This document shows, piece by piece, positions 1 through 64,000 of a stretch of DNA of 64,000 bases; positions within the stretch are counted from its first letter, which is position 1; every line of letters starts with the position of its first letter. Position numbers and translations under genes: made by a program. Below the pieces are notes generated by a model. It did no database searches. It worked only from the letters and a program-made list of their open reading frames with translations, and was not told the origin of the DNA. The stretch spans positions 1,886,501 to 1,950,500 of the forward strand of contig NZ_CP123622.1 of assembly GCF_029873255.1 (NCBI RefSeq). Reading direction: 5' to 3'. This DNA comes from Pigmentibacter sp. JX0631. Its GTDB lineage: Bacteria; Bdellovibrionota_B; Oligoflexia; Silvanigrellales; Silvanigrellaceae.

Positions 1-659
1 TACTCATCAACCATTAGATAAGTAAAATTTTCTTGTATACTGGTGAGTAAATTAGGATTATTTTTCAGGCCAATTACTGTTAAATAAACAATATCATCAA
101 AGTCTATTAAATTATAAAGTCTTAATCTTCTATTATATGAGTTAAAAAGCTTACAAAATATTTTACTATCAAAAACATTATTTTGTTTTTTAAATTCTTC
201 ATCACGAAATAATTTATCTTTATATTCAGAAATTTTTTGAGCAGCATTTTCAAAAGAAATTATTTCTTCTAAATTAAACTCTTTAATTGATTCTTTTATT
301 AAATTTATGCTTTCATTTTCATCGCAAATTGAAAAATTTTTTTGCAAATTAAATTCAGAATAGAATTGCCTTAAAATTTTTAAAGCAAATGAATGAAATG
401 TAGACAATTCAACTTTTTTCGCACATTTTTCACCAACTAACAATCCAAGTCTATCACGCATTTCTTTTGCAGCTTTATTAGTAAAACTAACAGCAACAAT
501 TTTTTCAGGTTTTATACCTGAATGAATCATCCAAGCTATTCTTGAAGTTATAACTTTAGTTTTTCCTGTTCCAGCACCGGCAAGAACTAAACAAGCTCCC
601 TCGATATTGGTTACGGCTTCTTTTTGTTCTTTGTTTAATGAATTTATAATATTTTGCAT
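1..659 (-). CDS. UvrD/PcrA-type DNA helicase, N-terminal part (cut by window edge)
   Basis: N-terminal ~219 residues of a superfamily I 3'-5' DNA helicase of the UvrD/Rep/PcrA family, which unwinds DNA in repair and replication restart. The protein begins MQNIINSLNKEQKEAV, the usual Q-motif region. Walker A follows as AGAGTGKT at residues 27-34, then the TxKAA motif (VSFTNKAAKEMRDR) and STFHSFALKIL. The last visible residues are LMVDEY, the start of the DEYQDT Walker B motif, so the rest lies left of the window. The start codon is 2 bp after the stop of the prepilin peptidase gene, so the two are probably co-transcribed. UvrD, PcrA and Rep cannot be told apart from this fragment. Confidence 0.93.
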   Translation of the reverse strand, partial: MQNIINSLNKEQKEAVTNIEGACLVLAGAGTGKTKVITSRIAWMIHSGIKPEKIVAVSFTNKAAKEMRDRLGLLVGEKCAKKVELSTFHSFALKILRQFYSEFNLQKNFSICDENESINLIKESIKEFNLEEIISFENAAQKISEYKDKLFRDEEFKKQNNVFDSKIFCKLFNSYNRRLRLYNLIDFDDIVYLTVIGLKNNPNLLTSIQENFTYLMVDE

Positions 660-661
660 GA

Positions 662-1525
662 TTAAAATTTAAAAATAATTGAAAGAATTTCATCGCCATA
701 AGTACTTATTGCTAAAGCTGCTGTAGCTAAAAAAGGTCCAAATGGTATTGCAGTTGATAAACCTTTTCGCGATGAAATACCCCAGATAATACCTACAATG
801 GCTCCTAAAATGCTTGCATAAAATAAAGTAAAAATAACCCCTTTCCACCCCAAAACTGCACCAATAAAACCTAAATATTTTACATCACCCATTCCGATAC
901 CTTGTCTCTTTCTTAACAGTTCATAAGTTTTTGCTATGAAAAATAGTCCTCCTGCTCCAGTAAAAATTCCAATTAAACTTCCAGACCATCCTAAGTTGTG
1001 ATTTAAACAGCTTATAATAAAACCTATAATGATACCTGGATAAATTATTTTATTTGGTAATATTCTATATTTTAAATCAATTATTGATAAAGGAATTCCT
1101 GTATATAGTAACCATAACGAAACAAAAAAAGGAACAAAATTGTTATAATGAAATTTTCCAAATTGAAATGTTTCATTAGTAATAAAAGAAGGTAAGGCTT
1201 CTAAAACATTAGTTGGTGTTAAAAATCTAAAAAAAATAATAAGAGTCAATATTCCTGTTAAAAGCTCGACAAGTGGATAAGTAATAGGAATTTTATAATT
1301 GCATTTATTGCATTTAGAATGAGTTAGTATATATCCAAGTACTGGTATTAAAGCAAAATTTGGTACGGTATTTTTGCAATTTGGACAAAAACTTCTTGGA
1401 CTAACTATAGAAATATTTAAAGGTAATCGATAGGCTACAACATTTAAAAAACTGCCAATCGATATTCCAAACAAGAATACAAAAATCCCAAAAATTATAT
1501 TTAGTGTACTTAAATCTATAGGCAT
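662..1525 (-). CDS. pilD: Prepilin peptidase / type IV leader peptidase (PilD/GspO family)
   Basis: Polytopic inner-membrane aspartyl protease that cleaves, and in many homologues N-methylates, type IV prepilins and type II secretion pseudopilins. With Met at 1525 as residue 1, the cytoplasmic zinc-type cysteines are CPNC at 47-50 and CNKC at 72-75. The two catalytic aspartates are D150 (IDLKYRILPN) and D214 (GMGDVK). Several hydrophobic helices surround them and the length (287 aa) is typical. I chose 1525 because AAGGA lies 7 nt upstream; an in-frame ATG at 1561 has only a poor ribosome site. No pilin or secretion genes are in the window, so its substrates are encoded elsewhere. Confidence 0.93.
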   Translation of the reverse strand: MPIDLSTLNIIFGIFVFLFGISIGSFLNVVAYRLPLNISIVSPRSFCPNCKNTVPNFALIPVLGYILTHSKCNKCNYKIPITYPLVELLTGILTLIIFFRFLTPTNVLEALPSFITNETFQFGKFHYNNFVPFFVSLWLLYTGIPLSIIDLKYRILPNKIIYPGIIIGFIISCLNHNLGWSGSLIGIFTGAGGLFFIAKTYELLRKRQGIGMGDVKYLGFIGAVLGWKGVIFTLFYASILGAIVGIIWGISSRKGLSTAIPFGPFLATAALAISTYGDEILSIIFKF

Positions 1526-1637
1526 GTATTTTTCCTTGACAAAATTATAAATATCTATCAACTATTCTTATTCGATAGTTTAGAAACTCAATTTTATTTG
1601 ATGTAAACTATCTTAATGAATTGAACACGAGAAGAAC

Positions 1638-2081
1638 ATGAAATCAATCTCCAAAAATCGAAAAGCTTGGCATGACTATTATATAGAAGAAAAATATGAA
1701 GCTGGTCTTAGTCTAAAAGGAAGTGAAGTAAAAGTCTTAAGAGGAGGGCATGGCAGTGTTGTTGAGGGATATGCTTTGGTTCGTGAAGGACAAGCGTGGC
1801 TCGTCAATACTTATATTCCGACTCTTAAAAATGCGAGCTATCTAAATCATGCTGAACGGCGTGACAGACGCCTCCTATTAAAAAGAAAAGAAATAGAAAA
1901 ACTCGATACTGCTACTCGCCAAAAAGGGTACACTTTAATTCCTTTAGAATTATATTTTGATGATAATAATAGAGTTAAAGTGGAAATCGGTCTTGCGAAG
2001 GGCAAGGCGAATCACGATAAACGTGATTCCGAAAAAGATAAAGATGCGAAACGAGAAGCGCAAAGGGCTCTGCGGCGTTAA
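1638..2081 (+). CDS. smpB: SsrA-binding protein SmpB
   Basis: tmRNA-binding protein needed for trans-translation, which rescues stalled ribosomes and tags the nascent peptide. The 147-aa length is normal. Family features are the N-terminal NRKAWHDYYIEEKYEAG, the KGSEVKVLRGG strand, HAERRDRRLLLKRKEI, and the basic C-terminal tail (GLAKGKANHDKRDSEKDKDAKRE) that enters the empty mRNA channel. A GAGAAG ribosome site precedes the ATG. The gene is convergent with the lipoprotein gene and shares the tetranucleotide TTAA (2078-2081) as overlapping stop codons. The ssrA RNA gene itself is not in the window. Confidence 0.97.
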   Translation: MKSISKNRKAWHDYYIEEKYEAGLSLKGSEVKVLRGGHGSVVEGYALVREGQAWLVNTYIPTLKNASYLNHAERRDRRLLLKRKEIEKLDTATRQKGYTLIPLELYFDDNNRVKVEIGLAKGKANHDKRDSEKDKDAKREAQRALRR

Positions 2082-2527
2082 TCTACTTCCAAGTTAATAG
2101 AAAATTCTTTATCATCATCAAAGCTATTAGCAGTAATTAGTTTGCCTTTGTGTCTGGCTATTATTTTAATTACCGTTTTTCCTTTGCCTATAAATGAAAA
2201 CTTATATACTAAATTTCCACTTGCCCCCATAGTAATGCTTGTCGGTTTGCAGCAGTTGCTTTTTCCTTCAAACTTTACCATTGAATTCATATAACGCGGA
2301 TCTAAATAGTTATACGAAGTGGTGCTAATGTCTCTGATAACAACTGCTATTTTATCATCTTGATCAACTTTTAATGAAACTGTATCTTTATCAACAGCAT
2401 CGATAATCTCGTAACCTTGGTAGTCTTCTTCATTTGGTAAAACGTAGGTTTTAGATGTAGATGAACAACTTGAGAATAAAAGTGCGGTAGAAAAACATAA
2501 ACCAGTGAGAGTAAATAATTTTTTCAT
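2078..2527 (-). CDS. Putative lipoprotein of unknown function
   Basis: I do not recognise a family. The 149-aa product starts MKKLFTLTGLCFSTALLF and continues SSCSSTSK, a lipoprotein signal peptide with the probable modified Cys at about residue 21 (-3 Phe, a slightly atypical lipobox). The mature part is polar and strand-rich, ending near SFDDDKEFSINLEVD; a beta-sandwich is possible but not shown. The start at 2527 has AAAGGC upstream and is the only one that exposes the signal peptide; the open frame runs further upstream without a better signal. The stop overlaps that of smpB by 4 bp, so the 3' ends of the two transcripts should be complementary. Confidence 0.75.
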   Translation of the reverse strand: MKKLFTLTGLCFSTALLFSSCSSTSKTYVLPNEEDYQGYEIIDAVDKDTVSLKVDQDDKIAVVIRDISTTSYNYLDPRYMNSMVKFEGKSNCCKPTSITMGASGNLVYKFSFIGKGKTVIKIIARHKGKLITANSFDDDKEFSINLEVD

Positions 2528-2628
2528 AGCTATGCCTTTATAATTAGCAAAATTTTGAATCTTAATACTCGAAGACAAATAGACCTTTATCATTGAGAAT
2601 AAAGGTCTATTTACATTCATTTTAATGA

Positions 2629-3273
2629 TTAACTAACACTACAAGTTAATTTAGAAAGGGATTCCTTTCCGGTAGACATAACAGAGTCCCAAGAGCGACG
2701 AGCTTCGTCACCTTGAAATTCTTCATCATATGTTTCAAGTAAATCTTGAATGCCATCAGCATCTTCAAGTAGACTTAGAGCGTTTACAGCAGAGCGAAAG
2801 TATCTAGCAGCTTCATTTGGATGACGTTTGACTTTTAAACACAAACGACCCATTTCTTCATACCATTGTGCTTTTTCTTCAGGCAAAGCATATTCGCCAC
2901 TTTCACCTAATAAATAAATATAAGAGTTTAAAGCTCTTACATGATCCCTTGCTGCGATCATTTCAGCAATTTTTGGTGAAAGTGTTTGGATAGTCTTTCT
3001 GGCTCTAACTTGTTCTCTTCTTTTGTCTTCTAAACTCTCTTGAGAGTTTCTCTCTATGATTCTTTCACAATAAGCTTTCAAGAGGCGCAGATCTTCTGGA
3101 AGAACTTGATCGCGTTCTGTTTCCAAAGTTGGGTTTATTTGACGAAATAAACTCAGTAATTCAGGTGGTTGTACATGTAGATAACTAGCAAGCACTTGAA
3201 TCGCCCAAGGCCTTTCATCTGGCCACACTCTTTCAGCTCGTTCCATTTGCCTTATCAGTTCGTGCATATCCAT
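2629..3273 (-). CDS. Hypothetical alpha-helical, TPR-like protein
   Basis: Soluble 214-aa protein with no signal peptide and no recognised family. It is almost entirely helical and rich in Arg, Glu and Leu. Residues ~95-200 contain helix pairs that resemble degenerate tetratricopeptide repeats (for example ALNSYIYLLGESGEYALPEE and AARYFRSAVNALSLLEDADG), which would suggest a scaffold or adaptor role; this is inference. The start at 3273 is chosen because AAGGAG lies just upstream; an in-frame ATG at 3297 lacks such a site. It follows the long intergenic region 3274-3757, where its promoter must lie. Codon use looks less AT-biased than in the neighbours, as in well-expressed genes here. Confidence 0.75.
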   Translation of the reverse strand: MDMHELIRQMERAERVWPDERPWAIQVLASYLHVQPPELLSLFRQINPTLETERDQVLPEDLRLLKAYCERIIERNSQESLEDKRREQVRARKTIQTLSPKIAEMIAARDHVRALNSYIYLLGESGEYALPEEKAQWYEEMGRLCLKVKRHPNEAARYFRSAVNALSLLEDADGIQDLLETYDEEFQGDEARRSWDSVMSTGKESLSKLTCSVS

Positions 3274-3380
3274 AGCTTCTCCTTGATGGCTTTTCATCTT
3301 AGTAATTACAATACAGCAAACAACAAGCTCAAAAAACTTTCAGCAACAAATACATGCGACTTTAGCTCGCAATGGTCAAG

Positions 3381-3504
3381 ACAATTTTTTGGCTTCCTGA
3401 AATTTTTGTTTAGAAGGTTGACTTTAAAACGTTCTTGAATTGAAATTTCACTTTATTCTAGAAGATCTTTTTTATGGACATCTATCGACAACAATTTTTT
3501 GGCT
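3381..3504. repeat. 14-bp direct repeat, two copies
   Basis: ACAATTTTTTGGCT occurs at 3381-3394 and again at 3491-3504. It is AT-rich, so chance is possible; both copies lie between the start of the helical protein gene and the sigma-54-type promoter. Confidence 0.4.
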
Positions 3505-3553
3505 AACCTAAAAATAATGATGAGTTAACCCTTAACAGTGCGGGAGTCTCTCA

Positions 3554-3636
3554 TTTGCGACATTTTTGCAAAGAGTGGGTCATAAATGACACAGTCTTAG
3601 AAAATTTGTTCCTTATTGAATGAAGTAATGTCGCGA
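3554..3636. promoter_or_regulatory. Inverted TGTCGC half-sites upstream of the sigma-54-type promoter
   Basis: TTTGCGACATT (3554-3564) is an inverted copy (10 of 11) of AATGTCGCGAA (3627-3637). The first copy also sits in a small palindrome, TTTGC-N9-GCAAA (3554-3572). They lie about 20-100 bp upstream of the -24 element. That is a plausible place for enhancer-binding activator sites, although the nearer copy would be unusually close. The assignment is inference. Confidence 0.4.
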
Positions 3637-3655
3637 ATCTCAAATAGTAAGTTGA

Positions 3656-3673
3656 TTGGCATGATTTTTGCTT
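3656..3673 (+). promoter_or_regulatory. Sigma-54 (-24/-12) promoter for the 71-aa gene
   Basis: TTGGCATGATTTTTGCTT matches the sigma-54 consensus TGGCAC-N5-TTGCW at all positions but one. GG at 3658-3659 and GC at 3670-3671 have the required 10-bp spacing. Transcription would start near 3683, giving a leader of about 75 nt before the ATG at 3758. Confidence 0.65.
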
Positions 3674-3757
3674 AAGGGAAAATGTTTCTATTATTTCTTT
3701 TCATCTGAACAAAAAAGTGAAAAGAAGTATATTTAAATCTTTTTTGGAGTGATCTAA

Positions 3758-3973
3758 ATGCACACACTTTTGAATACCATTAAAAATATAAGCCAATCAC
3801 CAAATTATAATTCGTCAGCTAATATGACAAAGGTAATTGCGGAAAATATTTTTAAGGATTTACGAGCATATGGTCTTGCTGATAAAGACATAGTAGCTAT
3901 TTCATCTGAGATATTGAATAAATTAACTGACGATTTAAAAAGTCGGAATGAAAGAAGTCAAGCTGAGACCTAA
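3758..3973 (+). CDS. Small 71-aa protein of unknown function
   Basis: I do not recognise it. A good ribosome site (TTTGGAG) lies about 10 nt before the ATG, and a hairpin terminator starts 17 nt after the stop, so it looks like a genuine one-gene unit. The product is hydrophilic, without signal peptide or membrane segment. It is predicted to form two or three amphipathic helices (MTKVIAENIFKDLRAYGL and VAISSEILNKLTDDLKSR), compatible with a small DNA- or protein-binding factor. The sigma-54-type promoter at 3656 implies control by an activator ATPase and a specific signal. No neighbour hints at its role. Confidence 0.7.
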   Translation: MHTLLNTIKNISQSPNYNSSANMTKVIAENIFKDLRAYGLADKDIVAISSEILNKLTDDLKSRNERSQAET

Positions 3974-3990
3974 GATTATATAAAAAAGAA

Positions 3991-4013
3991 GGAGCCTGAT
4001 TTTGGCAGGCTCC
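3991..4013. terminator. Bidirectional hairpin terminator
   Basis: GGAGCCTG (3991-3998) pairs perfectly with CAGGCTCC (4006-4013) around a 7-nt loop. On the plus strand CGTTTT follows; on the minus strand TTCTTTTTT follows. It can end the 71-aa gene and is the better terminator for the H1-like gene arriving from the other side. Confidence 0.8.
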
Positions 4014-4050
4014 CGTTTTGGTAGGACAGACTAAATCTGTTAATTCGAGG

Positions 4051-4084
4051 AGCAGGATAAACTTTTTGGTTATCCTGCTTTTTT
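4051..4084 (+). terminator. Second plus-strand terminator, overlapping the end of the H1-like gene
   Basis: AGCAGGATAA (4051-4060) pairs perfectly with TTATCCTGCT (4070-4079), followed by a run of T to 4084. The stop codon of the minus-strand H1-like gene (4070-4072) lies inside the 3' arm. It probably catches read-through from the 71-aa gene. Confidence 0.65.
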
Positions 4085-4420
4085 GAGATGCTTATCTGCG
4101 CTCTTTTTTGCAACAACTTTTCTAGCTGTTCTTTTTGCAGATTTTTTAGTGCGTTTTCTACGAGTTTTAGTTGTAGAAGAAGCTTTGGTTTTACGTCTTT
4201 TTGTAGACGTTTTCTTTGCAGACGTTTTACGTCTAGTCTTTCTTTTTTTAGTGCCTGTAGCTTTTTTAGTTGAGCGTTTAGCTCTTGTTTTTCTACCAGC
4301 AGTTTTAGTAACTTTCTTCCGTTTTTTTCTAGTTACTTTTGATTTCGTAGTTTTTCTACGTTTTTTGCCAGCAGATACTTTTTTTGCTGTACTGGCTTTT
4401 TTTCTTCTGCGTACCACCAT
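4070..4420 (-). CDS. Histone H1-like, Lys/Arg-rich DNA-binding protein
   Basis: 116-aa protein, starting MVVRRRKKASTAKKVSAGKK, made almost only of Lys, Arg, Thr, Ser and Ala, with repeated AKK, TKK and RRKT motifs. It resembles the tails of eukaryotic histone H1, chlamydial Hc1/Hc2 and AlgP-type proteins, which bind DNA without sequence specificity and compact the nucleoid. It should be intrinsically disordered. The ATG at 4420 has GAGAGGA upstream; a longer frame to 4465 adds unrelated residues. Its stop codon is inside a plus-strand terminator hairpin. Apparent frames on the opposite strand are compositional shadows. A role in DNA is inferred from charge; RNA binding is possible. Confidence 0.85.
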   Translation of the reverse strand: MVVRRRKKASTAKKVSAGKKRRKTTKSKVTRKKRKKVTKTAGRKTRAKRSTKKATGTKKRKTRRKTSAKKTSTKRRKTKASSTTKTRRKRTKKSAKRTARKVVAKKSADKHLKKAG

Positions 4421-4448
4421 AAGTATTCCTCTCTCATCATTGGTGATG

Positions 4449-4460
4449 ATGTAATTACAT
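4449..4460. promoter_or_regulatory. 12-bp perfect palindrome upstream of the H1-like gene
   Basis: ATGTAATTACAT at 4449-4460 lies about 30 bp upstream of the ATG at 4420. Position and symmetry fit a dimeric repressor site, but it is AT-rich and may be chance. Just beyond, two related segments ending GACGCG occur at 4469-4484 and 4499-4514. Confidence 0.35.
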
Positions 4461-4666
4461 GCCACATGGCGTCATCTCGACGCGGACTAACGCAAAAGGC
4501 ATCTTCACGACGCGTATACATTGCGCTTCACTTTTATATCGACATCTGTAAAAATACCTTGAGTTTATTTTAGAAGACTCATTGCGCACCTAACATAAAT
4601 TTGGCATTTGTGCTTAAAAATTTAGTTAAACTAGTATATAATATAACAGTAATTATAAAGGCTTAT

Positions 4667-5566
4667 ATGAAAAAAATGATTTTTGAGCAACATTCTTTTA
4701 TCCCAAACGGAGAAACAAAGTTTTGTTTTTTATTTGGCTCAAATATTAAGCATTCACTCTCTCCCGAAATGCATTCTACTTGGTTTAGAAAACAACATCA
4801 AAATTCTATATATTTGCCATTAGAAGTAATTGAAGGAAAAACATTTCTTTCATTAGTAAAAAATTTAATAAACTCCCGAAATTTTATAGGGGCAAATTTT
4901 ACCTTACCTTTTAAAAATTTAATTTTAGAAGATAAAGATTTGATTAGATCAGAAATTGTTGAATGTGTTTCTTCGGCAAATACTCTTTATTTAAATCCTC
5001 ATGGCAAATGGGCATTAGAAAATACAGATATTTTGGGGATTAGAGAATCGATTAAGTATTTAAATAAAGAAAATAAACCTTTTAGTGTAATTTTACTAGG
5101 GGGTGGAGGAGCTGCAATAAGTGTAATTTATGAAAGTGTAACAAATAATTTATGTAATCATATTCATGTATTTACAAGAACACCTGATAAGACTTTAAGT
5201 AATTTTCCTTTCATTGAAAAACAAAAAAAACTAGCATTATACAATATTGAAGATTTAAATCATGCAAAAATAAAAGAAATGTTAAAAAGAGATGATAAAA
5301 TAATTTTAATTAATACTCTCCCTTTAGGTGGAGAAAAAAAAGAAAGCTTACATGGAAGTTACTTGGAAGAAAATACATATGCTAATGATGTTTTATTGCT
5401 AGCAAAAAAGACAGAAATTAGTTACTTTGATTTAATTTACTCTGATACAAAACCAATAAATCTAGCGAAAAAAATTGGAATTAATTCTATCAATGGTGAA
5501 TTGATGTTAAGGACACAGGCAAAAGAAAGTTTTTATTTGTGGACGGGAATCAAAGTTAAGGATTAA
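4667..5566 (+). CDS. aroE: Shikimate dehydrogenase
   Basis: NADP-dependent reduction of 3-dehydroshikimate to shikimate, the fourth step of chorismate and aromatic amino-acid synthesis. The N-terminal substrate domain has FGSNIKHSLSPEMHSTWF and GANFTLPFKN (usual GxNVTxPxK, containing the catalytic Lys). The Rossmann part has LLGGGGAA and INTLPLGG (usual NTxPxG), and the C-terminal helix has LRTQAKESFYLWTG. Length 299 aa is slightly above average. The start at 4667 follows AAAGG by 5 nt; a TTG upstream in frame has no ribosome site. A TATAAT-like -10 occurs near 4638. The 3' end overlaps the convergent aminotransferase gene by 11 bp. Confidence 0.9.
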   Translation: MKKMIFEQHSFIPNGETKFCFLFGSNIKHSLSPEMHSTWFRKQHQNSIYLPLEVIEGKTFLSLVKNLINSRNFIGANFTLPFKNLILEDKDLIRSEIVECVSSANTLYLNPHGKWALENTDILGIRESIKYLNKENKPFSVILLGGGGAAISVIYESVTNNLCNHIHVFTRTPDKTLSNFPFIEKQKKLALYNIEDLNHAKIKEMLKRDDKIILINTLPLGGEKKESLHGSYLEENTYANDVLLLAKKTEISYFDLIYSDTKPINLAKKIGINSINGELMLRTQAKESFYLWTGIKVKD

Positions 5567-6755
5567 GGAATAAATCGGCAACCGCTCGTAATGTTTCTTC
5601 TTTTTTACAAAATGCGAATCTTATCCAAGGTAAACTTTTTGGAGGTTGTTTGTAAAAAGAAGATAAAGGAATTGTTGCGATTCGATTTGTTTCCATCAAT
5701 TGTTTTGCATAAGTTAAATCAGATATATCACCAGCTAAATTTTCATAATTTGCAGTTATAAAAAAAGTACCTTGTGTGTTACCTACAATATACCCAGCTC
5801 TTTCTAAAATTGATTTTAAAAAATTTCTTTTAATAAAATATTGCTCTTTTTGTTCTTTCAAATAACCATATAACCATTTATGATCAGACATAGCTTCTGC
5901 AATACCTAATTGGATGAAAGCACTGCTGCAAAAAACTGTTGCTTGATGGACGATTCTTATTGCTTCTGTTAAATTATGTGGTGCACAAACCCATCCAATT
6001 TTTAAACTTGTAAATCCAAAAGTCTTTGCTGCAGAACTAATTCTGACAACTAAATGCTGTATTTTAGGTATTGAGCACATGGAAATATGATTAGAAGGTT
6101 CATACACTAGGTTTTCATAAACTTCATCACACAGAATAATAGCATTTTTCTTTAAAAGTTTAGTTGCTATTCTATCTAGTTCTTCTTCTGAAAAGACTTT
6201 TCCAGTAGGATTGTGAGGGGAATTAAAAATAGCTAATTGAATGCCACCAGCACATGCAGCATCAAATTCAGACCAATCTATAGTCCAACCCCCTCCTCGA
6301 ACTCCTATTGGAGTGTCTGGTGCATGTAATTTAACAGGTACTACTTGCCCGCCAGCATTGGCAATTGCTTGATAATATGAGTCAAAAGCGGGTTCAAAAA
6401 CTAAGACTTTGTCGCCAGGGTTTACAAAAGCATTTATAGCAGAAAAAATAGCTTCTGTTGCTCCATTAGTAATGGTAATTTCGTTTTCAGGATCGTATAT
6501 AACTCCTGTAGTTTTTTCTACGAAGAATGAAACCTCTGTTCTAAGTTGAGCTTCTCCGTGAGAAGGAGAATATTGGTTATGACAGGTTAGAACTTGTTTC
6601 GAGATAGATTCTATTACTTTTGAAGGACCATAAAAGTCGGGAAAACCTTGGCCTAAATTAATTGCATTATGCAATTTAGCTAAGGAGGTCATTTCTGAAA
6701 AAATACTTTTACCTATAGAATTCCATCTTTGAGCAATTTTATTTGAGATTTGCAT
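5556..6755 (-). CDS. Class I/II pyridoxal-phosphate aminotransferase (YbdL/kynurenine-aminotransferase-like)
   Basis: Fold-type I PLP enzyme of 399 aa. The N-terminus NLGQGFPDFYGP and NQYSPSHGEAQLR match methionine/kynurenine/glutamine transaminases of the YbdL and MtnE group. Further signatures are ITNGATEAIFSAI (phosphate binding), FNSPHNPTGKVFS, CDEVYENLVY (Asp to pyridine nitrogen) and the Schiff-base lysine in SSAAKTFGFTSLKIGW. It could transfer amino groups between methionine or aromatic amino acids and 2-oxo acids; exact substrates cannot be read from sequence. The ATG at 6755 has AAAGG upstream; the longer frame to 6806 has no clear ribosome site. Convergent with aroE, 11-bp overlap. 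Confidence 0.88.
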   Translation of the reverse strand: MQISNKIAQRWNSIGKSIFSEMTSLAKLHNAINLGQGFPDFYGPSKVIESISKQVLTCHNQYSPSHGEAQLRTEVSFFVEKTTGVIYDPENEITITNGATEAIFSAINAFVNPGDKVLVFEPAFDSYYQAIANAGGQVVPVKLHAPDTPIGVRGGGWTIDWSEFDAACAGGIQLAIFNSPHNPTGKVFSEEELDRIATKLLKKNAIILCDEVYENLVYEPSNHISMCSIPKIQHLVVRISSAAKTFGFTSLKIGWVCAPHNLTEAIRIVHQATVFCSSAFIQLGIAEAMSDHKWLYGYLKEQKEQYFIKRNFLKSILERAGYIVGNTQGTFFITANYENLAGDISDLTYAKQLMETNRIATIPLSSFYKQPPKSLPWIRFAFCKKEETLRAVADLFLNP

Positions 6756-6977
6756 TGCAATACCTTTAGAAAAGATTTCTGTTACTGAAAATGAAGGTGG
6801 AATCATTTTCTATATAAGTTTTATGGTAACAACACTTTAAATAGCTAAATATATATGGCTATTGTAAGTTTTAAAAATACTAAGTAAATAACCAGAAGCT
6901 TATTAAAAGCTAGTAAAATAAAAAAATCAACATTGAGAGTTGAAATTCTTAGTGTTTGTTTTTTATAAGAGGACAAA

Positions 6978-8030
6978 ATGACTTTTTCTGTTAAATCCTT
7001 AAATAGTTTTGAATACCATTTACTAGAAAAAATGCATATTATAGATAAAAGATTTGGATTAAATGAGAAAATTAATATTCTATTAAACGTTCAAGTTTCT
7101 GGTGGAATGGATAGCATGTGTTTATTAAGCGCATTAAATAAAATCATCTATTCAAAACATTTTAAAAATAAAAATAATTTTATAATTATTGTACAACATT
7201 TTAATCATCAAATGAGAGGGGTTGAATCTGATTTAGATTCACAGTTTGTTGTTAACTTTTGTATAAAAAATGGTATAGCTGTTTACATTGAAAAATTTAA
7301 TAATGATGAAAAAAATTTAGTTGGAAAAAACTTTCAACAGACTGCTAGAAACTGGCGGAAGAGTAAAGCAATCAAATTGTGTATTGAATTAAGTAAACAA
7401 TTAAAATGCGAGAAATATTTTATATTAACAGCGCATCATGCGAGAGATCATGTTGAAACTATTCTTCAGCATGTAATCAGAGGCTGTTCACTTGAAGGTT
7501 TAATTGGAATTAATGAATTCGATGAGAATGATGTTTACTTCAGACCTTTTTCCGAAATAAGTTTTTCTTTATTACAAAAATATTGCAATGAACAAAAAAT
7601 AGAATATAGATTAGATAGTTCTAATGAATCGGATAAATATGCCAGAAATTATATTAGGCATAATATATTACCTCATTTGAGTCATTTAAATCTTTCTTAT
7701 GAAAAAGCTTTTGTTTCTTTGTCGCAAGATGTTGCTTGTCTGTTAACCAAGTTTAAAGATAAAAAATTCAACTATTCTCTAGATAGTAATTGGAATATTG
7801 AAAGCTTTTCTGTTAATGAAATATATAGCTACTTAATTGAAAAAAATAAGGAACTTAAAAGAGTGTTAACCCGAAATGCTGTATTGAATATCTTGCATGA
7901 AATACAAATTTTTAAAAAAAGTAATTTTTTACAAAAGGATATTAACTTGGCACAGGGCTGGATTGTCCAGTTAAATAAGGTTAATAATAACATTGACATA
8001 GAAGTAATTCAAAAAAAATTCATGAAATGA
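6978..8030 (+). CDS. tilS: tRNA(Ile)-lysidine synthase
   Basis: ATP-dependent enzyme that converts C34 of the CAU-anticodon tRNA-Ile to lysidine so that it reads AUA; essential in most bacteria. The PP-loop SGGMDS is at residues 41-46. HFNHQMRG, TAHHARDHVETILQHVIRG and YARNYIRHNILPHL are the standard N-terminal domain motifs. At 350 aa it has the catalytic domain and only a short C-terminal extension. GAGG precedes the ATG by 6 nt. The tilS-ftsH order is conserved in many bacteria, and ftsH follows here after 143 bp. Confidence 0.93.
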   Translation: MTFSVKSLNSFEYHLLEKMHIIDKRFGLNEKINILLNVQVSGGMDSMCLLSALNKIIYSKHFKNKNNFIIIVQHFNHQMRGVESDLDSQFVVNFCIKNGIAVYIEKFNNDEKNLVGKNFQQTARNWRKSKAIKLCIELSKQLKCEKYFILTAHHARDHVETILQHVIRGCSLEGLIGINEFDENDVYFRPFSEISFSLLQKYCNEQKIEYRLDSSNESDKYARNYIRHNILPHLSHLNLSYEKAFVSLSQDVACLLTKFKDKKFNYSLDSNWNIESFSVNEIYSYLIEKNKELKRVLTRNAVLNILHEIQIFKKSNFLQKDINLAQGWIVQLNKVNNNIDIEVIQKKFMK

Positions 8031-8106
8031 ATTATGAATGTGCCTTGACTTACCGATGTAACGTTGCAAAGTGTATTATAGGGTGTAGAGTTCGCCTGTT
8101 TAGAAG

Positions 8107-8121
8107 CATAAATAATTTATG
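8107..8121. promoter_or_regulatory. 15-bp perfect palindrome in the ftsH leader
   Basis: CATAAAT-A-ATTTATG is a perfect 7+1+7 palindrome 52 bp before the ftsH ATG. It could be an operator or a weak mRNA hairpin. A TTGACT at 8045 and a TATTAT at about 8074 lie upstream but their spacing is not that of a standard promoter. Confidence 0.35.
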
Positions 8122-8173
8122 AACCTCTAACTCATTAGGTGAGGCTAAATAAAGTGATAGTTAAGGAGCTCGA

Positions 8174-10129
8174 ATGGGTAAAGATTCCTGGGTGAAGGCT
8201 GCCTTAGTGTGGGCAGCTATTATAGTATTATTTGTACTGACTTTTAAATTTTTGTACAAACCTCACGAGGAAGTTCAGAAAACATATCCTCAATTTCTTA
8301 GTTACATTGAGAAACCAGCAGGAGATCCTCAAAGTATTTTGAGTATCAGTATTCGTTCCGATAATTTACGTGGCGATGAAATAACAGCTAAATTAAAAGA
8401 CAACTCTGTTGTGACAACCTACGCTCCAGCTGATGATGGCGTAAGAGCTCAGTTGCGCAAAGATATGGATTCAAAAAAGATTCCAATAAATTATGAAAAA
8501 CCTGATGAAGGAAGTGCTTGGTTAAACTTTGTTTCCATGTGGCTGCCGCTTATCATAATTGTTATCTTCATGCTTCTCTTTTTACGGAATATGCAAGGTG
8601 CTGGCGGAAAAGCAATGTCATTTGGGAAAAGTAGAGCAAAACTACAAACCGATGGCGCTAACAAAGTTACCTTCAAAGATGTTGCTGGTATTGAAGAAGT
8701 AAAGCAAGAGTGTACGGAAATAGTTGCATTCTTAAAAGATCATAAAAAATTTCAAGAAATCGGAGCAAGAATTCCAAAGGGAGTTCTTATGATGGGCGCT
8801 CCAGGTACTGGAAAGACTCTTTTGGCTAGAGCAATTGCTGGAGAAGCTGGAGTTCCATTTTTTACCATCTCAGGCTCAGATTTTGTAGAAATGTTTGTTG
8901 GTGTTGGTGCATCTAGAGTTCGTGATTTATTTGAAAATGCGAAAAAGAATTCTCCTTGCATTATTTTCATTGATGAAATTGATGCTGTTGGTAGACATCG
9001 TGGCGCTGGAGTTGGTGGCGGGCATGATGAACGTGAACAAACACTAAACCAGCTTCTTGTAGAGATGGATGGGTTTGAGGCTAACGATGCAGTGATAGTC
9101 ATTGCTGCAACTAACCGTCCAGATGTTCTCGATCCTGCTTTACTACGTCCAGGTCGTTTTGATCGTCGAGTAATGGTCGGATTACCTGATGTTAGAGGTC
9201 GGAAAGAAATTCTTGGTGTGCATATGAAAAAGATTAAGCATACCGAGGATATCAACGTCGAGCGTATAGCCCTAGGTACTCCTGGTTTTTCTGGCGCTGA
9301 TTTAGAAAATTTATGTAATGAAGCTGCTTTGATGGCTGCTCGAAATGGTATGAAGAGAGTGACTGAAAAAGATTTTGAATCAGCAAAAGATAAAATTTTA
9401 ATGGGGCCTGAAAGAAGAAGTGCGGTTCTTCCTAAAGAAACTATTAAAGTAACTGCATATCATGAAGCTGGCCATGCTTTAGTTGCTTACTTTTTAAAGT
9501 CCAGAGAAAATGTCCATAAAATAACGGTTATTCCGCGTGGACAAGCCCTTGGAGTAACTGCTTATTTACCAAAAGAAGATATTTACGGCTATTCTAAAGA
9601 AGATTTACTGACTAAAATTGCATTCGCAATGGGGGGTAGAGCGGCTGAAGAAATTAAGTTTTCTCAATTTACTACCGGGGCATCAAATGACATTCAGCAA
9701 GCAACTGATTTAGCGAGACGTATGGTCTGTCAATTTGGTATGAGTCGTTTGGGGCCAATAAATTTTGGGCAAAAAAGCGAGAATCCATTTTTAGGGCGTG
9801 ATTGGGGTGAATCTAGAAATTACTCAGAAACTCTTGCGCACGAAATAGATATGGAAGTGTCTAAAATAATCAATACTCAATATGAGCTTGCGAAACAAAT
9901 ATTAGTAGATCATATGGATGTATTTGAGCGAGTTTCTAATATATTGCTTGAAGTTGAAACTTTAGATGGAGAAGAATTCATTGCTGTAGTTGGTAACTCA
10001 GCTACTGCAGAAGAAATTAAAGAAATGCAAGCGAAAAAATCTTTAAGTGGCAGTCTTGAAGGTGAAAATTCTAAGCAAGATAATGCTGCTGGAATTAATT
10101 CTTTAAATACCACTCCAACTCCTGCATAG
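8174..10129 (+). CDS. ftsH: ATP-dependent zinc metalloprotease FtsH
   Basis: Membrane-anchored hexameric AAA protease that degrades unassembled membrane proteins and short-lived regulators. It has TM1 (~9-27), a ~90-residue periplasmic domain, and TM2 (~119-138). The AAA domain has Walker A GAPGTGKT (208-215), Walker [12 protein letters not shown] (263-273) and the second region of homology [21 protein letters not shown]. The zinc site HEAGH is at 430-434, with the third ligand in [14 protein letters not shown]. Length 651 aa is standard, with a polar tail. AAGGAG precedes the ATG. A strong terminator follows, separating it from folP although the ftsH-folP order is widely conserved. Confidence 0.98.
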
Positions 10130-10150
10130 TTTTATTTCATTTTTCTTTTG

Positions 10151-10193
10151 ACCTCACTATTTTTTCTCGTTAAAAAATAGTGAGGTTTTTTTA
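10151..10193 (+). terminator. Rho-independent terminator after ftsH
   Basis: A 15-bp perfect stem (ACCTCACTATTTTTT at 10151-10165 with its complement at 10172-10186), a 6-nt loop, and a T run follow the ftsH stop by 21 bp. This is one of the clearest terminators in the window. Confidence 0.95.
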
Positions 10194-10222
10194 TTTAACA
10201 ATTCTGTATGAGTAAATAAAAA

Positions 10223-11080
10223 ATGAATAAAAGTGATGAAAAATTAAAAAATCTATGTATTCAAAACCAGCATATATGGATGGGGATTATAAATATTACG
10301 CCAGATAGTTTTAGTGATGGGGGAATTTATTTCAATGTGGAAGCTGCTATAAAAAGAGCAATGCAGCTTGTTGAGCATGGCGCTAAAATTTTAGATATTG
10401 GCGGAGTGTCTACAAGACCATATGCAGAAACAATATCTACTAATGAAGAATTGGATAGACTTTATCCTATTGTATCAAAATTGAAAAAGAATATTCCAGA
10501 TGATGTATTAATAAGTCTTGATAGTTTTAATCCTAATGTTACCTATACTCTGGCCCAGGAAAATTTAATTGATATTATTAATGATCAATTTTCAGGAAGA
10601 ATTACAGGACTTATTTCAAGTAATAATGAAACAAGAAATATAAGTAATGCAGAAATTGCGGCTTCTTTTAATTTAGGGTATGTTATTATGCATATGCAAG
10701 GGAAACCTACTAATATGCAAAATGCACCAAAATATCAAGATTGTTCTGAAGAAGTCATTTTATTTTTGCAAGAAAGAATGATTTATGCTGAAAGATGTGG
10801 AGTTAAAGAAATTATTTTAGATCCAGGAATAGGTTTTGGCAAAACAGTTGAGCATAATTTAGAATTATTATCACCAACTTTTATAAATAAATTATTAGAT
10901 TTAAACAAAAATATTCTTGTTGGCTTATCAAGGAAATGGTTTATTGGTCAATTGCATAAAGAATTAGATATTCCTAATAAAAGAGATTACATTTCTAAAG
11001 ATTATGAATTTAAATGTATTGCTAATGGTGTCAAAATAATCCGATCTCATGTTATGCCGTCAGAGCTAACTTATAAATAA
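10223..11080 (+). CDS. folP: Dihydropteroate synthase
   Basis: Condenses 6-hydroxymethyl-dihydropterin pyrophosphate with p-aminobenzoate in folate synthesis; the sulfonamide target. TIM-barrel signatures are NITPDSFSDGG, LDIGGVSTRP, ISLDSFNPNV, IIND, MHMQGKPTNMQ, LDPGIGFGKTVEHN and GLSRKWFIGQ. Two positions differ from the common form: INDQFSG instead of INDVSG, and RSH at the C-terminus where RVHDV is usual. Neither clearly removes a catalytic residue. Length 285 aa is normal. The ATG lacks an obvious ribosome site. The next gene starts 10 bp after its stop, suggesting an operon of three genes. Confidence 0.93.
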   Translation: MNKSDEKLKNLCIQNQHIWMGIINITPDSFSDGGIYFNVEAAIKRAMQLVEHGAKILDIGGVSTRPYAETISTNEELDRLYPIVSKLKKNIPDDVLISLDSFNPNVTYTLAQENLIDIINDQFSGRITGLISSNNETRNISNAEIAASFNLGYVIMHMQGKPTNMQNAPKYQDCSEEVILFLQERMIYAERCGVKEIILDPGIGFGKTVEHNLELLSPTFINKLLDLNKNILVGLSRKWFIGQLHKELDIPNKRDYISKDYEFKCIANGVKIIRSHVMPSELTYK

Positions 11081-11090
11081 GGTAACAAAT

Positions 11091-12056
11091 ATGGATGCAA
11101 ACGAATTATGGCACATTATTAGTAATGAAATAGAAGTTATCAAAAAGGAAACTGATGCTTCACATCATCCAATCCTAGAAAGGGCTTGTACTTCAATTAA
11201 AGAAGCTATCGATAAATTTTTTAGTGAGCAAGTTTCAATTGGATTACCTCATCCGCATCCTAGAAGTAGAATATATCGCTCTGAACCAAAAACATGGGAT
11301 ATTAGAGATATTTCTTCTGATGAATTATCGAGTCTAATTATTAAAAAAGCTAAGAAAGCGAAGAAAAAACCGATATGTGTTTTTGATTTAGATGGAACGC
11401 TATTTGATGTCGGTTATCGGACAATAGGAATTATTAAAGAATGGTTAGCATCAGATGCTGCTCTGCATTTTGATAAAAGTCTTTTGCAAAAAATTAGTAA
11501 AATTAATTATGATCATATTGGATATAGTTTATCTCACCTTTTTGAAAACTCAGGATTTGACTTGAGAAATCAACAAATAATGGCTTTATTTTCTTCAATT
11601 GAAAGAGTTTGGAAAAAGAAATTTTTTGATGGTGTTACTTTAGTAAAATACGATAAAATTATGATTGATTCGTGTGAATTTGTTAAAAATTTAAATAATA
11701 ATGGATTAGAGATATTTTATTTAACCGGTAGATATTGGCATTCTATGAGACATGGAACCATAGAACAATTGAAAAAATTTAATTTCCCTTTATTAGATGA
11801 AAATTTAATATTAAAATTAAATCCATTTGAAGATGATCAATTATTTAAATCTGAACAAATTAGAATATTAGGAAAAGAATTTGAAATATGTGGAAATTTT
11901 GAAAACGAATATTTAAATTTAGCTTACATGGCATTAGAAGCTAGAAATGCAATCAATGTAATTGTAGATTCACAACATTCTGGGAGACCTACTCCTATCT
12001 TAGAAATCCCAATATATCGTATTTCTAATTTTGAAAAGAGTAAGCAAAATGAATAA
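11091..12056 (+). CDS. HAD-superfamily hydrolase
   Basis: The core starts at VFDLDGTLFDVG with nucleophile D99 and acid/base D101. LTGRYWHSMRHGTIEQL supplies the motif II Thr/Ser region. The end (CGNFENEYLNLAYMALEARNAINVIVDSQHSG) resembles motif IV loosely, and the usual paired acidic residues are unclear, so activity is likely but substrate unknown. An additional N-terminal domain of ~90 residues, including the PHPHPRSRIYRSEPKTWD segment, is not a standard HAD cap. AAGG precedes the ATG. The 3' end overlaps the following PLP-enzyme gene by 8 bp, so translation is probably coupled. Confidence 0.8.
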   Translation: MDANELWHIISNEIEVIKKETDASHHPILERACTSIKEAIDKFFSEQVSIGLPHPHPRSRIYRSEPKTWDIRDISSDELSSLIIKKAKKAKKKPICVFDLDGTLFDVGYRTIGIIKEWLASDAALHFDKSLLQKISKINYDHIGYSLSHLFENSGFDLRNQQIMALFSSIERVWKKKFFDGVTLVKYDKIMIDSCEFVKNLNNNGLEIFYLTGRYWHSMRHGTIEQLKKFNFPLLDENLILKLNPFEDDQLFKSEQIRILGKEFEICGNFENEYLNLAYMALEARNAINVIVDSQHSGRPTPILEIPIYRISNFEKSKQNE

Positions 12057-13224
12057 CTATAATTTTGATGAAGAGTTTAATAGAATTGGAAGTAATAGTT
12101 ATAAATGGGATGGGAGAAAAAGATTTTTAGGATATGAAAATTTAATTCCTATGCATGTTGCAGATATGGATTTTCAATGTGCTCCTGAAATATTACAAGA
12201 AATAGAAAAAAGAGCAAGACATCCATTTTTTGGTTATACTATTTATTCAGGTTCACATTTTGAATGGATGGGTGATTGGTTATATAAAAAACACAACTGG
12301 AAAGTTACAAGTAATAATTGTTTATATTCGCCTTCAGTAGTAACTTCTTTAAGTATAATTGTTTTTTCTTTGACTAATGAAAATGATGGAGTCATTGTCC
12401 AAACTCCAATATACCCTCCTTTTATGGAAGTTGTGAGAAATAATAATAGAAAATTACTAATAAATGAATTAAAATTAAATGAACAAGGGAAATATACTTT
12501 TGATCTCGATAATTTTGAAGAATTGTGTAAAAAAAATTCACCTAAAATTCTTTTATTCTGCAACCCTCATAATCCAGTTGGTAAAGTGTGGGCAAAAGAT
12601 GAGCTACTAAAACTAGCTGAATTATGTAAAAAATATAGTATAATTGTAATTTCAGATGAAATTCATAGTGACATTGTTTATAAACCAAATAAACATATTC
12701 CATTCGCGAGTTTAGGAAAAGATATTGCACAATTTACTTTAACTTGTTTATCTCCGGCAAAAACTTTTAATTTACCAAGCGTTTCAAGTTCAGTAATAAT
12801 TGTAGAAAACAACAATTATAAGAAAATTTTAGACAAAGCATTAGATAGATTTCATTTATTCTTACCTTCAGCTTTTTCTGTGCTATCATTTGAAACAGCA
12901 TATAAATATGGTGAAAAATGGTATAATAGTCTTATGGATTATTTATTAATAAATAGAGAAGTGGTTTTTAATTGGGCAAACAGAAATAGTAATATGATTC
13001 AGTATGTTTCTCCTGAAGGAACCTATTTATCTTGGATATCTTTTAGAAATATGAATTTATCTGATGCTAATTTAAAAAAATTCATATATGAAAATGCTAA
13101 CGTTGCTTTAGACCCTGGGATTCGTTTTGGCAAAGGTGGTGAAGGATTTATGCGGTTAAATTTTGCATGCCCAATAAATCAATTAACTAGAGCATTAGAT
13201 AATATAGAAAAAATATTAATATAG
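12049..13224 (+). CDS. MalY/PatB-type PLP-dependent C-S lyase / aminotransferase
   Basis: 391-aa fold-type I PLP enzyme. DEEFNRIGSNSYKWDG and MHVADMDFQCAPEI are the N-terminal signature of MalY/PatB cystathionine beta-lyases. YTIYSGSHFEWMGDWLYKKHNW, NPHNPVGKVW, SDEIHSDIVY and the Schiff-base lysine in CLSPAKTFNLPS follow in the expected order. Family members cleave cystathionine or cysteine conjugates to a thiol, pyruvate and ammonia. The ATG at 12049 overlaps the stop of the HAD gene. It is the last gene of the folP operon; an AT-rich 294-bp gap with two palindromes follows. Confidence 0.87.
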   Translation: MNNYNFDEEFNRIGSNSYKWDGRKRFLGYENLIPMHVADMDFQCAPEILQEIEKRARHPFFGYTIYSGSHFEWMGDWLYKKHNWKVTSNNCLYSPSVVTSLSIIVFSLTNENDGVIVQTPIYPPFMEVVRNNNRKLLINELKLNEQGKYTFDLDNFEELCKKNSPKILLFCNPHNPVGKVWAKDELLKLAELCKKYSIIVISDEIHSDIVYKPNKHIPFASLGKDIAQFTLTCLSPAKTFNLPSVSSSVIIVENNNYKKILDKALDRFHLFLPSAFSVLSFETAYKYGEKWYNSLMDYLLINREVVFNWANRNSNMIQYVSPEGTYLSWISFRNMNLSDANLKKFIYENANVALDPGIRFGKGGEGFMRLNFACPINQLTRALDNIEKILI

Positions 13225-13363
13225 AATTTGTAAATTTTATTTATTGTTAAAATACTCATAAAAAAAATTATAAGGCATTATTAGTAAAGAATAATATTAA
13301 TAAATATGACTATTTCTCAATAGAATACCCTTGCTCTATTTTTATATTTATGTTAAAAAATTT

Positions 13364-13393
13364 ATCTATAATGTCTATATTATAGATTTTATT
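13364..13393 (+). promoter_or_regulatory. Perfect 9-bp inverted repeat (weak terminator or operator)
   Basis: ATCTATAAT (13364-13372) is the exact inverse of ATTATAGAT (13379-13387) with a 6-nt loop, then TTTATT. It may end transcription of the upstream folP-HAD-MalY operon, or be a protein site for the exporter promoter. A weaker stem, AATAGA/TCTATT (13319-13340) followed by TTTATA, lies just before it. Confidence 0.45.
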
Positions 13394-13435
13394 ATAAAAA
13401 AATAAGCTTTGGCTTAAATAATTTTAATTTATTGG

Positions 13436-13480
13436 TTGTTTTTTTATTTTCTAAATTGTTATATAAATTATATAACAATT
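13436..13480 (+). promoter_or_regulatory. Promoter with a 27-bp perfect palindromic operator for the exporter
   Basis: AATTGTTATATAA at 13454-13466 and its exact complement at 13468-13480 flank one central A: 13+1+13 with no mismatch. A candidate -35 TTGTTT (13436-13441) is 18 bp from a -10 TATATA (13460-13465) that lies inside the palindrome. A dimeric repressor bound here would block the promoter. This is typical of drug-exporter genes under TetR-type control; the regulator is not adjacent. Confidence 0.6.
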
Positions 13481-13518
13481 CATTTTTCTTATAGAATTAT
13501 AAATAATAAGAGATTTTT

Positions 13519-14769
13519 ATGTCAAAACAAAATAAAATACTTGCATTTCTTTTTGTTACTTTTTTACTAGTTTATGAGTTCAGCGTTTATATAGCGAATG
13601 ATATGATCATGCCTGCAATGATTAATATTGTGAATGAATTTAATGTATCAGACTCATTTATAGCCTCTTCATTGAGTATTTTTATTCTAGGAGGTGCAAC
13701 ATTACAGCTATTATTAGGCCCTCTTTCCGACAAATATGGTAGTCGTAAAATTATGCTTGGCGGGGTCATGTTATTTTTTGCTGCAACAATATTTAATGGA
13801 CTGTCTAGAAATATTGAAGAATTTTTAATTTCTCGTTTCTTACAAGGAATGGGTATTTGCTATATAGGTGTGATAGGTTATGCAAAAATACAGCAAATGT
13901 TTGAAGAAAAACTTGCGGTAAGAATTATTTCTATAATGACAACTGTATCTATAATTGCACCATTAATAGGTCCGTTGTCAGGAAGTTTATTTTTACAATA
14001 CTACAATTGGCGTGGCATAAATTTAGTTATTGCTTTTTTTGCTTTTATCGCTTTAATAGGGCTCTATTTCTTTTTTCCGATTGATTCGAAAGTTAAAGTT
14101 ATTGCTAAACAGAAAAATGAAAATTTTTTCAAGGAAACTGCTTCTCAATATAAATCTTTATTTAAGAATAAAAAATTTATTCTTGGTGTTTTAGCATTTT
14201 CATTTGCCGAATTGCCAATAATAATTTGGATCGCTTTATCACCTGTAATGCTAATGAGGAAAGCTGAGTTACCTAGGTTTGAATATGGATTATTTCAAAT
14301 ACCTGTTTTTGGCTCATTTATTCTTGGGGTTATCTTTTTACAATTTTTGATAAAAAAGGCTGATCTTGAAATCCTTATTAAAATAGGGACTGTTCTAATT
14401 GGTATAGGATTAATATCAAGTTTTATTTTTTCTATACTTTTAAATCAACATCACTTTGTAATGGTTTTTGCTTTTTCTTTGTATTCACTAGGATTAGGTT
14501 TAGTTAGTTCTCCTATTACCAGATTATTACTTTTTTCATCAGAGCTTCCTAAAGGAATTGTAAGTGCTTTATTTAGTGTAATGTTGGTAATAATTCTTGC
14601 ACTAGGAACAGAAATGGCAAACATTTTATATTCTAATTTTAGCAATATAAAGTTAGCAGGTTATTTATCTGTTTTATATTTAGTCTATGCTTCAAGTTTA
14701 TACTTTTTTATGAATGCAAAACAAAGCGATAAAAAACAAGAGATAAAAGAAAGCAAAATTATTGGATAG
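13519..14769 (+). CDS. MdfA-like multidrug/proton antiporter (MFS, DHA1)
   Basis: 416-aa, 12-helix major-facilitator exporter close to E. coli MdfA/Cmr. YEFSVYIANDM aligns with MdfA YEFSTYIGNDM and keeps both acidic residues that couple proton and drug transport, here E20 and D28 (MdfA E26 and D34). Motif A is GPLSDKYGSRKIM. LQGMGICYIGVIGYAKIQ is the usual helix-4 to -5 stretch, and EYGLFQIPVFGS matches MdfA EYGLLQVPIFGA. Substrates are probably lipophilic cations and some antibiotics, by family. AAGAG precedes the ATG. It is a single-gene unit, controlled (inference) through the 27-bp palindrome. Confidence 0.88.
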   Translation: MSKQNKILAFLFVTFLLVYEFSVYIANDMIMPAMINIVNEFNVSDSFIASSLSIFILGGATLQLLLGPLSDKYGSRKIMLGGVMLFFAATIFNGLSRNIEEFLISRFLQGMGICYIGVIGYAKIQQMFEEKLAVRIISIMTTVSIIAPLIGPLSGSLFLQYYNWRGINLVIAFFAFIALIGLYFFFPIDSKVKVIAKQKNENFFKETASQYKSLFKNKKFILGVLAFSFAELPIIIWIALSPVMLMRKAELPRFEYGLFQIPVFGSFILGVIFLQFLIKKADLEILIKIGTVLIGIGLISSFIFSILLNQHHFVMVFAFSLYSLGLGLVSSPITRLLLFSSELPKGIVSALFSVMLVIILALGTEMANILYSNFSNIKLAGYLSVLYLVYASSLYFFMNAKQSDKKQEIKESKIIG

Positions 14770-14813
14770 AACAATTTTTATCTTCTTGTGCAAAATAAAA
14801 TGTAAAACTTATT

Positions 14814-14841
14814 CAGGTATTTTAATATGCACCTGTTTTTA
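14814..14841 (+). terminator. Probable terminator after the MdfA-like gene
   Basis: CAGGT (14814-14818) pairs with ACCTG (14831-14835), followed by TTTTTATT. The stem is short and the loop AT-rich, so this is moderate evidence. Confidence 0.5.
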
Positions 14842-14862
14842 TTCTAAATTTAATTCTTAAAT

Positions 14863-15675
14863 TCATTGGGTGCTGCTCTTTCCATAAAAAGTATTATATT
14901 TATTAAATATTTTTTTAATATTTTCTTTGTCACTCACTACTTTATTCAATTTTTTCCAAATAAAAGTTATATTCTTAGGATCTATTTTTGAGTTTTTAGA
15001 AAAAGCTAAATAGTAAGATTTTAATTTATATGGTATTTTGTGGATTTTAATTTTATCTTTTAAATCAATATCAATAAAATTTGTATAGGCGCTATATACA
15101 ACAGCGCAGCCTGTATTATCCCTAATCATTTTCTTGATATTTAAAGAATCGCTTTTTCCTGATTCAAGTTGTAAGTTTTTGGTAGCTAGTAATTCTTTTT
15201 CTGCAGAGTTTCCTCGGGCGACACGTATAGGAAAAGGTAATTTTGATACTTCACCTGTATAATCATAATTTGTGTTCTTTAAAGTTAACACATAGTACCC
15301 ATAACAGCCCAATTTATATATAGAACTGCAGTATGCTTCTTCATTTGGGCCAGAATCACTTGGATAATTTAAATATTCAGCTCTTTTTTCGTCATATGAG
15401 GCATTAAGAACAATATCGTATTCCCCTGCTTTAGCTCTGTCTAAACATCGAATCCACGGGATCAGTTCTAACGAATATGTTAGATTTGTATTAGTAAAAA
15501 CCTCATTCAATATATCAACATGCACGCCTATAGGTTTTCGATCTTTCAAAATCATAATAAAAGGAATTTGAATATTATCATCAGCACAAATTTTCACCTT
15601 CTCTTTTGCATTAATTTGCAAAAAAAACGCTATAGTTAGTACAAATAAAAATATTTTGCATGTTCTGGATAGCAT
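14863..15675 (-). CDS. Periplasmic solute-binding protein (SBP_bac_3-like), orphan
   Basis: 270-aa secreted protein. After a signal peptide ending near LQINA (residue ~21) comes KVKICADDNIQIPFIMI, then GVHVDILNEVF and WIRCLDRAKAGEYDIVLNASYDEKR. This is the pattern of family-3 binding proteins for amino acids and related compounds. Four Cys in the mature protein (ICADD, IRCLD, CSSIYKLGCYGYY) could form disulfides. GAGGAAATT precedes the ATG at 15675, a far better start than 15699. No permease or ATPase gene is adjacent, so it may feed a distant transporter or act as a sensor or enzyme-like secreted protein. Confidence 0.78.
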   Translation of the reverse strand: MLSRTCKIFLFVLTIAFFLQINAKEKVKICADDNIQIPFIMILKDRKPIGVHVDILNEVFTNTNLTYSLELIPWIRCLDRAKAGEYDIVLNASYDEKRAEYLNYPSDSGPNEEAYCSSIYKLGCYGYYVLTLKNTNYDYTGEVSKLPFPIRVARGNSAEKELLATKNLQLESGKSDSLNIKKMIRDNTGCAVVYSAYTNFIDIDLKDKIKIHKIPYKLKSYYLAFSKNSKIDPKNITFIWKKLNKVVSDKENIKKIFNKYNTFYGKSSTQ

Positions 15676-15816
15676 AATTTCCTCTGTAACTTTGTTCATT
15701 GATTAAATAATAGAATGAAATTTATAAAATTAAAAGACTAATTTCAAAATTATGACTTAAAAAATATTACTATTTTTTATTTTCTTTCCTTTTAAATATT
15801 TTGTGTTATTTGGATG

Positions 15817-15849
15817 AAAGAAAAATATAAATTAATATTATTTTTCTTT
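15817..15849 (+). promoter_or_regulatory. Leader hairpin next to a ribosome site
   Basis: AAAGAAAAAT (15817-15826) is the exact inverse of ATTTTTCTTT (15840-15849). The TTTGGAG ribosome site of the next gene starts at the 3' foot of the stem. The stem is almost all A-T, so it would be weak and temperature-sensitive. Confidence 0.4.
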
Positions 15850-15860
15850 TTGGAGTTTTT

Positions 15861-16370
15861 ATGATGTTTTTAAAGAATAAAATCTTAGTTTTGAGTATTA
15901 TTTCTATGAATCCTGTTTTTGCGGGAAATTTATTTAGTTCATCAAGTAAAGTAAAATATGAAAAATTAAGGAATGAATACAGTAATCCGCACAGCAATAA
16001 ACATGATTCGAAAAAAGAAAAAGAAATCTATAATCCTTCTCTAGGAGAAATATTAATAATTAATCAAAATATTCAGAAAATTAATGTTTATTTAGAAATT
16101 GCAAAAAAAGCTTTAAACTATGTTTATGAACTACATTTAGAGAATCCTTGGTATGATTTAGATGATTCAACGGCTGAATTTTATACTTACTCATATTCTT
16201 ATGCAAAAATTAATTTTGATAAACTTTTAAAAGATAAAAAAAATGCAGAAGATTCATTATATTTATTAAATGGTATCAATATTTCAGAAAAAGCATTGGA
16301 AAATGCTTTTGAAAATACAAAAAATGTGATTAGGAATGCAAACTATGATTGTGAGCTTGAAAAATATTAA
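15861..16370 (+). CDS. Secreted protein of unknown function
   Basis: No family recognised. The 169-aa product begins with a signal peptide (MMFLKNKILVLSIISMNPVF, cleavage after AFA-like VFA). The mature part is rich in Lys, Asn, Tyr and Glu and mainly helical, with aromatic runs such as FYTYSYSYAK; one Cys near the end (NYDCELEKY). TTGGAG lies 7 nt before tandem ATG codons at 15861 and 15864. It stands alone between a binding-protein gene on the other strand and the aconitase gene, with its own hairpin terminator. The composition is typical of exported low-complexity proteins in AT-rich genomes. Confidence 0.7.
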   Translation: MMFLKNKILVLSIISMNPVFAGNLFSSSSKVKYEKLRNEYSNPHSNKHDSKKEKEIYNPSLGEILIINQNIQKINVYLEIAKKALNYVYELHLENPWYDLDDSTAEFYTYSYSYAKINFDKLLKDKKNAEDSLYLLNGINISEKALENAFENTKNVIRNANYDCELEKY

Positions 16371-16380
16371 GTCAGAAAAA

Positions 16381-16430
16381 TAAGGTATTGCATAAAATGT
16401 ACCTTAGTTTTTTAATTTATTTTATGCAAT
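16381..16430 (+). terminator. Overlapping alternative hairpins after the secreted-protein gene
   Basis: TAAGGTA (16381-16387) pairs with TACCTTA (16400-16406), followed by GTTTTTT: a terminator. ATTGCATAAAAT (16387-16398) also pairs perfectly with ATTTTATGCAAT (16419-16430). The second stem uses the loop of the first, so only one can form fully. Confidence 0.5.
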
Positions 16431-16566
16431 GTCAGTTCTTGAAAAATAAAAATGATCTTTAATTATTAATGGATACGGTGCGCTAACTATACATTTTCAA
16501 TATTTGATTTTATGAAAATTTTAAAAAAATTTTTGCAAATGAAATCTGAAAAATCTGAGGAAAGGC

Positions 16567-16603
16567 AAAAAGGAAGAGCAACTTTTAGTAACTCTTCCTT
16601 TTT
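16567..16603 (-). terminator. Rho-independent terminator of the aconitase gene
   Basis: AAAAAGGAAGAG (16567-16578) is a perfect 12-bp inverse of 16592-16603, with a 13-nt loop. On the minus strand the stem ends in TTTTTG. It begins 6 bp after the aconitase stop. Confidence 0.85.
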
Positions 16604-16608
16604 AAATA

Positions 16609-18885
16609 CTATTTTTTTGCAGTAGCAGCTATTAAATTTAAGGCGCTTCCTGCTTTAAACCAGCCTATTTGTTGTTCATTAAAGGTGTGATTTAACAGAA
16701 TAGTATCTGTTTGTCCATCTGCATGTTTTACAGTTAAAGTAAGCTGTTTACCTGGTGCTAAATCTTTTGCATTTAGTGAGAAAGTATCATCTTCTTTAAT
16801 TTTTTCATAGTCAGCAGGGGTTGCAAAAGTTAAAGGTAACATTCCCTGTTTCTTTAAATTTGTTTCATGAATACGTGCAAAGCTTTTTACGATAATAGCT
16901 TTCCCGCCCAAATGACGAGGTTCAAGTGCTGCGTGTTCACGAGAGCTTCCTTCCCCGTAGTTTTCTTCTCCAATTACAATCCAGCCAATTCCACCAGCTT
17001 TATAGTCTCTGGCAGTAGCAGGAACTGCTCCAGTATTTCCATTTAATTGGTTTTTTACCTTGTTTGCTTCACTATTAAAAGCATTGATGGCACCAATAAG
17101 TAGGTTATTTGAGATATTATCCAAATGTCCGCGGTACTTTAACCAGCTACCAGCCATTGAAATATGATCTGTAGTACATTTGCCTTTTGCTTTGATAAGA
17201 AGTTTTAAATTATTAAAATCATTCTCTACATGTGGAGCTTTGAAAGGGCTCAGTGCCTGTAAACGATCACTTTGTGGATTGATATTCACGGAAATACTCG
17301 AACCGTCAGTAGCAGGTGCTACATATCCGTGTTCATCCTTCACAAAGCCTTTATCAGGTAAATCTAATCCTTTTGGAGTTTGCAGCATGACTTTTTCGCC
17401 CTTGTCGTTCATGACAGGCTCTTTTGTGAAGTCGATAGAAAGATCTCCAGCTAAGGCAAAACCAATGACTGTTTCTGGTGAAGCAACAAAGGCATGTGTC
17501 TTCGGGTTGCCGTCGTTTCTAGCTGTGAAATTACGATTGAAGCTTGTTACAATAGAGTTTTTCTCTTGAGCACCATGACGCTTCCATTGTCCAATACATG
17601 GGCCACAAGCATTCGCCATGACATTTGCGCCAAGCTTTTCTAAAATACCTAATTGACCATCTCTTTCAATTGTAGCTCTAACTTGCTCGCTTCCAGGAGT
17701 GATTAGAAATTCGCATTTAGATTTTATACCTTGCGCTGCAGCTTGTTTCGCTACTGAGGCAACTCTATCAATGTCTTCATAGGACGAATTTGTACAAGAA
17801 CCAATTAAGGCTGCACTTAATTGCGCTGGCCAGTTGTTGTCTTTTACTGCTTTTGCAAATTGGGAGATAGGAGTTGCTAAGTCAGGTGTGAAAGGACCAT
17901 TTACATGTGGTTCAAGAGTATCTAGGTCAATGGTGACCACTTGGTCGTAAAATTTCTCTGGATTTTTTTCTACTTCTATATCTGTTTTTAAATATTCGCT
18001 TAAACCGTCGGCAAGTTTAGCGATCTCTGCGCGTTCAGTTTTTTTAAGGTAATCGCCCATGCGAGAATCGTAAGGGAACAATGAAGTAGTAGCACCAATT
18101 TCAGCGCCCATGTTACAAATTGTACCTTTGCCAGTACAGGAAAGAGTAGTTGTACCTGGGCCGAAATATTCAACAATAGCCCCAGTTCCGCCTTTTACTG
18201 TTAAAATGCCGGCTAGTTTTAAAATAACATCTTTAGGTGAAGCCCAGCCTTTTAAAGAACCTGTAAGCTTAACTCCAATCAGTTTAGGAAATTTAAGTTC
18301 CCAAGGTATACCAGCCATAACATCAACGGCGTCGGCTCCGCCAACACCAATAGCAATCATCCCAAGACCGCCTGCATTTGGAGTATGAGAGTCGGTACCA
18401 ATCATCATTCCGCCAGGAAAAGCATAGTTTTCAAGAACCACTTGGTGAATAATGCCGGCTCCTGGCTTCCAAAATCCGATTCCATATTTTTTTGATACAT
18501 TCGCCAGAAACTCATAGACTTCGGCATTGTCTTTGTTTGCTGTGGCTAAATCTGTTTTAGCGTTAATTTCAGCTTGAATAAGGTGGTCACAATGAACTGT
18601 TGAAGGAACTGCAACTTTAGGAATTCCTGCAGACATAAATTGTAAAAGAGCCATTTGGGCGGTGGCGTCTTGCATAGCAACTCTATCGGGAAAGAAGTCG
18701 ACGTAGTCTTTTCCGCGCGCAAAATTATTTAATTCAGTTCCTTTTGAACCATTTGCTGGTTTTAGGTGTGCGTAAAGTATTTTTTCGGTGTAAGTCATCG
18801 GTCGGCCAAGAAGTTTGCGGGCAGCATCTACATTAGATTTAAAATTTGCATAAACTTTTTTAACCATATCAAGATCTTGAACCAT
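16609..18885 (-). CDS. acn: Aconitate hydratase, mitochondrial-type
   Basis: [4Fe-4S] enzyme of the citric acid cycle (citrate to isocitrate). The protein (758 aa from Met at 18885) resembles mitochondrial aconitase rather than AcnA or AcnB of enterics. Visible are [68 protein letters not shown], the cluster cysteines in [11 protein letters not shown] and [14 protein letters not shown], and the swivel-domain [28 protein letters not shown] lies 5 nt before the ATG at 18885; the ATG at 18897 overlaps that ribosome site. It is a single-gene unit with its own terminator; codon use suggests high expression. Confidence 0.96.
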
Positions 18886-19063
18886 AAAAACCTCCAAAAA
18901 AACAAAACAAGCTCATGTATTTAAGACATGTGCGCTATAAAATGTCATAACGTCTTGTCGGTAGATATAAAACAAAGTGTGACATAATAATTTCTTCTGA
19001 GCTATAAAAAAAATGTATATCTGGACGTTCTAAGCTCCTCGGAAAAAAAAATTTCAAAAACGC

Positions 19064-19092
19064 TTGACTCTTTTCTTCCGAAAGAATACTAA
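19064..19092 (+). promoter_or_regulatory. Sigma-70 promoter of tRNA-Glu
   Basis: TTGACT (19064-19069), 17 bp, TACTAA (19087-19092). The expected start is ~19099, about 12 nt before the tRNA. Confidence 0.75.
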
Positions 19093-19110
19093 CCCGTTCA
19101 CGGAAGTAAT

Positions 19111-19186
19111 GGCCCTATCGTCTAGAGGCCTAGGACACCGCCCTTTCACGGCGGTAACACCGGTTCGAATCCGGTTAGGGTCACCA
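19111..19186 (+). tRNA. tRNA-Glu (anticodon TTC), copy 1
   Basis: Cloverleaf of 76 nt with encoded CCA. Acceptor GGCCCTA pairs with TAGGGTC (one G-U). Anticodon stem CCGCC/GGCGG encloses loop CTTTCAC, anticodon TTC. T stem ACCGG/CCGGT encloses TTCGAAT. A promoter lies upstream and a strong terminator 16 bp downstream, so it is its own transcription unit. Confidence 0.97.
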
Positions 19187-19202
19187 TTCATTCCTTGTAA
19201 GT

Positions 19203-19237
19203 AAAAAAAACCAACCTAATTAGGTTGGTTTTTTTTT
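19203..19237 (+). terminator. Terminator after tRNA-Glu copy 1
   Basis: AACCAACCTAA (19209-19219) followed directly by its exact complement (19220-19230), flanked by A and T runs. A strong terminator with stem extended by A-T pairs. Confidence 0.92.
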
Positions 19238-19333
19238 GTCTTTAAATCTACTCTGTTAATAAATGTTTATCTTGTTGCATTGTATGAAAAATATCTTTTT
19301 GCTACAGATTAAAACTTAATAGTCGTTTTTTCT

Positions 19334-19410
19334 GACCCTTTCGTCTAGCAGGTCAAGGACATCATCCTTTCACGATGGGAACATGGGTTCAAATCCCGTA
19401 AGGGTCACCA
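19334..19410 (+). tRNA. tRNA-Glu (anticodon TTC), copy 2, divergent sequence
   Basis: Cloverleaf of 77 nt with encoded CCA. Acceptor GACCCTT pairs with AAGGGTC. Anticodon stem TCATC/GATGG (one G-U) encloses CTTTCAC, anticodon TTC. T stem ATGGG/CCCGT encloses TTCAAAT. It has the same anticodon loop as copy 1, but most stem pairs differ, so it is not a recent duplicate. No terminator separates it from the HAD gene 49 bp downstream. Confidence 0.95.
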
Positions 19411-19458
19411 AAAATTTTTTTCAAAATATACAAATGAATGTAAATAAGGTTTTCTATT

Positions 19459-20100
19459 ATGGAAAAAAAGCATATTATTTTTGATTTTAATGGTGTGATT
19501 GTAGACGATGAAAAAATTCATTTTTTGTCATCACAGCTTGCATTAAAAGAAATCTTTAATCATGATTTATCACAAGAGTTATATTTTAAATTTTTCATTG
19601 GTAGAACCAATGAAAAGGCTTTTGAAGACTATTTTAAAATGCTAGATATTGATTCTAGTATTGCAGAAATTATAAAAATTAAAAACAAAATTTATATGCA
19701 ACTTGTCGAAACTGAAAATGTAGCTATACCATCTACTATAAGCTTTATTCGGAAATATAAAAATGATTTTAGTTACTCTGTTGTATCAGGTGCAAGTAAA
19801 AATGAAATATGGTTTCATCTAAAAAAATTGGGGATAGAAAATCTATTCTTAAATATTTTATCTTGTGAAGATATTACTGAAAGTAAACCATCACCACAAG
19901 GTTTTTTAAAAGCAATAAATTTATCGCACATTCCAGCCAATCAAACAGTGATTATTGAAGACTCAATTAGTGGTGTAAGAGCGGCAAAAGCAGCAAATAC
20001 TTTTTGTATAGCGTTAACAACATCTCATACAAAAGAGGAACTTCATCAGGCAGATATTGTTGTCTCTGAATTAAATATTTCTTGTTTTAACTTTGATTAA
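19459..20100 (+). CDS. HAD-family phosphatase / phosphoglucomutase-like (subfamily IA)
   Basis: 213-aa HAD hydrolase with a helical cap, like beta-phosphoglucomutase and sugar-phosphate phosphatases. Motif I is FDFNGVIVDDE: nucleophile D9 is present but the usual second Asp is N11. Motif II is SVVSGASKNE, motif III lysine is in ITESKPSPQGF, and motif IV IIEDSISGVRAAKAA is complete. Asn at the acid/base position occurs in some natural HAD groups and may slow or alter catalysis. AAGG precedes the ATG by 9-10 nt. It follows tRNA-Glu copy 2 without a terminator and may depend on its promoter. Confidence 0.87.
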   Translation: MEKKHIIFDFNGVIVDDEKIHFLSSQLALKEIFNHDLSQELYFKFFIGRTNEKAFEDYFKMLDIDSSIAEIIKIKNKIYMQLVETENVAIPSTISFIRKYKNDFSYSVVSGASKNEIWFHLKKLGIENLFLNILSCEDITESKPSPQGFLKAINLSHIPANQTVIIEDSISGVRAAKAANTFCIALTTSHTKEELHQADIVVSELNISCFNFD

Positions 20101-20197
20101 TATTGAAAAATAAGTTTTTCACAGGATTAAAATATTAAATCAATTCCAACTAAATACTATGAGAAAAGACTATTACTAAGAAATTTTTTAAAGGAAA

Positions 20198-20857
20198 CTA
20201 AAATAATTTATCTTTATTTTGTTTTTTAACTGCATCAAAAGAATTACTTATAATTTTCCCTACAGCAACTTCATAAGGTACTGGAACAAAATTAGAATTA
20301 AAAACATCTTTAGTAATCCACTTCCAAGACATAGAATTTGTATCATATAGGCCTATGTTTTTGTGTACTGTATTGGTAGAAATATATTCACTTTCATCTT
20401 CAAAAACAACGGAAAAAGCTAGAACACTATTTTTTCCATACTTTTTTGTGATATTGTGAACAAATTTTTCTACTACAGAATTATTTTCATTCTTTTTTAT
20501 TTCTTCCGAATTATCCATCATTGAAGTAAGAATATCTAAACTTTCCCAAGCTGCTGGTATTTCATTTAAAATTTGGCGAGGGATAGGAATTAATTTTGCT
20601 TTATTAAGGTTACTTGCCCAACTAGCTGCAATTTTCGCATCGATTAAGGTACCTTTAAAATTTTTATTTTCTTGAATAAAATTATGTCGTGTTAAGTACA
20701 TAGTTGGAAAAAGTATTATTTTGTCTGTTTTGATTGCAATATCACTCCTGAAGTACACAGCAGTATTTTGTTCACTTTTACTTGTTGTAGTACAAGCTGT
20801 AATAGATGCAAAAGCAATTGATATTAAAGTAATTTTGTTAACTATTTTTTTAAGCAT
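20198..20857 (-). CDS. Putative lipoprotein of unknown function
   Basis: 219-aa protein; no family recognised. MLKKIVNKITLISIAFASIT is followed by ACTTTSK, a clear lipobox (ITAC) with Cys at ~21. The mature part alternates short strands and helices, including DAKIAASWASNLNKAKLIPIPRQI and NSVLAFSVVFEDESEYIS. It faintly recalls lipoproteins of the CsgG/LpoB type (TolB-N-like fold), but I cannot support that. GGAGAG precedes the ATG at 20857; the frame upstream to 20917 lacks a site. It is divergent from the next gene across a 207-bp gap. Confidence 0.72.
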   Translation of the reverse strand: MLKKIVNKITLISIAFASITACTTTSKSEQNTAVYFRSDIAIKTDKIILFPTMYLTRHNFIQENKNFKGTLIDAKIAASWASNLNKAKLIPIPRQILNEIPAAWESLDILTSMMDNSEEIKKNENNSVVEKFVHNITKKYGKNSVLAFSVVFEDESEYISTNTVHKNIGLYDTNSMSWKWITKDVFNSNFVPVPYEVAVGKIISNSFDAVKKQNKDKLF

Positions 20858-21064
20858 AATGAACTCTCCATGGATAAAGAAAAAATAATTGTTAAATGAC
20901 AAAATTAATGATTGCAAATTCCTAAAAAAATAAAATATTGAGATTATTATCTTAAAAAATATTGTAAAATGAAAAAAAGTGATAATCTAATTTTCTAAGC
21001 ATATTATGTAGATAAACTATTGTAATATGTGAATAAGTTTAAGAATTCTATTTGGAGAAATTTT

Positions 21065-22252
21065 GTGTTAACTAAAATAATTTTACTATATAGCTTTTCC
21101 CAGGCAGGAGATACAGCGCATATTAAGTCCTTAGAAAAGGTGTTGTCTGGTCAATTTGAAAATAAAGAAATATATTCAATCAATGCAAATGAAGATAAAA
21201 GTAATATATTAAAAGAGTTTAAAGAAATTAAAGATAAAAAAAATAATAGCTTACAAGTACAAAATGAAACAAAGCATTTAGTCTTAACGGTTGGTGAAAA
21301 AGGAGGTGAAGCTCTTGAAGCGATTACTGATGGGAAGTTAGTAGACAATAATTACTATATCTACTGGGGAATGCATCAGTACTCAGCTAAAATTAAAGAC
21401 TATAAAAAGCTAAAACTAGATCATCTACAAATACCAGAAACAAGTTTGAATAGTATTGAAAAAATTGAAAGTGTTAAAGATATTCCTAATGTTTCAAAAA
21501 CTTTAACAGTCCCAAATATTAATCCTACTATAGAGGAATTAAAAAATACTTTTGCTAAATGGGAAATTAATAAACAATTTGATCTGGAAAAAAATTACAT
21601 CACAGTATTACTACCTGGAGATGCTCCTGACAGCAAAAATAAAATTTATTACTTTTCAAAAGATTCTGCTTATAGCTTGTTTAAAAATGTGCAAAATATT
21701 TGGTTAAAATCCAATTCTAAAAAAACAGTAATTGTTCAAAATGGTCCTAGGACGGGTAAATATGATCCTAAAACTGGAGATGTTATTTGTTCGCATGAAT
21801 ATAAAACAGGCGAGTCCAATGCAACAGCGGTTGATAATATAAGTGAATATTTTATTAATTTATTGCAAGAAAATAAAATTCCTTTTGTTTTTTCAAATTT
21901 TTCTTTTGAAATAAAGGATAAACATAGAATTAAACATTCTTCTTTTGATCCTATATTATTTTTAGCATATAAAACTAAGAGTATTTTTATTTTTCCAGGC
22001 GAGTCTGTTTCTTTAATTGGACAATTACCTTTTTATTTAGACCCAGAAAATGTTATCGCTTTTTATTCTAGTTCTATGAATGAAGAGCATAAAACTACTT
22101 TAGAAGCAGCTTTTAAAAATGGTTATTTATCTAAATTCAATGCCAAAGGTGAAATTGAATATCCAGAGAAGCCGACTAAACTTTTAATGGATGATAATAC
22201 AAAAGTAGCAAATGATATTTTAAAAGGTTACAATAGAAAATTTAAAAATTGA
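21065..22252 (+). CDS. Exported protein, possibly related to ELM1/DUF1022
   Basis: 395-aa protein starting with GTG at 21065, 7 nt after GGAG; a GTG at 21029 has no ribosome site. The N-terminus MLTKIILLYSFSQAGDTAH looks like a very short signal peptide. Features resembling ELM1-type (mitochondrial-fission-like, GT-B-like) proteins are VLTVGEKGGEALEAI, IYWGMHQYSAKI with DHLQIPE, VLLPGDAPDS, VQNGPRTGKYDP, and a C-terminal KSIFIFPGESVSLIGQLPF followed by VIAFYSSSMNEEHKTTLEAAFKNG. ELM1 proteins are usually cytoplasmic, so export would be unusual. I regard the family link as tentative and the function as unknown. Confidence 0.6.
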   Translation: MLTKIILLYSFSQAGDTAHIKSLEKVLSGQFENKEIYSINANEDKSNILKEFKEIKDKKNNSLQVQNETKHLVLTVGEKGGEALEAITDGKLVDNNYYIYWGMHQYSAKIKDYKKLKLDHLQIPETSLNSIEKIESVKDIPNVSKTLTVPNINPTIEELKNTFAKWEINKQFDLEKNYITVLLPGDAPDSKNKIYYFSKDSAYSLFKNVQNIWLKSNSKKTVIVQNGPRTGKYDPKTGDVICSHEYKTGESNATAVDNISEYFINLLQENKIPFVFSNFSFEIKDKHRIKHSSFDPILFLAYKTKSIFIFPGESVSLIGQLPFYLDPENVIAFYSSSMNEEHKTTLEAAFKNGYLSKFNAKGEIEYPEKPTKLLMDDNTKVANDILKGYNRKFKN

Positions 22253-22371
22253 AAGTAAAAGACAACAATATTTAATATTTCAATAAGTCAAAATTTAGTC
22301 ATTTTAAACTATACTAAAATCTCAAAACTACATTATAGTTGTTTTATTTATATTAAGCAAAAGGGGTTTTT

Positions 22372-23142
22372 GTGAAAAAAAATATATTTAAATATTTAGT
22401 ATGTTTTATTTTGCTTTTAGACAGCAAGAGTTTTGCTTCTACTACTGTAAAAGTTGGAGGATACACCTTCCCCCCTTATGTAGATCAGCATAATCCAAGT
22501 GCTAAACAAACCGGCATAACGATTGAACTGATAAATGAAATGAATAAAATTCAAAATGACTACAAATTTGAGTTTGTACCAACTTCATCAGGTCGAAGAT
22601 ATATTGATTATAAAAGTAAACAATTTGATATGGTCTTTTTTGAAGATTTTGCTTGGGGTTGGAAAGATTATGATGTAATTTCTTCAGAATTACTTGCCAA
22701 AGATGAAGAAGTTTATATAGCTAAAAAGAAAGAAGGACGAGATCAAAACTATTTTAGTGATAAGAAAAATAAAAAATTTGTTGGTATCAAAGGATATCAC
22801 TATGCATTTGCAAATTATAATAATGATATAGATTTTTTGAAGAAAAATTTTGGAGCTGAATTAACCTCAGATCATGATGGAAGTATTCAAATGATTTTAG
22901 TTGATAGAGGCGATATTGGTATAGTAACTCATTCATATTTAGATTTTTATTTAAATAAAAATCCTGATGTTAAAGATAAAATTATTATTTCAAATAAACC
23001 CGATCAAATTTATAATTTAGGAATAATTGCAAGAAAAAATATGGAGCCTAAAATTGAAGTTGTAAATAAATTAATTCAGAAATTAAAAAGTAATGGTACA
23101 CTTAAAAAGTTGTTCAAACTATATAATTTAAAAGAAATATAA
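22372..23142 (+). CDS. Periplasmic solute-binding protein (SBP_bac_3-like), orphan
   Basis: 256-aa secreted protein. The signal peptide ends near SKSFA|STT. VKVGGYTFPPYVD, GITIELINEMNKIQ, RRYIDYKSKQFDMVFFEDFAWGW and NLGIIARKN match family-3 periplasmic binding proteins of the PBPb fold. A GTG start has AAGGGG 5 nt upstream. No membrane transporter genes are nearby, as with the binding protein at 14863, which has only distant similarity. Its stop codon directly abuts that of the convergent HD-GYP gene (23142/23143). Confidence 0.8.
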   Translation: MKKNIFKYLVCFILLLDSKSFASTTVKVGGYTFPPYVDQHNPSAKQTGITIELINEMNKIQNDYKFEFVPTSSGRRYIDYKSKQFDMVFFEDFAWGWKDYDVISSELLAKDEEVYIAKKKEGRDQNYFSDKKNKKFVGIKGYHYAFANYNNDIDFLKKNFGAELTSDHDGSIQMILVDRGDIGIVTHSYLDFYLNKNPDVKDKIIISNKPDQIYNLGIIARKNMEPKIEVVNKLIQKLKSNGTLKKLFKLYNLKEI

Positions 23143-25260
23143 TTAAGCTACTGAAGTTTGTTTGTTATTACTTTTGGCATCTATTTCATTTTGGTCGAGA
23201 GTCATTTCTCCAATTTTTGCTTCAACGAAAATTTTAAATAACTCTGAATCAAGTTTTCCTGCTTTGGCTTCATTTTCAAGAATACTAAGTGCTCTTTCAT
23301 AGGGGACTGCTTTTTTATAAGGGCGATCCCTTGCTACTAAAGCGTCATAAATATCAGTTATTGCCATCATTTTAGCTTGAACAGGAATATTTTTTCCTTT
23401 TAAGTTTCTTGGATAACCAGAACCATCTAAGCGCTCATGATGTCCGTAAACTATTTCGGGAATGTCTTTTAAATCGCTGGACCATGGAATTTGAACTAAG
23501 AAATTGTAAGAATGTGTTACATGGCTTTCAATTTCTAATCTCTCGGCTTGGCTTAAAGAACCTCTTTTAATACTTAGAACTTCTATTTCTCTTTGAGTTA
23601 GCAAAGGAAATGACAAATTACCTACAATTATTTTCGTAGCAGCAATTTCTGAAATTTTATCAAAAAATTCTTGAGATAGTATTGCAGGTTCATTAACATC
23701 TTGAATTATTTTATAAAATTTTTGTAATTTGTCAGTTGTTTTTTCAATTTCAGTTCTTATTTTTTCTAATTCTATATTATTTGGAGCTTGATTTTTAAGA
23801 AGTAAATTGTTTATATAATTCTCTAATATATTAATTTTTAGTTTATCTTGTAAATTAATAAATCTTGCCTCTATATTTTCTAACTCATGTGGAAATAATT
23901 TTTTTTCTTTATTTAAAATATGCTCTCGAACACCAATTTTGCCAAAATCATGTAACAATGAAGCATAGCGTATTTCTTCTATTTGAATTTTAGAAAATTC
24001 TAAACCGTTATATATTCCAGTACTGGTCTTATTAACCGCTTCAGCAAGACCTACAGTTAAAGTCGCTACTCTTTCACTATGTCCTTTTGTCGTTGGATCT
24101 CTTGATTCAATGGCAGTTATGCTGGCTGCAGTAAAAGACTCAAAAACTTTTTTTAAATCATAAATTAATTTTGAGTGATCTAAAGCAATACCGGCTTGAT
24201 TTGTAAATGACTCTAGCAAATCTAAATCGTGTGAGCTAAATTTGGTAACATAATTTTCAATATCATACTGTTTAGTTAATATGTGATCTTCTGAAACTCT
24301 TTTATTTATTAAAAGTATAAAACCTTCCATTTCTCCTGAAGGTAAAAGAATGGGAAATGCGCAGTAAGAGCGAATTTTATATGTTTTATGATCAAAATCT
24401 ACTTCATTAAGAGGCGATATTTTTTTAAGAGCTACTATTTTATCTTTAGCATTTAAATTATTTTTGTTATCAAACCAAGAAATTCCAATTTTATTCTCAA
24501 CTAAATGTCTAGTAACTTTGGAATGACTAGGATCTAAATAATTTTTTCTTAGAAAAATTTTCTGGCTGTTTAAAATTTTTCCCTTTTGATAAAATTTTAA
24601 TTGGCGATTTAAATTTTGCATTTTATTTGATAAATTTGTTTTGCTTTCTGAATGAAAACTTTCTTCATTTATAAAAATAAAACCTGCATCCGCCATGGTT
24701 ATTTCCATACTTTTTTTCAAAACTAAATCAATAAAGTCTTTTGCTAAAAATGATTTATTTGTCATAGCTTTACTGAGATCTTTAATTGCTTTACTTTCTA
24801 CATCTCTTAAAAATGAGAATGCCTCAAGGTATTCATAACTGCATTTTAAAAACAAAGTTTGTATAGCGTTACGTACTTCATAAAAGAACTGATTTTTTGC
24901 TAAAGGAGATTTTAGGAAATTTATAATGTTATTTTTTTTGCAATATTTTTCGATTTTTTTTCTTAACAAAATAGTGCACTTTTCTTGAGGATCTTCAATG
25001 ATTAAAAAGCCAATGTGTTTTGAGTTATTTCCAGTATTTAAATATTTTTGAATTTTTTCAAAATTTTCATTATATTGCTGGGGCTTTAAAATAAATAATT
25101 TTAATTTGTCATGTTCAATTATTTTTTGATTAATTTCTTCCTCTAAGTCATTCTCAATTATGTTAAGTTTTACATCTGTTATATCACTTATTGATAAATA
25201 AAAATGAAAAGGTTTGTATATTAGAACAATGTCGATGTTATGAAACGGTGAAATTGTCAC
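23143..25260 (-). CDS. GAF and HD-GYP domain protein, probable c-di-GMP phosphodiesterase
   Basis: 705 aa from GTG at 25260, which GGAGAG precedes by 8 nt; an ATG at 25281 is the alternative. An N-terminal ~165-residue region of unknown type is followed by a GAF domain (~175-365), then HD-GYP. The HD domain has RDPTTKGHSERV, LLHDFGKIGVREHIL (H437, D438), HHERLDGSGYP (607-617) and DIYDALVARDRPYKKA, the full set for hydrolysing cyclic di-GMP. About 160 residues, not the usual ~60, separate HD from HHE, including a long helical insert (~455-570). The context gives no partner; input presumably comes through GAF. Confidence 0.9.
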   Translation of the reverse strand: MTISPFHNIDIVLIYKPFHFYLSISDITDVKLNIIENDLEEEINQKIIEHDKLKLFILKPQQYNENFEKIQKYLNTGNNSKHIGFLIIEDPQEKCTILLRKKIEKYCKKNNIINFLKSPLAKNQFFYEVRNAIQTLFLKCSYEYLEAFSFLRDVESKAIKDLSKAMTNKSFLAKDFIDLVLKKSMEITMADAGFIFINEESFHSESKTNLSNKMQNLNRQLKFYQKGKILNSQKIFLRKNYLDPSHSKVTRHLVENKIGISWFDNKNNLNAKDKIVALKKISPLNEVDFDHKTYKIRSYCAFPILLPSGEMEGFILLINKRVSEDHILTKQYDIENYVTKFSSHDLDLLESFTNQAGIALDHSKLIYDLKKVFESFTAASITAIESRDPTTKGHSERVATLTVGLAEAVNKTSTGIYNGLEFSKIQIEEIRYASLLHDFGKIGVREHILNKEKKLFPHELENIEARFINLQDKLKINILENYINNLLLKNQAPNNIELEKIRTEIEKTTDKLQKFYKIIQDVNEPAILSQEFFDKISEIAATKIIVGNLSFPLLTQREIEVLSIKRGSLSQAERLEIESHVTHSYNFLVQIPWSSDLKDIPEIVYGHHERLDGSGYPRNLKGKNIPVQAKMMAITDIYDALVARDRPYKKAVPYERALSILENEAKAGKLDSELFKIFVEAKIGEMTLDQNEIDAKSNNKQTSVA

Positions 25261-25378
25261 TAAATATGCTCTCCAAGACATAAAATTTAATTACTACATA
25301 TCTGATTGATCGGAAGCTTCTTCATTGATGGATGGGCATTTATTTCTTCAAATAAAAAAATTTAGAGTGCAAGATTTG

Positions 25379-26743
25379 TTAATTATCAAATCTTGCTAAA
25401 TTATGGAAAGATGTAAAACTGCTTTGAAATGCTAATTTTACTGTATCAATTGATCCGTGTCTGTTTTTACCAATAATTACTTCTGCAATACCTTTATCAG
25501 GAGTTTCTTTATTATAAACTTCATCTCTATAAACAAACATAATCTGATCGGCATCTTGCTCAATAGAACCTGATTCTCGCAAATCTGAGGGGCGAGGACG
25601 TTTATCGGGGCGTTGTTCTAATCCACGATTTAACTGTGATAGTGCAATAACAGGACAATTTAACTCTTTTGCTAATGATTTTAAACCCATGCTTATAATT
25701 GAAATTTCTCTTTCACGACTTTGTGATCCCTTACCAGTACCATGTGCGGACATCAATTGTAAATAGTCAACAATAATAAGGTCTAAAGCTCCTTTTTCAC
25801 GCTTAACTTTACGACAACGGCTGGCTAAGTCTATGATGCTTATACCTGGTGAATCATCTAAAAGAAGTTTATCGGTTTGAAATGAAGCTGCTTCTGGATA
25901 AAGGCGACCAAGTTCATCACTGGTCATTTTCCCATCCCGAAATTTATGAGATTCAATTTTAGCTGCAGTTGCGAGCATTCTTTGCATAAGTTGTGAATTG
26001 CTCATTTCAAGGCTGAAAAAAGCTACGGTCTTTTGATGATAAAATACTGCATTAGCAGCAAAATTTAAGGCTAGAGAGGTTTTTCCCATTGCTGGTCGAG
26101 CCGCTAGTATAATTAAGTCAGAAGGTTGGAATCCGGCGGTAATTTTATCAAGATCAGAAAAACCGCTAGGAATTCCTGTAATTTTTCCTGGATTTTGAAA
26201 AATCTTTTCTAAATCAAGAATGGTTTGGCGTACTACCTGAGAAGAAGGAATTAGTCCTGTTGTTATTCTTGATTCAGCTAATTGAGTAAATTTTGCTTCA
26301 GCAAAACTAAGAAATTCTTCTACATTTGCCCCTGCTACTTTTTTTCCCTTGACCACTATTTCAGCACAAGCCTCAATTATGAGCCTAAGTTCCCAATATT
26401 TCTTTACTTCATCTAGCCAGTACCCAAGAAGTTCAGGCCGAGCATTAAACTCTAAAAGTCTTCTGACTCCTTCAAGATCTCCAACTTTTAAATTATCTCC
26501 TTTTTCTCTAAGTTTTCCATAAACTAAAGTAACATCGGCGGGCTTATTTTCAGCAACAAGTTCACGCATCGCTGTTACAATAAATTTGTGTTGAGGATCA
26601 AAAAAGTATTCAGGAATTAGTTTATCAGTGTAACCAAATATACTTGAAGGAGTAGTTAGTATGGTTCCAAGCACTGCTTGTTCAGCTTCTCTAGAATGTG
26701 GAAGCCCTGTAATTGAATGTGTAAATTGCGGAGTTGTTGTCAT
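25379..26743 (-). CDS. dnaB: Replicative DNA helicase DnaB
   Basis: Hexameric 5'-3' helicase at the replication fork. The 454-aa protein has the N-terminal helical domain with PHSREAEQAVLGTIL and the RecA-like domain with Walker A AARPAMGKT (214-222). FFSLEMSNSQLMQRML, LIIVDYLQLMSAHG (Walker B), ALSQLNRGLEQRPDKRPRPSDLRESGSIEQDAD and the end IIGKNRHGS follow. No intein is present. It follows the fis-like gene by 55 bp on the same strand, an unusual pairing since dnaB is often near rplI or alr. Confidence 0.97.
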   Translation of the reverse strand: MTTTPQFTHSITGLPHSREAEQAVLGTILTTPSSIFGYTDKLIPEYFFDPQHKFIVTAMRELVAENKPADVTLVYGKLREKGDNLKVGDLEGVRRLLEFNARPELLGYWLDEVKKYWELRLIIEACAEIVVKGKKVAGANVEEFLSFAEAKFTQLAESRITTGLIPSSQVVRQTILDLEKIFQNPGKITGIPSGFSDLDKITAGFQPSDLIILAARPAMGKTSLALNFAANAVFYHQKTVAFFSLEMSNSQLMQRMLATAAKIESHKFRDGKMTSDELGRLYPEAASFQTDKLLLDDSPGISIIDLASRCRKVKREKGALDLIIVDYLQLMSAHGTGKGSQSREREISIISMGLKSLAKELNCPVIALSQLNRGLEQRPDKRPRPSDLRESGSIEQDADQIMFVYRDEVYNKETPDKGIAEVIIGKNRHGSIDTVKLAFQSSFTSFHNLARFDN

Positions 26744-26798
26744 GAATTAACCTATAAAAACGCTTAGTTTATAAATTTGAGCATCAACTCCATTTGAA

Positions 26799-27254
26799 TT
26801 ATAATGAAATTTCTTCTGATTTGGCAGTAAAAGTATTCCGTTGAGTGGAGTGATCTGAACTTCTAAGCGCTCTTCGTAAATCTCTCGGTTCAATAGAAAA
26901 TTCTTTTAATTTTCTATGTAAAGTATTTCTATTACAGCCAAGAACATCTGCGGCTTTACTTTGATTTCCTTTGGTTTTTTTCAAAACTAAAGCAAACAGA
27001 GGACGTTCAACATGAGCTAACACAGTTTTTAAAATGTCATTTGGAGAATCTTCATCAAATTTTTCAAATAGATTAAAGAGTTTCCAGTAGACTAATTTCT
27101 CTAAACTTGTTTCCTCAATAAACATCTTGTATTCATCTGGACAGGTAGAAAAACTAAGAAGTTTTTCATTTGCCATTGGTGAGTTATCGTTATCATCCGC
27201 AGGTCCTTGAACAGTTGCTCCCTCTATAGTTCTATTTAGGTTTTCAGAATTCAT
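26799..27254 (-). CDS. Fis-family DNA-binding protein
   Basis: 151-aa protein whose C-terminal ~50 residues are a Fis/NtrC-type helix-turn-helix: VERPLFALVLKKTKGNQSKAADVLGCNRNTLHRKLKE. This aligns with Fis [37 protein letters not shown]. The N-terminal ~85 residues are acidic and unrelated to Fis. There is no AAA domain, so it is not a sigma-54 activator, and a tail of ~30 polar residues follows. It may shape the nucleoid or regulate growth-rate-linked genes. The ATG at 27254 has AAAGGA upstream; the frame continues to 27329 without a site. Upstream of dnaB, probably co-transcribed. Confidence 0.85.
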   Translation of the reverse strand: MNSENLNRTIEGATVQGPADDNDNSPMANEKLLSFSTCPDEYKMFIEETSLEKLVYWKLFNLFEKFDEDSPNDILKTVLAHVERPLFALVLKKTKGNQSKAADVLGCNRNTLHRKLKEFSIEPRDLRRALRSSDHSTQRNTFTAKSEEISL

Positions 27255-27497
27255 GTAATATTCCTTTAATACAAATATAAATTCCCAGTTGCAGCAGGAC
27301 AGTGTTAACGCAGTGAGACGATGCCTCAACTAAAGTCAACTCAAATCATAGGCTCACGATTGGTTTAACACGAGTTACAGAACTGTCAACCAAAGTGGCA
27401 CAACCTTCGTATTTGAACTTGCCTTAGGAGAAAAATCATCTTAGTGTAGCCCGCTGCCGTTTTACATGGCAATAGATTATTGAAAAAAGAGGTTTTT

Positions 27498-28607
27498 ATG
27501 GGATTTAATTGCGGAATTGTTGGACTTCCTAATGTAGGAAAATCAACCTTATTTAATGCTGTTACAAGAACTGCAAATGCTCAAGCAGCAAATTATCCTT
27601 TTTGTACGATAGAGCCAAATGTGGGTCGTGTCGCTGTCCCAGATGAAAGACTCGATAATATCAATAAAATAGTAAATGCGAAGCGTGTTGTACCAACTTT
27701 CATGGAGTTCGTTGACATTGCAGGTCTAGTAAAAGGTGCAAGTCGTGGTGAAGGCTTGGGAAATCAGTTTTTGGGACACATTAAACAAGTAGATGCTATT
27801 GTGCATGTCGTAAGATGTTTTGAAGACTCGAATGTTACCCATGTTGATGGAAGTACCGATCCTGTCAGAGATGTTGACACCATAAATACAGAACTTGTTT
27901 ATAGTGACTTCGAAACTGTAAATAAAAGTATAGACAAAATGTCTAGATTGCTAAAAAATAATGACAAAAAAATTCTCACTTCACATGAATGCGCTGTGAG
28001 ATTAAAAAATCATTTGGAAGGTCTTAAAGCTGCGAGATCTTTTGTAACTTTAAATGAAGATGAAGATGATTACATTAAAAGTTTACACTTAATAACTCGC
28101 AAACAGGTACTATATGCTGCAAATGTGAATGAAAATGAGCTTGCAGATAATGCCATTCATTCAAAACATGTAAATGCTTTAAGAAATTTAGCTGAAAAAG
28201 AAGGCTCTAAAGTCGTTGTTGTGTCTGCAAAATTAGAAGAAGAACTTGGGCAATTAGATTCTGAAGAAGCTAAAATTTATATGGATGATTTAAAAATTAC
28301 TGAACCAGGTTTAGATCGTCTCATAAAAGCAGGATATTCTCTCCTCGGATTAATGACTTATTTTACTGCAGGAGTTCAAGAAGTTCGTGCATGGACTATT
28401 CCAAAAGCATGTAAAGCTCCACAAGCTGCTGGAGTAATTCACTCTGATTTTGAAAAAGGTTTCATCTGTGCTGAAGTTTATGCCTATGATGATTTAATTC
28501 GTCTTGGCAGCGAAGCAAAAGTGAAAGAAGCGGGTTTATATCGCAAAGAAGGTCGTGATTATGTTTGTAAAGACGGCGATATCATGAACTTTTTATTTAA
28601 TGTTTAA
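27498..28607 (+). CDS. ychF: Ribosome-associated ATPase YchF (Obg family)
   Basis: 369-aa Obg-like P-loop protein that prefers ATP over GTP and binds ribosomes. G1 is GLPNVGKST at residues 9-17, G3 is [17 protein letters not shown]. The G4 region reads NVNE, the YchF hallmark that replaces NKxD and explains ATP preference. A coiled-coil insert and a C-terminal TGS domain ([19 protein letters not shown]) complete the family layout. AGAGG lies 5 nt before the ATG at 27498; the TTG at 27480 is before that site. The 3' end overlaps nth by 11 bp, tail to tail. Confidence 0.96.
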
Positions 28608-29259
28608 TATTTTTTAAGCATAAATTTTCGATAGGACATGTATTACATTTAGGATTTTTTGCTGTGCAATGATATCGGCCTTGAAAAATAAGCAAATGAT
28701 GTGCTTGTAAAGCAAATTTTTTAGGTACAATTTTTAATAATTCTTCTTCAATTTTTAATCTATCGTTTGTTTGTTCAACTAACCCAATTCTTTGTGAAAC
28801 TCTATCGACATGTGTATCGACTGCCATTGTTGGTTGTTGGTAAACTACATTCATAACAACATTCGCAGTTTTTCTACCAACTCCCGGTAAGGTTTCTAAC
28901 TCTTCTCTACTTTCAGGTATTTTTCCAAGGTATTTAGAAACAATAATTCCAGACAAATTATAACAATTTTTTGCTTTGGTTTTTGCTAGACCAATGCTTT
29001 TTATGATTTTAAGAAAATTTTCTTCCCCCATTTCCAGTAAATCATAAGCTGAAAACTGGGGCTGAGAAGTGAAAAGAGGCTCTAGTGCTTTATTAACAGA
29101 TTTATCTGTTGCTTGGGCGCTTAAAACAACAGCAATAAGAAGTTGAAAGGCATTATTATGATTTAACTCACATTTTGCATCGGGCCAATTTTGCTGCAGC
29201 GTAGAAAAAATATTATAAATTATTTTTTTATCATAAATAATTTTCGCAGATTTTTTCAT
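28597..29259 (-). CDS. nth: Endonuclease III (DNA glycosylase/AP lyase)
   Basis: 220-aa base-excision repair enzyme for oxidised pyrimidines. The helix-hairpin-helix is LETLPGVGRKTANVV with catalytic Lys130, and Asp148 sits in VDTHVDRVSQRIGL. The iron-sulfur loop C-x6-C-x2-C-x5-C is C198, C205, C208 and C214. LLIAVVLSAQATDKSVN is the usual N-terminal signature. Its ATG overlaps the stop of the upstream membrane phosphatase-fold gene (ATGA), so it is translationally coupled to two envelope-type genes, an unexpected association. Convergent with ychF, 11-bp overlap. Confidence 0.96.
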   Translation of the reverse strand: MKKSAKIIYDKKIIYNIFSTLQQNWPDAKCELNHNNAFQLLIAVVLSAQATDKSVNKALEPLFTSQPQFSAYDLLEMGEENFLKIIKSIGLAKTKAKNCYNLSGIIVSKYLGKIPESREELETLPGVGRKTANVVMNVVYQQPTMAVDTHVDRVSQRIGLVEQTNDRLKIEEELLKIVPKKFALQAHHLLIFQGRYHCTAKNPKCNTCPIENLCLKNIKH

Positions 29260-32171
29260 TTAGCATAACCCCAATCTCTTAATGCATTTTGTAAAGCTGC
29301 ACCAGCCCCCGCTCCTTCTATTTGTTGTACCTGTTCATTTGCTAAAGTTTTTTTAATAACAATAACATTATCTGTATTTTTATAATTTAGATCCATTAAT
29401 CCATTTGGTGGAGAATAAAAAGAACAAATATTATCATTTATAACTTTCGTTACAAATTTTTTATCTACTAAGTTTCCATTTGAACAAACAACTAATTTAT
29501 TTTCACTTTTAAAATCAAGATTAACCAAATTTGATTTTCCTAAATTAATCCAAATTTCTTCTTCAGGAGCAATTTTTCCATTAAAAGTAAATATATAGTC
29601 ACTATTTTTTCTAATTGATTCAAACTTGATTTTTTCTGGAAGTAACGAAACCTGAGGTGGATGATTAAAATCTAAATTATCAATTTCTAAATCAAATTTT
29701 AGAATGCCATTATACTTAGATGTTAATCTTAACATTTTATCAGAAGGTGAAATTTTAAAATATTCTTGGCGCAATTTTTTTAATTCTAAATAAGAAACAT
29801 TAGGTACAATTTTTTCTGAATGGTCATTAAAATTTACGGAAGAAAACATTTCTGGTTGATACCAACTAATTTTTTCGCTCCAAGGATTATGAGTTAAATA
29901 CAATTTAACACTATCTGGTGTTAGTTGTCGGATATATTTTACAGGTTTTTTAGCAAAAATATCATCCCAATAAAGCATACCTGCATATTTATGTGCATCA
30001 AAATAAATATGATTTCTATTTTTTAGTAAGTCAGAAAAAGTATATTGCGAATCATTTTTTAAAGCATTAGAAAAATCTATTCCTTTCCAATTGTGCGATA
30101 TTATTTTATCTCCAGCAATATTTGAAATAGTAGGAAATAAATCAACATGCGTTGTTGGAATTGAAATAGTACGCCCAAAATGTTGCTTTTCTTCTGCAAT
30201 TTTTATTATTAATGGTACTCTAAGTTCTTCATCAAATAATGAATTTCCTTTGTCAGCATATCCTCCATCAATATTTTGGGGGACTCCTAAAAAATAATAC
30301 CAAGGAAGAACGTTTAATTGTGCTCCATGATCAGCCGTAATTACAATGTCAACATTTTCATAAATTCCTAAGTCTTTTAATTTTTGTAGAATATTTGGCA
30401 ATTCACTATCCCAATATCTAGCGACACCATTATATAATTGTCTTTTTTGATTTAAGCCAAAAGGTTTAGAAAAAAATTTGGTTAGATCAATTTTATCAAC
30501 GGGTGGTTTATAAGGTCCGTGAGAAGTATTATAATGTAAATAAAGAAAAAAAGGTGCCTCACCATAATTTTCTAACCAATTCCCCATTTGTTCAGTTATG
30601 ATTCTTGCTTCATATTCAGGATTTTCAGTAATAATGGCGTTATGGAAACCTAAATCTAGTCCACCTTCTAAGGCTTCAGTAAATAAAGAAAGCCAACCAA
30701 TTCCTCCTACTCTGTATCCTAAATTTTGCATAGTTGTCGCTATAGTAGGTATTTCTCGATGATAAAAATTCTTTTTTGATTTATAGTCGGCAGCATAAGC
30801 AAAAGCGACTGTTCCTACTTCCCTTGGATAATTAGATGTCATAAGTGAAACAATGCTAGGAACAGTCATGTTACTTTGCGCTCTATGTTCTAAAAATTTC
30901 ACTGCTGTTTCTTTAGCGAAAAAATTTAAATTTGGCATAAGATCTTCATCATATGCAGTTTCTGCTTTTAAAGTATCAATAACAATGAATATTATTCCTC
31001 TTCTTTTTGGAGGATTTACAACTCTTCTTTCAAAGCTAAAATCACCTAATGCAAAAATACAGTTTTCATCTGTGATGTCTGTCCCCTTAGAATTAGGGAA
31101 AGTTTGTTTAAAAATTTCTGAATAATCTTTATCGTTTGCATTTAGAAAGATGTTTTTACCTGCTTCTTTATTAATGTCCACTTCTGTTACTTTAGCGATA
31201 ATTTTTTTCGGAGGAATTTTTAGATTGATAATAAATTCTCCTAAATTTCCAAAATTTGCGCTTGAATTCGGAATAAATCTTTCATTCCAAGCTGTTTTTA
31301 GAGAAGTCGCAGAACGTGCGGGTATTTTTTGTGGGGTATGCTCAATTAAATTTGTTAAAATATTCCCATTTTCATCAAATAATTCTATTTTACATTGATG
31401 AATATTTCTGTCTTTAGTTGGAAATAGATAATATTGAATTCTAAGCTTGTTACCATCTTCAACTTCAATAGGAACATTTTTGATTTTATTAATTTCAATA
31501 CTTGAATTTTCACTAACTAAAAATCCTCTAACTAAATTAAATTTAATTGGATAGTAACCAATTCCAAAATGTAGCAGACCATTAGGGACATTATTTTCTA
31601 ATACAGGGGAAATTGAAACTCCTCTAGAATCATTTGGGTTTATGAAATTGTATTTCTTATTTGCATATAAGAGATTTTCTTGATTACTTGGAATTTTTTC
31701 AGTGTATAGCCAATCAACTTTTATGTTAGAATTTGAAGTTAATTTATTATTTATATTTTTATATGGAACTCTTTCAGGAACAGGTAAAATGCCTCTAATT
31801 AAAATAAAAAATAGGATTGGTATTGCAATAATAACAATTGCTGAAGTAGCTTTTACCACAATAAGAAACCAAAACTTGTTTTTTGCAAATAAAAAAGAAA
31901 TTTGATCAATTATTTTTCTAATCCATAGAGGTCCAATTCGGAAAAAATATCTTTCACTTTTAATTTCATAAATTAATACTTGACGTTCAAAAGCTCCTAA
32001 AGCAGTAGTCGGCATCCTTTTTTTAATTGCATTTAAACCAGGTAACTTGATTCCTCGAATTGCTAAAGCAAGTGCAAATCGCCCATAAAAGTACACTAAT
32101 GAAAGTCTTAACACTTTAAGAGGTCGAAGAATTAAACGGATAAATTGTCTTTTAATTTTATACATTTTCAT
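29256..32171 (-). CDS. Membrane-anchored alkaline-phosphatase-superfamily enzyme (sulfatase-like), 971 aa
   Basis: A basic N-terminal ~95 residues precede one clear TM segment (~101-126). A ~250-residue extracytoplasmic region of beta character follows, then a sulfatase/alkaline-phosphatase-type domain (~390-720) and a C-terminal ~240 residues. Metal and catalytic motifs are FIVIDTLKAE (D399), MTVPSIVSLMTS with Thr436 where sulfatases have Cys or Ser, HYNTSHGPYKPP, and TADHGA (614-616). Thr suggests a phosphatase or phospho-group transferase mechanism rather than a formylglycine sulfatase. It overlaps the upstream paralogue and downstream nth by 4 bp each, so all three are coupled. Substrate unknown; cell-surface glycan or lipid is a guess. 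Confidence 0.82.
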   Translation of the reverse strand: MKMYKIKRQFIRLILRPLKVLRLSLVYFYGRFALALAIRGIKLPGLNAIKKRMPTTALGAFERQVLIYEIKSERYFFRIGPLWIRKIIDQISFLFAKNKFWFLIVVKATSAIVIIAIPILFFILIRGILPVPERVPYKNINNKLTSNSNIKVDWLYTEKIPSNQENLLYANKKYNFINPNDSRGVSISPVLENNVPNGLLHFGIGYYPIKFNLVRGFLVSENSSIEINKIKNVPIEVEDGNKLRIQYYLFPTKDRNIHQCKIELFDENGNILTNLIEHTPQKIPARSATSLKTAWNERFIPNSSANFGNLGEFIINLKIPPKKIIAKVTEVDINKEAGKNIFLNANDKDYSEIFKQTFPNSKGTDITDENCIFALGDFSFERRVVNPPKRRGIIFIVIDTLKAETAYDEDLMPNLNFFAKETAVKFLEHRAQSNMTVPSIVSLMTSNYPREVGTVAFAYAADYKSKKNFYHREIPTIATTMQNLGYRVGGIGWLSLFTEALEGGLDLGFHNAIITENPEYEARIITEQMGNWLENYGEAPFFLYLHYNTSHGPYKPPVDKIDLTKFFSKPFGLNQKRQLYNGVARYWDSELPNILQKLKDLGIYENVDIVITADHGAQLNVLPWYYFLGVPQNIDGGYADKGNSLFDEELRVPLIIKIAEEKQHFGRTISIPTTHVDLFPTISNIAGDKIISHNWKGIDFSNALKNDSQYTFSDLLKNRNHIYFDAHKYAGMLYWDDIFAKKPVKYIRQLTPDSVKLYLTHNPWSEKISWYQPEMFSSVNFNDHSEKIVPNVSYLELKKLRQEYFKISPSDKMLRLTSKYNGILKFDLEIDNLDFNHPPQVSLLPEKIKFESIRKNSDYIFTFNGKIAPEEEIWINLGKSNLVNLDFKSENKLVVCSNGNLVDKKFVTKVINDNICSFYSPPNGLMDLNYKNTDNVIVIKKTLANEQVQQIEGAGAGAALQNALRDWGYAK

Positions 32172-34390
32172 TGAACAATATTCTCCGCATAGAAAAAAGA
32201 TTTATCTCCATTTTGTATTATTTCAACACCTCTGGTATATAAATATGAATTTAATTCTTTTAACATATTTTCTGCAATATTTTTATAATAATCAGTATTA
32301 TTACTTGATATTAAAAGATTATTCTCTGCATTTTTATCTGTTCTTAAATACAGTGATAAAATTACTCCTTTCGAATCTGTTCTTGTGATAAGTCGGTATT
32401 TATCGTTTACCCAAGCCCGTTCTTTTACTCCTGGAATGGTTTGAGAATAAGCTGGCCTCAAGAAAAATTCAAAATTCATTCCCGCATCTATATCTAATAA
32501 AGCAGTAACACTTGGATAACTAATTCTTGGAAAACGTTCAGGAGTACTTAAACCAGAAGTAAACCAAATTCCTGTTTCCATATATGCAGCATTAGAAGGA
32601 AAATCGGATATTTTTTCATTTAAATCTAGTAATGGTTCTCCATCAATATAAGTACTATCTAAATTAACATTTATTCTTTTAGCTATAGTTGGAGCAATAT
32701 CAATTGTTCTTACAATATTTTTTATCGGTAGATCAGAAATATTTGTTTGTGCATAACCATTTAAAAAAATCACCAATGGTGTTACGTTAGAGTGCTCTCC
32801 TGCAACTCCATCACCATGTCCCATACCTAAATTCCCGTCGTATAAATTTTCTCCATGATCACCAAAAATTAAAACAATAGAATGATTTAGCCATCCTTTT
32901 TCTTGTAATTGGTGGAACAATATTTTCAAAGAATGATCAATTGCATTTAAGCTTCCATCATATAAAGAAATTATTTGTTTTTTCTGCGGTTCTGATATTG
33001 AATTCACGGCTGTTAAACTTTTATTAATGCTTTGATCCGGCGTTTTTCTAAACAATAATTTCCCAAATTGATCTTTTTCTTGAAATTTAGCATACCAAGG
33101 CCCAGGAGCTGCATAGGGAAAATGCGCAGTAGAAAAAAAGGTAGTGAGAAATACAGGTCTAGAAATTGAAGAAAATATACTTAGACTTTTTGCCATAGCA
33201 TTTCCAATAAGTCTTGGATCCGATATTTCTGGAGTTTCTAAAAGCGCTGGTAATAAACGATGTAAATTAGGTAAAGAAAGTGTTGCCTGAATTGGGCTAA
33301 AAGCAGAAATAATCCCATTTTCGACTAATGACTCTAAATTTGATGTAGGAGCGTTTGTTTCTAACGAACCAAAAGGATATCTTGGAAAAATATCTCCAGC
33401 AAAATCAGAAACAAAAATAGTTGAATAACCGCTATTTTTTGCAACTTCAAAAATAGTTTCCTTTTTATTTATTTTTACATTCCTTGGAGGAAACATTGAA
33501 CGCACACCAGTTTTTGATGAATATGTTCCTGTAGCAATTTCTACCCAACTAGGAAATGTTCTAGGAATTCCAACTAACATAGGTTTAAAAAGTGCTGCTT
33601 CATCAATTTTACTTTTTAAAAATGGCATTACAGAAGAAAATTTGGGATCATTAAGTCTATCAAAACGTAAACTATCTATCGCAAAAATAAAAACATTTGG
33701 TCTAACTTGTTTAGTTTCATTTTTGGGCAGATTTATAGCGAAAGAAGAAGTTAAATTATATAAAAAAATGCTTCCAAAAATAAAAAATAAAATAAATGAC
33801 ATGCCTTGTATAGAAAAAACTTTGGATTCTAAATCTAATTCATTAACATAAATACTTGAACGAGCTTTTTTTACTTTTCTACTTTGTGATATTAAATATT
33901 TCATATGAATAATTAAATTAAAGAGAAAAGAAATACTTACAACATAAAAAGGCAACCATTCAACCAAGATTCTTCTTCTGGCATCATCTTTTAATGAAGA
34001 GATAAATTGAAAAAAACTTCTGACAAAATCAAAATTTTGAGTCACAAGCCAATTTTCAGTAACACCCGGATATAACGCACCCAAACGAATGATTACAGAA
34101 AAAAAGAAAATAAAACCAATAATTAATTTGAAAGTTTTATTAAAGGATGAGGTAACAAATTGAAGTCCAACGCATAATAATAATGATATAAGAAATATTT
34201 TTCCGAGGGAAACAAAAACTAAATTTGGTTGACTTTTAAAAATCATCAAAAATATGGATGAAGTATCTTCTCCTAAGTAAACAAAACCGGATGAAAATAT
34301 TAAAGCAACAATAAAAAATGGGATGTAAAACATTAAACTTTCTAAAAAGTAACGAAGCCAAAAAGTTCTCCAAATTTTTACCGTCAACAT
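32168..34390 (-). CDS. Membrane alkaline-phosphatase-superfamily enzyme (LtaS/EptA-like layout), 740 aa
   Basis: Five predicted TM helices in the first 220 residues (~20-40, 55-77, 87-107, 143-165, 196-216) precede an extracytoplasmic hydrolase domain. This is the layout of lipoteichoic-acid synthases and lipid A phosphoethanolamine transferases. Motifs are FIFAIDSLRFDRL (D239), PRTFPSWVEIATGTY with nucleophile Thr278, STAHFPYAAP, and FGDHGENLYD with a second His pair in GHGDGVAGEHSN. Thr as nucleophile agrees with those transferases and not with classical sulfatases. AAGGTG precedes the ATG. It is the first gene of a three-gene coupled operon with the 971-aa enzyme and nth. Its exact donor and acceptor cannot be read. 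Confidence 0.82.
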   Translation of the reverse strand: MLTVKIWRTFWLRYFLESLMFYIPFFIVALIFSSGFVYLGEDTSSIFLMIFKSQPNLVFVSLGKIFLISLLLCVGLQFVTSSFNKTFKLIIGFIFFFSVIIRLGALYPGVTENWLVTQNFDFVRSFFQFISSLKDDARRRILVEWLPFYVVSISFLFNLIIHMKYLISQSRKVKKARSSIYVNELDLESKVFSIQGMSFILFFIFGSIFLYNLTSSFAINLPKNETKQVRPNVFIFAIDSLRFDRLNDPKFSSVMPFLKSKIDEAALFKPMLVGIPRTFPSWVEIATGTYSSKTGVRSMFPPRNVKINKKETIFEVAKNSGYSTIFVSDFAGDIFPRYPFGSLETNAPTSNLESLVENGIISAFSPIQATLSLPNLHRLLPALLETPEISDPRLIGNAMAKSLSIFSSISRPVFLTTFFSTAHFPYAAPGPWYAKFQEKDQFGKLLFRKTPDQSINKSLTAVNSISEPQKKQIISLYDGSLNAIDHSLKILFHQLQEKGWLNHSIVLIFGDHGENLYDGNLGMGHGDGVAGEHSNVTPLVIFLNGYAQTNISDLPIKNIVRTIDIAPTIAKRINVNLDSTYIDGEPLLDLNEKISDFPSNAAYMETGIWFTSGLSTPERFPRISYPSVTALLDIDAGMNFEFFLRPAYSQTIPGVKERAWVNDKYRLITRTDSKGVILSLYLRTDKNAENNLLISSNNTDYYKNIAENMLKELNSYLYTRGVEIIQNGDKSFFYAENIVQ

Positions 34391-34490
34391 CTTAACACCT
34401 TTTTCTTTTAAAATTGCCTAGCGTGATAAACTCCCAAAAGTATCCTTTAAATGGTACTTGCTAAATTAGGGTACACATTTGGAGAAATGC

Positions 34491-35312
34491 ATGAAGTTAC
34501 CTAAAATCTATGAGCATTTCAGGCAAGGTCAAATCTTTACAATTGAAGAAGCTCGCGAGAAGTTAAAAACTACTGGCAACACCCTACGTAAACGTCTCAG
34601 TGAATTGGCCGCAAGAGGGTATATTTTCTCAATTCGCCAAGGATTATATAGAGTCAGCAAGATAGGTGAAAGGCCTGGCATTGAAAAAAGCTCTCCATTT
34701 GCTGTAGCTGGAAAAATAACCCCTTATTCTTATGTAGGCTTTCACTCAGCCTTGCAACTTCATGCAAAAGAAATTCCTAAAGAGAATGATACTGTTTTTA
34801 TTGTTAGCCCGACAAAGTTTAACTCTTTTCGATTTGAAGGGATTCACTATTTTTGGTGTCAGAGTCCTGAGCCCCATGGACTTGAAACTTATTTACTTAG
34901 AGAATGTGATGTAGAATATGCTGTTTTAGTCACTAATTTTGAAAAATCATTAGTAGATTGTTTGAAAAGACCGGCTCATTGCCCACCTTTTTCTGAACTT
35001 GTTAGATTGTGTAAAAAAATTGATGATTTACCTGATTTAGAGAAAATTCTTAAGTACGCAACTGATTGCAATGTGCAAGCGCTCTTTAATAGGTTGGGCT
35101 TTTTATTTGAGAAAAACTTTAGTCACTGGAGCATTCAAGAACCCTTTTTTAATTATATAAGAGATAGAATGAGTCGTAAACAAACAGAATGGCCAATACT
35201 GTACGACAGTAATGAGGGTTTAGGGCAAAAACAAAAAAATATCATCCCTAGCGATACTCATTTTCATGAGAGCAAAAATAAGTGGAAAGTTCAATTTAAT
35301 CAGCAAAATTGA
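34491..35312 (+). CDS. AbiEi-family antitoxin/transcriptional regulator, no toxin partner seen
   Basis: 273-aa protein with an N-terminal winged helix (FTIEEAREKLKTTGNTLRKRLSELAARGYIFSIRQGLYRVS). A larger domain follows with FAVAGKITPYSYVGFHSALQLHA and NFEKSLVDCLKRPAHCP. This is the layout of AbiEi-type antitoxins of type IV toxin-antitoxin systems. In AbiE loci an AbiEii nucleotidyltransferase toxin follows directly; here tRNA-Gly and an unrelated minus-strand gene follow instead. GGAG lies 6 nt before the ATG at 34491. An imperfect inverted repeat (AAATGGTAC, and GTACACATTT 14 nt later, 34450-34482) lies just upstream and could be its own operator. Confidence 0.75.
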   Translation: MKLPKIYEHFRQGQIFTIEEAREKLKTTGNTLRKRLSELAARGYIFSIRQGLYRVSKIGERPGIEKSSPFAVAGKITPYSYVGFHSALQLHAKEIPKENDTVFIVSPTKFNSFRFEGIHYFWCQSPEPHGLETYLLRECDVEYAVLVTNFEKSLVDCLKRPAHCPPFSELVRLCKKIDDLPDLEKILKYATDCNVQALFNRLGFLFEKNFSHWSIQEPFFNYIRDRMSRKQTEWPILYDSNEGLGQKQKNIIPSDTHFHESKNKWKVQFNQQN

Positions 35313-35362
35313 ATAGTTATATATTTTATTTTTCTTTTAGCCATTTTTCTAACGGAAACAAC

Positions 35363-35391
35363 TTGACTCTGTTTATCACTTTCAGTAGATA
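35363..35391 (+). promoter_or_regulatory. Sigma-70 promoter of tRNA-Gly
   Basis: TTGACT (35363-35368), 17 bp, TAGATA (35386-35391); expected start about 10 nt before the tRNA. Confidence 0.7.
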
Positions 35392-35408
35392 CAATTTTAC
35401 TCTCAGGT

Positions 35409-35485
35409 GCGGGAGTAGCTCAGTTGGCTAGAGCATCGCCTTGCCATGGCGAGGGTCGAGGGTTCGAGTCCCTTTTCCCGCTCCA
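35409..35485 (+). tRNA. tRNA-Gly (anticodon GCC)
   Basis: 77-nt cloverleaf with encoded CCA. Acceptor GCGGGAG pairs with TTCCCGC (one G-U), the D arm has AGCTCAGTTGGCTAGAGC, the anticodon loop TTGCCAT gives GCC, and the T loop is TTCGAGT. Own promoter and terminator. Confidence 0.97.
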
Positions 35486-35490
35486 AAAAA

Positions 35491-35523
35491 AAACAGTCCT
35501 AAAAATTTAGGGCTGTTTTTTTT
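35491..35523 (+). terminator. Terminator after tRNA-Gly
   Basis: AAACAGTCCTAAA (35491-35503) pairs with 35506-35518 with one G-U, followed by a T run to 35523. Confidence 0.9.
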
Positions 35524-35573
35524 TGCTTTAATTTTAATTTATTGCAAAATCTAATCGGATCTATTTATTTATT

Positions 35574-37841
35574 TTAATTTAGTTCCTTAAAAGAAACTTT
35601 TGGACATTCCTTACTTCTTTTTCCTTCAGCAGAATCAAAGTAAATATACTTTTCTTTATTTTTAAATTCTAATATTTTTGTATTCAATTCTGTATGAAAA
35701 CTATTTATTTCTGGATCGATAAATTTATTTTTAGCATCAGAATTAAAGTTTATTGGGTGAGTTGTAGGTTCGTATATTTCAAGATTACATTTAGGATTAG
35801 AAGTTATTTGTACATTACTTAATTTATAATCTTGAAATGTAATATTCGAATCTTTTAATACTTCGAACATGACTCTACCATCTGTATTTGGTAGTGGTAA
35901 ATTTAATATTTTAGCTATAGTTGGAGCAACATCTACATTTCCTGTTGGTAAATAATTTTTCATACCCAAATTAAAATTAGGTCCCATAGCAAGTAATATA
36001 TTGTTTACATCAGTTCTGCCAAATGAGCCGTGATCACCTCTTTGACCATATCCATCTGTAGAATCAAACTCGGTTCCTGTTAATCCATTTACAACAACAT
36101 TTGGATTATGAGTAAGACTGATAACCATATCAGGGTTTTTTCCATATTTATTTTCTAGTTTAATATAAGATAAAGGCAATGTTCCTGCTAAGTTTTTATC
36201 AATTCCTAAGTATCTTTTATCATCAATAAAAATTGCTGAATATTCTTGTCTTCTTTGGAAAAAATTAATTAAAGCCTCAACTACTTGTTGATTATGATTT
36301 GGAATATAGACGTAGTCTGTACCTCCATTTGCTGCTATAATTACTTTTTCAATTCCATCAGAATTTGTAAGATTTTTGGGTACAAAATAAGCTGGTGATG
36401 TGTAAGGTGAATTTTTATTATTTTTATCTACACAACTCCCATCTGCATTATTGTATCCCTCTGAAGCTGTGTTTACAGAGCCATCTTCATTTAAAACTCC
36501 AGCCATCGGCATATTAAAGGAACAACCAGCACCATCAAAGGCTGCTATTTTATTTCCAAGAGAAGTTTTTAAATTTGCTTTTGTTATTAAATCGGCTGTT
36601 CTGACTATTCCAGACGTGGAATATCCATTAGTAATTAATAATTTTTTATTTTTCTCATGGTTAAATATTCTCTCAGTAGTTGTTTTGCTTAATATTTTAC
36701 CATTTTTAATTTCATGTAATGGGTATACTAATTGAGGATATCCTTCTGAATCTTCCCTTTTTGTAGCTAAAATATTGCTGTGTGCATGATCTGATACAAT
36801 TATTATATTTGTCTTTTCGAATAATTCTAATTCTTTTAATTTCGTAAATATTTTTCCTAAGACGATATCGTTAGATTTTAACGCATCGTAGTAAGGTTCA
36901 CTACCTGGGCCATATTCATGCTGAGTAGAATCGGGATTTCTGAGCCATACAACACTTAAATTTGGGAGTTTTTTAGGGAGTATATAATTTAAAAAGATAT
37001 CTGCCATATACTCATTTTTTTTGTTAAAAGGAGATGTTTTCGCTCTGCTAGGATCAGTAACATCTTCACTATTTTCTAGTAAAATTAATGGCTCACTTGC
37101 AGTAGGATCGCCATTGTTTGCTGTTAATTTAAATTGGTTTCCCGGATAGGCAATACTTGTTAATTTAGGAAGTTTAAAATTATTGTCTTGTAGTTCAAGA
37201 GCAAGGCTAAGTGGCCAAACATGTTTTTCGTCTAAAATATATCCTTTCGCTTTATAATCTTGAAAAAAAGCTGGTCCAGATTTTCCAACAACAGCTGTAA
37301 CAAGACCTGAAGAGTGTGCTGATTCTAAAAGAGTTGAAACTTGCACAAGTGGTTCATTCAGTTTTTCAAAACCAGTATAAGGTTTATCTAGTGCTTGTAA
37401 TATTTTGTAATCTTCTGTAAAAATTGGGGATAAAAAAGTACTTGTTATATTTGTTCCGTTTGCATTTGACGCTTCACCATAAATTTTTTGCGCACGCCAT
37501 GGTTCATAAATATAATTGCCATAAAAACCACTTTTTCCTGCATAATTTCCTGTTGCAAATGCTTGAGCATTATTCATTGTAAATGTTGGATATGCAGAAT
37601 GATTATCTTTAAATTCAACACCTTTTTCAGCAATTAATTTTAGGTTTTTTATTAAATGGCTTGCTTTTGGATCGCTTAAAACATCAGGTCTTAAACCATC
37701 CCAAACAAATAAAATAACGTTATTTTTTTGATCTTTAACTTCACTATTTTTTTTTTCATTTCGTTGCATGCTTTGGCAAGAAATAATAATATTGGAAATT
37801 ATAAATATTTTAGAAATATTGCTAAAAATTTTTCCTATCAA
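35574..37841 (-). CDS. Lipoprotein phosphodiesterase/nucleotide pyrophosphatase-like (alkaline phosphatase superfamily)
   Basis: 755-aa protein with a lipoprotein signal (SNIIISCQS, Cys22). The metal-binding start is LFVWDGLRPDVL (D48). The nucleophile region YPTFTMNNAQAFATG aligns with the NPP pattern TFPNHYSIVTG and puts the nucleophile at Thr88. WLRNPDSTQHEYGPGS and IIVSDHAHSN give further metal ligands, and GQRGDHGSFGRTDVNNILLAMGPNF the last His. It is distantly related to both membrane enzymes at 29-34 kb but has a different anchor. Substrates could be phosphodiesters or phosphate monoesters. A GGAGG-containing leader precedes the ATG. Longer than typical NPP enzymes because of inserts. 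Confidence 0.85.
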   Translation of the reverse strand: MIGKIFSNISKIFIISNIIISCQSMQRNEKKNSEVKDQKNNVILFVWDGLRPDVLSDPKASHLIKNLKLIAEKGVEFKDNHSAYPTFTMNNAQAFATGNYAGKSGFYGNYIYEPWRAQKIYGEASNANGTNITSTFLSPIFTEDYKILQALDKPYTGFEKLNEPLVQVSTLLESAHSSGLVTAVVGKSGPAFFQDYKAKGYILDEKHVWPLSLALELQDNNFKLPKLTSIAYPGNQFKLTANNGDPTASEPLILLENSEDVTDPSRAKTSPFNKKNEYMADIFLNYILPKKLPNLSVVWLRNPDSTQHEYGPGSEPYYDALKSNDIVLGKIFTKLKELELFEKTNIIIVSDHAHSNILATKREDSEGYPQLVYPLHEIKNGKILSKTTTERIFNHEKNKKLLITNGYSTSGIVRTADLITKANLKTSLGNKIAAFDGAGCSFNMPMAGVLNEDGSVNTASEGYNNADGSCVDKNNKNSPYTSPAYFVPKNLTNSDGIEKVIIAANGGTDYVYIPNHNQQVVEALINFFQRRQEYSAIFIDDKRYLGIDKNLAGTLPLSYIKLENKYGKNPDMVISLTHNPNVVVNGLTGTEFDSTDGYGQRGDHGSFGRTDVNNILLAMGPNFNLGMKNYLPTGNVDVAPTIAKILNLPLPNTDGRVMFEVLKDSNITFQDYKLSNVQITSNPKCNLEIYEPTTHPINFNSDAKNKFIDPEINSFHTELNTKILEFKNKEKYIYFDSAEGKRSKECPKVSFKELN

Positions 37842-37950
37842 GATAGCCTCCTTTTTTTAAGGAAACATAACATTTGATTTTTTATTTATCAAATTAAGGC
37901 GTGTTTTTTTTTATATAGTTTTTATCTTTTAATATAAAAATAAGAAAAAA

Positions 37951-38127
37951 TTACTGTTTATTCTTTTTAAGTAAAATTTTTTCACGATTGATTGAATTTT
38001 TTTTTAACAATATATTTAACAAATATTTATACTTATTTTTTTTATTAATTTCAACAAGTCTGAATATTTCAGGAGAGAGTTGTTTTTTTTTATCGTTAAG
38101 ATAAAAGTTATGATTTGATTCATTCAT
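37951..38127 (-). CDS. Small basic protein, 58 aa
   Basis: ATG at 38127 has a strong GAGGAG ribosome site 5 nt upstream and an uninterrupted 58-codon frame to TAA at 37951. The product begins MNESNHNFYLNDKKKQLSPE and ends KILLKKNKQ. It is rich in Lys, Asn and Leu and probably one or two amphipathic helices (EIFRLVEINKKNKYKYLLNIL). No signal peptide and no recognised family. It lies 34 bp downstream of tRNA-Gln on the same strand and could share its transcript. Being AT-rich, a chance frame is possible, but the ribosome site argues for translation. Confidence 0.6.
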   Translation of the reverse strand: MNESNHNFYLNDKKKQLSPEIFRLVEINKKNKYKYLLNILLKKNSINREKILLKKNKQ

Positions 38128-38161
38128 AGCTTCTCCTCAAACAATATATTGTGAATCCATT

Positions 38162-38235
38162 TGGCTGGGGAATTAGGAGTCGAACCTAAACATACGGAAT
38201 CAGAATCCGGTGTCCTGCCATTAGACGATTCCCCA
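38162..38235 (-). tRNA. tRNA-Gln (anticodon CTG)
   Basis: 74-nt cloverleaf on the minus strand with encoded CCA. Acceptor TGGGGAA pairs with TTCCCCA, discriminator G. The anticodon loop TTCTGAT gives CTG, reading CAG. T loop TTCGACT. A CTG isoacceptor implies a separate TTG tRNA-Gln elsewhere. Confidence 0.95.
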
Positions 38236-38247
38236 CTAGTCCACAAC

Positions 38248-38276
38248 AAGTTATCTCTTTCATTCTAAAAAAACAA
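38248..38276 (-). promoter_or_regulatory. Probable promoter of tRNA-Gln
   Basis: On the minus strand TTGTTT (38271-38276), 17 bp, TAACTT (38248-38253), ending 12 bp before the tRNA. Moderate consensus match, good position. Confidence 0.45.
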
Positions 38277-38298
38277 GAAATTGTTTGGAAGCATTAAA

Positions 38299-39771
38299 TT
38301 ACAATTTTTTAAGCAGGTGTTTCAATCTTGATTTAGCTTCGTTCAATGAACTTTTATAGTTGTCTGAATTTAAAATACCATTTATAAAATTTCCATTTTG
38401 ACTAATCCATTTACCACCGATTAGCATATTATATATAGCGCTAGTTGTATCTCCCATTGCAAGATTTTTTGGGAAATTATCGCAAGGCCAAAGCGCAGGA
38501 TGATCTGTATCCCAAATAATAAGATTAGCTAAAGCGCCTTTTTGAATAATTCCTGCTTTAAAAAAATTGTGAAATGTTCCAGGACCTTCAAAAACTTTAT
38601 GGAGTAAAAAACTTGGGTCTGAAAATTTTTTATATGTTTTATTTATTTTTGCAGTATCTTTTAAAAATTGTTTTTTTGTTTTATCAGAAAATTTTGCAAT
38701 AAGTTTTGAATTTAAATTGTATGTTGTTTGAAATTTTGGAAAACCAGCCACTAATTTTAATTCCTTTTGTAGATTCATTGAGTCATTACTTGCTACACAG
38801 TCTGTTGCAATAAACCATTTGATTTTATGTTTATCCCATTCAATAATATTAGCTGGAGATTGAAAAATTAATTGTGAAAAAGGACAAAAAACTAGAGAGT
38901 TATTTTTCCCTTGCAAAATTTTTAAATCTGAATTGTTCAAATAAATACAATGTACAAATAAATTAGAAGCAGAGTTTTTTGTGATTCCAAGAGAATCTAA
39001 ATATTGAATAGGAGTTTTTTTATATTTTTTGTTTATTCTAGAAACTTCTTCGATAGATTGGGACACATGAGAATGGATAGGGATTTTGTACTCTTCAGAT
39101 AAATTTAATATTTTTAACCACATTTCTTTGCTAACAGTGTCAGTAGCATGGGGTCCGAATGCAGAATAAATACCAGCTTTTTCAAACATAGAATTTGAAA
39201 AAATTTCAAGAGTTTCATTAAGCATATCGCCATGAAAGTTTACACCAGGACCACTAAGGTCTTGAATTGTTGAAGCAATTACAGCTGTTACACCTACATC
39301 ATGACAAGCTTTAGCAACTTCTTTTCCGTAGTAGTAGTGATCCCAAATTAACCCATTACCATTTAATATGTTTTCATATGCACCAATTCTAGCAAAAGCT
39401 CTTATATCACTTGGTGTCAAAGCTGATTCTGCTTTATAGAAAAATTCTTCAATTATATTCTTATTTTTAGAATTTTGTTGGAAGAATGTGCGGAAAAAAT
39501 TCATTGCAATATGTGTATGACAATTTATAAAAGCAGGGGTTACTATACGATCGCCAAAATCATGAATATTTCTATTTTTTAATTCCGTTCCCTTTTGTAT
39601 TGAAGCTTGATAAGCTTCTAATGAGAGTTTTGTGACATTGCTGATTTGATTTCCTGATATTTCAATTGAAGCAGGAAAAATTTTGTACAAAGCCCCTTCT
39701 TTAAGGAGTACTTTTTTGGAAAAAACAATATCATTACAATTCACACAGTTCTCCGAAAATAATGCTTTCAT
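38299..39771 (-). CDS. Metal-dependent amidohydrolase (TrzA/AtzA, deaminase-like)
   Basis: 490-aa member of the cytosine-deaminase/ATZ group of amidohydrolases that remove amino or chloro groups from heterocycles such as adenosine derivatives or guanine. It has an N-terminal beta part, then GDRIVTPAFINCHTHIAM (HxH metal site), IPIHSHVSQSIEEVSR (His), HCIYLNNSDLKIL (His) and FIATDCVASNDSMNLQKEL (Asp; usually GTDxAASN). ANLIIWDTDHPALWP is the typical C-terminal strand. The ATG has no clear ribosome site, and only 27 bp separate it from the divergent start of the next gene. The substrate is not predictable. Confidence 0.85.
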   Translation of the reverse strand: MKALFSENCVNCNDIVFSKKVLLKEGALYKIFPASIEISGNQISNVTKLSLEAYQASIQKGTELKNRNIHDFGDRIVTPAFINCHTHIAMNFFRTFFQQNSKNKNIIEEFFYKAESALTPSDIRAFARIGAYENILNGNGLIWDHYYYGKEVAKACHDVGVTAVIASTIQDLSGPGVNFHGDMLNETLEIFSNSMFEKAGIYSAFGPHATDTVSKEMWLKILNLSEEYKIPIHSHVSQSIEEVSRINKKYKKTPIQYLDSLGITKNSASNLFVHCIYLNNSDLKILQGKNNSLVFCPFSQLIFQSPANIIEWDKHKIKWFIATDCVASNDSMNLQKELKLVAGFPKFQTTYNLNSKLIAKFSDKTKKQFLKDTAKINKTYKKFSDPSFLLHKVFEGPGTFHNFFKAGIIQKGALANLIIWDTDHPALWPCDNFPKNLAMGDTTSAIYNMLIGGKWISQNGNFINGILNSDNYKSSLNEAKSRLKHLLKKL

Positions 39772-39798
39772 AAAAGAAAAATCATCGTTAGAGATATT

Positions 39799-41379
39799 AT
39801 GAAGAAATTTATATGTTATGCAATATTTATATTAAATTTTATTTTCCAGCTGCAATTGCATGCAAAAGAATCTGGCTATTTGTGGACTCCTATAGCATGG
39901 ACACTGACACTAAATCCAAATATTCCAGACGATTTTAATTTAGAAATAAAATCTGTCAGTCTAAATTTCTATGATAAAAGTAATGATAAAGTTATATTAA
40001 AAGACTTATCATTTATAGGAAAAAAAAATTCAATTTTATATTTGAATAAGAAAAAAAGAAGTCAAATTTTTTTCGCGAAAAAGTTTAATGAAATTGAAGA
40101 AGGGAAATATGAATTTAAGGGGCTCTTGTTAAAATATCGAATAAATAAAGGAGAGTTATCTCAGTTTGAAGTTCTTGCAACTAATCTTTATAAAAAAGAT
40201 AAGGACAAATATTTGCAGGTTCAAATTCAAAATAATTACATTTCTCCAATGCCTGAAGTATCTTTTGAGACAAAATTTGACATAAAAAACAATCAATTAG
40301 CTGATTTTACTAATTATTATGACATTATTGAAGATGATTATATAGAAATCAATGAAATTTATACAGAGATTAAATCTTTGAAAAATAAAATATTTTCAAA
40401 TAAAGTAAAATTTATGTACGCAAACAAAATATTTCCACCTTTACAATTAAACGGGAGTAAAATAAGACATCCAAACTCTAATAATTTAGGTATGTTAGTA
40501 GATGTTAGTTGTGAAATTAAGGGAATTCTTAAAACTGTTTGGGTCAATAAAACAGATTTGCTTCAATATGTTTTTTATAGAAAAGTAAATTATGAAAAAA
40601 ATACTTGTAATATTCATAATACATTTATTCAAAAATTCTATCTGCCGAATGGAGTCTGGAACATGCAATCTATGACGATTGCTTCTAAGGATTTATCTGA
40701 AAAAAAATTTCAAACCCTTCCTTTAATTACAAAAGCAAAAGAACTAAAAAAGTATTTTAAAATGAGTGATGATTATTTTAAAACTCAAAACATCAAAGAA
40801 AGAACTCTTTTAAAAATAATAGAGCTCAATTTGACAGGTAATAAAGATAAAAATGGGATTTATTTTTTAGGAAGTTCTGAAATAAAGAAAGAAGATACTG
40901 AAAATAATGGTGGTGGTATAGTTTTTTATTTTAAAAGAAATTATGAAATTGTGAGTTTAAAAAAAATGTTTGAAGTCAAGAAAATTTATAATGCTTATTC
41001 TGGAGAGTTAATGAAAAAAGACAGAATTATAGGAGATATACAATTAAAAATAATTTTGATAGGAAATAAAAAAAATAATAAAAGATTAGAAGCTCAATTA
41101 TCTGAATTAAAAGATTTTGTCTCAACTGAGGTTATAGATTGTGTATCAGAACAGGAAGTTATAGATCCCTTGCTTGTTTTAAATGGAAACGTACAATTAA
41201 AGAATTTAAAAGAGAATTCTCGAATACTGAATGTGTCATTAAATGATTTTAATTTTATAAATAGTGGCGTTTCTCAAGATAGAATTAAACAATGTATTAT
41301 GGAAAAATTAAAAAAATTTACTTTTAAAAAAACATTTACTACACCATTTAAAGCGCAAATTGTGTTTGAAAGTTATTAA
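39799..41379 (+). CDS. Secreted protein with AgmX/PglI-like C-terminus
   Basis: 526-aa exported protein; signal peptide MKKFICYAIFILNFIFQLQL ending near HAKE. Most of the protein is beta-rich and not recognised. The last ~110 residues resemble AgmX/PglI or TonB-type C-terminal domains: DFVSTEVIDCVSEQEV, then LLVLNGNVQLKNLKENSRILNVSL and RIKQCIMEKLKKFTF. That is the pattern Cys, strand, strand, CI...L..F, with a Cys pair that could be bridged. Such domains occur in envelope and gliding-motility proteins. The downstream hydrolase gene starts 7 bp after its stop. Function unknown. Confidence 0.7.
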   Translation: MKKFICYAIFILNFIFQLQLHAKESGYLWTPIAWTLTLNPNIPDDFNLEIKSVSLNFYDKSNDKVILKDLSFIGKKNSILYLNKKKRSQIFFAKKFNEIEEGKYEFKGLLLKYRINKGELSQFEVLATNLYKKDKDKYLQVQIQNNYISPMPEVSFETKFDIKNNQLADFTNYYDIIEDDYIEINEIYTEIKSLKNKIFSNKVKFMYANKIFPPLQLNGSKIRHPNSNNLGMLVDVSCEIKGILKTVWVNKTDLLQYVFYRKVNYEKNTCNIHNTFIQKFYLPNGVWNMQSMTIASKDLSEKKFQTLPLITKAKELKKYFKMSDDYFKTQNIKERTLLKIIELNLTGNKDKNGIYFLGSSEIKKEDTENNGGGIVFYFKRNYEIVSLKKMFEVKKIYNAYSGELMKKDRIIGDIQLKIILIGNKKNNKRLEAQLSELKDFVSTEVIDCVSEQEVIDPLLVLNGNVQLKNLKENSRILNVSLNDFNFINSGVSQDRIKQCIMEKLKKFTFKKTFTTPFKAQIVFESY

Positions 41380-41386
41380 CATAAGC

Positions 41387-42217
41387 ATGAAATATAAACT
41401 TTTAAATGTTAGAATTCAAAAATCAAGTGAACAAAAACCATTAAATTATCCAATTGTTTTACTTAGAGGACTCGGTCGCTCAATGAGTTTTTGGCTAGAT
41501 TTTGAAGCTGAACTTTTAAAATATTTTGATATTGTTTTTGTTGATTTACTAGGTACCGGTGGTAGTAAAAGTTTTTTTGGTAGGAAAAGTATTGATAAAT
41601 TTGCACAAGATGTTATTTTTACTTTAAACTACTATAATATTAAAAATTTTCATCTAGCTGGCATGAGCTTAGGAGGAATGGTTGCTTTAGAAATGACCCA
41701 TATTTTAGGGAAAAATAATTGGTATAATTTATCATGCAAATCTATAATTGTTTTAAGTTCTTCTGCTATTGGTTCAGGATTAAAAAGAATATATATTTTG
41801 CCGCTAATTAGTATTTTATTTTCACTAATTCTTTCTTTTTTTTTAGGAAAGTTATCCCATAAGTATTTTGCAAAATATCTAATTGCTAATAGAAATATTC
41901 CTTTAGATTTTTGGATTACTAAATGGGACAATATTTGGGAAAATGAATATTTTTCTAGAATGGCTTTACTACGCCAATTAATTTCTGCTAGTTTTTATAG
42001 AATAAAATTAAACAGCAAGCAATTAAAATACAATTATCTTTTTCTTGTTTCTAAAGACGATGCTTTAGTGCCATGGCAAAATACTGTTTATTTATGGCAA
42101 AAAACATCTTTAGCTTCTTTAGTTGTGTTAGATGGTTTAGGCCATGATTTAACTACTGATTCACCAGAAAAAATTGCAACTATATTTTATGAATTTTCAT
42201 TGAAATTTGATGCTTAA
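41387..42217 (+). CDS. Alpha/beta-fold hydrolase
   Basis: 276-aa hydrolase with the oxyanion-region start PIVLLRGLGRSMSFW, then FVDLLGTGGS. The nucleophile elbow is AGMSLGGMVALEM (Ser). DDALVPW supplies the acidic residue, and DGLGHDLTTDSPE the His. A hydrophobic cap (~140-165) could be a membrane-associating lid. The substrate is unknown; lipid ester or thioester cleavage are common in the family. The ATG at 41387 has a weak ribosome site, but it is the only Met before the conserved start. It follows the AgmX-like gene by 7 bp and shares TTAA as overlapping stops with the convergent small gene. Confidence 0.85.
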   Translation: MKYKLLNVRIQKSSEQKPLNYPIVLLRGLGRSMSFWLDFEAELLKYFDIVFVDLLGTGGSKSFFGRKSIDKFAQDVIFTLNYYNIKNFHLAGMSLGGMVALEMTHILGKNNWYNLSCKSIIVLSSSAIGSGLKRIYILPLISILFSLILSFFLGKLSHKYFAKYLIANRNIPLDFWITKWDNIWENEYFSRMALLRQLISASFYRIKLNSKQLKYNYLFLVSKDDALVPWQNTVYLWQKTSLASLVVLDGLGHDLTTDSPEKIATIFYEFSLKFDA

Positions 42218-42534
42218 TTATTTTTTCCATATGGCTTTAACTTATCTGGAGTCTCATGAAAATGAATTGTTTTATTACTACCCCAATAGAAATCAGCACC
42301 TAATGCTAATTTTTGAAATACTTCGATAGCTTCTTTTTTTGATACAAAATCAACATAAGCTTCTCTATATTCCCCAATATTTAAATTTGTGTATTTTATT
42401 ATAACTCGATACTTTCCATTATGCAGAATCATAATATCTACCCAATTTGCGCTAAAACCACCTGAATATGAATATGGATAGTATATTAAATTAAATAATA
42501 TTATAATTGATAAATAAACATATTTTCTAAGCAT
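42214..42534 (-). CDS. Small secreted protein, 106 aa
   Basis: Signal peptide MLRKYVYLSIIILFNLIYYP with cleavage near SYS|GG, then a ~80-residue mature domain with WVDIMILHNGKYRVIIKY and KEAIEVFQKLALGADFYW. No family recognised. It lies directly downstream of pnp, and its ATG starts immediately after the T run of the pnp terminator. The only Shine-Dalgarno-like bases (GGGTG) are in the 3' arm of that hairpin. Expression would need read-through and opening of the stem. Its stop overlaps that of the convergent hydrolase by 4 bp. Confidence 0.65.
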   Translation of the reverse strand: MLRKYVYLSIIILFNLIYYPYSYSGGFSANWVDIMILHNGKYRVIIKYTNLNIGEYREAYVDFVSKKEAIEVFQKLALGADFYWGSNKTIHFHETPDKLKPYGKNN

Positions 42535-42573
42535 AAAAAAACACCCGAAAGAAATATTTATTATTTCGGGTGT
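42535..42573 (-). terminator. Terminator of pnp
   Basis: ACACCCGAAA (42541-42550) is a perfect 10-bp inverse of TTTCGGGTGT (42564-42573), loop 13 nt. On the minus strand seven T follow and run straight into the ATG of the 106-aa gene. Confidence 0.88.
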
Positions 42574-42614
42574 ATTATCTAGAATTTGATAGAAATTAAA
42601 TTCCTAAGGAAAGT

Positions 42615-44738
42615 TTAAACTATCCAAGGTTTAGTGCCTTCTACAGAAGGGGTTTTTCCAATCGCATCTTTTCTACTTAACTTAATTCTACCTGTACGAT
42701 CAAGCTCAATTACTTTGACCATAACTTCATCGCCTTCTTTAACGACTTCTTCAGTTTTATTAATTCTAGTTGCGGCAAGTTGAGAGATATGAACCAAGCC
42801 TTCGACACCAGGTTTAATTTCTACAAAAGCTCCAAAATCAGCAGTTTTCTTGACAATTCCAAGATAAATTTCACCAATTTCAGGATCGGTAGTTAGATAA
42901 TTCACCATGCGTTTTGCTTTTGCTGCCGAATTGCCGTCAGTTGAAGCAATGCTTACAATTCCTTCATCATTTACTTCGAGCTTACAGCCTGTATCTGAAA
43001 CTATTTTCTTAATATTTTTTCCACCAGGACCAATTAAATCACGAACTCTTTCTGGTTTAATTTTAATTTGTTCAATTCTTGGAGCAAGTTGGCTAAGATC
43101 GTTTGGTCTGGATATTACACGCAACATGTTATCTAAAATTAAAGTTCTACCTTCTTTAGCTTGTGCAAGTGCTTGTGCAAGAATTTCCATAGAAATTCCA
43201 GAAATTTTGATATCCATTTGCATAGCGGTAATTCCATTTTTACCACCTGCGACTTTAAAATCCATATCACCTAAATGATCTTCGTCACCTAAGATATCAG
43301 AAAGAATTGCAAATTCTTTATCTTCTAGAATAAGTCCCATAGCAATACCGGCTATCGGTTCTTTTAAAGGAACACCAGCATCAAGCATAGCTAAAGTACC
43401 AGAACAAACGGAGGCCATCGAACTTGAACCGTTACTTTCAGTAATTTCGGAAACAATTCTAATGGAATATGGAAAACGATTTTTTGTTGGAAAAGTTGCT
43501 TTTAAAGCTCTTTCAGCCAAATTTCCGTGTCCAACTTCCCTGCGTCCTGGAGATCCCAGACGTTTCACTTCACCAACGGAGTAGCCAGGCATATTATAAT
43601 GTAACATGAATGTTTTTTCTTCTAAGACATTCATAATAGATTCCGCTCTTTGTGCGTCATCATGGGTTCCTAGAGTGATAACACCAAGAGATTGAGTTTC
43701 ACCACGTGTAAATAGTGCTGAGCCATGAGTTCTTTTTAAAACTCCTACTTGGCAATCAATATTTCTAATATCTTTTGAACTTCTTCCGTCAACTCTGCGA
43801 TTATCTTTTATAATGCTTGAGCGAAGAATTTTATATTCCTGCATTTCAAACAAATATTGAAATGCTTTTTCTGATTCTTTGTCGTTTTCTATTACGAGCT
43901 CTAATTTAGCTTCTTGTTTTACTTTATCAATAGCTTTTTTTCGATCTGTTTTCGAAGCTAAAGAATATGCTTCTTTTAAAGGTTTGGCATATTTTTTAGA
44001 AATAATAGCTTTCATATCATTATTTTGTGGTGCTTCTGGAACAGTTCTTTTTTCTTTGCCACAAATTTTACGGATTTGTTCTTGGATATCACATAATTTT
44101 TTTATTTCTTTGTGACCAATTTCAATAGCTTCCAATATTTGAGCTTCTGTCAAAAAGTTTGCAGCCGCTTCTACCATTAAAATTGCGTCTTTAGTTCCCG
44201 CTACTACTAAATCTAAGTCACTTGTAGGGAGATCTGATTCAGCTGGGTTGATTAAAAATTTACCATCTTTGAAACCTATTCTTACTCCAGCTACTGGTCC
44301 TGCAAATGGAATGTCTGAAATATGAAGAGCGCAACTAGCTCCTAAGATAGCAAGTTGTGCAGGAGATACTTTAGACTCTAGAGATATTACTTGAGCAATT
44401 ACTTGAGTTTCAACCAAATACGTTTCTGGAAAGAGAGGGCGAATTGGCCTGTCTATCAAGCGGCTAGTTAGTATTTCTCTGTCTGAAGGTCTTGTTTCTC
44501 TTTTTATGTACCCACCAGGTATTCTTCCAGCAGAGTAAAACTTCTCAATATAATCTACCGATAAAGGAAAAAAGGAAGCTGTTGCTTGAGCTTCTTTTGC
44601 TGCTGTGGCGGTGACAAGAACTTGAGTTCCGCCACAAGTTACAAGAACAGAACCGCCTGCTTGTCTTGCTATACGTCCTGTTTCAATAGTGATTTCATCT
44701 TCACCAATTTTTATGGACTTTTCTGTGATATTAAACAT
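42615..44738 (-). CDS. pnp: Polyribonucleotide nucleotidyltransferase (PNPase)
   Basis: 3'-5' phosphorolytic exoribonuclease, a core of the RNA degradosome. The 707-aa protein has two RNase PH domains: the first with ETGRIARQAGGSVLVTCGGTQVLVTA and RPSDREILTSRLIDRPIRPLFP, the second with RVDGRSSKDIRNIDC, FTRGETQSL and GDMDFKVAGGKNGITAMQMDIK. A KH domain (IGPGGKNIKKI) and an S1 domain (GAFVEIKPGVEGLVHISQL) follow. AAGG precedes the ATG. rpsO, its common upstream neighbour, is absent. Instead a structured ~130-nt leader lies upstream, suggesting autoregulation or attenuation. Confidence 0.98.
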   Translation of the reverse strand: MFNITEKSIKIGEDEITIETGRIARQAGGSVLVTCGGTQVLVTATAAKEAQATASFFPLSVDYIEKFYSAGRIPGGYIKRETRPSDREILTSRLIDRPIRPLFPETYLVETQVIAQVISLESKVSPAQLAILGASCALHISDIPFAGPVAGVRIGFKDGKFLINPAESDLPTSDLDLVVAGTKDAILMVEAAANFLTEAQILEAIEIGHKEIKKLCDIQEQIRKICGKEKRTVPEAPQNNDMKAIISKKYAKPLKEAYSLASKTDRKKAIDKVKQEAKLELVIENDKESEKAFQYLFEMQEYKILRSSIIKDNRRVDGRSSKDIRNIDCQVGVLKRTHGSALFTRGETQSLGVITLGTHDDAQRAESIMNVLEEKTFMLHYNMPGYSVGEVKRLGSPGRREVGHGNLAERALKATFPTKNRFPYSIRIVSEITESNGSSSMASVCSGTLAMLDAGVPLKEPIAGIAMGLILEDKEFAILSDILGDEDHLGDMDFKVAGGKNGITAMQMDIKISGISMEILAQALAQAKEGRTLILDNMLRVISRPNDLSQLAPRIEQIKIKPERVRDLIGPGGKNIKKIVSDTGCKLEVNDEGIVSIASTDGNSAAKAKRMVNYLTTDPEIGEIYLGIVKKTADFGAFVEIKPGVEGLVHISQLAATRINKTEEVVKEGDEVMVKVIELDRTGRIKLSRKDAIGKTPSVEGTKPWIV

Positions 44739-44759
44739 GAAAAAACCTTAATAAATCCT

Positions 44760-44885
44760 AAATAGCCAAACAAAAATCGGGAGAAATTGTATGGCTATTT
44801 GATTGCTGTTTATCCTCCCGGCCAATCCGAGAGTCCCAACGCACCATGCGCCGGCTTCTTTGTTTCCCGTTTGTCGAAAGTTCAT
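44760..44885 (-). promoter_or_regulatory. Structured pnp leader with mutually exclusive helices
   Basis: Read on the minus strand. Helix 1 is CTCTCGG (44827-44833) with CCGGGAG (44815-44821). Helix 2 is CGGGAG (44815-44820) with CTCCCG (44778-44783), followed by ATTTTTGTTT. Helix 3 is AAATAGCC (44793-44800) with GGCTATTT (44760-44767). Helix 2 excludes helix 1 and interleaves with helix 3. A small stem CGCA/TGCG (44840-44850) lies upstream. The 44813-44855 part is far more GC-rich than its surroundings. No known riboswitch class was recognised. Confidence 0.6.
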
Positions 44886-45019
44886 GCTAGCAGATAATTT
44901 TCTTAAGAAAAAGCATTTAGTTTAGATTTAGTTGAATCTAATTGCGTTTGGTGATTTAACCATCAAGGCGTTTTAACGTTTAATTAATTTTTTGCTAAAA
45001 TAGTTGGAGAGTTTTTTTA

Positions 45020-45673
45020 ATGACACTTTATAAAGTATTACATTATCCTCACGTTCTTTTACGAAAAAAAGCAACGTCTGTGGAGAAATTTACAGACGAA
45101 TTAAGAGATTTTTTAAAACACTTCATTAATACAATGTATGAATTTGATGGTGGTGGTTTGGCGGCTCCTCAAATTGGTGTTTCAAAACGAATTTTTGTAG
45201 TGGATTTTAAGCCCGCCTTTGAAAGTGATAAATTCGATTTTAAAAAAGAATCTTTCAGGGTTTTTGATAGTGACAATAAAGAGATTGAACCTAAGTTCCC
45301 AATGGTTTTTATTAATCCAACTTTAGTTGAAATGTCTGAGCCTATTAAGGTTAATTGGGAAGGCTGTTTGTCCTTTCCAAATGCAGAATCTTATAATACT
45401 GATAGGTTTTTAAATGTAGAAATACACGCTCAAAATGAATTTGGTGAAAAGTTTTCTGTGAAGTCTTCGCATTTATATGCAAGCGTTTGCTTTCAGCATG
45501 AATATGATCATTTAGATGGAATTATGTTAGTGGATAGATGGAATAAAAATTCTTTTTCTGATGCAGATGTTATTGCTGATATTAAAGATTTTGAAAATGA
45601 TCCTGCCGAAAGAAAGAGAATGAAAAAATTAAAAGTTACTGAAGCCAGTAAACTAAAATTTGATTTTCTTTAA
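45020..45673 (+). CDS. def: Peptide deformylase
   Basis: Removes the formyl group from nascent N-terminal methionine. The three metal/catalytic motifs are GGGLAAPQ (44-51), EGCLS (114-118) and HEYDH (160-164). At 217 aa it is longer than typical (~170). An insert of ~25 residues (~65-92, FKPAFESDKFDFKKESFRV) separates motifs 1 and 2, and a C-terminal extension is present. TTGGAGAG precedes the ATG. It stands apart from fmt, its usual partner. The stop shares TTAA (45670-45673) with the convergent cytochrome gene. Confidence 0.95.
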   Translation: MTLYKVLHYPHVLLRKKATSVEKFTDELRDFLKHFINTMYEFDGGGLAAPQIGVSKRIFVVDFKPAFESDKFDFKKESFRVFDSDNKEIEPKFPMVFINPTLVEMSEPIKVNWEGCLSFPNAESYNTDRFLNVEIHAQNEFGEKFSVKSSHLYASVCFQHEYDHLDGIMLVDRWNKNSFSDADVIADIKDFENDPAERKRMKKLKVTEASKLKFDFL

Positions 45674-46170
45674 TTATAATTTTTATATTTATTCAGATAG
45701 ATAAGAAATTCTGTTAAATTTTCTTTCACTTCCACTGGTAAATAATGGAAAGAAGGCATTTCACTTTCTGGTATTCCGTTGTTTATAGTTTTCAAAAGCC
45801 CATCTTTTTCAAAATTATTAAAATATTTTGTATTAGGATCTAGAAAATTAGGAAGCTTTTTTCTAAGTGTTATTGAAGAAGGACCATCTCCTTTTCCTTT
45901 TGGGCCATGACAATTAGCACAATATTCTAAGTAATGTTGCTTTCCTTTGTTTTGTGCTTCTGTTAGCTGCATAATCTTACCTTGATTATCTGAAATAGCC
46001 CAAGGAGCTGGTTCATTTGTTAGCAGTGTACCAAACGGATTTTTATCAAAATAAGCCGGTAAAATCATAAATCCTATTACTAAAATGATAAATAAAATAA
46101 ATATAAATGTACTAATCATTTTTATTGGTAGTTTTTTTCCATTATTCTCATCATTTGTCTTATTTGGCAT
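45670..46170 (-). CDS. Membrane-anchored monoheme cytochrome c
   Basis: 166-aa protein with one N-terminal TM segment (~18-40) and a periplasmic class I cytochrome domain. Heme attachment is CANCH (84-88), the distal Met ligand probably M138 in SEMPSFHY. GPKGKGDGPSS is typical of small electron-transfer c-type cytochromes, like those fused to or near alternative complex III or nitrite/oxidase modules. No oxidase genes are nearby, so the partner is unknown. AAGGA precedes the ATG. Confidence 0.88.
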   Translation of the reverse strand: MPNKTNDENNGKKLPIKMISTFIFILFIILVIGFMILPAYFDKNPFGTLLTNEPAPWAISDNQGKIMQLTEAQNKGKQHYLEYCANCHGPKGKGDGPSSITLRKKLPNFLDPNTKYFNNFEKDGLLKTINNGIPESEMPSFHYLPVEVKENLTEFLIYLNKYKNYN

Positions 46171-46308
46171 GGTGCAATCCTTCTTTCCGATTTTTTCAGA
46201 ACTTGGACTTTTCTTTTAACTATAAAAAACTGCAATTTCAAATTTATCATGTTATGGTTTGCCGCTGATGGATCGACTTTAGTTACAAGGTTCGTTTTGG
46301 AGTTTTGA

Positions 46309-47913
46309 ATGAAATTTATACTTCCTAAGTTAAAAAATAAAAAATCAACACTATTGAATTTCTGTTATACTTCTTCTTTAGTTTTGCTAGGGAATACTGG
46401 TTATGCTTCTACATCATTGATGGTGAGTGGCCACGCTGGAGTTGTAGGTCAAGCGACTTATGGCTCACCTCCAGTTGGTTCGGACTTTTCAGCTATTCGT
46501 GTTCCAATTGGACTTGTACTAGAAGCAAGGCCTACAGACAATTTTTCATTATATCTAGGAATAGATTACGCTTATAATAACTATCCAGGACCTTCTACAT
46601 ATTTAGGGCAAAATTCGTCTACCGCGAAAAGTAATTCATCGGGAACCTCATCCCCTCTTCCTTTTGCAAATACCACTAATAGTTCTGCTTATTCGCAGCA
46701 AGTAGATAATGTTTATATTACTCAAGCATATTTTACTTATCAAACTGCAATAGGCTTGTTGAAAGCGGGACGAATGCCTAGACATTGGGGTTTAGGAATT
46801 TATAGGAATGCTGAGTGGACTCCTTTTTCTGGTTTGCCTTCAACTTCTGATGCTGTTGCATTAGTTACAGATTTTAATGCATTTGATATTGGTTTGTATT
46901 ATGAAAAATATGCTGAGGGTGTTGGTGGAACATCTTTGGATGCAGAAGCTAATGCATTTACTATTGAAGCTCGATTAAAATCAGATCCTGCTGATGTTGT
47001 AAGTTCAGGAGTTGGTCAAGAATTGGGAATAATGTATTCAAAATTTTCGCATGGAAAATCAAGTACCTCATTGAGTATTCTTGATTTATATGCAAAATTT
47101 TATATCTCTAGTTTTTATTTAGGTTCTGAAATATTATATCCAACAGGCTCAACACAAAGTCCTAATTATCAGTCTTTAGGTGGGGCGGCAGCATGTCCTT
47201 CTACACCAGATGGTACTCCAACTGGATCTAAGACTTGTACCTCGCAAAATATTTCAGCATTTGCAGCTTTGTTAAAGTTAAAATATCAAATTGCGGCAGG
47301 CGAAAATACTTCATTAGCTTCAACGGAAAATTCACAAGTTAGACTAGGCACAGAAGAAAGAAAAATTTCACATGTTGTTGGGCTTTTAGGTGGATATGTT
47401 TCTGGTAATTCCAACCAATTCAATTCTCCTGGAACGACTAATAGTACAAATTCAATAACTGCTTTAATGTTACATTCAAATATTCAACCTGCTTTTTTAA
47501 TGTTTAATAATACTTTACCTGCTATAAATGGTATGCCAGGTGGAGCTTTAACAAATACCACCTTTTTAAGGTTAGATTATACATATGAAAACCCAAGTTT
47601 TGGATCGGTTGGACCTGCTTTTATTTGGGGAATTATAAATGAAGTTAACCAAAATTATAATGCGCAAAATTCAATTTGTAGTAATAACTCTCCAACAGTA
47701 GATCCAAATAATCCTATTAATGTTCTTTGTGTTGGTGGAAATAATAGTCTAGGTTATGAGGCAGATATTTCATACAGATATACTACTTTAGATCGAGTTA
47801 CTTTCGGATTAGATGCTGGATATTGGTTTGTTGGAAATGCTTGGCAAATTTATAATCAAAGCCTGAATAAAGGTGTTTATGGTATGAGAGCATCTGTTGG
47901 AATGCAATTTTAA
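46309..47913 (+). CDS. Outer-membrane beta-barrel protein (porin-like)
   Basis: 534-aa exported protein; the signal peptide ends near GYAS. Alternating amphipathic strands (SLYLGIDYAYNNY, NVYITQAYFTYQTAIGLLKAGRMPRHWGLGIYR) continue to the C-terminal MRASVGMQF with terminal Phe, the barrel-assembly signal. Ser/Thr/Asn-rich segments between strands look like surface loops. Two loops each carry a Cys pair (AACPSTPDGTPTGSKTC and SICSNNSPTVDPNNPINVLC), likely disulfides. TTGGAG precedes the ATG. It could be a porin or a surface antigen; a transport role is not shown. Single gene. Confidence 0.8.
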   Translation: MKFILPKLKNKKSTLLNFCYTSSLVLLGNTGYASTSLMVSGHAGVVGQATYGSPPVGSDFSAIRVPIGLVLEARPTDNFSLYLGIDYAYNNYPGPSTYLGQNSSTAKSNSSGTSSPLPFANTTNSSAYSQQVDNVYITQAYFTYQTAIGLLKAGRMPRHWGLGIYRNAEWTPFSGLPSTSDAVALVTDFNAFDIGLYYEKYAEGVGGTSLDAEANAFTIEARLKSDPADVVSSGVGQELGIMYSKFSHGKSSTSLSILDLYAKFYISSFYLGSEILYPTGSTQSPNYQSLGGAAACPSTPDGTPTGSKTCTSQNISAFAALLKLKYQIAAGENTSLASTENSQVRLGTEERKISHVVGLLGGYVSGNSNQFNSPGTTNSTNSITALMLHSNIQPAFLMFNNTLPAINGMPGGALTNTTFLRLDYTYENPSFGSVGPAFIWGIINEVNQNYNAQNSICSNNSPTVDPNNPINVLCVGGNNSLGYEADISYRYTTLDRVTFGLDAGYWFVGNAWQIYNQSLNKGVYGMRASVGMQF

Positions 47914-47943
47914 TTTCTTAAGTTTTCCTAATGGTAATGAAAA

Positions 47944-48987
47944 TTACCAGATTACTATAAAAGTTTGCGGATCATGTCTTTTTCCGCTGACTTCTATTTC
48001 ATAATGAACATGTGGGCCTGTGCTATGCCCGGTGTTACCTACTGCAGCAATGATATCTCCTTTTTTTATTTTCGCGCCTTCTTTTACATAAATATTGCTG
48101 GTATGGGCATATCTGGTAATCATTTTTCTTTCATGAATAAGTTCAATAAATTTACCGTAATCATCGGAATGACCTACCTTGTGTACAGTTCCATTTGCTG
48201 TTGCAAAAATAGGAGATCCTTTTGGAGCTGCGATGTCAATTCCAAAATGAATTCTACTTTGACCTGTAAAAGGGCTTACTCTCCAGCCATAAGCAGATGT
48301 AAATCGGCCTCTAACAGGAGCAATGTCGGGAATACTTTGCAGTTTCAATGCATGTTTTTGCGCTTCTACTAAGAAGATTTTTAAATCTTCTAGTTGTTTA
48401 TTTGTTTTATATTCTGATTCATTAGCAACATCAAAAAGTGATTTTAATTCTAAACTATCATATTTTAGGCCAGTCATTTTATTTGATAACTCAAATTCTT
48501 CTTTAGTTAATGGCCCAATTTCATTTCCTTTCGGAGTGTGTTCTATTGGTGGTTTTGAATTCTCAATATTTTGTGTTGTACTTTTTGTGCTATTTGATTT
48601 TTTACGGTCATCAGTTCTTGTTGTTACTTTTTTAATTTTATCTGAATAATAGTTCACTTGTTCAACTTGATTTTGGATATTTCTAATTTTTGAATTTAAT
48701 GCTTCAACTTCGCTTTGCAATCCTAAACTCTGATCTCTTAGTTTTTCTAATTCTAGAGCATCCTTTTTTGTTACGACATAATTCCATGTCATTGTAACAG
48801 CTATTGTAACTATTACTATTGAAACCAATAGTAGAGCAGGTGGTAAAAAGGTAGGTAATTGAAAAATATGGGTTTTTCCTGTTTTTTTTGAGACATAAAT
48901 CACTGTATGGCTATCAAAAAATTTTTTTTTCGTTGTGTTTTTGTATTTATAATTAGTTTTTTTAAGAGAATTAGGGACTTCTGACAC
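47944..48987 (-). CDS. M23-family (LytM-type) metallopeptidase
   Basis: Membrane-anchored peptidoglycan endopeptidase or amidase activator, ~347 aa. A basic cytoplasmic N-terminus, TM (~47-68) and coiled coil (~75-115) are followed by a linker and the LytM domain: GRFTSAYGWRVSPFTGQSRIH, HFGIDIAAPKGSPI (zinc His and Asp), YAHTSNIYVKEG, GNTGHSTGPHVHYEI (zinc HxH). All ligands are present, so it is probably active. Start: GTG at 48987 with GAGG 5 nt upstream; a GTG at 48993 overlaps that site. Its end is 30 bp from the barrel gene, where a small GGTAAT/ATTACC hairpin with a GAAA loop includes the stop codon. Confidence 0.9.
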   Translation of the reverse strand: MSEVPNSLKKTNYKYKNTTKKKFFDSHTVIYVSKKTGKTHIFQLPTFLPPALLLVSIVIVTIAVTMTWNYVVTKKDALELEKLRDQSLGLQSEVEALNSKIRNIQNQVEQVNYYSDKIKKVTTRTDDRKKSNSTKSTTQNIENSKPPIEHTPKGNEIGPLTKEEFELSNKMTGLKYDSLELKSLFDVANESEYKTNKQLEDLKIFLVEAQKHALKLQSIPDIAPVRGRFTSAYGWRVSPFTGQSRIHFGIDIAAPKGSPIFATANGTVHKVGHSDDYGKFIELIHERKMITRYAHTSNIYVKEGAKIKKGDIIAAVGNTGHSTGPHVHYEIEVSGKRHDPQTFIVIW

Positions 48988-49058
48988 CAACACCTCACAA
49001 GAATATAATTTTCTCTATTTCTTATCGGTGTTTTGTGGAAAATAATGGAGTAATAATT

Positions 49059-49078
49059 TCCTATTAATATTAATAGGA
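49059..49078. promoter_or_regulatory. 20-bp perfect palindrome between tRNA-Arg and the M23 gene
   Basis: TCCTATTAAT (49059-49068) followed directly by its exact complement ATTAATAGGA (49069-49078). It starts 72 bp upstream of the M23 peptidase start and 17 bp after tRNA-Arg. No T run follows on the minus strand, so an operator or processing site is more likely than a terminator. Confidence 0.5.
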
Positions 49079-49095
49079 TAGTAGGAATTTTTGTG

Positions 49096-49172
49096 TGGCC
49101 TGGCCGGCGCGATTCGAACACGCGACCATCGGATTAGAAATCCGATGCTCTATCCAGCTGAGCTACGGCCAG
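49096..49172 (-). tRNA. tRNA-Arg (anticodon TCT)
   Basis: 77-nt cloverleaf on the minus strand with encoded CCA. Acceptor CTGGCCG pairs with CGGCCAG; anticodon stem ATCGGA and complement enclose a loop with TCT, reading AGA/AGG; T loop TTCGAAT. AGA is a common Arg codon in this AT-rich window. It lies 60 bp downstream of lptD. Confidence 0.96.
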
Positions 49173-49232
49173 AACACACGGTTATTTGGTTAGCATAAGT
49201 TGAATTACTTTGTAAAGTTTTTCAAAAATAAT

Positions 49233-52200
49233 TTAATCTTTTAATCTACGATCTAAATAATCGCCGAGTTGTTTAGCAGTATAGGAATAGCCAAAAAATC
49301 TAAAAGTTAATGATAACACATATGTAGACATGTTTTCTGAGATACCTGCAGGTTTATTCCGGGCAAACATGAGATCAAGACAATTTTGCAAATTCATGAA
49401 AGTTATACTTTGAGATGATCCGTATCCTTTTCCATCGCTGGTATCAGTATTAGCTGTAGGATCTGTACTTTTAGACCATTGGTAACTAAATTTAAGCCAG
49501 TTTAAAGGTGTGTAATCAACACCTAAAGTTTGTTGAGTTTTTCTAATGAAATCATTTTGGATATTAGAGTTTGGATTAATAACAAACTGTTGATTGTTGG
49601 TATAATTAAAACCAAGTCCATAAGGGAGTTCTGCTGAAATACTAGATGTAAAAGAACTTATTCTTTGATAATATTGGTTATAGCTAACTCCTACATTTGC
49701 ACTTAAAGGTAAGACTGGGTTCATATTTAAATTCGCCGAAGCTACTATGTCGGTATATTTTTGTGAACTGACGGGAGAAACATTTGGCCCCGCTAGCGAA
49801 TTTGTTTCGTTGGCAGTTGTATCTGCCATAAGATTATAGCCTGAAGAAACACTTAGAGAAAGAGGAGTAAATGAAAGTAAAGATTTTTTTGCATAATAGT
49901 TTCCAGCAGGCCAAATATAATTCTGATTTAATTCAGTGGATGTAATTTTATCGTAGTAATTTTCTAATTCAGTTTTTGCCCAAGAATCAAAAATTTTATT
50001 TGAATTAGTTTGTGATGATAAAGAGTAAATTTCATCAGATTTATCTGAAATTTTTATTTTTTGCTGTTCTATAATTTTATGGAAAAAATCAAGATTCGCA
50101 ACTCCTGGTTCAGAAATTAAAGGAAGTCTTGAAATATTATCTTTTGTTTCTATAAATTGTTCTTTATCGATGGTCCAAGAAAGAGTTGCGCCAAAATTAA
50201 TTATAGCAGAACTTACTGTTTTATCTTGATCATACCAAAGTTGATAAGTATTTGGAAAATTATTACTTCGACTTACTGAAGGAATGTAATTAAAATCAAT
50301 AAAGGGAGTTAAGTTTTGTGTTATATTCGTTTTAACTTCATTATTTTGGGTCATAAAATTTGTACTCGAATATAATGGAACATCTAAATGCAATTTATAA
50401 AACATATAGCCCATGTAAGGCTGGACATTTTGATAAGGATATGAGTCAGGAAAATAGTATTGCGTACCAACGGCAGTAGCTGAAATATTTGAATTAAAGT
50501 AATCATTAGCTGGAAATGGCAAAGTTAAAGTTGAAGAAGTAAATGCTCTTTTTCCTTGAGCGTAGGGGTCGTTGGGATTTCTTTGATAATTTGAATCATA
50601 ATTCCCCGTCAAAGAATTTGCTGGGGTAGTTGTAAATAAAGTTTGTGGGACAGGTATATAATTTTGATTATTTTGTCTCACTATATTTTCAAAAGTAGTA
50701 TTATTACTGAAAATAAATGGAGTATTAAAATATTTTGCTGGTAATAAATCAAATTCTACTTTTGGTGATTTATAAGGTGTACTACTAGTATTTGCAGAAA
50801 ATAAATCTTTATTTGCTTGTATTTTTAAAGATAATATAAAATTATCTCCGTAATATTCAGCCGAAGCGTCTTGGTTTAAAAATCTTCTTGAAGCTGAAGA
50901 GGTGTCCCCAAATACTGCCGCAGTAGGATTAATATTAGAGTTATTATTAGAATAATCAGAAAGGTAAAGGTTGTCACTTACATCTTCATAATTTGATTTT
51001 AATGAACCAGAAGAAGTTATAGGTAAGTTAACAGATGAATCGGTATACCATCTATTTTGACTATTTGTTCCTCTGTAACTATTGTATGTATTTATATCGT
51101 TTTGAGAAGTTGATTGTGCAATAGCAGCATCTATTTTTTGAGCGTTAGAGTTATAATCATTAAGATATGTTTTATCCTTAATAAATTTTCCTTCAGTTTT
51201 AAATTGACTTTCACGATCTATTTGAAAGCGAAACTCGCCTGAAAATTGTGAGCCTCTCCCTGAAAAATATTCATAAGTAACAGTACTATCTGCATAAGGT
51301 CCTAATACAATAAAATAAGGAATTATGGTTGCGGAGCCAGCGTTAGTACTTGTGTAAGAGCTAGGAGTTAAGAATCCTGACTCTCTCTTATTTTTAATTG
51401 GAAATTTAAGCCAAGGTGAATAAAAAACAGGTACAGTAAAAAAATCAATAGTTACATCACGCATTGTAATGTAATTATCCATTTCAATTTTAGCATTTTC
51501 AGAACTAAATCCATAAATAGGAGGTTCATTTAAAGGACTGCAATTACAAGGAGTGATAATTGAATTATTTAAAATTAATGTATCATTATCTTTTTGAATT
51601 ATTTGTGATGCTGCAACTTTTATATATCCATTAATCGATGAAAAATTAGCAATTTTTTGGACTACTTCTGGATTTTCTGCTTTAAATTTTTCTACAGCAG
51701 AACGTCTATCTAATAATTTTTCTTTGTCTTTTTGTGGTAATTTTTCAAGAAAAGCATTAGGTTGAAATTGTGTCCGAGTTAAGCGTGCTAAAAGACGAGC
51801 ATATTTTGCATTAATTTCTTTTAATCTGTTTGTATAATTTTCATTATTATTTTTTTTGAATTTTTTTAAATTTTGAATTCTAGCATATTCTTCTCTAAGT
51901 TCTTTTAATTCATTTTCAATTTCTTTTGTCCTATTATCTTTTGATACTTCATAAGCAATTTCAGCTTTAGAAATTCCTAAAGTTAATTCTGAAAATTTTT
52001 CATCTGTTTCTTTAGGGTCTGATATAATTTTGGCATCATCCATTCGCATTTGTTTGGTAAACAAATCAATTACAATTCTTGAGGCAATTGCTTTTTGTTT
52101 GTTACTAATTAAATTAACATTTCCTTCTGCTGTAACAATCCCTACTTTTTTTTGTAAGATAATATTGTTGGCGGAAATATATATGTTCCCTACCAGAATA

Positions 52201-52394
52201 ATTGCATTACCATTTAATTCAAATGCTTCATTGTTTTTATTTAAATTGATTGAATTTGCATCATAAAAAACCAAATTAGGAATAAGGCTATTATTAAAAA
52301 ATTCTTGCGCAAAAGATTTTTCAACTTGTAAAGTTATAAAAAAGAAGCAGGGTAATAGAAATTTTCTCAGACATGTATAAAATTTTTTAATCAC
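49233..52394 (-). CDS. lptD: LPS-assembly protein LptD
   Basis: 1053-aa outer-membrane protein that, with LptE, inserts lipopolysaccharide into the outer leaflet. Signal peptide (~1-29, ending SFAQ). The OstA/jellyroll N-domain has FELNGNAIILVGNIYISANN and VTAEGNVNLISNKQKAIASRIVIDL. A long charged helical insert follows (~150-245, with NELKELREEYARIQNLKKF), then the LptD barrel start YSPWLKFPIKNKRESGFLTPSSY and many strands to the C-terminus. Mature Cys are a CNC pair before the barrel and one Cys near the end (NLQNCLDLMF). The GTG start directly follows the folC stop with no gap. A classical domain order at larger size than enteric LptD (~780). Confidence 0.9.
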   Translation of the reverse strand: MIKKFYTCLRKFLLPCFFFITLQVEKSFAQEFFNNSLIPNLVFYDANSINLNKNNEAFELNGNAIILVGNIYISANNIILQKKVGIVTAEGNVNLISNKQKAIASRIVIDLFTKQMRMDDAKIISDPKETDEKFSELTLGISKAEIAYEVSKDNRTKEIENELKELREEYARIQNLKKFKKNNNENYTNRLKEINAKYARLLARLTRTQFQPNAFLEKLPQKDKEKLLDRRSAVEKFKAENPEVVQKIANFSSINGYIKVAASQIIQKDNDTLILNNSIITPCNCSPLNEPPIYGFSSENAKIEMDNYITMRDVTIDFFTVPVFYSPWLKFPIKNKRESGFLTPSSYTSTNAGSATIIPYFIVLGPYADSTVTYEYFSGRGSQFSGEFRFQIDRESQFKTEGKFIKDKTYLNDYNSNAQKIDAAIAQSTSQNDINTYNSYRGTNSQNRWYTDSSVNLPITSSGSLKSNYEDVSDNLYLSDYSNNNSNINPTAAVFGDTSSASRRFLNQDASAEYYGDNFILSLKIQANKDLFSANTSSTPYKSPKVEFDLLPAKYFNTPFIFSNNTTFENIVRQNNQNYIPVPQTLFTTTPANSLTGNYDSNYQRNPNDPYAQGKRAFTSSTLTLPFPANDYFNSNISATAVGTQYYFPDSYPYQNVQPYMGYMFYKLHLDVPLYSSTNFMTQNNEVKTNITQNLTPFIDFNYIPSVSRSNNFPNTYQLWYDQDKTVSSAIINFGATLSWTIDKEQFIETKDNISRLPLISEPGVANLDFFHKIIEQQKIKISDKSDEIYSLSSQTNSNKIFDSWAKTELENYYDKITSTELNQNYIWPAGNYYAKKSLLSFTPLSLSVSSGYNLMADTTANETNSLAGPNVSPVSSQKYTDIVASANLNMNPVLPLSANVGVSYNQYYQRISSFTSSISAELPYGLGFNYTNNQQFVINPNSNIQNDFIRKTQQTLGVDYTPLNWLKFSYQWSKSTDPTANTDTSDGKGYGSSQSITFMNLQNCLDLMFARNKPAGISENMSTYVLSLTFRFFGYSYTAKQLGDYLDRRLKD

Positions 52395-53738
52395 TCAATT
52401 CCCCGTTAAGAAGGAAAGGCCAAATCGTTCCATTGCTAAACCAATAAAAGCTATTGAACCAGTAATAACAATGGGATCATTTATATTTTGATTCATTGCA
52501 GCTTCTAAAGCAATTTCGTATTTATCATAACAGAAAATATTAAAATGTTGAGATTGATTCTCTATTTTTAATTTATGGAAATACTCTAGAATATTTTTGG
52601 ATAATTCTGATCTAGGTGAATCCATTTCGGTAACATAAATGGTGTGAGCTATTTCTGGTATTTTTCTTAAAGTTTTTTTCCAATCTTTATCACTTAAGCT
52701 GGCAAAAACTAATGTACAACGTCTTTCAGAAAATTCAGATCGCTTATATTCTTGTAAAAAGAATTCAAAACCATCAGGATTATGTGAAGCATCAAAAATG
52801 ATTGTTCTATTTTCTATCTGCCTAATATCAAATCTACCAGGCCATTGTGTTTTTTTGATTCCTTCAATAGTTTTTTCATAATTAAAAAGAAATTTTTTAT
52901 TTAAGTGATATTGTATTTCTAATTCAATTTCTTGAATAGCAAGAAGAGCTGTTTTTAAATTTGCAATATTTAGGTTCGCAAAAGTTAAATCTGAATGATT
53001 GCTTAATTTAATTTGAGAAAAAACGGTATTGAATTTTTCATTGAATGCAGTCGAAAATAATTTAGGTATTGCACCAATTAGTTGAATTGTTTTGATTGCA
53101 CCAGAAAGTGCTGATGGACTTAAATCCCCTAAAATTACTGGTCTATTTCTTCTAGAAACATATGATTTGTCTGCAGCAATTTTTTCTTCACTATCACCTA
53201 AAACTTCAGTATGTTCCAAGGTTATAGAAGTTACCACGCTAACCAAAGGTGAAATACAGTTTGTGCTATCTAACAATCCCCCCAAACCAACTTCGCAGAC
53301 TAAAAAATCGATGTCTTCTTTTTTAAAAGTAAATAAAGAAGTTGCGGTTAATATTTCAAATAAACTTGCATCAGGTAAGGTATTTTGCGCTTCAGCAATG
53401 ATGGTTAAGAGATTTTTTTCAAAAACATCCTCTGACAACGGAATACCATTTATTCTAATTCTTTCATTTGGATGTATTAAATGCGGCGAGGTATAAAGAC
53501 CTGTCTTAAAACCATGAGATCTTAAAATGCTTTCAATAAATGCACAGGTGGTACCTTTTCCGTTGCTTCCAGCGACAATCACGGATGGAATATTCAACAC
53601 TCCATCTTTCAAATAATTTTTCAAAAGCAAATGTAAACGATGAGAACCAGGAATCATTTTACCCCTTACTTTATTATAATAAGGTTTAAGCAAGGGAGAG
53701 ATTATTTGAGGGGTAAACTTTGGTAAAGTGTATTTCAT
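52395..53738 (-). CDS. folC: Folylpolyglutamate synthase / dihydrofolate synthase
   Basis: Mur-ligase-type ATP enzyme that adds glutamate to dihydropteroate and folates. The P-loop is VAGSNGKGTTCAFI, followed by TGLYTSPHLIHPNERIRING, CEVGLGGLLDSTN and the C-terminal-domain FDASHNPDGFEFF. Length 447 aa is normal. It lies between accD (15 bp upstream) and lptD (immediately downstream), and accD-folC is a conserved pair in proteobacteria. The folP gene of the same pathway is 40 kb away. The ATG has a weak ribosome site, so coupling with accD is likely. Confidence 0.95.
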   Translation of the reverse strand: MKYTLPKFTPQIISPLLKPYYNKVRGKMIPGSHRLHLLLKNYLKDGVLNIPSVIVAGSNGKGTTCAFIESILRSHGFKTGLYTSPHLIHPNERIRINGIPLSEDVFEKNLLTIIAEAQNTLPDASLFEILTATSLFTFKKEDIDFLVCEVGLGGLLDSTNCISPLVSVVTSITLEHTEVLGDSEEKIAADKSYVSRRNRPVILGDLSPSALSGAIKTIQLIGAIPKLFSTAFNEKFNTVFSQIKLSNHSDLTFANLNIANLKTALLAIQEIELEIQYHLNKKFLFNYEKTIEGIKKTQWPGRFDIRQIENRTIIFDASHNPDGFEFFLQEYKRSEFSERRCTLVFASLSDKDWKKTLRKIPEIAHTIYVTEMDSPRSELSKNILEYFHKLKIENQSQHFNIFCYDKYEIALEAAMNQNINDPIVITGSIAFIGLAMERFGLSFLTGN

Positions 53739-53753
53739 ATAAATGAAACCATT

Positions 53754-54623
53754 TTAATTTTTTTGTTTATTTTTTGGTAATGGTTCACACAATATATTTA
53801 AAGTTCTGGAGAGTATTTCTTTCATTTCCTGTCTTTTGACTATTTTATCTAAAACACCGTGCTCAAAACAAAATTCAGCTGTTTGAAAATTTTCTGGTAA
53901 TTTTTGTCTAATAATATTTTCAATTACTCTTCTACCTGCAAAACCTATAGTAGATTTAGGTTCTGCATAATTAATATCGCCCAGCATTGCAAAACTAGCC
54001 GCAACGCCTCCAGTTGTAGGATCACACATAACACTGATGAAAGGTAGAGAGGCTTCTCGATGTAGAGCTATGGCTGTCGAAGTTTTTGCCATTTGCATGA
54101 GGGATAAAAGACCTTCTTGCATTCTTGCTCCTCCACTACTACTGACAAGAATAACTGGCATATTATTTCTTCTGGCTCTGGCAAACATTCTATTAATTCG
54201 TTCTCCCACAACGGAGCCCATGCTTCCACCCATCCAGAAAAAATCAAGTACGCCTAAAGCAACTGGTCTGTTATTTAAAAGACCTGCACCGGTAATTACC
54301 GCATCATATTTAGAAGTTTTTTTGATCATATTTTTAAGACGGTCTTTATAAGGCCGACCATCATCAGACAGCAGGGGGTCATTACTACAAAGAGTGTGAT
54401 CCCATTCAAAAAAAGTATTATTGTCAATAAGAAGTTCAATACGCTGTTCACCTGGGAATCGATGATGATAGTTGCAAGTTGGGCAAACAAGATGGTTTTC
54501 TTCAAGATCTGATATAAGAACAATTTCTGAGCAGGAAGGGCATTTTTCCCAAACCCCACTTGGTAGTGATTTTTTTTCTGACACATCTTGAAGTTTTGCT
54601 GGTTCGCGCGATAGCCATCCCAT
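53754..54623 (-). CDS. accD: Acetyl-CoA carboxylase carboxyltransferase subunit beta
   Basis: Carboxyltransferase beta subunit, first committed step of fatty-acid synthesis. The zinc ribbon cysteines are C28, C31, C47 and C50 (CPSC, CPTC). The crotonase-like core has VALGVLDFFWMGGSMGSVVGERI, SSSGGARMQEGLLSLMQMAKT, CDPTTGGVAASFAMLGDI and GFAGRRVIENIIRQKLP. AGGAGG lies 8 nt before the ATG at 54623; the frame upstream to 54668 is not needed. 289 aa is typical. First gene of an accD-folC-lptD operon, divergent from tamB across 138 bp. Confidence 0.97.
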   Translation of the reverse strand: MGWLSREPAKLQDVSEKKSLPSGVWEKCPSCSEIVLISDLEENHLVCPTCNYHHRFPGEQRIELLIDNNTFFEWDHTLCSNDPLLSDDGRPYKDRLKNMIKKTSKYDAVITGAGLLNNRPVALGVLDFFWMGGSMGSVVGERINRMFARARRNNMPVILVSSSGGARMQEGLLSLMQMAKTSTAIALHREASLPFISVMCDPTTGGVAASFAMLGDINYAEPKSTIGFAGRRVIENIIRQKLPENFQTAEFCFEHGVLDKIVKRQEMKEILSRTLNILCEPLPKNKQKN

Positions 54624-54761
54624 GTTAAGTAACCTCCTCGACAGAATATGGTGGGTAGTCCATAACAAAGAGTAAGCATTTGGTCAAAACTCAATGGCAC
54701 TTTTTGTGACTGAATGTTAACATAAAAAAGGAAATTTGCTTCCAATATAGGAATGAATTGA

Positions 54762-57700
54762 GTGATTAAGTTTTTAAAAAGATTACTGTTGTTTGTTATT
54801 GTGACGTTTATAGCAATGAATGCACTTGTTTTTTTTATTCTAAATAGTCAAACTATTCAACATGCAATTGTGGAATATATCAATGTAAATTATTTAGAAA
54901 AAAGTAAATTAAAATTAAGTTTAGGTTCATTAAGTTTAAATTTTTTTACGGGTTCACTTAATTTAAATGAAGTGTATATTAAAGAAATTAAGAACAAAGT
55001 TGATGCTTCTAAACAATTAGGAAATTTCAATTTTGGACTTAATCAGCTAACTATTTCATTTGATATTTTAGCTTCATATTTTCGAAGAACACCTGTTATT
55101 AAAAAAATTACTTTGCGAGGAGGTGGAATACAATTAGGTTATGATGATAAAAATAAATTAATTTTACCTGATTTTTTACAAATGGAAGACGATAATGAAC
55201 CTATAAATATTCCGAAAATATTACAAGATAATATTACTAAAATACCATTTTCTATCGAAGGTATTAATATAAGTTTTATTTTAGGAAAAGAAATAAATAA
55301 AAATTATCAAAAAATTACTTTATCACACATTGAAATTGAAAAAGAATTAAATAAGAGCGGTATTCCAATATTAAAAAATTCATTGTTGGTAACTGATACA
55401 ACACTGGTATTTCCATTTTTATTGGATAAAGTCTATATAAATCATCTAGAAAGTACTATTTTATTAGGAATTGATGGGAGTGTTTATTCTGATAAATTTG
55501 AACTTAAAAGTAATTTAGCAGAATTAAATACGGATATAAGAGGCCATATTTCTTCAAATCTAATAGAGTCAACTTATATTGCAAATATTGGTTCACTAAA
55601 ATTAAATGCAAAAGATATTTTTCATTTATTAGAAATGGATGCAAAAGGTATCGCTGTACTGTCTGGAGCAGTTGTTTCTGGAAAAAATTTGTTTGATGAA
55701 CCTATTTTTGATGGTCGAGTAGTATGGAAAGATTTTAAATTAATGCAATTTGATATCTATAATGGAAATGCTGATTTACATTTCAAAGATAGATCTATAG
55801 TTTATTCGAAAGCTAAAATAAAAACACACAAAAATGGGAATATTTATTCTCAAGGTAAATTTGAATTATTTGATTCATTTAATTTTGAAAATGAAGCTCA
55901 AATTGATAACTTAAGTTTTGCTGAATTACTTAATGGTTTAGGAGCTTCTTTTACTCCTGTAGATTTCGGAATATTTTCTGATAAAATGTTAGTCACAGGG
56001 AAAATTATGAGCCCCAACGAAAAAAAAGTTTTTGAACTAACAGCAATAGGTTCTGGTTCTGCAAAAAATATGTTAGTTACAACTTTTAAAGATAATAAAG
56101 AAAGACCTCCGCTTCCAACGATTAATTTTAATCTCAATCTATCAGCTTCTGTATTAGGTTTAGTTCTAGATAATACAAATGGATTTATAGCAAAGAAAAT
56201 AAATGAAAATTCAGGAAATCTTAATATAAATTCTGCTTACATAGATTTTACTCCAGCAAAAGGTATTTCTGCAAATGCTTCTTTAACGGGTAAGGATTTA
56301 AATTTAAATATATTAGAATATTTTTTAAAATTTAAAACCCTAGGAATCGGTGATTTTTCCGGAAATATCAAAGTAGACCCAGGGTCAACAAATGTGGTAT
56401 TTAAAGGACTAGCAAATGCTTCAAATGGAGAAATGTTTGGTGTTGAATTTAGTAATTATTCTGGTGAAGTTGGTTTAGATAATTATGGGATATGGACAAA
56501 AAATGCATTTATTAATTTTAAAAATAAAAATACTACAGAAGATTCAATTTTAAAATTAAACTCTGTTGATGTAGAATACGATAATCTTAATTCAAAAATA
56601 GAAGCTTCTGGAGAGAATCTAGATTTAAATTCAATAATTGAAGCAAATAAATTTTGGATTAAACCTGCATTTTATTCTACTAAAGGGAAAGTAAAGAAGT
56701 TTTCCACATCTCTTTCTGGTTTAATAATGCATCCTTCGACTTGGACATTGAAAATGAATTCTAGTATTGAGAATTTAGAATTTTTAAATGGAAAAGTTCA
56801 AGATTCAAAGATAATTTTAAACTGCAAAATTGGAATATGTGCAAATTCTGTAATTTTATTTAATAATATCCAAGATAAAATTCCTGACAAAAATGTTTCA
56901 GGAAAAGGAGCTTCTTTTGCATTTTTTGAATTAAATAATTTTTCTTTTGATAATTCAGGATTTAAAGGGAAGGTAAATAATTTTCCAATTTCAGCCCTAT
57001 CTACTCCTGAGAATACTTTAACTGGAAAATTAAATGCAAATCTTGAAATGGCAGGAAAATGGCATGAATTAGAGGGTAATTTTAAATTACTAGCAGCTGA
57101 TTTCTCAGTTAATAATTCTTGGTTTGGTGATATTAGTTTGGTAGGTAAACAAAAAGCAGATAAAAATTTTTCAATAGATTTTTCCTTATATAATAACCAG
57201 ATCGTTGGAAATTACTTAATGCCAAGGGATTTGGAACAAAATTCTATACTTAATATAAAATTAATAAATTTCGATGCAACAAATCTACTAAATGATAATG
57301 TAAGGGTTAATTATAATTTATTTTCTCAATTTAACGGAGCATTTAATTTTCAAGGACCTTTAGGTTTTGATCAATTTAAAAATGAAAAATGGTATCAAAA
57401 ATGGGTAGGAAATGGATCATTGAATTCTGGACATATTCAAGTCGGAAGAATGTTAATGGATATTAATACCACGAGTCTTATTAACTTTAATGGGAAAAGT
57501 ATTAATTTAAATACTTTTCAAATGAATGGGCAAATTGGAAAAGTTGAGATTGGAAAATCAAATTTTAATATAGAAAATAAATATTTAAATACATCTTTGA
57601 ATATTGATGCTAATCTTAATAAAATTGATCAATTGCATGAAGACTTCGGTTCGTCTGAAGGAAATTTAAAAGGACAATTTATTTTAGATGGATACTTATC

Positions 57701-58973
57701 TGATTTAACAACATCAGGATCAATAATTCTTGATGCGAAAACTTTATTTTTGAAAAATTATCAGCCGGCGTTTACAAATTTATATGGAAAGTTCGAGTTT
57801 AATGGAAATAAATTAGAATTGAATTCCTTTTATGCAGAAAAAGGAACAGGTTATATTAATGGTGCAGGGAGTATAGATTTTTCAAAATTATTTAGTGAAA
57901 ATCCTGAATCACCTGATCTTTTTTTCAAATTGTCAGCACAGAATGTAGATTTAAGAGTACCTGTTCCAATTATTCAAGTAATTGATACTACCTTTGATGC
58001 TGGAATTTCAATTTCTGGGAACTCAATGCCATATAATATTTCTGGAGATGTTACTATTAGTAAATTCCGAATTTTTAAAGATATTGGATGTGATGAAATA
58101 ACTAGACAATTAAATTTACAAAATTCAAGTTTAAATACGACACAAGGATCTTCTGTACCTATTGCAAACCTTAATATTAATTTTCAAGCTTTGAATTCTC
58201 TAGTCATTCAAACTCAGTGTGTAAGAGGAAAATTTTCAACATCACCAACTTTACATATTGCTGGTGATACAACAAATCCAGTTATAGTAGGTAACTTAAC
58301 AACTGATAGAGCTAACTTGTTTTTATTGAAAAGCAGATTCGATGTTAAACGAGCTGATTTCAATTTTATTGAATTGCAAAAATATGATCCAAATATTGAT
58401 ATTCAAATGGAATCTAGAGTTGCCTCATATACAATTCTTGCCAATTTAAATGGAAGATTTAGTAGACCAAAAATAGATCTTAGTATTATTCCCCCAAATT
58501 TACCAAATGGAGATAGAATGACGGAGTTCGATATTATTTCTATTATTTCAACAGGACAAATTCCAGCACAAAGCTCAAGCGCAAACTTGCTTTCAGCTTC
58601 TACAAATGTCTTTTTCTCATTTGGTGATAGCACTCCTGGTTTAGGAGTTTTAAATTCTACAGTAAATACAGTAACAGCAGGTCTTTTCGATAATGTAAAT
58701 GTAGTACCTACTTCTCAAAATGGGCAATACAGTTGGAGAGTAACTGCCAGTCGCTCCGTTGCAGAAAGATTTAATTTAGGTGTAAGCTACCAAGGACAAT
58801 CTGGAGATGCAGGTGCTTCACCTTCACCATCATTTACAGCAGATTACTTTTTAAATGATGTTATTAGTTTGTTTAGTTCTTATTCTATGACAAACTCATC
58901 TACGTCCTCCACACAACAACAATCATTAAGTGATTACACTGGTGGGCTGAGGTTTAGATTTGGAAGTCAATAA
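54762..58973 (+). CDS. tamB: TamB-like translocation/assembly module protein (AsmA/DUF490 family)
   Basis: 1403-aa inner-membrane-anchored periplasmic protein. One N-terminal TM (~7-27) is followed by a very long repetitive beta structure typical of AsmA-like bridge proteins that move lipids or help barrel assembly. The C-terminal DUF490 region includes FSRPKIDLSIIPPNLPNGDR, EFDIISIISTGQIPAQ and ends GGLRFRFGSQ. Start is GTG at 54762 with AGGA upstream. The 3' end overlaps the Omp85-family gene by 14 bp, matching the TamA-TamB genetic link. Longer frames on the other strand are shadows. Confidence 0.9.
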   Translation: MIKFLKRLLLFVIVTFIAMNALVFFILNSQTIQHAIVEYINVNYLEKSKLKLSLGSLSLNFFTGSLNLNEVYIKEIKNKVDASKQLGNFNFGLNQLTISFDILASYFRRTPVIKKITLRGGGIQLGYDDKNKLILPDFLQMEDDNEPINIPKILQDNITKIPFSIEGINISFILGKEINKNYQKITLSHIEIEKELNKSGIPILKNSLLVTDTTLVFPFLLDKVYINHLESTILLGIDGSVYSDKFELKSNLAELNTDIRGHISSNLIESTYIANIGSLKLNAKDIFHLLEMDAKGIAVLSGAVVSGKNLFDEPIFDGRVVWKDFKLMQFDIYNGNADLHFKDRSIVYSKAKIKTHKNGNIYSQGKFELFDSFNFENEAQIDNLSFAELLNGLGASFTPVDFGIFSDKMLVTGKIMSPNEKKVFELTAIGSGSAKNMLVTTFKDNKERPPLPTINFNLNLSASVLGLVLDNTNGFIAKKINENSGNLNINSAYIDFTPAKGISANASLTGKDLNLNILEYFLKFKTLGIGDFSGNIKVDPGSTNVVFKGLANASNGEMFGVEFSNYSGEVGLDNYGIWTKNAFINFKNKNTTEDSILKLNSVDVEYDNLNSKIEASGENLDLNSIIEANKFWIKPAFYSTKGKVKKFSTSLSGLIMHPSTWTLKMNSSIENLEFLNGKVQDSKIILNCKIGICANSVILFNNIQDKIPDKNVSGKGASFAFFELNNFSFDNSGFKGKVNNFPISALSTPENTLTGKLNANLEMAGKWHELEGNFKLLAADFSVNNSWFGDISLVGKQKADKNFSIDFSLYNNQIVGNYLMPRDLEQNSILNIKLINFDATNLLNDNVRVNYNLFSQFNGAFNFQGPLGFDQFKNEKWYQKWVGNGSLNSGHIQVGRMLMDINTTSLINFNGKSINLNTFQMNGQIGKVEIGKSNFNIENKYLNTSLNIDANLNKIDQLHEDFGSSEGNLKGQFILDGYLSDLTTSGSIILDAKTLFLKNYQPAFTNLYGKFEFNGNKLELNSFYAEKGTGYINGAGSIDFSKLFSENPESPDLFFKLSAQNVDLRVPVPIIQVIDTTFDAGISISGNSMPYNISGDVTISKFRIFKDIGCDEITRQLNLQNSSLNTTQGSSVPIANLNINFQALNSLVIQTQCVRGKFSTSPTLHIAGDTTNPVIVGNLTTDRANLFLLKSRFDVKRADFNFIELQKYDPNIDIQMESRVASYTILANLNGRFSRPKIDLSIIPPNLPNGDRMTEFDIISIISTGQIPAQSSSANLLSASTNVFFSFGDSTPGLGVLNSTVNTVTAGLFDNVNVVPTSQNGQYSWRVTASRSVAERFNLGVSYQGQSGDAGASPSPSFTADYFLNDVISLFSSYSMTNSSTSSTQQQSLSDYTGGLRFRFGSQ

Positions 58974-61900
58974 GTTTTTTAAAATAATTTGTGTTTTTTT
59001 ATTTTCTTTCGTTCCATTTGTAGCTTTTGGTCAAATAAATAAATACAGGCTGCTTGATCCATCTATCGCTCCTAAGTCGGTTGAGCTTCATTTGTTTGTA
59101 GATGGAAAAGAAGTAAGTTTTTATCCTGATATACTTGCAACTTTATCATCTGTTCCATTAAGTGAGTTAGATGATGCTATTATTTCAGAGTTAGTAGAAA
59201 CTAAATTATATCAAAATGTAGAAGTTGAAAAATATATTTCTAAAACAAATGAAACTATATTTATAACAAAAGCTACAACAATTAAAAGAGTTCAAGAAAT
59301 AATAATAAACGGATTAAACTCATCTGAATTGTCTGAATATTTACGAATTATTTCTAGCCAAAGAGGACAGCCATTCAACGAGTCAATTTTAAATTCAGAT
59401 GCTGAAAAAATTCGCAGAAATTTATTTGAGCATGGTTTTTTAAATGCAAAAGTTGTTTCAACAAAAGTAAATGAATTATCTAGTGATTATGTTCAGGTAG
59501 TTTTTGAGGTTGAGAAAAATAATCCATGCCGCATTGATCAAGTTGTGATTGAAGATTCATATTCAAACTTATTAAATTTTATAACAGCTCCAATAGAGAC
59601 CGGTACAATATGTGATTTAAAGATAATAAACGAAACATTAGATCTTACAAAAGAAAACTATTTAGAACAAGGTTATTTACAGGCTAAAGTTGAAATGAAA
59701 AATATTTCTTATTCCGCTAGTAAAGAAAGTGCAAAATTATCTTTGGAAATAGAGAAAGGTCCAAGAACAACTTTTCAAATTTATGATCAAGAAACCGGTG
59801 TGCTTTTACAAGATTTTCTTCAATCTAAGCAAAGTTTAACTTATTCTGATATAATTTTAATGACAGATAGTGATTTAGTAACAATTTTAACTAATTTTTA
59901 TCAAAAAGAAGGTTATGCATTTCCTGTTGTATCTGAACCAGAAAGAGTTATAGATAGTAAAGGAAATACTGTTTTAAAATTCTTAGTTAAAAAAGGACCA
60001 CTAGTTAAAATTGGAAAAGTAACATTTATTGGTCAATTGCCTCAAAGTGAAGATGATGTTCTAGAATATATTGGACTAAAAAAATCTTTCTTTTCAACAG
60101 GAATACCTTTTTCTAAAGATAATATAGGAACATATCGAGACAAGCTGAAAAATCTTTATTTAGAAGAAGGTTATGCAGATGTTCAAGTAGCAGCGCCTGA
60201 CTTTATTCCATCACAAGATAAGTCTGAAATGGATATTATATTTCGAATTGATAAAGGTGCAAAGTATGTTCTTAATGAATTAATTTTAGAAGGGTTACCT
60301 CTTGAATTTAAAATAGATCAGGCAAAAATTAATTCGATAATAGAATTAAATTCTCCAATCAGTACATTAAAGAGAAAATCTTTGGTCGAAGAATATAGAA
60401 GACAATTATTGGTTAAAGGGTATCTTTATAATCAAATTTCGATTAATCAAGAAATTATTTCCAATCAAGTAGATATTAAAAAAGTTAATTTAAAATTAAC
60501 TATTTATCCAGGACAAATAGTTAGAATAAGAAAGATATTTGTTGATAGTGATATTGTAGGAAAAGATAGTGCGATTATCTCTGCTTCAAATTTAGAATCA
60601 GGAGATGTCTTCTCCCAAGAAAGCTTTGATACCGCTAGAGTTCGTTTACTTAAACACGATTTGTTTTCTTCTATTTATGTAGAAGCATTAGATATATCTG
60701 CACTTGAAAGAAAAGAAACAAGAGTTGATATTATTATTCATGCCAGATTAAAAACAGGTTTTTCTTTGGGGCTTTCCCCTCAATATTCTACTTTCCGCGG
60801 TTATATTTTTGCGCTTGATTTTACTTTAAATAAACTAAATGATGATGGTTTACGGTTTTTTTCTAATGCCTCTGTTTCTCAAGAAAAACAGCAGCAAACT
60901 TTTGCTTCAACTGAAACACAACAAATATTAGGTCGAAATATCAGTCTAGGACTTTCAGAATCTTTATTTAAATTAGGGCCTTTAGTCACTCCTATTGATA
61001 TGAGTACTACTTTTGGTTATCAAGTTGCAGCTGAAACATTAACTAATAGAGAGTATTACACGGCAACCGTAGCTGGTGATTGGAAGCCCTCATTTTTTGA
61101 TTTGAATTGGAATTTTAGACAATCTTTAGTTTATGAAAAATCTCAATCAACAAGCTCAGAAAGTGCCATTGTTCAAACTTTAGATAGCCCATCTGTTACT
61201 GTAAAAGAACTTGTCTCAAGTCTTACTTTGGATACGCGTAATAATGAAGCATGGCCAACTTCAGGTTCTTTACTAAATTTTCAATATGGCTTTGCACGAT
61301 TTGGTTTTGGTTCGCAAGTCCAATTTAATCGATTTGGTTTTTCCTATGATACATTTTTTCCAATTTATAAAAGATTAAGTGCAGGTATTTCTTTGGGTGG
61401 TAAGTTTATCATTGATACAGTTAACGAAGATGGACAAACCGTAACACCTCCCGCTTCCCGGCGTGCTACTTTAACTGAATCAGCCTTGGTTAGGGGGTTT
61501 CCTGAAACTTATGGAAATACAGCTCCTGGGCCTTTATTGTGGATTCATTATCAAAATAATGGTGTAGCTAACTGTAATACACAGCTCGCTTCCCTTGGTG
61601 CGACAAATCTTATGTATTTAAAAGCTGAATCAAGATATCGTTTTAATGACTTTTTTGGAATGGTTTTATTTGTTGATTCAGCAACAAATTATTTTACCCA
61701 ACAGGAAACAAATCAAATAAATTCAATTATAAATTCAAAAGTGGCAAACTCTTTACCTTCGAGTAATCAATGTGTTCCTGATAATGCAGCATTGATTGCG
61801 CCTAATCCTGTTCGTTTGCAAGATAGTAATTTTTTAGAACAATATTGGCAACAAGCCTATATTTCTACTGGAATTGGGCTAAGAATGATCGTTGGCAATT

Positions 61901-62091
61901 ATGTTACGATAAGATTAGATTATGGATATCCTTTAAAAGATCCTTCTTCTGATCCTGAATGCGTAACTCCAGCTCAGGCTTTGTCATCAAGCACGCCGCC
62001 AAAATGTGTTAGCAGAATTCAAGATTCGTTTTTTACTGGGTATTTAAAATTTAGAGGTGCAATCCATTTTAATGTAGGCGCACAATTTTAA
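58960..62091 (+). CDS. Omp85-family outer-membrane protein (TamA/BamA-like)
   Basis: 1043-aa barrel protein. TTG start with GAGG 8-9 nt upstream, inside the end of tamB. Signal peptide ending VAFG|QINKY. Multiple POTRA-like repeats (for example RRNLFEHGFLNAKVVSTKV, LKNLYLEEGYADVQVAAPDF, YRRQLLVKGYLYNQISINQ), apparently more than the three of enteric TamA. The C-terminal barrel has the loop-6 motif VRGF (ALVRGFPETYG) and ends FNVGAQF. Two putative loops carry Cys pairs (NCNTQL with NQCVPD; PECVTP with PKCVSR). Coupling to tamB argues for a TamA role; if no other copy exists it could be the BamA. Confidence 0.9.
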   Translation: MEVNKFFKIICVFLFSFVPFVAFGQINKYRLLDPSIAPKSVELHLFVDGKEVSFYPDILATLSSVPLSELDDAIISELVETKLYQNVEVEKYISKTNETIFITKATTIKRVQEIIINGLNSSELSEYLRIISSQRGQPFNESILNSDAEKIRRNLFEHGFLNAKVVSTKVNELSSDYVQVVFEVEKNNPCRIDQVVIEDSYSNLLNFITAPIETGTICDLKIINETLDLTKENYLEQGYLQAKVEMKNISYSASKESAKLSLEIEKGPRTTFQIYDQETGVLLQDFLQSKQSLTYSDIILMTDSDLVTILTNFYQKEGYAFPVVSEPERVIDSKGNTVLKFLVKKGPLVKIGKVTFIGQLPQSEDDVLEYIGLKKSFFSTGIPFSKDNIGTYRDKLKNLYLEEGYADVQVAAPDFIPSQDKSEMDIIFRIDKGAKYVLNELILEGLPLEFKIDQAKINSIIELNSPISTLKRKSLVEEYRRQLLVKGYLYNQISINQEIISNQVDIKKVNLKLTIYPGQIVRIRKIFVDSDIVGKDSAIISASNLESGDVFSQESFDTARVRLLKHDLFSSIYVEALDISALERKETRVDIIIHARLKTGFSLGLSPQYSTFRGYIFALDFTLNKLNDDGLRFFSNASVSQEKQQQTFASTETQQILGRNISLGLSESLFKLGPLVTPIDMSTTFGYQVAAETLTNREYYTATVAGDWKPSFFDLNWNFRQSLVYEKSQSTSSESAIVQTLDSPSVTVKELVSSLTLDTRNNEAWPTSGSLLNFQYGFARFGFGSQVQFNRFGFSYDTFFPIYKRLSAGISLGGKFIIDTVNEDGQTVTPPASRRATLTESALVRGFPETYGNTAPGPLLWIHYQNNGVANCNTQLASLGATNLMYLKAESRYRFNDFFGMVLFVDSATNYFTQQETNQINSIINSKVANSLPSSNQCVPDNAALIAPNPVRLQDSNFLEQYWQQAYISTGIGLRMIVGNYVTIRLDYGYPLKDPSSDPECVTPAQALSSSTPPKCVSRIQDSFFTGYLKFRGAIHFNVGAQF

Positions 62092-62156
62092 TAAATTGCT
62101 TTTATTTCCTATAAATTCTCGATATGAAAAGGCTCTTATATTTGTTTGGAGAGCCT

Positions 62157-63242
62157 ATGACCGATGTGCAAAAAAGTACATATTTTAATCATTCTAGAAT
62201 GTTGAGTTTGGGTATTGATTTCCCGTTTCTAATAGCACCAATGGTTGGGTTGTCTCATTTAGCATTTAGAGAACTCATTAAATTCTATACTCCAAAGAAT
62301 ATAAATGTTCTAAGGTTTACAGAAATGCTTTCAACAAGAAGAATCCCAAATGAAAAGCTGGACTCTACTAATGAGCTTCGCACAAGTAGCAATGAAAGTT
62401 TTTATATCCCACAAATTTTAGGTAACGAAGAAAAGTTTATTAAACCTAGTATTGAAAAATTATCTTCAAAAAATCCCTGGGGATTTGATATCAATATGGG
62501 TTGTCCTGTTTCACATACTCTAAAACATAATTGGGGTGTGAGACTTATGGGTGATAAAAAATATGCTTCAGACATTGTGAAAATAGTTAAAAATTCTACG
62601 GACAAACCCGTTAGTGTTAAACTACGTGGCGGTATTTCAGATGAAGAAAATTTTGATTATTTATTAGACTTTACTTCTGAACTACAGAATGCTGGAGCTA
62701 ATTTTATTACTATTCATGCACGAACCAGAGCGCAAAAGCATAGCGGATCAGCTAATTGGGATTTGGTTGCAAAAATAAGAAATAATTTAACCATTCCAGT
62801 TATAGCAAATGGTGATATTCAAACTGCTGAAGATGCTTTGTACTTATTAAATACATTAAAAATTGATGGAGCAATGATTGCCCGCGCTGCTGTAGCAAGA
62901 CCTTGGATTATTTGGCAAATATCTGAATTACTAGGAAACAATATTACTCCTGAAGCTCTTGCAGGCCGGCAAGCGCCAAAAACACCGACGGAAGAAGGAA
63001 AAGAGTATATCAATGCATGCCTGTTACTTTTAAAGATTTTTAAAGAGCATTTTCAAGATGAAGAATATATTTTAGAAAAATTTCGTTTTTTTGTTGCTAC
63101 AGGTGCGCGCTGGTTTCAATTTGGACATCACTTTTGGCGGCTTTCTATGCGGAGCAAGTCAGTCGAAGAATTGACAACTCAAATACATGAATTTTCTCAA
63201 AATAGTGATAATCCAATGAGTTACAGAATTAAAATGTTATAA
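62157..63242 (+). CDS. dus: tRNA-dihydrouridine synthase
   Basis: FMN enzyme that reduces uridines in tRNA D loops. From Met at 62157 (361 aa) the TIM barrel starts FPFLIAPMVGLSHLAFREL (usual APMxGxxxxxFR). INMGCPVSHTLKHNWGVRLM contains the catalytic Cys, and KPVSVKLRGG, ITIHARTRAQKHSGSANWDLV and VIANGDIQ bind FMN and tRNA. ARAAVARPWIIWQI is near the end of the barrel, with a helical C-domain. GGAGAG lies directly before the ATG at 62157 within the longer frame that begins at 62124. Which Dus subgroup it belongs to is unclear. Follows the Omp85 gene by 65 bp. Confidence 0.93.
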   Translation: MTDVQKSTYFNHSRMLSLGIDFPFLIAPMVGLSHLAFRELIKFYTPKNINVLRFTEMLSTRRIPNEKLDSTNELRTSSNESFYIPQILGNEEKFIKPSIEKLSSKNPWGFDINMGCPVSHTLKHNWGVRLMGDKKYASDIVKIVKNSTDKPVSVKLRGGISDEENFDYLLDFTSELQNAGANFITIHARTRAQKHSGSANWDLVAKIRNNLTIPVIANGDIQTAEDALYLLNTLKIDGAMIARAAVARPWIIWQISELLGNNITPEALAGRQAPKTPTEEGKEYINACLLLLKIFKEHFQDEEYILEKFRFFVATGARWFQFGHHFWRLSMRSKSVEELTTQIHEFSQNSDNPMSYRIKML

Positions 63243-63325
63243 ATAGTCAAATTTAAAACACAATAAGTAAAATTTATCAAACTTCATGAATTATTTAATG
63301 GCAAAATTAAGTTACTGAGGTTTGT

Positions 63326-63958
63326 ATGTGCAAAACAATTCAATATATTATTCCAATAATTATTTTTTTTGTTCTTATTCATAGTAATAAAGGATTAGCA
63401 GAAACTAATTACTTACCACCAGATCCATTTTTGATCATTGGTGATAACAATGATTTATCTAATGCAGATGAAATAGCAACAAAAATTGCTCAATTACAAG
63501 AGCAAAATAAAAAAATGCGTTCTAAAGTTTTATCTCTGCAAGATTTACTAATTTCAAAGTTTAAAGATAGAATGGAACTTAAAGTTGAAGTAATATCAAA
63601 AAATAGTGAAAGAGAATTACCGCAATTTGGTGTAATTGAACTCTCAGCTATTATTAATAATATTTCTTTGATACATTATAATAAACCAATTTTTTTTGAT
63701 AGAAAAATATATCTTCCAATATTTAATGGTCCGCTTCCATTAGGTACTTATAAAATAAAAATTAATGGTATAGTTGGCCAATTTAATAATAATTGGCCTT
63801 ATGTGTTACCTCAAGGAAAATGGAAAATTGAAAAAGAAATTGATGTAATAGGAACTCTTAGTTCACCTATCCATGATATAAAGATAGTCCTAAGACAAAA
63901 TAGTATGACAAAATTACCAGAGTTAATTACTGAGGATGAAGAGCAAAAAGGAAATTAA
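63326..63958 (+). CDS. Secreted protein with a short coiled coil, unknown function
   Basis: 210-aa exported protein. Signal peptide MCKTIQYIIPIIIFFVLIHS ending near GLAE. A short coiled coil (~50-75, ATKIAQLQEQNKKMRSKVLS) is followed by a beta-sandwich-like region (MELKVEVISKNSERELP to NSMTKLPELI). No family recognised; the layout resembles accessory periplasmic proteins of envelope machines, but that is a guess. GAGG precedes the ATG. The next gene starts 2 bp after its stop, so the two form an operon that runs out of the window. Confidence 0.72.
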   Translation: MCKTIQYIIPIIIFFVLIHSNKGLAETNYLPPDPFLIIGDNNDLSNADEIATKIAQLQEQNKKMRSKVLSLQDLLISKFKDRMELKVEVISKNSERELPQFGVIELSAIINNISLIHYNKPIFFDRKIYLPIFNGPLPLGTYKIKINGIVGQFNNNWPYVLPQGKWKIEKEIDVIGTLSSPIHDIKIVLRQNSMTKLPELITEDEEQKGN

Positions 63959-63960
63959 TA

Positions 63961-64000
63961 ATGAAAAAATTACAAATTATATTCATTATTTTTTTTCTTT
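63961..64000 (+). CDS. Start of an exported-protein gene (cut by window edge)
   Basis: ATG at 63961 with AAGGA 8-9 nt upstream; the visible codons read MKKLQIIFIIFFL, a signal-peptide start. Co-directional with and 2 bp after the previous gene. Nothing can be said about its function. Confidence 0.6.
   Translation, partial: MKKLQIIFIIFFL

Follow-up and report, generated by a model that had tools for sequence, protein, structure and literature searches.

An apparent sigma-54 promoter with paired upstream dyads precedes a conserved small-protein gene in Pigmentibacter

What switches on a gene for a protein of only 71 residues, and to what end, is the question raised by a locus of Pigmentibacter sp. 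JX0631 within a stretch of 64,000 nucleotides (contig NZ_CP123622.1, positions 1,886,501 to 1,950,500; hereafter the window). An earlier note, made from the sequence alone, had placed a sigma-54 promoter and inverted TGTCGC half-sites ahead of this gene, called it an orphan closed by two terminators, and suggested activator control in a specific response, for example flagellar, nitrogen, or envelope stress. We compared the locus (Table 1) with 58 genomes of the class, which are also our phylum-level set. The explanation that we favor, and consider probable as a whole, is a monocistronic, signal-responsive gene with a sigma-54 promoter and an activator of the bEBP type that would act at paired upstream dyads.

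Table 1. Features of the locus, in positions of the window.
Feature	Position	Strand	Basis
Divergent 222-aa gene	2629-3297	-	Neighbor comparison
Upstream dyad 1, AGTCTCTCATTTGCGACA, TGT-N12-ACA with one mismatch	3545-3562		Pair scan, aligned conservation
Upstream dyad 2, TGGGTCATAAATGACACA, TGT-N12-ACA with one mismatch	3576-3593		Pair scan, aligned conservation
Putative sigma-54 -24/-12 promoter, TGGCATGATTTTTGC	3657-3671	+	Genome enrichment and conservation 5' of the gene
Predicted 5' untranslated stretch	3683-3757	+	Placed from the sigma-54 site
71-aa gene, small helical protein family	3758-3973	+	Open reading frame, homologue searches, synonymous changes, AlphaFold2
Terminator-like hairpin (either direction), with the better T run on the minus strand	3991-4013		Hairpin scan and folding
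Second hairpin, AGCAGGATAA...TTATCCTGCT, into a T run	4051-4084	+	4045-4086 folds at -18.3 kcal/mol

The 71-residue protein and its surroundings

The open reading frame proposed earlier is borne out by comparison with close relatives, among whose copies synonymous changes dominate. In G002 (locus L002) the protein is identical and 12 codons differ, all of them synonymously; the copy in G006 differs from that in the window by 31 synonymous and 2 non-synonymous codons. A single-sequence protein search found homologues in 34 of 56 genomes and a profile search in 36 of 58, the genome itself included in both counts. Each of these 36 genomes carries one copy, and the gene is thus no orphan in the sense of having no relatives. 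Most E-values of the profile search are flattered because the profile was built from the members found by the single search; those for G056 (1.2e-21) and G015 (2.7e-10) are independent of it. The core of the family, at about residues 24–62, reads K..A..IF.DL...G..DKDIV.ISSE.L..LT.DL.

Neither the protein of the window nor any of 26 family members matched a Pfam or NCBIfam family above the curated cut-off, the best E-values being 0.016 and 0.022, respectively. An AlphaFold2 model made with three sequences has helices at residues 3–12, 20–37, and 42–70 (mean pLDDT 76.7, pTM 0.51), and the protein is predicted to consist mainly of two helices. Fold comparison yielded no PDB match at E ≤ 0.001, and Z was at most 6.0 among 110 re-aligned chains; this lies within the range of common helical arrangements, and the fold search was uninformative. 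The profile likewise had no match below E 0.41 among PDB sequences. A pattern search of viral contigs gave 11 matching stretches, none of which is a relative, and plasmids gave no match to the one family member searched. The two long helices could also suit a Spo0E-like aspartyl-phosphate phosphatase acting on a response regulator, and SS[EQ]L[IL] in the family resembles the SQELD motif of Spo0E. This identity is nevertheless very improbable, since PF09388 was not among the 12 Pfam families matched by any of the 26 members up to E = 1, and the alignment is hydrophobic (Ile, Leu) at the site of the catalytic Asp.

For the comparison of neighbors, homologues were grouped by clustering, and Pfam names were assigned from G020 only. 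Families are labeled f1 to f13; f1 is that of the window (Silvanigrellaceae), and f2 contains the sole further genome searched from its order. Neither Pfam nor NCBIfam has a match up to E = 1 for the 222-aa protein, whose homologues are divergent from the small gene in all five order-level loci compared, and aroE lies near it in the four of these that belong to f1. Loci from other families, of which we retrieved 16, differ: in 14 of them the phosphatidylserine decarboxylase of G020 has a homologue upstream on the opposite strand, mostly adjoined by a pyruvate kinase homologue. Also nearby are homologues of a GIDA-family protein, presumably TrmFO (gene trmFO), in 11 loci, and of triosephosphate isomerase, phosphoglycerate kinase, and glutathione synthetase in 7 each.

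Downstream of the gene, both hairpins that had been called terminators are real, but the first has a poor T run on the plus strand, of four T only. Since its T run on the minus strand is better, this hairpin may act chiefly for the gene that converges from the other side. The second hairpin proper spans 4051–4079, with the T run extending to 4084; its loop exceeds the length covered by our hairpin scan, which missed it, and it was found by folding. The convergent gene (4070–4465, minus strand) encodes a small, histone-like protein very rich in Lys, Arg, and Thr; Pfam has nothing for it up to E = 1, and its only NCBIfam match is far below the cut-off. Across the whole window, Rfam found only tRNAs at gathering scores; two tRNA-Glu(TTC) genes stand in tandem, 147 bases apart, at 19111–19410.

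The −24/−12 element and its variants

The earlier note had based its promoter on a GG-N10-GC spacing fit for sigma-54, and this holds. Within TTGGCATGATTTTTGCTT (3656–3673), GG at 3658–3659 and GC at 3670–3671 are separated by 10 bases, and the element listed in Table 1 matches TGGCAY-N5-TTGC. Given this spacing, transcription would be expected to start near 3683, with +1 placed 12 bases after the −12 C. The pattern occurs 20 times in the 3.65-Mb genome, compared with once for the control pattern read backwards, and it exceeds the reversed control in 58 of 58 genomes, the smallest ratio being 1.36-fold. The promoter ahead of the 71-aa gene looks real, and the element would be used by sigma-54.

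The machinery for such use is present. The rpoN domain was found in 55 of the 58 genomes, including this one (PF04552, E 3.1e-62), which also has ten matches to the bEBP domain PF00158, six of them strong (E ≤ 1.4e-36) and four weak. Because rpoN is so widespread, its co-occurrence with the gene across the 58 genomes has no power to show an association; two genomes with the gene in which the rpoN domain was not seen are G014 (74% complete) and G022 (91% complete). In the open-licence literature we found nothing on sigma-54 in Silvanigrella or on sigma-54, promoters, or rpoN in Bdellovibrio, and for Oligoflexia together with RpoN only work on SixA.

Nine of the 20 genomic sites, that of the window included, lie outside predicted open reading frames of at least 60 aa. 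Six open reading frames behind the eight others were scanned in Pfam; two had no family, and the remaining matches were TssB of the type VI secretion system, a GDSL lipase, a lysozyme-like protein, and, barely above the cut-off, leukocidin. These products agree with the literature, in which sigma-54 is described as controlling the bacterial exterior (PMC3162934). One of the sites lies 96 bases 5' of tssB, the type VI secretion sheath gene (L043, 1501–1515; G000:C1:2707573), about 4 kb from a bEBP gene (L104). Another lies 59 bases 5' of the gene for a 485-aa protein (L033, 1501–1515; G000:C1:487687), whose Leukocidin/Hemolysin match has an E-value of 6.1e-5 and which is probably exported.

Conservation in relatives, proposed earlier as a check, speaks for the element. 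Of 34 loci, one per genome, 25 had TGGYAYN5TTGN within 300 bases 5' of the gene; resampled sequence gave 0.25 such loci on average and never more than 2 (here, as for the words and dyad pairs below, by first-order Markov resampling rather than exact shuffling). Additional matches came from G005, in relaxed form (CGGCAT), and from G056 and G015, both outside profile building, which brings the count to 28 of 35 informative genomes; G049, with an upstream sequence of 85 bases only, was excluded. All 11 Silvanigrellaceae that carry the gene keep GG and GC (in one of them CGG replaces TGG), as does the only further member of the order examined, and the TTGC form is present in 12 of 12 Silvanigrellales genomes that have the gene. 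The 16 matches from genomes outside Silvanigrellales instead have TTGT (14) or TTGA (2). Compared with canonical sigma-54 promoters, which combine TGGCAY-N5-TTGC with an enhancer-like pair of dyads upstream, the promoter in the window shows no difference, whereas the loci of other families depart from the canonical form at the −12 base, although TTGC is the enriched form there, too: it exceeds the control in each of the 16 genomes whose own gene has TTGT or TTGA.

The variant base bears on whether the gene might have an ordinary sigma-70 promoter, with GG-N10-GC being incidental. A sigma-70-like match of 9 out of 12 bases (TTGGCA-16-GAAAAT, 3656–3683) overlaps the promoter in the window. Against this reading, a scan of 2500–5500 gave fewer sigma-70-like sites than shuffled sequence did (7 versus 11.8). 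In 10 of 15 non-redundant loci outside Silvanigrellales, the hexamer starting exactly at the −12 base reads TANNNT, compared with 0–3 loci at 25 other offsets; yet no −35 accompanies it, the best in those 15 loci reaching at most 4/6, and what is conserved is GG and GC with N10 rather than a −35 hexamer. Moreover, in the 11 Silvanigrellales loci listed, the −12 hexamer begins with C and is never TANNNT. The seven of 35 informative genomes that carry the gene without a −24/−12 match have to be considered as well. Their six non-redundant loci (L079, L080, L081, L082, L083, and L084; L066 was dropped as a duplicate of L065) are also without exact dyads, and judged by eye, TTGTA seems to be left at the expected place with GG gone in three of them (L079, L083, and L084; by genome G020, G026, and G048), contrary to a pure sigma-54 prediction. 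Taking these points together, we hold a purely sigma-70 promoter to be improbable. Since TTGT or TTGA mostly coincides with a sigma-70-like −10 (TANNNT), however, the gene probably has basal sigma-70 expression outside Silvanigrellales, as for E. coli glmY, for which an overlapping sigma-70 promoter is reported (PMC6075780).

Outside Silvanigrellales, TGGYAY...TTGTA might also be the operator of a transcription factor and no promoter at all. In f4 the element is palindromic or nearly so: at L019 it forms the perfect inverted repeat TGGTAC-N7-GTACCA, from which L017, L021, and L022, of other f4 genomes, are one base short. The palindrome breaks down in other families, however, and the element is spaced just like the canonical sigma-54 form of Silvanigrellales, with the dyad pair common to both groups. 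Genome-wide counts of TGGYAYN5TTGTA cut both ways, hardly exceeding the control in the f4 genus g8 (46 versus 28), in f5 (45 versus 34), and in f6 (36 versus 34), but standing above it in the genus of the window (94 versus 31, summed over 8 genomes). We consider an operator at these loci improbable.

Upstream dyads and a candidate activator

Where would an activator bind? The words named in the earlier note are present in the window, GCGACA at 3557–3562 and TGTCGC at 3629–3634, and none of 2000 resamplings of 3451–3655 produced two or more such words. The word was chosen after the fact, however, and inverted 6-mer pairs are common in this stretch anyway (11 pairs, against 8.6 on average after resampling). 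Both words are absent from the 330 bases ahead of the gene in the 10 other Silvanigrellaceae loci, the relative with the identical protein included, and inverted TGTCGC half-sites are therefore a most improbable activator site. GCGACA is instead the right arm of a conserved TGT-N12-ACA dyad that the earlier note did not contain; in the genus of the window, the alignment shows conservation of a stretch that closes with GACACA or a similar sequence.

When exact TGT-Nk-ACA was counted for k from 4 to 30, the peak was at k = 12, with 10 of 15 loci outside Silvanigrellales and 4 of 10 in f1 (14 of 25 in all), followed by k = 10 with 5 of 15 and 3 of 10, respectively. Upstream of the −24 element, the window has no exact TGT-N12-ACA; it has two copies with one mismatch each, 31 bp apart. 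As single sites with one mismatch are frequent at all spacings, pairing alone is informative. Pairs with k = 12 and a distance of 31–36 bp, a range picked after inspecting the one-mismatch sites, are present in 11 of 15 other loci and 5 of 10 Silvanigrellaceae, where resampling gave 0.63 and 0.39 on average, with maxima of 4 and 3, respectively; their distances cluster at 31–33 bp. Pairs with k = 10 were found in 9 of 15 and 3 of 10 loci, probably from TGTGTC-type arms that match twice, and no other k exceeded 4 and 2. These dyad counts leave out L005 and L063, near duplicates of L004 and L030, respectively, and the order-level locus L027. Elsewhere in the genome, such a pair is absent from the 200 bases upstream of all 19 remaining TGGCAYN5TTGC sites. 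The activator control proposed earlier would thus find its sites in the paired dyads rather than in the half-sites. Another candidate site, TGTCTCWT, had been read from four loci; in six other Silvanigrellaceae loci it has 18 matches (resampling mean 2.5, with 0 of 1000 reaching 18). It is better accounted for as part of the TGT-N12-ACA dyad, which extends to other families as well.

For QseF/GlrR, the activator of glmY in E. coli, the consensus given in the literature is likewise TGT-N12-ACA (PMC6075780). Our positive control, E. coli K-12 glmY, contains GG-N10-GC and three exact dyads, of which two are spaced by 33 bp. The locus in the window resembles glmY in having paired dyads upstream of a GG-N10-GC promoter; it differs in that its output is a small protein rather than a small RNA, in a different phylum, and in that each dyad is off by one base. 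Loci outside Silvanigrellales differ further by GT (or GA) at −12.

Among the bEBPs of the genome we found no clear GlrR orthologue. The closest to GlrR of the six strong ones is L099 (36% over 454 aa), which scores 332 bits against the GlrR model NF011695 (cut-off 763); the match of this genome to the GlrR helix-turn-helix is weak (4e-4). The best score of L099 is with NtrX, at 469.7 bits, and like NtrX-type regulators its gene follows that of a histidine kinase (HisKA and HATPase above the cut-off, PAS below), but the score stays under the NtrX cut-off of 600 bits; a gene for a protein with an LPG_synthase_TM domain comes next. Across 35 genomes, presence of an L099 orthologue and of the −24/−12 motif gave counts of 25/2/3/5 (Fisher p = 0.003, post hoc and uncorrected for kinship), with orthology defined by at least 46% identity, a threshold set after viewing the list, and with G042 partial. 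As the genomes are related, this association is a lead only, and the NtrX-like regulator (G000:C1:1778886-1780322) is our best guess, a candidate activator only. A search with the helix-turn-helix of GlrR found matches in 29 of 58 genomes, the best in f10, where 7 of 7 genomes lack the small gene; weaker ones (from 4.4e-13) also occur in genomes that have it.

A predicted switch and what it may mean

In the mechanism that we propose, sigma-54 RNA polymerase would bind the −24/−12 element and wait there until a hexameric bEBP, probably phosphorylated by a sensor kinase and bound at both dyads, reaches the promoter by looping and opens it. Transcription would start near 3683 and yield a short RNA that encodes the 71-aa protein and ends at the hairpins between 3991 and 4084. 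As far as sequence can indicate when the gene is expressed, the protein, which we picture largely as a hairpin of two helices whose N-terminal part varies among members, would be a small adaptor or regulator made in stress, most likely touching the state of the envelope or of membrane lipids. For the envelope stress named in the earlier note, support is indirect, from the match of the dyad to the QseF/GlrR consensus and from the divergent phosphatidylserine decarboxylase homologue in 14 of the 16 loci of other families; an envelope-stress adaptor is a speculative role that we think rather unlikely to be the right one.

The likeness to glmY suggests a broader picture, which we put forward tentatively as possible, though doubtful in its full extent. 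The locus would belong to a phylum-wide, glmY-like stress module with a protein as its output and a dedicated bEBP at the paired dyads, in which GC at −12, in Silvanigrellales, would make the promoter strictly dependent on sigma-54 and GT, in other orders, would admit both sigma-54 and sigma-70, so that one −12 base sets the leakiness.

The locus offers a conserved, unnamed family of small proteins together with experimental handles on it, namely a promoter, a probable enhancer, and a candidate activator. A predicted activator-gated switch that goes with a tiny-protein gene kept in many relatives makes a good target for work on function. How activator-gated sigma-54 promoters gain or lose basal sigma-70 activity has so far been studied largely in mutants and in a small number of enterobacterial promoters. 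Provided that the GC/GT difference at −12 is functional, orthologues of this gene would form a natural series for this question.

Follow-up and report, generated by a model that had tools for sequence, protein, structure and literature searches.

A conserved folded leader upstream of pnp in the Silvanigrellaceae is a candidate cis-regulatory RNA

Polynucleotide phosphorylase (PNPase), the product of pnp, is a central enzyme of RNA decay that is autoregulated in E. coli. In Pigmentibacter sp. JX0631, a member of the Silvanigrellaceae, which NCBI places in the Oligoflexia, Bdellovibrionota, pnp is separated from the divergent def gene by a 281-nt gap that contains a GC-rich island (GC content of 0.56, compared to 0.22 to 0.30 in most surrounding intergenic windows). 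A preliminary description of this locus had correctly singled out the GC-rich island within AT-rich DNA and proposed that it encodes a regulatory RNA in the pnp leader, with helices 1 and 3 competing against a helix 2. The question raised by this locus is whether the region is a conserved structured RNA and, if so, how it could act on pnp. Positions below refer to the 64,000-nt stretch of DNA that was analyzed as a whole (the window), and the genomes compared carry G numbers, G000 being that of JX0631.

On the minus strand, the elements follow one another in the order extended -10 element, hairpin HA, GA, hairpin HB, GAUAAA, hairpin HC, a brief AT-rich segment containing AAGG, and finally the ATG of pnp (Table 1). 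The -10 element, which reads TCTATTAGGGT in G009, is located at a near-constant distance of ~28 to 31 nt from HA across nearly all 13 leaders, and pnp transcription is predicted to start near position 44877. A generic promoter scan did not list this element on the minus strand. The predicted pnp mRNA leader is ~140 nt long and stands behind its own conserved extended -10 promoter, so that the structured part lies downstream of this promoter-like element. Directly 3′ of pnp, a 106-aa ORF (42214-42534, minus strand) with a signal-like N terminus had no NCBIfam match and is possibly cotranscribed with pnp.

Table 1. Positions of the pnp leader elements and flanking genes in the window
Feature	Position	Strand	Remarks
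pnp, polynucleotide phosphorylase, 707 aa, putatively controlled gene	42615..44738	-	TIGR03591, 983.6 bits vs cut-off 525
Probable Shine-Dalgarno AAGG of pnp	44746..44749	-	7 nt before ATG; similar purine-rich site in relatives
Hairpin HC (helix 3 of the preliminary description), AT-rich, before ribosome-binding site	44760..44800	-	starts 14 nt after HB; fold of 44757-44803, z = -4.7 vs dinucleotide shuffles (0/200)
Purine-rich tail GAUAAA after HB	44809..44814	-	GAUAAA in genera g1 and g4
Hairpin HB (helix 1 of the preliminary description), CUCUCGG-AUUGG-CCGGGAG	44815..44833	-	predicted fold
GA linker between HA and HB	44834..44835	-	in 13/13 leaders (alignments), allowing for an additional base in the HA 3′ arm of G008
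Hairpin HA, CCGGCGCA-UGG-UGCGUUGG, 8 bp	44836..44854	-	predicted fold
Extended -10 promoter element TCTGCTAGCAT	44884..44894	-	form T.TG.TA...T in nearly all 13 leaders
def, peptide deformylase, divergent neighbor, outside the RNA	45020..45673	+	TIGR00079, 124.3 bits vs cut-off 104

An initial search at the DNA level detected the leader in front of pnp in members of the same family. A covariance model built from 11 sequences then matched 12 Silvanigrellaceae genomes at E values of 1e-16 or lower, in every case upstream of pnp, and the leader of G001, which had been left out of model building, was found at 2.5e-6. The leader is therefore present in 13/13 Silvanigrellaceae genomes with a recovered pnp start; G011 falls outside this count, as pnp itself was not recovered. 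The genome of JX0631 carries a single copy, upstream of pnp. Elsewhere in the class, the model gave no convincing HA/HB match, the phylum-level search covering the same 58 genomes as the class search; weak matches below 1e-3 (G033, G018, and a second one in G008) were not at pnp and were judged to be chance upon inspection. Scanning of GTDB species contigs returned six pnp leaders and one chance match in coding sequence, and the contigs matched by pattern include Fluviispira multicolorata and Spirobacillus cienkowskii. A match in a genome collection labeled Rhodocyclaceae had neither HB nor the pnp context and was also attributed to chance. No leader match was found in the viral contigs searched, and the matches listed in a literature search included no work on Silvanigrella RNA motifs. 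At the level of these sequence searches, the HA/HB leader is specific to the family Silvanigrellaceae and linked exclusively to pnp.

The minimum-energy fold yields HA, HB, and HC, and the fold of positions 44757-44860 is more stable than that of dinucleotide shuffles (z = -3.4, 0/200). Helix 1 (44827-33/44815-21) was recovered as originally written, with compensatory changes in relatives, and the best-conserved part of the leader, HA, had been absent from the earlier account. In the covariance-model alignment, which was fitted to the structure and so leans toward it, 7 of the 15 HA and HB pairs changed on both sides (3/8 in HA and 4/7 in HB), a level reached by 0/500 shuffles; 98.5% of HA cells and 95% of HA/HB cells overall were paired, compared to 38 to 53% when partners were slid. 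The check suggested at the outset, covariation across pnp upstream regions, thus came out in favor of the HA and HB stems. A hand reading in which strands were swapped between species agreed with this picture, as the pairing of the species' own strands was reached by only 59 (HA) and 65 (HB) of 20,000 permutations. G001 has a different 8-bp stem with a larger loop at the HA position, and its HB stem is wholly rewritten around the same loop (CUUUUGGA-UGG-UCCAAAAG). When genera g1 and g4 are compared, the similarity of the 50-nt core exceeds that of 99.8 to 100% of pnp coding windows.

The covarying pairs also indicate which strand is folded. G-U pairs at HA and HB positions on the minus strand, frequent in HA, are C-A mismatches on the plus strand, which points to the pnp-sense strand as the RNA. 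This asymmetry, the constant adjacency to pnp, and the lack of a terminator between HB and the ATG in a simple scan all argue against the leader being mainly the source of a small RNA acting in trans or antisense. Although the E. coli rpsO-pnp spacer carries such an RNA, SraG, on the opposite strand, we consider this explanation extremely improbable here.

Conservation extends beyond the stems. The HA and HB loops contain UGG in nearly all members, with different loop letters in G001 and G008, and the tail following HB reads GAACAA in G009 and GAGAAU in G008 and is not kept in G001. An upstream ORF starting from an AUG in the HA loop was considered and rejected: its frame varies between genera, G001 has no AUG, and there is no Shine-Dalgarno sequence. 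Known 5′ stabilizers are stable hairpins near the 5′ end, and the hairpins described here lie ~20 nt from the predicted one. The leader could accordingly be a passive stabilizer or processing signal that guards the mRNA from decay initiated by RNase E or a pyrophosphohydrolase, without any feedback. Such a role would not, however, require the loop letters to be conserved, the GA linker to be invariant, or the spacing to be nearly fixed across several genera, and we regard it as unlikely.

We then examined the switch at the center of the preliminary description, in which helix 2 (44815-20/44778-83) would displace helices 1 and 3 and act as a riboswitch or terminator attenuator. The complementarity of helix 2 does exist in the window, and all six pairs are also complementary in G002 and G006, but it is not conserved: G003, G004, and G005, which belong to the same genus, lack one or two of the six pairs, and in the other genera tested the helix is weaker or absent, no better than with shuffled loops. 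Forcing helix 2 costs about 8 to 15 kcal/mol within the genus and 6 kcal/mol in G010, so mutually exclusive helices are not supported. The resemblance to a terminator did not hold up either, since helix 2 is broken in relatives and energetically costly; moreover, no U-tract follows it outside the genus, and a simple scan found no intrinsic terminator in the leader. With no metabolic regulon in addition, the switch model is largely refuted and highly improbable, and the riboswitch label itself has drawn no positive evidence.

A riboswitch of an unknown class could still be formed by HA-GA-HB without helix 2, sensing a metabolite or an ion. Tandem-hairpin riboswitches exist, as in guanidine-II, and the leader is likewise compact and conserved, with two tandem hairpins whose loops are conserved as well. 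PNPase, furthermore, responds to citrate (PMC5371410). Against this stand the restriction to one gene in one family, the loop letters that differ in G001 and G008, and the fact that no expression platform was recognized, which together make this alternative very unlikely.

Helix 3 (44793-800/44760-67), now part of HC, was likewise confirmed as proposed, by the predicted fold and by compensatory changes in relatives. Within the genus, two HC pairs changed on both sides, and the covariation score was reached by 1/500 shuffles. HC starts 14 to 15 nt after HB in four genera, not in G001, and its stem is no better than chance in G009, G013, and G001. The HC loop is CCC-rich (44778-44783), with (U)CCCGA kept in g1, and is complementary to ACGGGA near the predicted 5′ end. 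This pairing beats shuffles in part of g1, is weak in g4, where a different pair of stretches also matches between the HC loop and the 5′ end, and is absent in G009, G008, and G001; from these sequence matches, a long-range contact is possible. Two related candidates were rejected. For a pseudoknot between the CCC-rich HC loop and the GGGA after HA, the bases are part of the HA stem, and the pairing does not exceed that of shuffles in g4 and G008; for pairing of the 5′ end with the ribosome-binding site, own pairs do not outperform swapped pairs or shuffles. No conserved structure masking the pnp ribosome-binding site was found in the leaders.

The genomic context of pnp differs between the lineage carrying the leader and the rest of the class. 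According to counts made by hand from two tables, rpsO and pnp are adjacent in 40/40 genomes from the remaining families of the class with hits for both genes, and apart in 13/13 genomes inside the order. In G000, rpsO (C1:880181) and pnp (C1:1929166) are ~1.05 Mb apart. In G014, the only genome from the sister family, they are located on different contigs and pnp adjoins def, the divergent arrangement beside def being found in the whole order. The leader occurs only in the lineage with the rpsO-pnp split; none was found upstream of pnp in G014, a reduced genome that is 74% complete. This split but leaderless genome suggests that the leader followed the breakup of rpsO-pnp and was either gained in the Silvanigrellaceae or lost in the sister family.

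Taken together, we propose that the first ~140 nt of pnp mRNA could be a Silvanigrellaceae-specific cis-regulatory RNA that sets the PNPase level by feedback, a reading to which we assign a probability of roughly 0.45 on comparative grounds. HA and HB, joined by GA and with UGG loops in nearly all members, would form a recognition module, and HC would connect this module to the ribosome-binding site. The tandem hairpins would be bound by PNPase, the product of this same mRNA, or by a partner, e.g., an endonuclease, and binding would lower the translation or the stability of this mRNA. By analogy with E. coli, PNPase autoregulation through the leader is plausible; we infer this feedback from the linkage to a single gene, the conserved loop and linker letters, and the E. 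coli and Actino-pnp precedents, and control of a single gene is more in keeping with autoregulation than with a metabolite regulon. More tentatively, the leader may represent a protein-responsive class in which, after pnp left the rpsO operon in the Silvanigrellales, tandem UGG hairpins were acquired and came to be read by PNPase or a new partner, independently of E. coli and the Actinobacteria.

Alternatively, the leader could mediate repression of pnp by a different RNA-binding protein, for example CsrA/RsmA or one of the ribosomal proteins. There is a precedent in E. coli, where pnp is regulated by CsrA, which prefers GGA in hairpin loops (consensus RUACARGGAUGU) (PMC7652899). The csrA gene was found in 13/13 leader-bearing genomes, and GGGA follows HA in all leaders. 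However, the loops hold UGG and not GGA, and the GGA after HA lies outside the loops and is partly paired. That csrA was not found in G014 or G011 is weak evidence, given the reduced and incomplete G014 genome and the pnp start not recovered in G011. We hold repression by such a protein to be improbable, and feedback by PNPase or a partner remains our preferred reading. As the leader is present only where pnp has parted from rpsO, it offers a natural test of how feedback is rebuilt after the break of an operon. It is, in addition, a candidate RNA family for the little-studied Silvanigrellaceae, with clear parts that can be mutated, i.e., the UGG loops, the GA linker, and the compensatory stems.

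We finally compared the leader to known RNAs. In Rfam 15, no family reached its gathering score in the leader, only tRNAs did so in the window, and the matches listed at E values up to 10 were far below their gathering scores at this locus. The conserved folded pnp leader thus appears to be new, as no Rfam family covers it. The proposal of a cis-acting pnp-leader RNA outside known classes, made in the preliminary description, is supported, the RNA being conserved, covarying, downstream of a -10 element, and found only upstream of pnp. Guanidine-II (mini-ykkC) resembles it in architecture only, with two neighboring short hairpins bearing like loops; the guanidine-II loops are ACGR compared to UGG here, no Rfam match was obtained, and the gene context is unrelated. 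A closer parallel in genomic context is Actino-pnp (RF01688), a known pnp-leader family described by Weinberg and colleagues in 2010 as a structured RNA before pnp in one bacterial group, classed as cis-regulatory and not as a switch (PMC2864571). However, the JX0631 genome has no Actino-pnp match at E values up to 10, and the best match in the order scores 17.1 bits compared to a gathering score of 47.7, with no listed match at pnp.

The E. coli rpsO-pnp leader is also a structured 5′ leader of the same gene that ends near the ribosome-binding site, and it is cleaved by RNase III (PMC5371410). It consists of one long hairpin in the spacer behind rpsO, whereas the Silvanigrellaceae leader consists of three short hairpins behind its own promoter; consistent with the dissimilarity noted at the outset, the covariance model has no match to the E. 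coli region. In terms of duplex length only, E. coli has a 12-bp gapless run within a much longer interrupted hairpin, of which the Silvanigrellaceae leaders fall short with longest gapless helices of 7 to 11 bp (7 to 8 bp for HA and HB), so the RNase III step of E. coli may not apply. A long interrupted hairpin containing a gapless helix of 13 bp (AAAGCG.CTTTATCTCT ... GATACTGT ... AGG.ATAAAG.CG.TTT) is common to the rpsO-pnp spacers of family f10 (L108, L109, L114, and L125), suggestive of a separate pnp leader in another lineage, closer to the E. coli type. In the rpsO-pnp spacers of family f4 (L117 and L121), a GC-rich hairpin of 13 bp, GCGGAGGCG...CGCCTCCGC, precedes a T-run, an arrangement that could be read as a terminator or an RNase III site. 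In the Silvanigrellaceae, the tandem hairpins would fill the role that leader control by RNase III/PNPase plays in E. coli, with a different RNA.
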